Positions 1 through 21,151 of a DNA stretch of 21,151 bases are shown here, piece by piece. Origin of the DNA: a virus. Where the stretch lies: positions 1 through 21,151 of the IMG/VR virus record IMGVR_UViG_3300037264_002712; one strand, written 5' to 3'. Position 1 is the stretch's first letter. Each line of letters begins with the position of its first letter. The position numbers were made by a program, and so were the translations under genes. A model generated the notes under the pieces. That model saw only the letters and a program-made list of their open reading frames with translations. It searched no databases and was not told the DNA's origin.

Positions 1-3000
1 TTCAAGAATAGTAGGTTCAATTACGACACCCGTGTAACTATTCGCTCGGGCTGGCAATACGTTCTTGATGACTTGGAAAATGGATTTGTCAAAATAGAAT
101 TTGAAGATGGTCAACATTTCGTTGAAGTATGTTCGTTTGTTTCCAGACGAGTTATACTCCACATTTTTGCTCTTCAAATCACTATAACGACTCTCGTAAA
201 GATTGGATGGATCGCCAATCAGTTCCATGATGCCTGCTTTACCAACATAACGAATGATGTCTTTGTTTTTGGCGTCTTGTGGGTCAATGAAGAATCCCAA
301 TTGATTTGACTCTCCTGAAACCGTTTCTATCTGACTCGTAGAACGGTCATCAGAATCAAAACGAGCTTCAACCGTGTAATCTATTTGGCGAATCTTTTTG
401 TTCTTGTATTTGTTCGGCCCATATTTTGATGCGTCAATGTCCTGTTGATAGGTCAATTCTTCATAGTGGTATGGATAGACAGATGCCGAACTCCACTGAC
501 AATTTGTAGAGTTGTATGACGCTGACCAGTTTTGACCACTGATGGATGGGAAGTTTCTAGCAATGATTTCCACCGAACCTGTTGGGTAATAAGTTAACCA
601 ACGATCATTAATTATATCCACGGAAGCAGTCCAAAGAGTTGCGTCAATTGAACTGCTTAAATTGAGAGGGTCGGCGTAATAGTTTGGAATTGAATAGTAA
701 GCCGACTCATTATCCATCCATACCGCTGAAGAACCGCTGTGATTATAGTAAAGTGATTTTGGATAATCCAGTGACAATCTTACCCACAAACTCTGATAAG
801 CAGTTGACCCGCTGTAGCCATATGAGTTCAAATCGTTAACGTGTTCTTCAAAGTCTCGGTTGTTAATGGATACATCCCAAATGGAAAGTTTGTCCAAAGT
901 GCCTTGGAATATTCCATCACTAAGGAAGAAACGTCCATACTGACTGAACACTGTATTATCTAGTGATTGGAGATAGATGCTTCCGGTTGAGTAAAACAAT
1001 TGACGGCCGTTTTCATTTCTCTGAACAACCAAATCATATCGGGTAGGATAATCATTTATACCGACACTGGCAGTCGTTTCAAAATCAGGATTCACGTCAT
1101 TTCGTCTCAACATGACACTGAATATCTCACCGTTGAAAATTGGCATTGAGTCACTGTTTAATATCGCTCCTGTGGAGCCAGACCCCATTTGGAATACGAT
1201 TTCACCCATGTATTGACCCGGCAACTTGTGGAAACCAATATTCCACGAAGCACTCGCGGCTCCGCTGTATGGGTATGGCACCACGGAAAACAAAGTGACG
1301 TGTTGGTAATTGCTGTAAGTTACTTCCGAATCGATGGCGAATTTGAATTCAACGGTCTGGGTTGATGATGGATATGGCCCTTCAATGTAATCATTGATTC
1401 CGGAGAAGGTCGCCATGTAAGTCTTTTCATCCAATTTGTAAGTCGGTCCGGACACATCCGAGTAATCGGTGCCACCATATTCACGGATACTAATCAAGGA
1501 AGACGGCAAGCCATAGCATGACATCAAATAACGGACACACTCTTCCGTTCCTTTGGTCTTGTAAATTCCCGGCAACGTAACCAAAATACGATTCCAAATG
1601 GTTTGAAGTCGTTGTTCTCCCGACATGACGTTATAGGAGCTAGCATTCAAACTGTTTAAGTAAACATCGTTCAAATCCAAATCGCCAATCATGTCATCCA
1701 CATTCCAACCAAACGAATACAACATTTCTTTCAATGTGTTGGTTGGAATACTGGAACTCAATTCGTTTTTGACTTGTCGTTCAATTGGGAGAGCCGAGAT
1801 GTAAGTGTAAATGTTGTCGAAATGATGGCCCATCATCGCCAAGAAGGTCAAATACTCGTCGTTGTTAGTATCGTTCAGAATGTATTCTGGAGTGTTTGCT
1901 ACCAAATAATCTCGATTGATTCTATCATATGACGAAGCCGAGGCATCTTGCGTTGTCACGTAACTAGAACTAACAAACGAACCACTTTCAATCGAGTAGT
2001 CATATTTTCCACTGTTGAAAAGATGTGATTCATAAGGGTCAAACGATTGAACCAAATCGGTCATTTCTTCGTTAATAGTTTCGTTTTCTTCCGTGTAATA
2101 AGGATAGATGGAAGCTGATGACAGAGAACCCGTATAACGGTCATTCAACAATGAAAGTGAAGCACTCAACGATGCCCACGTCTTCATTTTGCTTTTGAAA
2201 ATGGTCAAACGATTGGCTGCCGAAGAGAACACAACGAAATTTGAAAACTGAGAATAATCAGTATTCAGTGTCGATATGGATTTGTTGACAAAAATGTTGT
2301 TGGAATCGTCTTCGGTCAATGCCAAATCATCCGACGAATACAATTTGTTTGAGTTTTCTCTGTTAACAAATTTGGAAGTAGCACCAAAGTTCGGCGATGA
2401 AATCTTAATTGTCCTGTATTTGATTGGATTTCGCAGAATCGCCGTCATGAGAAACGGCGCCATGGCAAAATTGGAAACCCAACACAAACTTTTAGGCCCC
2501 AAATCCGAAGGTAGTTCGGTTGATAACTTAATGACTAACGTTAACGGGTCGGTAGAAACGTTTCGTTCATCAATGTAATCGTGAGTTAGAATTTGGAAAT
2601 ATTTGTTATCTCCAAAATTCAACGCGTTTTTCAGATAGTCAAAATATTTTTGTTGGTGTCCACGTTGCAACGGATGAACTGCATTTTCGTAGTAAAAAAC
2701 AAAGAAAAAGTCATACACAAATTGGCGAGCACTTTTGTAATCCGCTCCTTGTTGTGTGTTGTATTGACCGAACTGTTCATTCAGTCGAAGGTTGATAAAA
2801 TCGCTGAATTTTTGTTCCAAAGAATCAAAATCCGAAATGGATTCGTAGTTTTGCAACAAATAATTGCTGAAATATGTACGGATTCCTTGGGTTCGGGAAA
2901 TACGAGTCGGTTCGAAACCATCAGTGATTTGGTCTTCGGTCAACAATGTGTATTTGATTAAATCTTCATACAAATTTTTCAAAAACGTCAATACCGAGCC

Positions 3001-3654
3001 ATCGTCACTCAAGAAGAACATCGTTTTCAAAAAATCGATGTTTTTTTGATATGTCGGATACATGATACGATAGATGGAATCGTATGGACATGTTTGAATT
3101 ACCGACAGCAAAACCGGAGCCACATCACGAATAGGGAATTTCTTCAAACAGAATGCGGTATATGCTACATCTGCATTGCCTTGAGGCACCAACTTGATTT
3201 CCGTTCGTGACGGGGAAACTTCCTTGACGGAAAGGGGATTCAGAGGAGTACCGGCCATCATCCTCGTGAAGTTATAGGATACTTTGAAACTTCCTTCTGT
3301 TATTCCGATTGAATTTAGGTCTTCAACCGGATGAATTAGAATTTGGTCGTTCTTGTATTGAATGAATTCTCGAACCAATTCTCTGTAAGTATAAGAGTGT
3401 GGAACATTGAGGCTGTCCAAATAAGTCAAAGTAACGGATTTGAATTCTTTCTCTTGTCCCAATACTGCCCAATTTACCATTGAATCGTCTTCAACGGTGT
3501 AGGTTGAGATTTCAATTACATCATTTGGAGAAAAGCCAAACCACAGATCGGCACTTTGAGACACATAAAAAAGGCTTGTGTCTTGTTCATTTAGGACTGA
3601 ACCCGAATGAACACTACCTGTAAAGTCGCCGGTAACTGGATATGGTAATGGCAT
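1..3654 (-). CDS. Large virion structural protein, tail-protein-I-like with LamG-like domain (3' end outside window)
   Basis: The frame is open without a stop from ATG at 3654 to the left edge, giving 1,218 residues with the C-terminus missing. The start is MPLPYPVTGDFTGS, 3 nt after the TAA of the preceding gene. Residues about 600-735 resemble the P2 gpI tail-protein family: an LPGIYKTKGTEECVRYL stretch has KGT at 701-703 and is followed by YGLPSSLISIREYGG. Residues about 755-940 look like a LamG/concanavalin-type beta-sandwich, with TVEFKFAI near 765 and GTLDKLSIWDVSINNRDF near 920-935 as the usual closing strand. The visible end, KNVLPARANSYTGVVIEPTI, matches a segment I remember from large phage baseplate proteins. 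It follows the V-, W- and J-like genes, where P2-type phages carry gene I. Inference: a baseplate-periphery protein with a built-in sugar-binding domain. The structural role is fairly sure; the exact family is less so. Confidence 0.8.
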   Translation of the reverse strand, partial: MPLPYPVTGDFTGSVHSGSVLNEQDTSLFYVSQSADLWFGFSPNDVIEISTYTVEDDSMVNWAVLGQEKEFKSVTLTYLDSLNVPHSYTYRELVREFIQYKNDQILIHPVEDLNSIGITEGSFKVSYNFTRMMAGTPLNPLSVKEVSPSRTEIKLVPQGNADVAYTAFCLKKFPIRDVAPVLLSVIQTCPYDSIYRIMYPTYQKNIDFLKTMFFLSDDGSVLTFLKNLYEDLIKYTLLTEDQITDGFEPTRISRTQGIRTYFSNYLLQNYESISDFDSLEQKFSDFINLRLNEQFGQYNTQQGADYKSARQFVYDFFFVFYYENAVHPLQRGHQQKYFDYLKNALNFGDNKYFQILTHDYIDERNVSTDPLTLVIKLSTELPSDLGPKSLCWVSNFAMAPFLMTAILRNPIKYRTIKISSPNFGATSKFVNRENSNKLYSSDDLALTEDDSNNIFVNKSISTLNTDYSQFSNFVVFSSAANRLTIFKSKMKTWASLSASLSLLNDRYTGSLSSASIYPYYTEENETINEEMTDLVQSFDPYESHLFNSGKYDYSIESGSFVSSSYVTTQDASASSYDRINRDYLVANTPEYILNDTNNDEYLTFLAMMGHHFDNIYTYISALPIERQVKNELSSSIPTNTLKEMLYSFGWNVDDMIGDLDLNDVYLNSLNASSYNVMSGEQRLQTIWNRILVTLPGIYKTKGTEECVRYLMSCYGLPSSLISIREYGGTDYSDVSGPTYKLDEKTYMATFSGINDYIEGPYPSSTQTVEFKFAIDSEVTYSNYQHVTLFSVVPYPYSGAASASWNIGFHKLPGQYMGEIVFQMGSGSTGAILNSDSMPIFNGEIFSVMLRRNDVNPDFETTASVGINDYPTRYDLVVQRNENGRQLFYSTGSIYLQSLDNTVFSQYGRFFLSDGIFQGTLDKLSIWDVSINNRDFEEHVNDLNSYGYSGSTAYQSLWVRLSLDYPKSLYYNHSGSSAVWMDNESAYYSIPNYYADPLNLSSSIDATLWTASVDIINDRWLTYYPTGSVEIIARNFPSISGQNWSASYNSTNCQWSSASVYPYHYEELTYQQDIDASKYGPNKYKNKKIRQIDYTVEARFDSDDRSTSQIETVSGESNQLGFFIDPQDAKNKDIIRYVGKAGIMELIGDPSNLYESRYSDLKSKNVEYNSSGNKRTYFNEMLTIFKFYFDKSIFQVIKNVLPARANSYTGVVIEPTILE

Positions 3655-3657
3655 AGT

Positions 3658-4134
3658 TTACAATGTTGTGGTGTCTCGTTGGTCTATTGGAATCGGTAAA
3701 TATGGAAACTCGTTAAAGAAATCGGTTGTTGACGTTCCTTGACCCAATTGTATTCTCAATGTCATGATGATATCCTTGACAAGTTGAGAATCTGCTTCAG
3801 CAGAAGTTAGTTCGCTCTTTGCAATCAAATCATCCAGTTGGTTTGCCAAGACTTGATTCTTCTGGGTCATGTCGTTGATTTGGTCAATAATGTCTTGTGG
3901 CAACGTTGATTTACTGCCGGTTGATTGTGACGGTGTAAATTCGGTCAACGTGGGTTGATAAAACGTTTGAATTTTGTCATGGTCATAAACCATGTTAATC
4001 GTAGGAAATGCGATGTAGTGTTCTTGAAAAAGGGACGACGATGGATTCAGAATCTCATTTCCGGCTTCATCAAACCGGTAGTTGTAAGTTCCGTAACTCT
4101 GAAAATTGTCTATTTGTACTGAAAAATCAGTCAT
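3658..4134 (-). CDS. Hypothetical protein, 158 aa, baseplate operon
   Basis: I do not recognise a family. The N-terminal 75 residues are rich in aromatic and polar residues (IDNFQSYGTYNYRF, then AFPTINMVYDHDKIQTFYQP) and look like a small beta-rich fold. Residues about 80-130 (IIDQINDMTQKNQVLANQL and onward) form a probable amphipathic helix or coiled coil. The end is Pro- and Thr-rich. ATG at 4134 follows the previous TAA by 3 nt, with GATAAGG just upstream as a possible weak ribosome site; its own TAA is 3 nt before the next ATG. Lying between an adhesin-like structural protein and the tail-I-like protein, it is probably a small virion component or a connector or chaperone for one of them. 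That role is inferred from position only. Confidence 0.7.
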   Translation of the reverse strand: MTDFSVQIDNFQSYGTYNYRFDEAGNEILNPSSSLFQEHYIAFPTINMVYDHDKIQTFYQPTLTEFTPSQSTGSKSTLPQDIIDQINDMTQKNQVLANQLDDLIAKSELTSAEADSQLVKDIIMTLRIQLGQGTSTTDFFNEFPYLPIPIDQRDTTTL

Positions 4135-4137
4135 ACC

Positions 4138-6189
4138 TTATCTCACTATCTTAAAGATGTCACCTTTATCAAAGGTAACAACCGAACCGCTCTGTTCTGT
4201 CTTAATCAAAAGCTTGAAATATCGCTCTTGTGGTAGGCCGGTGGTGTCAAGAAGGAAGAAATTCCCGTTAGCGTCACAACTCACCCGCGTATAATTATCA
4301 AAATCGATAACAATTTGGTCGGTTTCGTTATCTTTTATCGCGTAGTAAGACGAAGTTGGTAGATATTGTGGAGTGAGGTATTGAGTAAACTGTGTTCGTC
4401 GCTGAAAGTTTTTGAATGGAAACTCCGGCCGAGCAAATACATTGATTCTAATGATGTTTCCGGCTCGTGCCGTCGGCGGCAAATTTTGAATAACTGTGAC
4501 AAATGGTTGACTAAATTCCACCGAATCAAGACTTGAAGAAACCACAACAATACTGCTAGTCCAAGAATAACTGCTGGTAAAGAATGTTCCGCTGATTTGA
4601 GCATCCAAGCGTGCTCCATCGAAAATACCGGTGGTGAATATACCATTGAAACTCGCACTGGCCACGGAAGACGAAACGTTAAATGTTCCAAAAGCCGTTC
4701 CGTTAACATACAAACCAGAAACATCCACGTAAAAATTTGGATACACCGAAAACGGTAAATTGGACGTGATTCGGCTACCACTGATAAGTTGAGATGTAAT
4801 TGACCCGGACAAAATTCCCCATGTCAAATCGTAACCGTCGAGACTGGAAGTAAAATTACTACCACTGAAAAGTCCATCAATCAAAACACCTTGTAACAAA
4901 GAACCCGACCCATAAACCGTGGGTTGGTCTGAACTACTCAAAGAGCCTGAAAATTGACCAAAAATTGTAAAGTCAGCAATGGTTTCAGAGTTACCGACAA
5001 CACTAATTACTCCACTTGCAGACAAATTGGCACTCGACGAGTAGTTCGCAATTCCGACAAAGCTTCCGGTAATTGAACTTCCCACAATGGAAGCAGTGGT
5101 TATTACGCCCTGATAGCTTGCGGTAGTAGTTGAAATGGTAACGCTGCCGGTTGATACGCTGCCAGTTATCCAAGTACTGTCATCCCAACCAACATTCAAT
5201 CGTGGTTGATAAATGGTATTGGTATCTCGACTAAAGAAATACAGCGCCATGGCCGACCCGGTTGCCCGAGTTTCGTCATCTGACAAAAGAATCAAGCCTT
5301 CGTTTGGAATACTGCCACTCAACCAAGCATAAACGATGTTGGAAACATCCATATCGATGTCACCAACTTCATAATCAAACGATTGACTCGAAATTGAACT
5401 TGTGTACCACGTTCCTCCACCCCTCGCCCACAACAACGGATACAATGTTGAGTCATTCAAAAAGTCAATTGGAGTTAAACCATTTGGGTCAGTAACGGTC
5501 GCCCATACGCTGCCCGAGTAGTAATTGCGATAGTTCCAACTGGCACCAGTGGATGAACCACCATCAGAAAGATATCCATTACCCATTGCCCAACTTTGAC
5601 TAATAGGAAAAGCATATATCGAATAAGAAATCGGGAGATTTTGCTCTCTTGCGACATTCATTTGGAGAATGAATTCGGCGTCAGAAATATCCCCGCTCGC
5701 AATAGAAGCTGAAATAACATCCAAATCAAACTTTACCAAAGCACGATTGACATACTTCTTAGTACTGACAACTTGGTTCGATTGAGATATGGTATAATGG
5801 CCTGTAATCGTGCCTGTAACGGAGCCACTAAATTCTGTAATCGTGCCGTTGAAATTTCCGATGCTACCGGAGAAGTTAATTCCCGACAACATACTCGAAC
5901 CGGAAAATCCGGAGCCACTTACACTGCCTGTTCCTGAAGCAATTGTTCCTGAAATGTAAGTCGCCAAACCCAGTAACGAGCCTGATGTAACATTTCCAGT
6001 GAAGGATTGAATACATATTCCTGTTACACTAGCACTATCATACGAAAACGTCTGAGTATCTTGAGAGAAACGAGCTGTAACGTCATCTGTTCCAACTCGC
6101 AAGATTTCATCCAATCCGAAATTTACGTCATCGTAATTAATCGTATTGGTTACGAAAGTGTCTTCGGCTGGATAAATTAAGTGGTGCAT
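4138..6189 (-). CDS. DNRLRE-type adhesin-like virion structural protein
   Basis: 683 residues. The N-terminus (YPAEDTFVTNTINYDDVNFG, then EILRVG) and the later block RALVKFDLDVISAS with a QMNVAREQNLPISYSIYAF strand and a DVSNIVYAWLSG strand resemble the DNRLRE/CBM-like beta-sandwich of surface and phage proteins. Between those halves, residues about 55-131 are a Gly/Ser repeat tract with FSGS/ISGT/VTG steps like a beta-solenoid, so the domain seems split by an insertion. A second tract of the same style covers about 340-560. The C-terminal 120 residues look globular, with IRINVFARPEFPFKNFQRRT and a YFKLLIKTEQSG strand near the end. ATG is 3 nt after the J-like gene's TAA. Inference: a baseplate-attached fibre or decoration protein acting outside the particle, perhaps in surface binding. 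Confidence 0.75.
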   Translation of the reverse strand: MHHLIYPAEDTFVTNTINYDDVNFGLDEILRVGTDDVTARFSQDTQTFSYDSASVTGICIQSFTGNVTSGSLLGLATYISGTIASGTGSVSGSGFSGSSMLSGINFSGSIGNFNGTITEFSGSVTGTITGHYTISQSNQVVSTKKYVNRALVKFDLDVISASIASGDISDAEFILQMNVAREQNLPISYSIYAFPISQSWAMGNGYLSDGGSSTGASWNYRNYYSGSVWATVTDPNGLTPIDFLNDSTLYPLLWARGGGTWYTSSISSQSFDYEVGDIDMDVSNIVYAWLSGSIPNEGLILLSDDETRATGSAMALYFFSRDTNTIYQPRLNVGWDDSTWITGSVSTGSVTISTTTASYQGVITTASIVGSSITGSFVGIANYSSSANLSASGVISVVGNSETIADFTIFGQFSGSLSSSDQPTVYGSGSLLQGVLIDGLFSGSNFTSSLDGYDLTWGILSGSITSQLISGSRITSNLPFSVYPNFYVDVSGLYVNGTAFGTFNVSSSVASASFNGIFTTGIFDGARLDAQISGTFFTSSYSWTSSIVVVSSSLDSVEFSQPFVTVIQNLPPTARAGNIIRINVFARPEFPFKNFQRRTQFTQYLTPQYLPTSSYYAIKDNETDQIVIDFDNYTRVSCDANGNFFLLDTTGLPQERYFKLLIKTEQSGSVVTFDKGDIFKIVR

Positions 6190-6192
6190 AGA

Positions 6193-8178
6193 TTAGAGCG
6201 TCGTTCCCTTGATGTCGTTGTCGGGATATTTGACTTCAAAAATGGACGGGTCAAGAGATGGATAAATCATGTCGTTTTGAGTCGCGGCATCAATATCATA
6301 TTCGACCGATGAATAGTCATCTCCGTTGGTTGTCAACGGAGTCAGATTTTTGATTTTCAGTGATATTACACTCTGAACACCTTCTACTTTAGCAATTTCC
6401 AAACGTAGATTGCTTAGGTTGATAGATTGAGAGAAATCCCATTTATCGATATCGAAAAATTCTTTAGCCGTTGCTAGAGCGTTTTTCAACACTTCTTTTT
6501 TGTTATAGCCACGAAACACCGTGATAGAAAACTCCACTCCAATGTTAATGATATACCCATCAACCACGTTAACACCGTCCGTTAATATACGATACTTCCT
6601 TAGATGTGTCATCAAGTTAGTAACCAAAGCTTCATTGGGAACAGTCAGGTTTTTGTTTTCGTCAAACGACAAAACATAAAGATTGACAGCAAATGGATTA
6701 CTACGGTCATATGCAATCTTTCGAAAATATGTTTGGGTGTTATTGTTGAGGACAGTTGCCACGTTTTTTTCATCCACCGTTCCTACCAATATCTGGTTTT
6801 GGCTAACATCCAAACTGTTGTAAGTGATAAGTTGAACTTTACCAATCGAACCGTATTTCGGCGGCATGGAATATACCCGTGTCAAATAATCTGATTGTGT
6901 AACTACACGTTGTTGAGCCGCAAAAGCAGCAATGGCATTTTGACGAATGATTTCATTTGATTCTGGCCCGGCTCCACCCACAGTCGGGTCTTCATTATTC
7001 ACACGCAAAGAAGTTTTTACCGTATTCAATAACGTAGCATCTTCTGGTGGTAAACCATCCGTGGTGTTATCCGTATCTATGGAGTTGATGTTAACCACAG
7101 AGTTAGCGGGAGAATTGGAATCAAAACCACCGCCCACGGTATAAGTTACCGTCAATGTTGTGTTGGTTGGAGATAAACCATATGTGTCATTCTTCAAGAA
7201 ATTGGATGGGTCTAATGACAAATTCAAATTGCTCATATTGGATAATCCAACACCAATTTGCTGTGAACTTAGATTGATGATTTCATCAGCAAACCCGTTG
7301 GTGCCAGCACCAAACTCCAAATATGTCTTGTTGTTTTCATCGACTGTGACGGTGAAACGACGGGAAGTTTTCAGATACTTCAAAATGTAAGGCACCGTGC
7401 CTTTGTATAAAGAAAGACTGCCTTCAAACGCATCATCGTTTGGAACATCATACAAAACCGTTTCTTGAGCTAGAAACTCCACTTCATACCACTTGTTATT
7501 ATCCGAATCTCTCACGTCAATGATTTCCAAAACATTGTCTTCATCCAAGAAAAGTTTCAAGAAGGTTTGAAGCTCGTTGATGGTGAACGTTTTTGTAACC
7601 AATTTTCCCGAGCGGATATTAGATGTTTTTTGAAGAAGGAAGTATGTAGGCACGCCAGCCGCATCACGTTGATAAACTGTAACGGTTCTTGGAGACAATT
7701 TGGTATCCACTCCAAAGTTAATAGGTTCTGATGTAAGAAATGACGCTCCTGCATTGTTGGAAACCTGCATGTTTTCACGAATGTTCAAAGTGAATTTTTC
7801 GTCGGGCACATATTCCCCATCAACAACAGCGGATGGGCAAATTTGAAAAATATCTATTTTTCCAGTTGCTCCACGAGTCGGTTTTGGTCTGTAACCCAAG
7901 TATCGTGACAAAGCAATGATATTCTTTCTTTCTTGGGTGTTATACAACAACCCTTCCTTGAAGATGTAGTCGGTGTAGTAAGAAAGAACGTCACCAACAT
8001 AGGATGCCATTTCAATGAACATCATTCCGGGCGACGCGTCGTTGAAGTCTTTATATGTGTTTGGGAAATAATATTTGGCAAAGTTAATCAATCCGTCACG
8101 AAATTGCGAGAAGTCCCGATTGACGTAACGGACTTCCTTACTTTTAGGTTGAAATGATTTGTTAGTTGTAGTAGCCAT
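6193..8178 (-). CDS. Baseplate wedge protein, gp6/J-like
   Basis: 661 residues, close to the usual size of T4 gp6-type proteins. The N-terminus carries the family signature: NRDFSQFRDGLINFAKYYFP at 20-39, then DFNDASPGMMFIEMASYVGD at 44-63, then a Tyr-rich LSYYTDYIFKE helix. A second recognisable block, AAQQRVVTQSDYLTRVYSMP near 420-438, is the baseplate-J-like core. In T4, gp6 dimers form the inner ring of the baseplate with gp25 and gp53 and clamp the wedges together. ATG at 8178 lies one base after the TAA of the gp25-like gene, with no clear Shine-Dalgarno, so coupled translation is likely. The pairing with the gp25-like gene upstream matches the W-J pair of P2 and the wedge core of contractile systems. 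Confidence in the family is high. Confidence 0.93.
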   Translation of the reverse strand: MATTTNKSFQPKSKEVRYVNRDFSQFRDGLINFAKYYFPNTYKDFNDASPGMMFIEMASYVGDVLSYYTDYIFKEGLLYNTQERKNIIALSRYLGYRPKPTRGATGKIDIFQICPSAVVDGEYVPDEKFTLNIRENMQVSNNAGASFLTSEPINFGVDTKLSPRTVTVYQRDAAGVPTYFLLQKTSNIRSGKLVTKTFTINELQTFLKLFLDEDNVLEIIDVRDSDNNKWYEVEFLAQETVLYDVPNDDAFEGSLSLYKGTVPYILKYLKTSRRFTVTVDENNKTYLEFGAGTNGFADEIINLSSQQIGVGLSNMSNLNLSLDPSNFLKNDTYGLSPTNTTLTVTYTVGGGFDSNSPANSVVNINSIDTDNTTDGLPPEDATLLNTVKTSLRVNNEDPTVGGAGPESNEIIRQNAIAAFAAQQRVVTQSDYLTRVYSMPPKYGSIGKVQLITYNSLDVSQNQILVGTVDEKNVATVLNNNTQTYFRKIAYDRSNPFAVNLYVLSFDENKNLTVPNEALVTNLMTHLRKYRILTDGVNVVDGYIINIGVEFSITVFRGYNKKEVLKNALATAKEFFDIDKWDFSQSINLSNLRLEIAKVEGVQSVISLKIKNLTPLTTNGDDYSSVEYDIDAATQNDMIYPSLDPSIFEVKYPDNDIKGTTL

Positions 8179-8179
8179 A

Positions 8180-8605
8180 TTATGCCGTTACGTTGTCAAT
8201 CGTAATTGTTACAGTATCCGTCTGCTTAGTCATATTCAACATGAATATCACAGCGACTTGTAATCTATAAATATCACGGTCAGCGCTAGTTTGGTCACTT
8301 TTGTATAGATTTGCCGTTACATCAATGACGGTGATATTCGGAATCCACATGGAAACGTCTTCTTTGACGATATTGGAAGCAATATCTGGCAAAGAATCGG
8401 TGTGTTGTTCAAACAACAAACCCCAAAGACGAGAACCGAAAGTCGGTTGCATCCTTCGTTCACCCGGTCGGGTATTCAGCAAATTGATGATATTTGCTTT
8501 GGTTTGGGTCAAAGTATCATAAGACTGTTCAAAATACCCGCTATTGCTATTACGGAATGGCAAAGTGATACCAATAGGCGTCTTAATAGGAGCGTTAGTT
8601 GCCAT
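8180..8605 (-). CDS. Baseplate wedge subunit, gp25/W-like
   Basis: 141 residues, the normal length for the gp25/gpW family, which has a lysozyme-like fold without being an enzyme. The signature is visible: IINLLNTRPGERRMQPTFGS followed by RLWGLLFEQHTD at about 38-70, then a strand-rich C-terminal half (WIPNITVIDVTANLY, DIYRLQVAVIFMLNM). The product sits in the inner baseplate, bridging the hub to the gp6 ring and helping start sheath assembly. ATG at 8605 comes 3 nt after the upstream TAA, with GGATGGA about 10 nt before it as a possible ribosome site. Its TAA is followed after one base by the gp6-like ATG. Family assignment is strong; fine function is from the family. Confidence 0.93.
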   Translation of the reverse strand: MATNAPIKTPIGITLPFRNSNSGYFEQSYDTLTQTKANIINLLNTRPGERRMQPTFGSRLWGLLFEQHTDSLPDIASNIVKEDVSMWIPNITVIDVTANLYKSDQTSADRDIYRLQVAVIFMLNMTKQTDTVTITIDNVTA

Positions 8606-8608
8606 AAA

Positions 8609-9130
8609 TTATCCATCCATTGAAACATTCGGAGAATATCCACCTTGTTTCTTCTTGCTCAGAGCCAGAATGCTCTTAAAATCCTTCTTAAATAGGTTTT
8701 GTAAGCCAGCCGGCAATTCTTCGGGGGCCACGTCTAACACAGACATTTGAGCCGGTGGAGCCGATTCATTGACCATCTGTTTCAAGAAATCCATCTTGGT
8801 TTGAGGCTGACCAACATCGACCTTTTCGTGTTTGCCGATTTTTTCAAATCCACCTTCCATAAGTTCAACGAGTGATGACCCATCATTGGTTCTTGGCAAC
8901 GGTTTGTAGTTACGAGCGGTTTCCGCCAAAACACCATTCAACCTTGGGTTGTTGGTCTTCAAAACAGGAACATCAGGAGTTTCTTCGGTTATGGTTTGGG
9001 TAGATGGCGAGTTTTTGATTTCCTTCACCATCTCCACCAACACCTTGCCCATTGCTTTACTAACTTCGGCGGCTACTTCTTCTTTCACCATCCGCTGAAT
9101 CAATTGTTTTAGTTGGTCTTGTGCTTTCAT
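8609..9130 (-). CDS. Hypothetical protein, 173 aa, between spike and gp25-like genes
   Basis: No family recognised. The first 40 residues (QDQLKQLIQRMVKEEVAAEV and onward) form a long amphipathic, probably coiled-coil helix. The middle is low in hydrophobics and Pro/Thr/Asn-rich, with PRLNGVLAETARNYKPLP as a more structured island, and the end is Lys/Gly-rich (FKSILALSKKKQGGYSP). ATG at 9130 is 2 nt after the spike gene TAA, and the TAA is 3 nt before the gp25-like ATG. Placement between V-like and W-like genes suggests an assembly factor, plug or minor baseplate part. The disordered look would fit a scaffold or adaptor. These functions are inference from position and composition only. Confidence 0.72.
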   Translation of the reverse strand: MKAQDQLKQLIQRMVKEEVAAEVSKAMGKVLVEMVKEIKNSPSTQTITEETPDVPVLKTNNPRLNGVLAETARNYKPLPRTNDGSSLVELMEGGFEKIGKHEKVDVGQPQTKMDFLKQMVNESAPPAQMSVLDVAPEELPAGLQNLFKKDFKSILALSKKKQGGYSPNVSMDG

Positions 9131-9132
9131 GG

Positions 9133-11238
9133 TTATCGTCTTCCTGTCTGTGTTTTAGTTTTGTTCGCTTCTGCCGTTGCCGTTGCCGCTGCATTTTCAG
9201 CAGTTTTTCTATCTGTTGCCGCTGCACCAGCAGCGAGTTTAGCTTTATTTGTCGATTCCGTCGTTGCTACCTTTGATTCAATCCTAACAAAATCATTGTC
9301 TGTCGTCGTTGCTTCCGCCGCAGATTTGGTCGCCGTAGCCGCGTGTCCTTTGGCCAAATCTGCATTCGTCTTGGCACTCTTGGATGCTTTGGATGCCGTC
9401 CTCGCCGCCGAAACTGCTTTCGGATTATTTTTCGAAGAACTCGCGGCTCTAGCTGCCGTATTTAATGCGGCTCTAGCTGCCACCGCGTCAGTTGATGCTT
9501 GCGTCGCCGCTTTGTTAGCATCTTCGGATGCGGTTTGAGCTTCTTTAACATCATCTTCCTGTTTCTTTTTATCCGTCGCAGTCGTTTTCTTATTTGCTCC
9601 TGTAAATCCACCCGGCACCCCTCCACCCGACGGCAGAGTTACAACGACTGGTGCCGCACCATTTTTGATATCACCAGCCGCACCATTTTTACCGGGTGCC
9701 AAACCACCACCAACAACAAATACCCTACGACTCATTAAAAGATTCAACCGGTCCCTTAACTGAGACAGAGACGCCGCTTGAACCGTAGTCTGAGTCTTGT
9801 CCGGATTAGCTTTTCCAGCATCCGGATGTGTATGCTTAAACCAATGGGTATGAATCAACAACCATTGGCAAAGGTCATACAACCAATTTACCGAAGTCTG
9901 ACCAAGAAGAACAGGTTCATTCGTTTGGTCATACTCCCCCAAATAAATAGCCGGGGAATTCAAGACCGTTTTGTTATTTGTGGTAAATACTATCTGATTA
10001 TGAGCATCAACCGTGTATTCATCATCAGTTACAACCGCGTAACGTTTCTTGGAAAAGTGCAATGTTTCGCCTCGTTTCGAAGAAATAATCACACGGTCAC
10101 TATTGATTACGATTTGGTCGCCCAACAATCTTGGAAATTTGAATTGTGTTATTCCGTTAAAACCCGTTTGTTCTTCCGAACCGTTACCCCACAGTCGTTT
10201 CAAACAATTGGTCTTGAAACTACTGACGGTAGCACCCGAAGTCATATGGATAGACGAGCCATCGTTGTTAACATCTTCCACAACATAACCACCTACATTC
10301 TTTTCTTCGGTTGTTCCTTTTACCGCTGGAAGGTTTTCATATACTTTGGTATCTTTGTTAAGCTCGGTCAGCGGACGTTGACGATTACGGATTAGAATCA
10401 TGGGGTTTCCACCACCAGCTTCATATTCTTTATCACCTACTTTATACTTCTGTCCATTTCCTTTGTAATCCGCGTAACCAGCGAAATCGGAATTGTAACC
10501 TTTGTCATCTTCACGAACATCACTGTATGCTCCCATCCTGATTGATTGTCCAAAGCGACTTTCAAGAACAAAATCTCCTTCCCTGCGTTTTAACGAACGA
10601 ATTCGAGAATTGAAAGAAAAATAACGGCCCAATGCTCCTTGATAGCTAGTACCCCCAATCGTTCTCATTTTTGAAACGGGTCCCTGAAAAGCAACATAAG
10701 GAGCATCAGGTGTCAATCGTAATTCTCGGTTTCCTTCGATAGTAGATTGCGGTGCTTTCCTAAACCCGCCCGCTGTAAGTTCCAAATTGAAATCCACATT
10801 GGCATGAGGAAGATTTGCTGTATTGATTTGACGTGTGTAATAGTATTGTCCCAAATACGACACTACACCCACCACTTCATTTAGAATGGGATATTCGGCT
10901 GGATTGGCTTCCAACGGCATCGCCCAAATTAACTCTTCTTTTTCAATGTTGCGTTGAGAATACAACAAGCGAACTAAAACACGACCAACCCAAGTGTAAT
11001 CGGGGTCTGTTCGTTCTGCCGACTTACCAGAAAGAGAAGGTGGCCACTTGTCATTGTTTAGGGTAAACGGAACTTTTTTGATGTAAGGATGGTCTTTATC
11101 CAAGATAACATCAAGAACAAGAGCCGGTTCAATTTCATAGAACGCGTCTTGTGACCCGCCACCAGCACGATTCTTGATTAACGAAACCGTATCTAGTTGG
11201 GGTGATAATGTGCTAGCTTGTCTGTCCCAATATCCCAT
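9133..11238 (-). CDS. Baseplate spike/hub protein, gp5/V-like, with Ala-rich C-terminal tail
   Basis: 701 residues. The N-terminal half is beta-rich (YTWVGRVLVRLLYS, then NEVVGVVSYLGQYYYTR), compatible with the OB-fold hub domain of gp5-type proteins. The central part has the short-turn strand pattern of a spike (QFKFPRLLGDQIVINSDRVI, then YTVDAHNQIVFTTNNKTVLN) and ends in QWLLIHTHWFKHTHPD near 462-475, the HTH-type tail typical of phage spike proteins. I see no lysozyme domain, unlike T4 gp5. After a Gly/Pro linker, residues about 550-701 are a low-complexity Ala/Lys/Thr/Ser helix-forming tail, an odd addition to a spike. TAA-TTT-ATG joins it to the 139-aa gene upstream. Inference: the central membrane-piercing spike or hub of the contractile tail. 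The general role is likely; exact homology is less certain. Confidence 0.82.
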   Translation of the reverse strand: MGYWDRQASTLSPQLDTVSLIKNRAGGGSQDAFYEIEPALVLDVILDKDHPYIKKVPFTLNNDKWPPSLSGKSAERTDPDYTWVGRVLVRLLYSQRNIEKEELIWAMPLEANPAEYPILNEVVGVVSYLGQYYYTRQINTANLPHANVDFNLELTAGGFRKAPQSTIEGNRELRLTPDAPYVAFQGPVSKMRTIGGTSYQGALGRYFSFNSRIRSLKRREGDFVLESRFGQSIRMGAYSDVREDDKGYNSDFAGYADYKGNGQKYKVGDKEYEAGGGNPMILIRNRQRPLTELNKDTKVYENLPAVKGTTEEKNVGGYVVEDVNNDGSSIHMTSGATVSSFKTNCLKRLWGNGSEEQTGFNGITQFKFPRLLGDQIVINSDRVIISSKRGETLHFSKKRYAVVTDDEYTVDAHNQIVFTTNNKTVLNSPAIYLGEYDQTNEPVLLGQTSVNWLYDLCQWLLIHTHWFKHTHPDAGKANPDKTQTTVQAASLSQLRDRLNLLMSRRVFVVGGGLAPGKNGAAGDIKNGAAPVVVTLPSGGGVPGGFTGANKKTTATDKKKQEDDVKEAQTASEDANKAATQASTDAVAARAALNTAARAASSSKNNPKAVSAARTASKASKSAKTNADLAKGHAATATKSAAEATTTDNDFVRIESKVATTESTNKAKLAAGAAATDRKTAENAAATATAEANKTKTQTGRR

Positions 11239-11241
11239 AAA

Positions 11242-11646
11242 TTATGGCTTTGATTTGTCGGCATCGCTGAGTTTTTTGATAACTACCGCATCCGAATTTT
11301 TGATGGCTTCAATCTCTGACATCAGGCTTTTCTTTTCTTCTTCGGTCAAACCAAGACTTGACCCGTCTTCGGTTTGAGCATGAGCCGCCATGATTTTTTG
11401 GATAATAGCGGCCAAACGTACCAAGTGGTCGTCGTTGGTATTGGCAGTATCGAGGTATCCTTTAATCAATGGAACGACAATCATAGCGTCATTCACATTT
11501 TTGATTAAAGGTCGAAGGTCATCAATGAATACTTCAATCTGTTCTTTACGGTTTTCCTGATTAGAGTAGATATCCTTACACAAATCTTTGAAAGACTTGC
11601 CTTTGTAGAGTTCAAAATCCATGTCCATACCCATAAATATAGGCAT
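11242..11646 (-). CDS. Hypothetical protein, about 134 aa, between late sigma and spike genes
   Basis: The core, LYKGKSFKDLCKDIYSNQEN at about 13-32, is followed by helical stretches (IEVFIDDLRPLIKNVNDAMI, VVPLIKGYLDTANTNDDHLV) and a charged C-terminal helix. I recall similar small hypothetical proteins in marine T4-like phages, but no function. The start is uncertain. A TTG at 11661 overlaps the sigma stop. ATG at 11646 is chosen because AATCGTTTC lies before it, as it does before the sigma start. ATGs at 11634, 11628 and 11622 are also possible, and the recognisable core begins only after 11622. An exact T4-late-promoter octamer lies at 11681-11688 upstream. It could be a cytoplasmic assembly or regulatory protein; the role is unknown. 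Confidence 0.75.
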   Translation of the reverse strand: MPIFMGMDMDFELYKGKSFKDLCKDIYSNQENRKEQIEVFIDDLRPLIKNVNDAMIVVPLIKGYLDTANTNDDHLVRLAAIIQKIMAAHAQTEDGSSLGLTEEEKKSLMSEIEAIKNSDAVVIKKLSDADKSKP

Positions 11647-11657
11647 GAAACGATTCT

Positions 11658-12530
11658 TCAAACCTTAATGTAAGTACCAGTATTTATAGAACCGTGGACA
11701 ATGTAGGATTTGGAAATGTTGCTTTGATACTGTTTCATCTTGTTAATGACCTTGGTTATCTGTTGGGTCTTACAAGACGAGATTTCACGGATGTAAAGAT
11801 ACAATGCTTTTTTGTTGAAAGCATCAATTCGGTCAGAACTTCGGAATAACTCAATGACCGCATTCGCAATATCTAAATCACGTTGTTTGGTGAAAATCTT
11901 GCCGACATTATTCTCCCAAAACAAAATCATCAATCGCATGAATTCCTGCATTTCGGCCTTCTTGTAATGAGTGTCTTCGGATTGAAGTTGGACGGTATGT
12001 TCATCGTGTTCTTCACCAATATCAACGTGTTGATTGAATCTCTTGTAAGTCGAATTGTTCAACGCAATCAAATAGTGCTTGGCAACAATAGAGAAGTAAC
12101 TGAATGCCTTGCCTTTACCAGCTTCAAACTTGTGAATATTAGCCACCAAATGACTCACACATTCCTTTTGAACATCCAACGGACTCGTTTCAAAATAAGA
12201 AAATTTGAAAGTGTTGAAAATGTTTTCAACCAATTTGTTGAAGGCGTAAGCAATGTGATCGTTGTAAATGTCATTCCGTTTCTGCAAATCCGTTTCTGTA
12301 TTGTAAGCCACAATGTAATCCTCAGTGGTCTGAGTGAAATACATTTTATCGGATGGTGTTTTAGCCCGTCGAGTTTTGCGAGTCTTTTTTACGATTGGAA
12401 TAACAGGAGCAACAACAATCTTTTTGACTCGTTTCACCGTCTTTTTGACTGCTGATTTTACCTTCTTGCGAATGACTTTTTTCTTGCGTTTTTGGACATG
12501 ACGAGCCTTTAGAATTTTTCTTTTTTTCAT
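11658..12530 (-). CDS. RNA polymerase sigma factor for late transcription (T4 gp55-like)
   Basis: 290 residues. Residues about 78-165 resemble the sigma region-2 core of phage late sigma factors: NTETDLQKRNDIYNDHIAYA, then a KF-EAGKGKAFSYFSIVAKHYL block at 134-154, the most telling signature. The C-terminal part is helical and ends KSYIVHGSINTGTYIKV. In T4 this protein binds host RNA polymerase and recognises TATAAATA late promoters with sliding-clamp help. Residues 1-57 are strikingly basic, with 28 Lys/Arg, and contain VAPVIPIV as the only break; this tail is not part of T4 gp55. ATG is 9 nt after the preceding stop; the TGA overlaps a possible TTG start of the next gene. It lies directly upstream of the baseplate genes, its expected late targets. 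Sigma assignment is likely; the tail's role is unknown. Confidence 0.82.
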   Translation of the reverse strand: MKKRKILKARHVQKRKKKVIRKKVKSAVKKTVKRVKKIVVAPVIPIVKKTRKTRRAKTPSDKMYFTQTTEDYIVAYNTETDLQKRNDIYNDHIAYAFNKLVENIFNTFKFSYFETSPLDVQKECVSHLVANIHKFEAGKGKAFSYFSIVAKHYLIALNNSTYKRFNQHVDIGEEHDEHTVQLQSEDTHYKKAEMQEFMRLMILFWENNVGKIFTKQRDLDIANAVIELFRSSDRIDAFNKKALYLYIREISSCKTQQITKVINKMKQYQSNISKSYIVHGSINTGTYIKV

Positions 12531-12539
12531 AGAAACGAT

Positions 12540-12845
12540 TTATTCCTCTACGGTTTCTTGAGTTCTCTCATTCAGTTTATGAATGAGTTCCATCATATCT
12601 CGGAAAACGATGCCTACGTCATCATCTTTCTCGAACATTTGTTTATCGTCAAGGAGTTTCATGTGGGCAGAAGTTTTTAATACATCAACCTTGAATTCTT
12701 CAACCCATTGTTGCAGAAGAACAGAGTCTTCTTCAAGAATTTCATTTGCGGAAAGTTGACGCACTCCAGCCTTATACAACAGAACGTTGACGACGGTGGA
12801 TGCTATTAAGCAGATACTCAGTAATATTGTAACAAATAACAACAT
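12540..12845 (-). CDS. Small single-pass membrane protein, 101 aa, unknown
   Basis: The N-terminus, LLFVTILLSICLIASTVVNV at 2-21, is one clear membrane helix, or an uncleaved signal anchor, followed by LLYKAG. The remaining 75 residues are acidic and helical (ILEEDSVLLQQWVEEFKVDV, then MMELIHKLNERTQ), probably a cytoplasmic coiled coil if the N-terminus faces out. There is no lysis-gene signature such as a Cys lipobox or an endolysin motif. The start follows the stop of the 45-aa gene by CCC, and the stop is 9 nt before the late sigma ATG, so the three are likely co-transcribed. A spanin, holin or host-membrane effector is conceivable, but nothing in the sequence decides between them. Confidence 0.7.
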   Translation of the reverse strand: MLLFVTILLSICLIASTVVNVLLYKAGVRQLSANEILEEDSVLLQQWVEEFKVDVLKTSAHMKLLDDKQMFEKDDDVGIVFRDMMELIHKLNERTQETVEE

Positions 12846-12848
12846 GGG

Positions 12849-12986
12849 TTATTCTTCTTCAAACACAGGAGATTCCTGAAATTCTTGAATGTATTCTTGA
12901 ACCTCAGTAATAACTTCCCAGTCTCGGTTTCTTATGGCGTTATTCAGCAAGTTTGCTATGTATTCGATGTCATTTTGATTCATCAT
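12849..12986 (-). CDS. Hypothetical acidic small protein, 45 aa
   Basis: A short open frame starting MMNQNDIEYIANLLNNAIRN and ending EFQESPVFEEE. It is one acidic amphipathic helix with no membrane segment. It is supported by its tight junction (TAA-CCC-ATG) with the next gene and by otherwise leaving the space empty. The start could be ATG at 12986 or 12983. An in-frame ATG at 13022 would add 12 residues (MTRITKRQSPNH). No good Shine-Dalgarno decides between them. No function can be suggested. Confidence 0.55.
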   Translation of the reverse strand: MMNQNDIEYIANLLNNAIRNRDWEVITEVQEYIQEFQESPVFEEE

Positions 12987-13087
12987 ATGATTTGGAGATT
13001 GCCGTTTGGTAATCCGCGTCATACATAGTCAGATAATTTCTGAAATGCCAATTTTAAGTAAAGGTAAGTAGTAGTATGAGAACCAGT

Positions 13088-13108
13088 TTAGTACTTTTAT
13101 CGTACTAA
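13088..13108 (-). other. Small inverted repeat after the membrane-protein gene
   Basis: TTAGTAC at 13088-13094 and GTACTAA at 13102-13108 form a perfect 7-bp stem with a 7-nt loop, 9 nt past the stop at 13117. There is no T-run after it on the minus strand, so it is a weak candidate for a terminator or an mRNA-processing hairpin. It lies in the only gap (about 95-130 nt) between the membrane-protein gene and the 45-aa gene; nothing else is visible there. Confidence 0.35.
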
Positions 13109-13116
13109 GTCAAGCC

Positions 13117-14124
13117 TTATCGCTTGAAATATTGATTAAAAAAAGTATTCTTGGTTTTCTCCGGTTCTTCCACAGGTGGGAGAATTGGAACTGAATTGAC
13201 TGGTGATTCTGTATTTGGCAACACAATGGGCACAATGGGTTCAGGTACAGAAGACGTTTCAGCATCCGTTAGAAGTGTTTTAGTATCAGATGGTTGGATG
13301 GGTTTATTGTCATATACACGTTCGTCTTCCTTACGATAAACCGCGACGTTGTAAGCTAGGATAAGACAAATCGCCAATGGGTCAAATACGAAAATGATTG
13401 ATATAATAAACCACCTTGCCACGGTATCAAGTGATAGTCCCAAAGCATCGGCCACGAATTTGAACGTCTGTATGTCTTTTTTCTCGGCAGACCCAAGTTT
13501 CAATTGGTTGACCTGTTCATCAATCTTGCGAATGTCTTCAATGCTGGTCTGTATCTTATCGTTCTGTTCCTTCATATCCTTGTCGGTCTGAGAAATCAAA
13601 TCCACGGTCTGTTGTTGGAGTTGTTTCAACTGAATAGGATTTCTTGATAGGAATTCGTTGGTCAACACTTCGCTCATACGAGCTTCTTGGGATGACCTAA
13701 GTTTACCCAAATCATCCGACCGTTTCTTGGCCGCAACGATTTTGTCTTGGTAAAACGCTTTCTGACTTTCCACCGTTTTGATTCGGTCTTGTGCCACCGC
13801 AAATTCAATAGATGACTTCTGATAGGCAGCAGAAAGATAACCAAAGATACCAAGGGAAGTTATGACCAGTAAAGCCAGAACGGCTATTACCAGATAGGTT
13901 TTAAGAAACCGTTGACATTTCTCCCAATAGCGGTAAAGGAATGTAGTAGCAACAAGTTTACCTATTTCCAAAGATGATGCCATGACCATTACTGAAATGG
14001 TAGCTCCAGCGAATAGGGTAGCAATACCATAGACGGAAAAGCACGCTGCACACAAGGCTATAAAGAGAGCAGTGGCACCTAAAATCCAAGGGAAACGAGA
14101 TTTGGACGGTTGTTTATCTTTCAT
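13117..14124 (-). CDS. Multi-pass membrane protein with long coiled coil, unknown function
   Basis: 335 residues. Membrane segments are at about 13-33, 34-64 (with buried-looking Glu53 and Lys56 in SSLEIGKLVATTFLYRYW), 77-98 and 238-263 (WFIISIIFVFDPLAICLILA). Between the third and last, residues about 100-215 form a long charged coiled coil (QDRIKTVESQKAFYQDKIVA, then QQQTVDLISQTDKDMKEQND). The C-terminal 70 residues are Pro-, Val- and Glu-rich and probably disordered, ending KNTFFNQYFKR. The architecture recalls DUF4407-like proteins, and I remember similar hypothetical proteins in marine T4-like phages; neither gives a function. ATG at 14124 has ATATTTAT 4 nt upstream. It lies between fibre genes and regulatory genes, away from any recognisable lysis gene. 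It is presumably inserted in the host inner membrane; a role in lysis timing, exclusion or envelope remodelling is speculation. Confidence 0.78.
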   Translation of the reverse strand: MKDKQPSKSRFPWILGATALFIALCAACFSVYGIATLFAGATISVMVMASSLEIGKLVATTFLYRYWEKCQRFLKTYLVIAVLALLVITSLGIFGYLSAAYQKSSIEFAVAQDRIKTVESQKAFYQDKIVAAKKRSDDLGKLRSSQEARMSEVLTNEFLSRNPIQLKQLQQQTVDLISQTDKDMKEQNDKIQTSIEDIRKIDEQVNQLKLGSAEKKDIQTFKFVADALGLSLDTVARWFIISIIFVFDPLAICLILAYNVAVYRKEDERVYDNKPIQPSDTKTLLTDAETSSVPEPIVPIVLPNTESPVNSVPILPPVEEPEKTKNTFFNQYFKR

Positions 14125-14157
14125 GGTGATAAATATACCAAAAAATAGGAACCCACC

Positions 14158-15618
14158 TTACCAATTGCCATATTCCGGCCAATTAACATAAGTAACAGTG
14201 CCACTCAAACCGGTGTGTCCACGACGAACAATGATAATACCTCGTTCATCTCCGGTGTCCGGGTCATAATCGACGGTTACTTTCTCTGTGGCTGTATCCG
14301 AATTGGGTGCTGCGTGTGCCAATGGCACAGCATATGATTTGATATACGTTATGGAAGTCGAAAGCCAACTTGATGTAATGTTTCCTGTTGTGTGTTCGAA
14401 GATGTGCATGTATCCCGAACTATCATCTATCAAATAATAACGTTGTTTAATAGGATTGAAATCCCACATCAAAGTGTCTTGTTGGTCGCCGGGGTCAGTA
14501 CCAAAATTGATGAATTTTCGGTATTCTGTATTGTCAGTACACGAATCAAGGTTTATCGTTGCCGAAGCAAAATCGTGCTGCCAACTAACATTGTAATAAT
14601 GTCGTCTCCAACGTAAATCTGGTGCGTTACCATACGTTCCAGCATTGTCACTTCCATACAAACACAAAACGCTTGGCTGAGTTAAACTATTCCAATTTGT
14701 TACTAAAACTGGCAAATCATAATAATAACCTCCAACTCCAGAAATCAATGATGGAGCAGTATTATCTGTTACATTGTAATCATACAAGCCAGTATCAAAA
14801 AATGCTAACATATGCAAATCTCCGTCTTCTTCTCGACGCATTGCACGACCGTAAAAATTCCAACCGTCTGTTGGCCATTGATGCTTATATGTCGCTTCAT
14901 TGGTTTGCATATCAATTTTTACCAAGTTTCTACGAGCGTTCGTTCGGCTATAATTGTAAACATACAAATCATTGCCTACCGCAAATGCTCCGCCGGGGTT
15001 AGCTACCCACCACGTCCCACCAATATTACTAAAGTTTTTGGTGATGATTGAATTGCTAGTCGCAATATAACTCGCGGTCAAAGCTGTTACAGCTTGACCC
15101 GCCCATGATGCCGTTTTAGCATATGAACTACTTATTAGATTGTCTGCCCAACTTGCCGAATGAGCGAATGATGATGTGGGTGGAACGCCTAATGCAAAAT
15201 TAACGTATGAGGCTGTAATAGCAACAGACGATGTACCAGCATACGAAGACGTTTTAGCAAACGAAGCAAACGAAGCCGTGCCGGCTACAGCCGAAGCCGT
15301 GATAGCTGCTCCGCTTCTATCTGCCCAACTTGACGATAATGAATTTACAGAATATGACGCGGATGTAGTATTAGGCCAAATCAGACTGTTGGCGGTTGAA
15401 GAAGAAATACTGCTTGACGCCCAACTCGATGATAATGAAATTCTGGATGAACTAGCATACGATGCAGATAACACCGAACCACTATCTGCAAACCAACCAC
15501 CAAAAGATGTTACCGTCACTCGATATGTGGTTAACGAGCTACTATCTACCAACGGAACGAAATCCTCAGCCTTTACAATAGAGAAATCGTTGAGTTGACT
15601 TATTCGGATACTTGACAT
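14158..15618 (-). CDS. Tail fibre-like protein 4, propeller-like C-terminal domain
   Basis: 486 residues. The N-terminal module (SSIRISQLNDFSIVKAEDF, then LVDSSSLTTYRVT) is of the ISQL type found at the base of many phage fibres. Residues about 48-180 are a shaft of Ser/Ala repeats in which ASYA, SSWA and ASFA recur about every 7-14 residues. From about 190 on, the sequence is unlike its neighbours: Trp/Tyr-rich blades such as NDLYVYNYSRTNARRNLVKI and QRYYLIDDSSGYMHIFEH suggest a beta-propeller-like receptor-binding head. The N-terminal 150 residues are very similar to the gene upstream (15645-16619), with one 63-bp stretch identical in DNA. ATG follows a TCATAATTT leader in a 26-nt gap. Inferred role: host-surface recognition. 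The fibre role is likely; the fold is tentative. Confidence 0.8.
   Translation of the reverse strand: MSSIRISQLNDFSIVKAEDFVPLVDSSSLTTYRVTVTSFGGWFADSGSVLSASYASSSRISLSSSWASSSISSSTANSLIWPNTTSASYSVNSLSSSWADRSGAAITASAVAGTASFASFAKTSSYAGTSSVAITASYVNFALGVPPTSSFAHSASWADNLISSSYAKTASWAGQAVTALTASYIATSNSIITKNFSNIGGTWWVANPGGAFAVGNDLYVYNYSRTNARRNLVKIDMQTNEATYKHQWPTDGWNFYGRAMRREEDGDLHMLAFFDTGLYDYNVTDNTAPSLISGVGGYYYDLPVLVTNWNSLTQPSVLCLYGSDNAGTYGNAPDLRWRRHYYNVSWQHDFASATINLDSCTDNTEYRKFINFGTDPGDQQDTLMWDFNPIKQRYYLIDDSSGYMHIFEHTTGNITSSWLSTSITYIKSYAVPLAHAAPNSDTATEKVTVDYDPDTGDERGIIIVRRGHTGLSGTVTYVNWPEYGNW
15179..15241. repeat. 63-bp perfect direct repeat, copy in fibre 4
   Basis: Identical to 16180-16242, 1,001 bp away, including all third codon positions, while the flanks differ at many synonymous sites. 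It encodes AGTSSVAITASYVNFALGVPP at the end of the shared shaft, before the C-terminal domains diverge. Confidence 0.9.
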
Positions 15619-15644
15619 AAATTATGAGTAAACTGCCATATTGG

Positions 15645-16619
15645 TTAAATTACAATAATTGTTACTGTAGGATAGTAGATTGAAGTTCCAGCGGTGTTAT
15701 GATTGTATGCGCTATAAAATGAAGTATAATTACCATCTTCAACCGTTTTGGCTGACATAGTAAATTCGGTTGTGGTTTTAGCATGTGCGGGGGAAATAGC
15801 GCAACATATATCACATGGATATGTATCACCAGAACTAACAGCCGACCCGCTTCGATGGCCTGTTCCTATCATAGTATAGTTTGTATCACTTAATGGGGTT
15901 AAAAATTTTACACCAAACTTCGTAAAAAAAGAATATCCAGCACTATTTTGTCGTATATTAGCATAAGTAACTGAAGCAATATTGTAACTTTCTACTAACG
16001 TTATGCTGTTGTAATCTGTATAATGTCCTGTCCATCTAATTTGTGCCCATGCTTTGATTATACCAACTGCCGTTTCTGGTCTAACATAACTAGCAGTGAC
16101 AGCATTGGAGGCGGAAACAGAATATGATGAACTATTAGAAAAATCTGACCACGATGATGAAATCGAATAAGAAGATGTAGGTGGAACGCCTAATGCAAAA
16201 TTAACGTATGAGGCTGTAATAGCAACAGACGATGTACCAGCAAACGATGCAGACTTGGAAAAGCCTGCGAAAGATGAAGTTCCGGCTGTCTGTGATGACG
16301 TAATTGAGTTACCGGCTCTATCTGCCCAACTAGAGGAAACTGAGTTTTGAGAGAATGAAGCCGTAGTCGTATTGGGCCAAATTAACGTTCCAGCCGTCGA
16401 TGCGGAAATACTAGCCGATGCCCAACTCGATGAGAATGAAACTCTGGATGAACTTGCGTAAGATGAAGATAACGCCGAACCGCTTGCTGCAAACCAATTT
16501 CCAAACTCCAACACGGTAACTCTATACGTGGTCAAAGAACTACTATCAACCAGCGGCATAAAATCCGAGCCGGTCACTTGCGAGAAACTACTAAGTTGAC
16601 TTATTCTAATGCTTGACAT
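15645..16619 (-). CDS. Tail fibre-like protein 3, KAW-type C-terminal tip
   Basis: 324 residues. The N-terminus (SSIRISQLSSFSQVTGSDF, then LVDSSSLTTYRVT) and the Ser/Ala shaft to about 185 closely match fibre 4. The C-terminal 135 residues begin GIIKAWAQIRWTG and contain YNIASVTY and FLTPLSDTNYTMIGTG. This is the pattern of the common fibre-tip domain that starts KAWxxF and has a PxxxxNY block (recalled from phage fibres). The same tip type ends fibre 1, so fibres 1 and 3 share tips while fibres 3 and 4 share bases. TAA-TTT-ATG joins it to fibre 2. Inferred function: trimeric receptor-binding fibre. The DNA encoding AGTSSVAITASYVNFALG is identical to that in fibre 4. Confidence 0.8.
   Translation of the reverse strand: MSSIRISQLSSFSQVTGSDFMPLVDSSSLTTYRVTVLEFGNWFAASGSALSSSYASSSRVSFSSSWASASISASTAGTLIWPNTTTASFSQNSVSSSWADRAGNSITSSQTAGTSSFAGFSKSASFAGTSSVAITASYVNFALGVPPTSSYSISSSWSDFSNSSSYSVSASNAVTASYVRPETAVGIIKAWAQIRWTGHYTDYNSITLVESYNIASVTYANIRQNSAGYSFFTKFGVKFLTPLSDTNYTMIGTGHRSGSAVSSGDTYPCDICCAISPAHAKTTTEFTMSAKTVEDGNYTSFYSAYNHNTAGTSIYYPTVTIIVI
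16180..16242. repeat. 63-bp perfect direct repeat, copy in fibre 3
   Basis: Partner of the copy at 15179-15241, at the equivalent position in the upstream paralogue and in the same frame. It marks a likely recombination or gene-conversion tract between the two fibre genes. Confidence 0.9.
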
Positions 16620-16622
16620 AAA

Positions 16623-18590
16623 TTATACAGCAGAATCGTAACCAACCGTCCACCCCAATCCTTGCAACGTGAGGATAAAATCGTTTACGGTACTTATCAT
16701 AATTGGTCCGTTACCATTCAGTAAAATTGTTCCATTTGTTAATCCTCCTGCCACAGCGTTAGAACAAATAGTATCCATTGTGCCTTGAGTTAAACTACAA
16801 CTTGTCACGTTTAAGTATAACAAAGATGCTGGTAATGTAGGGAATGTTGATAGTGACGATATATCATAAGAATCAATCCAACCAAGTGCGGCTGGGAAAG
16901 TACTTCCAATAGTCACTATTGGGTTATTAAAAATAGACATCGTTAACAAACTTTCCGGTAAAATCGGAAAGAATGATGGCAATTGATTCGTTCCCAAATA
17001 CAGATCGGTTGTTCCATACGGAATATCAGATGGAATCGTTGCAATCAAATTGTCTTCAGCGTTCAAATAAGACATGGTTTCTGGTAATCCAGAAATGGAA
17101 GTCAACAAATTATCTCCACAGTTCAAAAATGACAGTGAAATCGGAAGGGTTGGAAGAGATGTTAAACTGTTTTGACCACAATGCAAATACGTCATTCCAG
17201 TAGCATTGTCCAAAGGACTCATACTTTCAATCGAGCAACTATCGCACGACAAAGTAACAAGGGTGTCTGGCATTCCTTTCAACGAAGTGATTAAACTGTT
17301 ACGACCACAATCGAGAATTGTTAAATTTTGAAGTGACCACACATAACGAATCGAAGTTACTCCTTGATTTCTAACACTAACATCATCAATCAAGGCAGAC
17401 CCCGTTGCTAACATTTCGTTTCGGTAATTGGTGAATGGCCCCTCGTGACTTCCGGTATAGAATGTTATCGGCACCGCTTGTTCAGGAGACACCTGAAACA
17501 ATGGGGGTTCGTAAATAGACACATTTATAGTGTCACTCAAACTAGACAAATTAAACCGAGTGGTTCGGGTGGGTTCAATAGGAATTCTCCAAGATGAACC
17601 TGTAACAAATGCCGTATATTCCCCCAACATACTAGCACTTCCTTCAAGGCTAAACGGAACTTTCAAAGACCCAGACAAAAGCGTTCCAAAGGCATTCAAG
17701 GTTCGACTTACATCGTAATAAATAGGAGTCGCATCCAACGTGGTTTCATCTCCTGTATCACGACTCTTGATTTTCAAAGTTAACGTTTCATTAACGGCAA
17801 CTGACGACGTATAAGGAACGATAACTGTTCCTATTGCCCTAACATTTGTCTGTCTGGCTTGTCCAGTAGATGAAGATACTTCCACCCAATCCAGTTGAGA
17901 TGCTGAAATAGATTGTGTTGTCGATAGGAAAATTCCATAGTCGATGTAATGATTGTAAACAAAATTTTCTGCTGTTATTGCATAGGAAGCAGTGGAAATG
18001 TTTGGATACACCATTTCCAACGCCACATCAGCAAGATCCGACGTTGCAGCAAAACCAGACCGATTTGCATAAGATGCTGATGTTACTGATACATTGACAT
18101 ACGAAGCGGTATCTGCCAACTGAGCCTTAATAGCAAACGAAGCAGTCGATGTGTTTGGATATACCAATGCTGCGGCCGTTAAAGAACTCAAAGCCACGCC
18201 CGCTCTACCAGCCCAAGAAGCACTCAACGACGCGGAAGCCCACGATGCAGATGTTGTCGAACCCACCGTTGAATTCATGGCAAACGAAGCAGTAATAGCA
18301 TATGAAGAACTCAACGATGCGGAAGCCCACGATGCGGAAATGGATGCAACCGAAGCCCCGGCAAAGGACGCTGATACGACTGTTCCATGAACATTCGCTC
18401 CCAAAACATATGAAGCCGTATCCGCTTGAACCACAGTGAAACTACCACTTGCATTGAGATATGTGCCTAGTTGGTCTGCCGTTAGTTTCTTACCTTCTCT
18501 GGCACTAACATCAATCACATAAAACAAGTCACCACTTGCCACTTCAGCAGCGGTTAACTCGGTCAATTGTGATACTCTTTTATGGGCCAT
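16623..18590 (-). CDS. Tail fibre-like protein 2 with leucine-rich repeats
   Basis: 655 residues. The N-terminal module (KRVSQLTELTAAEVASGDLF, then KKLTADQLGTYLNASGSF) pairs with that of fibre 1. Residues about 55-205 are the ASYA/ASWA shaft. Residues about 210-410 are beta-rich and unassigned. Residues about 415-600 hold seven or more leucine-rich repeats of 20-21 residues in the LPxLPxSLxxLxxxxNxL style (for example TSLPTLPISLSFLNCGDN, TIPSDIPYGTTDLYLGTN). They end in a cap containing TQGTMDTICSNAV and GWTVGYDSAV. This type of repeat is known from bacterial effectors and surface proteins and binds partners on its concave face. ATG is one base after the TAA of fibre 1. Inference: a fibre whose tip recognises the host by an LRR domain. 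The repeats are clear; the binding role is inferred. Confidence 0.82.
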   Translation of the reverse strand: MAHKRVSQLTELTAAEVASGDLFYVIDVSAREGKKLTADQLGTYLNASGSFTVVQADTASYVLGANVHGTVVSASFAGASVASISASWASASLSSSYAITASFAMNSTVGSTTSASWASASLSASWAGRAGVALSSLTAAALVYPNTSTASFAIKAQLADTASYVNVSVTSASYANRSGFAATSDLADVALEMVYPNISTASYAITAENFVYNHYIDYGIFLSTTQSISASQLDWVEVSSSTGQARQTNVRAIGTVIVPYTSSVAVNETLTLKIKSRDTGDETTLDATPIYYDVSRTLNAFGTLLSGSLKVPFSLEGSASMLGEYTAFVTGSSWRIPIEPTRTTRFNLSSLSDTINVSIYEPPLFQVSPEQAVPITFYTGSHEGPFTNYRNEMLATGSALIDDVSVRNQGVTSIRYVWSLQNLTILDCGRNSLITSLKGMPDTLVTLSCDSCSIESMSPLDNATGMTYLHCGQNSLTSLPTLPISLSFLNCGDNLLTSISGLPETMSYLNAEDNLIATIPSDIPYGTTDLYLGTNQLPSFFPILPESLLTMSIFNNPIVTIGSTFPAALGWIDSYDISSLSTFPTLPASLLYLNVTSCSLTQGTMDTICSNAVAGGLTNGTILLNGNGPIMISTVNDFILTLQGLGWTVGYDSAV

Positions 18591-18591
18591 A

Positions 18592-19593
18592 TTATCCTAA
18601 AACTGTAAATGTAACGTATGATTGGTCGGTTGTTGGAAATGAACCAGAACTTCCCGCAAACCAATTTGCGACTGAACTCACACCCAAGTTAATTGCTATT
18701 GACATCGTACAAGTGGTAACGCTTCGATTACTATACACCGGATGAAAAACTACATCGGCAACTTCTGGTTTCAAATAAGCGGAAAATGCTTGACCAATCA
18801 ATGTATAGTTGGTTGATGGCAAAGGTTGGTTAAATATGATTCCGTAATTTATCCATGTATAATCTCCAGAATAATTCCATGTTCCATTAGAACTGTTAAC
18901 AAATTCCACGGACGTAATGTTGTTTTGTAAATAAAGTTGTGGTTGACTATACAATGCTCCAAAACTCCATGTTACCATCGCCCACGCTTTTACCGGATTG
19001 TTAAAATTTGACGCATAACTTGCTGAAATAGTAGAAAGAGATGCGTCTGAGAAACTAGAAGAAACGGTAAACGACGCGGAACGTGCAAACGACGCGGAAT
19101 GAGCGAACGACGATGTGATTGCAAACGACGATGAATGAGTAGATGAACCGGAAATTGCAAATGAAGCTGTTCCATTCGGAGTTCCAAGATAGAGTAGATT
19201 CGACGCGTTAACAGCATTCTGAGCTACTCCCGCATAGGAAGCAGAATCCGCTAAATGGGATTTGTCAGCAAATGAAGATGACACTGCCACCACAATGGAT
19301 GAACTGAAATAACTCGCGGTATCCGCATTGTTGGCTCGTAAAGCATGACTTCCAGAAATCGTTCTACTTGAAAAACTGGCCGATGTTGTAGAAAGAGCAT
19401 ATGTCGCATAAGAAGCCGAATCCACCAAGGTTGGGTCAATGAAACTGCCGCTCGCCACCACATATACGAGAAGCTGGTCAGCCGTCATCTTTTTTGACTC
19501 GTAGGCGCTGACATCTCCAACTAAAAACAAGTCACTCGGCGCAATTTCAGCGGCGGTCAAACTTGTCATTTGGGATACTTTTTCGTTTGGCAT
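18592..19593 (-). CDS. Tail fibre-like protein 1, KAW-type C-terminal tip
   Basis: 333 residues. The N-terminal module (EKVSQMTSLTAAEIAPSDLF, then KKMTADQLLVYVVASGSF) is close to that of fibre 2 and more distant from fibres 3 and 4. Residues about 55-200 are Ser/Ala shaft repeats (SSFAITSSFAHSASFARSAS and similar). The C-terminal 130 residues start with VKAWAMVTWSFG and include NNITSVEF, NYGIIFNQPLPSTNYTLIGQ and a final YVTFTVLG strand, the widespread KAW-type tip also seen in fibre 3. It is the first of four fibre genes, 28 nt after the PhoH-like gene, and its TAA is one base from the next ATG. It probably forms a trimeric tail fibre for surface binding; the site of attachment to the particle is not shown by the sequence. 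Confidence 0.8.
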   Translation of the reverse strand: MPNEKVSQMTSLTAAEIAPSDLFLVGDVSAYESKKMTADQLLVYVVASGSFIDPTLVDSASYATYALSTTSASFSSRTISGSHALRANNADTASYFSSSIVVAVSSSFADKSHLADSASYAGVAQNAVNASNLLYLGTPNGTASFAISGSSTHSSSFAITSSFAHSASFARSASFTVSSSFSDASLSTISASYASNFNNPVKAWAMVTWSFGALYSQPQLYLQNNITSVEFVNSSNGTWNYSGDYTWINYGIIFNQPLPSTNYTLIGQAFSAYLKPEVADVVFHPVYSNRSVTTCTMSIAINLGVSSVANWFAGSSGSFPTTDQSYVTFTVLG

Positions 19594-19621
19594 ATTATGC
19601 TACACCAAATAAATAGGTAAC

Positions 19622-20353
19622 TCAAACTGTTTTTTTGACCTTTTTGATGATGAACTGAACAAGTCCGCTACGAACAATATCGGATTCGGTCAGGCGAAAT
19701 ACTTGAATTCCGTTAGCTTTTGATTCTTCATCATCAAAATGTGAAATCATTTTGATAAAACCGCTCTTTCCATTGATGTCTGATTGCTCTGGGTCACCCA
19801 AGATGAATACTTTGCTAAACTCGCCGGTTCTAGTGATTAACGTGAACAATTCCTTGTATGTCATGTTCTGAGCTTCATCAGCAACAATGACTTTGGCATT
19901 CCAATTCAATCCTCTCAAGTAACCAACGGGCACCGAAGATATTCGTTCTTCCTTTTTCAAAAGGTCAGTGTCAGTCTTGGGGAGTAATTCCAACAATTTA
20001 TCCATCAACGGCTGCATATAGGGTGCCATCTTGTCATTGGCTTCACCCGGTAAGAAGCCAAGTTTGGAATCGGATGATTCGACGGCGGAACGGATGTAAA
20101 TAAGGTCGCTGACACGTCTTTCATTCATCAATGAAAGGGCGGCATAGATTGCCATGTAGGTTTTTGCGGTGCCTGCGGGCCCTGAAACAAACATCAGTTT
20201 GGTTTGTTTGTCTAAGGCCAATTCCAAAAATTGCTTCTGTTTCTCGTTAAGCTCTCTTTGGTATATCGATAGTTGATTTCGTAGTTTATTTCGTTGTGGG
20301 ATGACGGGACTGGTATCCCTCGTTTCGTTAGTTTCAGCTCGTGTTTTTTTCAT
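19622..20353 (-). CDS. phoH: PhoH-like P-loop ATPase
   Basis: 243 residues, typical for the phage PhoH family. Walker A is VSGPAGTAKT with GPAGTAKT at 58-65. YIRSAVES follows at 86-93, with LGFLPG at 98-103. Walker B is VIVADEAQN at 155-163, and the sensor-like block FILGDPEQSD at 183-192 is also present, so all key ATP-binding motifs look intact. The family is common in marine and other T4-like phages. Its substrate is not settled; links to RNA metabolism and to phosphate starvation have been proposed. The first 25 residues are polar and Arg-rich. ATG at 20353 overlaps the upstream gene by 20 nt in another frame, implying co-transcription. I see no promoter or Pho-box-like repeat near it. 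Family confidence is high; physiological role is open. Confidence 0.93.
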   Translation of the reverse strand: MKKTRAETNETRDTSPVIPQRNKLRNQLSIYQRELNEKQKQFLELALDKQTKLMFVSGPAGTAKTYMAIYAALSLMNERRVSDLIYIRSAVESSDSKLGFLPGEANDKMAPYMQPLMDKLLELLPKTDTDLLKKEERISSVPVGYLRGLNWNAKVIVADEAQNMTYKELFTLITRTGEFSKVFILGDPEQSDINGKSGFIKMISHFDDEESKANGIQVFRLTESDIVRSGLVQFIIKKVKKTV

Positions 20354-20684
20354 TAGGAGTCGAAGAGACTACTTTGACTTTGAGTGTTTGCTGTAACGTG
20401 ACTATCCTCGGACACTTCTCGTAGGATTCATTTTTTACATAGAAACCATAGATGTTGTCAAGGTTGGTCAGAAAGTCTTTTTCGGGAATAGTGATGACGA
20501 AATCGGAATCCTTAAACTCAAACACTTCAACAAACGGGAGTTGGTGCTTGAGAGCATATTCAATTGAATTTACAACTTGTTCCATTAGGTCTATCTTGAA
20601 CTTGTGGGCGAATGTTTCAAGTTCTCCGTTGTCGGATGGCAAGACATAATGTGGCTGTTCGTCTTTGGTGTGCTTCTTTGCCAT
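20334..20684 (-). CDS. Hypothetical protein, 116 aa, upstream of and overlapping phoH
   Basis: The protein starts MAKKHTKDEQPHYVLPSDNG and has a core, FAHKFKIDLMEQVVNSIEYA, followed by VEVFEFKDSDFVITIPEKDF and the strand-rich end IVTLQQTLKVKVVSS. It looks like a small alpha/beta protein with no membrane segment. I do not recognise the family. ATG at 20684 is chosen. A longer TTG start at 20732 would lie inside the terminator hairpin upstream and is unlikely. ATATTTAT occurs 6 nt before the ATG. It is the first gene after a terminator, so it probably heads the transcription unit that includes phoH. It may work with the PhoH-like protein, judged only by overlap. Confidence 0.7.
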   Translation of the reverse strand: MAKKHTKDEQPHYVLPSDNGELETFAHKFKIDLMEQVVNSIEYALKHQLPFVEVFEFKDSDFVITIPEKDFLTNLDNIYGFYVKNESYEKCPRIVTLQQTLKVKVVSSTPNEKNTS

Positions 20685-20715
20685 ACAATCATAAATATCT
20701 GGGCGTATTAGTAAA

Positions 20716-20752
20716 GGACAAAAAGAACGCAACGAACTTTCATCCGTTGCGT
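20716..20752 (-). terminator. Rho-independent terminator after the 98-aa gene
   Basis: On the minus strand, ACGCAACG and CGTTGCGT (20752-20745 and 20734-20727) form a perfect 8-bp stem with a 10-nt loop, followed by TCTTTTTG. It starts 26 nt past the stop of the 98-aa gene. The plus strand lacks a T-run, so it acts leftward. It should end the upstream transcript and imply a new promoter before 20684, though I see no strong -35/-10 pair there. Confidence 0.8.
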
Positions 20753-20777
20753 ATAAAAACTTACAAATGGATTTACG

Positions 20778-21074
20778 TTACCAGATTCGGTGTCTTCGTT
20801 TGTCAAACTTAACAATTTTTGCCGAAGTTCCATCAGGATGAAACTTAATGGCACGAGCCCAGAAGTCTCGTTCGGTAATTGCTTTTGGGTCATTCGCCGT
20901 TTTGTATTCTCGGTCAGACACCCGATGGTCTGTTCCGTAGGCGTGTCGTATCACTACATACGTTGGTGCTGGGTCGCCCGGACTCCAATCTTGTCCATTC
21001 AATACAGTTGAAGCTAGTGCCGGATTGGGGATTGCGGGTGTCTTGGCTTTTCTTGGTTTGTTTTCAGTTGTCAT
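20778..21074 (-). CDS. Hypothetical basic protein, 98 aa
   Basis: The first 20 residues are Lys/Pro-rich and disordered (TENKPRKAKTPAIPNPA). The rest has a compact look, with PTYVVIRHAYGTDHRVSDRE, DFWARAIKFHPDGTSA and a basic end KFDKRRHRIW. I do not recognise it. ATG at 21074 overlaps the preceding gene's stop by 11 nt in another frame. A terminator follows 26 nt after the stop, marking the end of this unit. The basic ends would allow nucleic-acid contact, but that is guesswork. Confidence 0.65.
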   Translation of the reverse strand: MTTENKPRKAKTPAIPNPALASTVLNGQDWSPGDPAPTYVVIRHAYGTDHRVSDREYKTANDPKAITERDFWARAIKFHPDGTSAKIVKFDKRRHRIW

Positions 21075-21150
21075 GTGGGTTATTTAATTCAACTACTGTT
21101 TTGTAACATTTCTTACATTGTCCGCCATCAGATTCAAAGTCGTGGTCACA
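21064..21150 (-). CDS. C-terminal end of a small zinc-ribbon-like protein (5' end outside window)
   Basis: The visible 28 residues read CDHDFESDGGQCKKC and then YKTVVELNNPHDN before TGA at 21066-21064. The Cys at the edge and the CxxC pair, with His and Asp nearby, suggest a zinc knuckle or ribbon whose other ligands lie outside the window. The reading frame is inferred from composition and from the overlap with the 98-aa gene. Function unknown. Confidence 0.5.
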   Translation of the reverse strand, partial: CDHDFESDGGQCKKCYKTVVELNNPHDN

Positions 21151-21151
21151 T

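Follow-up and report, generated by a model that had tools for sequence, protein, structure and literature searches.

A four-helix membrane protein with a predicted periplasmic coiled-coil hairpin, neighbouring lysis genes in some lineages of large phages

The window analyzed here is a stretch of 21,151 nucleotides (positions 1 to 21,151 of IMG/VR virus record IMGVR_UViG_3300037264_002712). One of its genes encodes a 335-aa protein, and we tentatively favor, at somewhat less than an even chance, the explanation that it is an envelope protein of the inner membrane and that its hairpin contributes to host lysis. A four-helix base, held together by a buried polar cluster of Glu, Lys, Thr, Ser and Asp, would hold a coiled-coil hairpin of about 8 nm in the periplasm and leave a disordered tail in the cytoplasm. 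Most likely it would help to breach the host envelope as infection ends, with the hairpin binding or positioning components of lysis (an endolysin, a holin or, where present, an outer-membrane lipoprotein) between the inner membrane and the peptidoglycan. The basis of this explanation is fold prediction, charge statistics, residue conservation and lysis-gene adjacency in other phage lineages; from these we infer that the hairpin is periplasmic in vivo, that the protein would act late, that it would serve lysis also in the phage to which the window belongs, and what it might bind.

The open reading frame starts with ATG, and its coordinates include the stop codon (Table 1). The AlphaFold2 model, computed from an alignment of 92 rows of natural relatives, had a mean pLDDT of 85.2 and a pTM of 0.66. 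The membrane stretches were also visible by hydropathy. The model returned the layout that the original prediction had read from the DNA letters, namely three N-terminal membrane stretches, a coiled coil, a fourth helix with an Asp-Pro motif and a disordered Pro-rich tail. The ten-residue pLDDT means were 45 to 60 in the tail from about residue 271 onward, and the last 72 residues contain 11 Pro. The coiled coil had been predicted as one of about 115 residues. In the model this stretch, of about 113 residues, forms two antiparallel arms (about 101-155 and 163-213), of which the first is continuous with TM3, and so we read it as a hairpin and not as a single coil. With arms of about 50 residues each, at 0.15 nm per residue, the hairpin length given above is obtained by arithmetic.

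Table 1. Coordinates of the family gene, its predicted parts and the neighboring genes in the window.
Feature	Position	Strand	Basis or occurrence
Four-helix membrane protein with coiled-coil hairpin, 335 aa	13117..14124	-	ORF list, AlphaFold2, sequence comparison
TM1, residues 11-37; conserved Ser30 and Gly33 near periplasmic end, Phe38 just beyond	14014..14094	-	AlphaFold2 and family alignment
TM2, residues 42-65; Glu53 and Lys56 mid-membrane	13930..14001	-	AlphaFold2 and family alignment
Glu53 codon (TM2)	13966-13968	-	
Lys56 codon (TM2)	13957-13959	-	
TM3 running unbroken into hairpin arm 1, residues 72-155; Thr89, Ser90, Gly92, Gly95	13660..13911	-	AlphaFold2 and family alignment
Hairpin arm 2, residues 163-213, antiparallel, predicted periplasmic	13486..13638	-	AlphaFold2
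Juxtamembrane elbow helix, residues 216-228	13441..13479	-	AlphaFold2 and family alignment
TM4 helix, residues 232-272; Asp248-Pro249, Ala251, Asn259	13309..13431	-	AlphaFold2 and family alignment
Disordered Pro-rich tail, residues 273-335, predicted cytoplasmic, fast-evolving; short C-terminal helix 327-334	13120..13308	-	AlphaFold2 and sequence comparison
57-aa acidic ORF, next downstream	12852..13022	-	cluster 27 in 10/26 window-clade loci; similar cluster 81 in 5 others
101-aa single-TM protein, FEKDDDVG motif	12540..12845	-	cluster within 4 genes in 18/26 window-clade loci
290-aa sigma-like protein	11658..12530	-	cluster within 4 genes in 19/26 window-clade loci

The mean number of Lys and Arg residues in the family was 2.86 in the TM2-TM3 loop versus 0.46 in the TM1-TM2 loop, and the first 15 residues past TM4 carried on average 3.55 Lys/Arg versus 2.19 Asp/Glu. 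Because positive charges are concentrated in the TM2-TM3 loop and just past TM4, the positive-inside rule suggests that both termini are cytoplasmic and the hairpin is periplasmic. No Cys is present in the hairpin of the 335-aa protein, and the family mean is 0.01 Cys in the large loop (312 members).

Compared with locus L002, on an IMG/VR contig of 279 kb, the protein showed 82% identity and an overall dN/dS of 0.126; the value was about 0.06 for TM1-3 and about 0.09 for the coil (range about 0.05-0.09). Identity was about 90% in the core and coil and 49% in the tail. As judged by this comparison, the 335-aa ORF is a real gene under constraint. The family alignment contained 318 non-redundant members, and residues were counted over the rows covering each position. 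Ser30 and Gly33 (310/310 each), Lys56 (314/314), Thr89 and Gly92 (316/316 each), Gly95 (317/317), and Asp248-Pro249 and Ala251 (313/313 each) were fully kept, and Ser90 (99.7%), Glu53 (98.1%, with Asp in the remainder) and Asn259 (88.5%) were near-fixed or frequent, figures which are inflated where the collection scans used the motif as a search pattern. Since the collection scans had searched for some of these motifs, subsets from motif-independent scans were rechecked. Among these, Glu53 and Lys56, which had been picked out earlier as conserved-looking, were each kept in 62/62 loci, Thr89-Ser90 was kept in 63/63, and Asp248-Pro249 was kept in 63/63 of a second such subset. The spacer between positions 100 and 236 ranged from 101 to 510 residues in the family (median 130), and the tail after position 259 from 9 to 510 residues (median 106). 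From the conserved residues and the variable spacer length, the conserved surfaces are placed, at the level of sequence, at the membrane base and its periplasmic face (TM1 end, TM3 end and E-x-G-P elbow). The elbow consensus in relatives is E-x-G-P-x-x-Y-x-A, from which the window gene departs with D-I-Q-T-F-K-F-V-A. A C-terminal aromatic motif was considered as a family feature and rejected, being present in only 7/310 members.

Searches against family collections gave nothing above cut-off in Pfam for the 335-aa protein. Among ten relatives, the best weak Pfam matches were Neur_chan_memb (7.3e-05, one relative) and Tetraspanin (0.00067, three relatives). The best weak PHROGs match was phrog_5105, of unknown function (E 0.00076, residues 126-212), and NCBIfam gave weak matches such as HpsJ (0.0046). 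The Rz-like spanin family phrog_739 matched residues 76-148 of the window protein at E=0.029 and three of ten members at a best E of 0.0051; a coiled coil can yield scores of this type. The weak matches in Pfam, NCBIfam and PHROGs run through the coil or through TM3 and the coil, and none is convincing over the membrane core. No holin family of Pfam or PHROGs matched the 335-aa protein, and phrog_20 (holin) in one of ten relatives was not significant (E=0.064). The family searches and the model thus agree with the original prediction that the protein is not a standard holin, antiholin or spanin.

PADLOC gave no match for the 335-aa protein. Its defense models (PbeC, LmuB and others) matched at most 10 of 92 relatives, with E down to 1.6e-07, which we read as probable coiled-coil similarity. 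In the PDB sequence search the profile matched coiled coils only, and residues 1-93 matched nothing. With the whole model, Foldseek against the PDB returned 0 matches at E<=0.001. VIA-align gave coiled-coil matches, mainly over residues 61-260, with Z up to 12.3, a range (below about 13) for which the program warns of common arrangements of long helices. In BFVD, eight phage proteins were found at E<=0.001; five were named 'Uncharacterized protein' and three were nameless.

The invariant Lys, Thr and Asp and the near-invariant Glu and Ser in mid-membrane may leave room for a proton- or voltage-sensing role. In such an energy-linked sensor or ion-conducting module, buried Glu53, Lys56, Thr89, Ser90 and Asp248 would sense or use the proton motive force and move the hairpin, for timing or for envelope work. 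We consider this rather unlikely. It is consistent with the charged and polar mid-membrane residues Lys56, Thr89 and Asp248 being among the most conserved of all, and with the chromosomal relatives in Bdellovibrionota, where the next gene in 12 loci encodes a membrane protein of one cluster, and the member that was modelled carries a PilZ-like domain. However, charged residues buried in a membrane may serve structure alone, as salt bridges, none of the channel or transporter families scored above cut-off (Neur_chan_memb was seen in one of ten relatives, as above), and Foldseek offered no solved fold at its threshold.

Two known families have a comparable architecture. DUF4407 (PF14362), read by eye, also has three N-terminal TM helices, a long coiled coil, a fourth TM and a tail, together with a paired acidic and basic residue in TM2 and, in TM4, an acidic residue and a Pro. 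However, it has conserved motifs of its own (Asn-x-Asp-Arg, Pro-Arg and Glu-x-x-Pro). A remote homology to DUF4407, which the original prediction had proposed to check, did not hold: profile comparison with 33 DUF4407 sequences gave a probability of 15.9%, below the 36.0% of a reversed control, and further profile comparisons were also weak (27.9% over 13 columns; 0.9%). DUF4407 was absent from the Pfam matches of the 335-aa protein at E up to 10, and for ten relatives it was absent among the 25 of 41 Pfam families listed. So far as these comparisons reach, the architecture is shared and homology is not detectable. Tetraspanins (PF00335) similarly have four TMs, a large extracytoplasmic domain between TM3 and TM4, cytoplasmic termini and polar intramembrane residues. 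Their large loop carries a CCG motif and further disulfide cysteines, whereas the family hairpin is almost Cys-free. Kinship with tetraspanins was rejected, as relative L149 scored 17.9 bits against a cut-off of 32.1 and PF00335 was not listed for the window protein; the likeness is taken as convergent and architectural only.

A full-text literature search, with incomplete coverage of subscription papers, found no description of the family. The term 'ORF242' was not found in the available main text of the XacN1 paper (PMC5852040), and no mention of membrane coiled-coil proteins was found in the available text of a jumbo-phage overview (PMC7824862). The general architecture, that of membrane-anchored coiled-coil envelope proteins, is known, and no curated family model was found for this family.

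The family was found in large phages. Using four different members as queries, tblastn detected each time the same 13 of 50,697 phage records, with sizes of 141 to 735 kb. They were Stenotrophomonas phages CM1 and RAS14, Xanthomonas phage XacN1, Pelagibacter phage Mosig, four Flavobacterium immuto records, Microcystis phage Mel-JY01, Salicola phage SCTP-2 and three uncultured genomes. The hosts named for these phages are all diderm. Isolated carriers therefore exist among the Flavobacterium, Pelagibacter, Xanthomonas, Stenotrophomonas, Microcystis and Salicola phages. With the window protein as the sole query, a scan of IMG/VR yielded two relatives; four scans with alignments gave at least 582 to 591 confirmed relatives each. 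The gene is present in hundreds of environmental virus contigs, yet the annotated phage records label its product only as 'hypothetical protein'. A Pseudoalteromonas plasmid copy is annotated 'chloride channel protein', a label for which no support was found.

The scan of bacterial and archaeal genomes gave 70 loci. Part of these are probably binned phage contigs, such as a 76% identical contig in an archaeal MAG, and others lie in chromosomal surroundings, such as the complete genome of Bdellovibrio sp. qaytius. In the order of the latter, a full match was seen in 7 of 59 genomes, two of them already among the 70 loci; four more, with E values of roughly 6e-4 to 8e-4, are weak and probably reflect the coil. 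One full copy was present in every one of the 19 large carrier records checked, with weak partial second matches in three. As far as the scans indicate, the family is common in environmental virus contigs and occurs also in chromosomal-looking contigs of diderm bacteria.

Gene neighborhoods were compared in a set of 162 loci and later in 318 non-redundant loci. In the Mosig-like lineage, the family gene follows a gene for a protein with an N-terminal hydrophobic stretch and a Glucosaminidase domain, which was at position -1 in 41 loci. In the flavobacterial-type lineage the gene directly upstream encodes a Phage_holin_4_1 holin (at -1 in 26 loci) and is itself preceded by an endolysin gene. 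The holin and the family gene recur in this lineage, but the type of endolysin changes (PG_binding plus Amidase_2, GH19, or phrog_33083-type). An Amidase_2-type gene was directly downstream of the family gene in five further loci. The upstream gene was on the same strand in 226 of the 241 viral loci showing one, at a median distance of 7 nt.

The first offset profile is partly circular, as its six HMMs were built from clusters chosen for nearness, and so the lysis claim rests on a Pfam comparison of the genes at -1 and -6 of the same 149 loci, which were sampled at random. At -1, among the 25 of 38 families listed, there were at least 25 Glucosaminidase, at least 13 Phage_holin_4_1 and at least one PG_binding_1 matches, that is, lysis genes in at least 39/149 loci. 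At -6, among the 25 of 63 families listed, at least one Cell Wall Hydrolase was found. A recount with the six HMMs gave 41/149 at -1 versus 2/149 at -6 (L007 and L323, outside the Pfam families listed). Pfam and HMMs together put the control at -6 at about 3/149, in a comparison that counts related loci as independent. DUF5675 was at -1 in at least 2 of the 149 loci and was left out of the lysis count. In a FastTree tree with 309 rows, lysis adjacency changed state 26 times, versus 79-94 times in 20 shuffles, by which we call it inherited, mostly within two large lineages. An endolysin of one of the four families searched was detected in 13 of the 19 large carrier records. In four of the 13 (Mosig, immuto and two IMG/VR records) its distance to the family gene was at most 3 kb, and in the remaining nine it exceeded 20 kb. 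The chromosomal copies were mostly without a lysis neighbor, and none was found in the Bdellovibrionota-rich clade of 29. In the Accumulibacter locus L140, a GH19-type gene lies on the opposite strand.

Copies in chromosomes would suit a protective role, such as superinfection exclusion, where the periplasmic hairpin would act like the Sie proteins of the inner membrane and block or divert the DNA or tail proteins of an incoming phage. An inner-membrane protein with periplasmic exposure fits this, and P22 SieA is likewise encoded by a phage and located in the inner membrane, where it can act at the point of DNA entry. According to the available text of PMC10883804, SieA is 162-164 residues long with three predicted TM helices, compared with four TMs and 335 aa in the window protein. 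We regard such an envelope guard as unlikely. The gene is placed repeatedly in lysis cassettes, and its core is near-invariant across very different phages, a constancy not expected of exclusion factors, which should diversify. The window protein had no PADLOC match either, and the few matches among relatives are those read above as coiled-coil similarity.

The favored explanation, an envelope protein that would assist lysis, raises the question of partner genes, and here lipoproteins were found in part of the family. A short lipoprotein gene that abuts the family gene at its 3' end, or overlaps it there, was seen in 11 of 48 loci of the glucosaminidase lineage, as determined by inspection after home-made lipobox patterns had flagged 13 loci, two of which (L226 and L184) were discounted by eye. 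These small lipoproteins are of several unlike sequence types and sit in the slot of o-spanins. L183 and L191 have a lipoprotein-like ORF that was seen by eye and overlooked by the lipobox pattern. In the Verrucomicrobiota clade, a long lipoprotein gene is directly downstream in 7 of 12 genome rows. Lipobox genes were at +1 in 13/304 loci; no other offset exceeded 3%. A lipobox gene was inside or just downstream of 12/219 family genes, two of which (L078 and L035) were discounted by eye, versus 6/684 control genes of similar size. No convincing o-spanin gene embedded within the family gene was detected, and no adjacent, overlapping or embedded lipoprotein gene was found at the window gene.

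These lipoproteins bear on a two-component spanin, in which the protein would be a multi-TM i-spanin paired with an o-spanin lipoprotein. Like the i-/o-spanin pairs (lambda Rz/Rz1, T4 PseT.3/PseT.2), the family has a coiled coil, predicted to be periplasmic, anchored in the inner membrane, and some relatives have a spanin-like gene order, with the endolysin upstream and a small overlapping lipoprotein downstream. This order of endolysin, coiled-coil membrane protein and short overlapping lipoprotein in part of the Mosig-like lineage, the adjacent lipoprotein in Verrucomicrobiota and the weak phrog_739 matches would fit a spanin pair. Lambda Rz is described in the available text of PMC6139136 as a class II N-in/C-out inner-membrane protein. 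The family protein has four TM helices instead of one, a Cys-free hairpin instead of a free C-terminus, and a C-terminus that the charge statistics place inside. Further, most of the 48 glucosaminidase-lineage loci, like the window gene, had no lipoprotein that we could find, and eight flavobacterial-type loci have a separate TM and coil protein, a possible classical i-spanin, 3-4 genes upstream. Because it has more than the single TM of an i-spanin, a lipoprotein partner was not found at the window gene, and this separate candidate spanin exists, we do not call the family protein a spanin. We consider a multi-TM i-spanin very unlikely.

The gene that follows the family gene in 12 Bdellovibrionota loci encodes membrane proteins of a single cluster. 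One member was modelled (pLDDT 75); it combines membrane helices with a C-terminal domain, which Foldseek aligned with PilZ domains at best E values of about 2e-3 to 5e-3 and probability 1.00, none below 1e-3. Partner genes differ by lineage, and so the family protein has different neighbors, several of which are envelope proteins. It is a distinctly unlikely but wider idea that the family is an undescribed, widespread envelope module of large phages and diderm bacteria, in which a proton- or voltage-sensitive Glu/Lys/Asp base would drive a hairpin that switches peptidoglycan hydrolases or a lipoprotein partner. It would serve phages as a fourth lysis component beside holin, endolysin and spanin, and in bacteria it would be coupled to a PilZ-type regulator or a lipoprotein. 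The lysis-cassette placement, the invariant intramembrane residues and the bacterial pairing with lipoprotein or PilZ-like genes make a testable case for an undescribed lysis or envelope-remodelling component of large phages.

The surroundings are different in the clade of the window gene, where none of the six lysis families was found within three genes (0/26 loci) and no lipobox gene within four genes. The T4-type late promoter TATAAATA was not enriched upstream of the family gene (7/237, versus 136/4245 for other genes). The looser form [CT]ATAAATA was found in 16/237 versus 178/4245, a slight excess matched by the control TATTTATA (17 versus 204). The earlier suggestion that the protein may act on the host envelope late in infection is indirectly backed by lysis-gene adjacency in two large and one small phage lineages, but not by the clade of the window or the promoter counts.

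The window gene sits between tail-fibre-like genes and a conserved small-TM/sigma-like module. The order in its clade is family gene, short acidic ORF, small TM protein, sigma-like gene and gp33-like gene. The sigma-like protein, which we take to be a T4 gp55-like late sigma, had no PHROGs match. This linkage to the small TM protein and the sigma-like gene would suit a membrane organizer of virion assembly or of late transcription or replication complexes, acting through the cytoplasmic tail. So would the XacN1 copy, whose neighbors carry the annotations SSB, RecA-like, helicase and clamp loader; the order in RAS14 is similar, though unlabelled. Such an organizer is nevertheless quite improbable, because the tail is the least conserved part of the protein and varies widely in length, the periplasmic-side core is among the most conserved parts, and the gene linkage differs between lineages. 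In the same clade, an Hsp20 gene was present upstream of the family gene in 10/26 loci.

Eleven loci of Bdellovibrionota carry a member of one shared, operon-like neighbour cluster directly after the family gene, and a twelfth carries a truncated member. Four scanned members of the cluster had no match in Pfam (three were searched to E 0.1, and likewise the one from L126). The member from locus L141 was modelled, and with AlphaFold2 and Foldseek it is predicted to be a membrane protein whose C-terminal domain is PilZ-like.

Lipoprotein or lipoprotein-like genes were found beside the family gene in two other groups. On Mosig-like contigs the family gene's 3' end overlaps or adjoins a short ORF that is lipoprotein-like, that of L191 being recognised by eye. 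These ORFs are of various dissimilar types, and the slot which they occupy is o-spanin-like. In the Verrucomicrobiota clade the lipoprotein gene is long. The family members of this clade also far exceed the others in length (870 and 1107 aa are examples) and have another hydrophobic stretch and a C-terminal domain.

In the flavobacterial-type lysis cassettes, inspection by eye placed a secreted thioredoxin-like protein between the endolysin and a TM+coil protein resembling an i-spanin. The TM+coil protein of L293 had no match in Pfam or PHROGs.

One family member (L162) is plasmid-borne. Its label “chloride channel protein” is probably a misannotation, and the plasmid may be a phage-plasmid.

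The window's four tail-fibre-like proteins, as read by eye, have similar N-terminal modules in common, two of them starting with MSSIRISQL, and contain Ser/Ala-rich SASYA/SSSWA repeats. Modular exchange of fibre parts is likely. The one with a leucine-rich-repeat-like region matched phrog_21719 at 1.4e-12.

Features at the window and at loci carrying relatives of the family gene (L-numbers)
Feature	Location	Strand	Remark
Family member L162	NZ_CP072685.1 10860-12065		128-kb Pseudoalteromonas plasmid
TM+coil protein and secreted thioredoxin-like protein	L293 5407-5688 and L293 5698-6024		By eye
Shared neighbour cluster, directly after family gene	L101, L114, L117, L123, L126, L129, L131, L132, L137, L141, L143		Bdellovibrionota
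Shared neighbour cluster	L111		Bdellovibrionota; truncated
Short lipoprotein-like ORFs, 3' end of family gene	L181, L189, L191, L196, L198, L201, L202, L204, L205, L206, L209, L222		Mosig-like
Long lipoprotein gene after family gene	L107, L110, L113, L115, L127, L147, L159		Verrucomicrobiota clade; long family members
Four consecutive tail-fibre-like proteins	window 14158-19593	minus	By eye
Tail-fibre-like protein, leucine-rich-repeat-like region	window 16623-18590	minus	LTSLPTLPISLSFLNCGDN...
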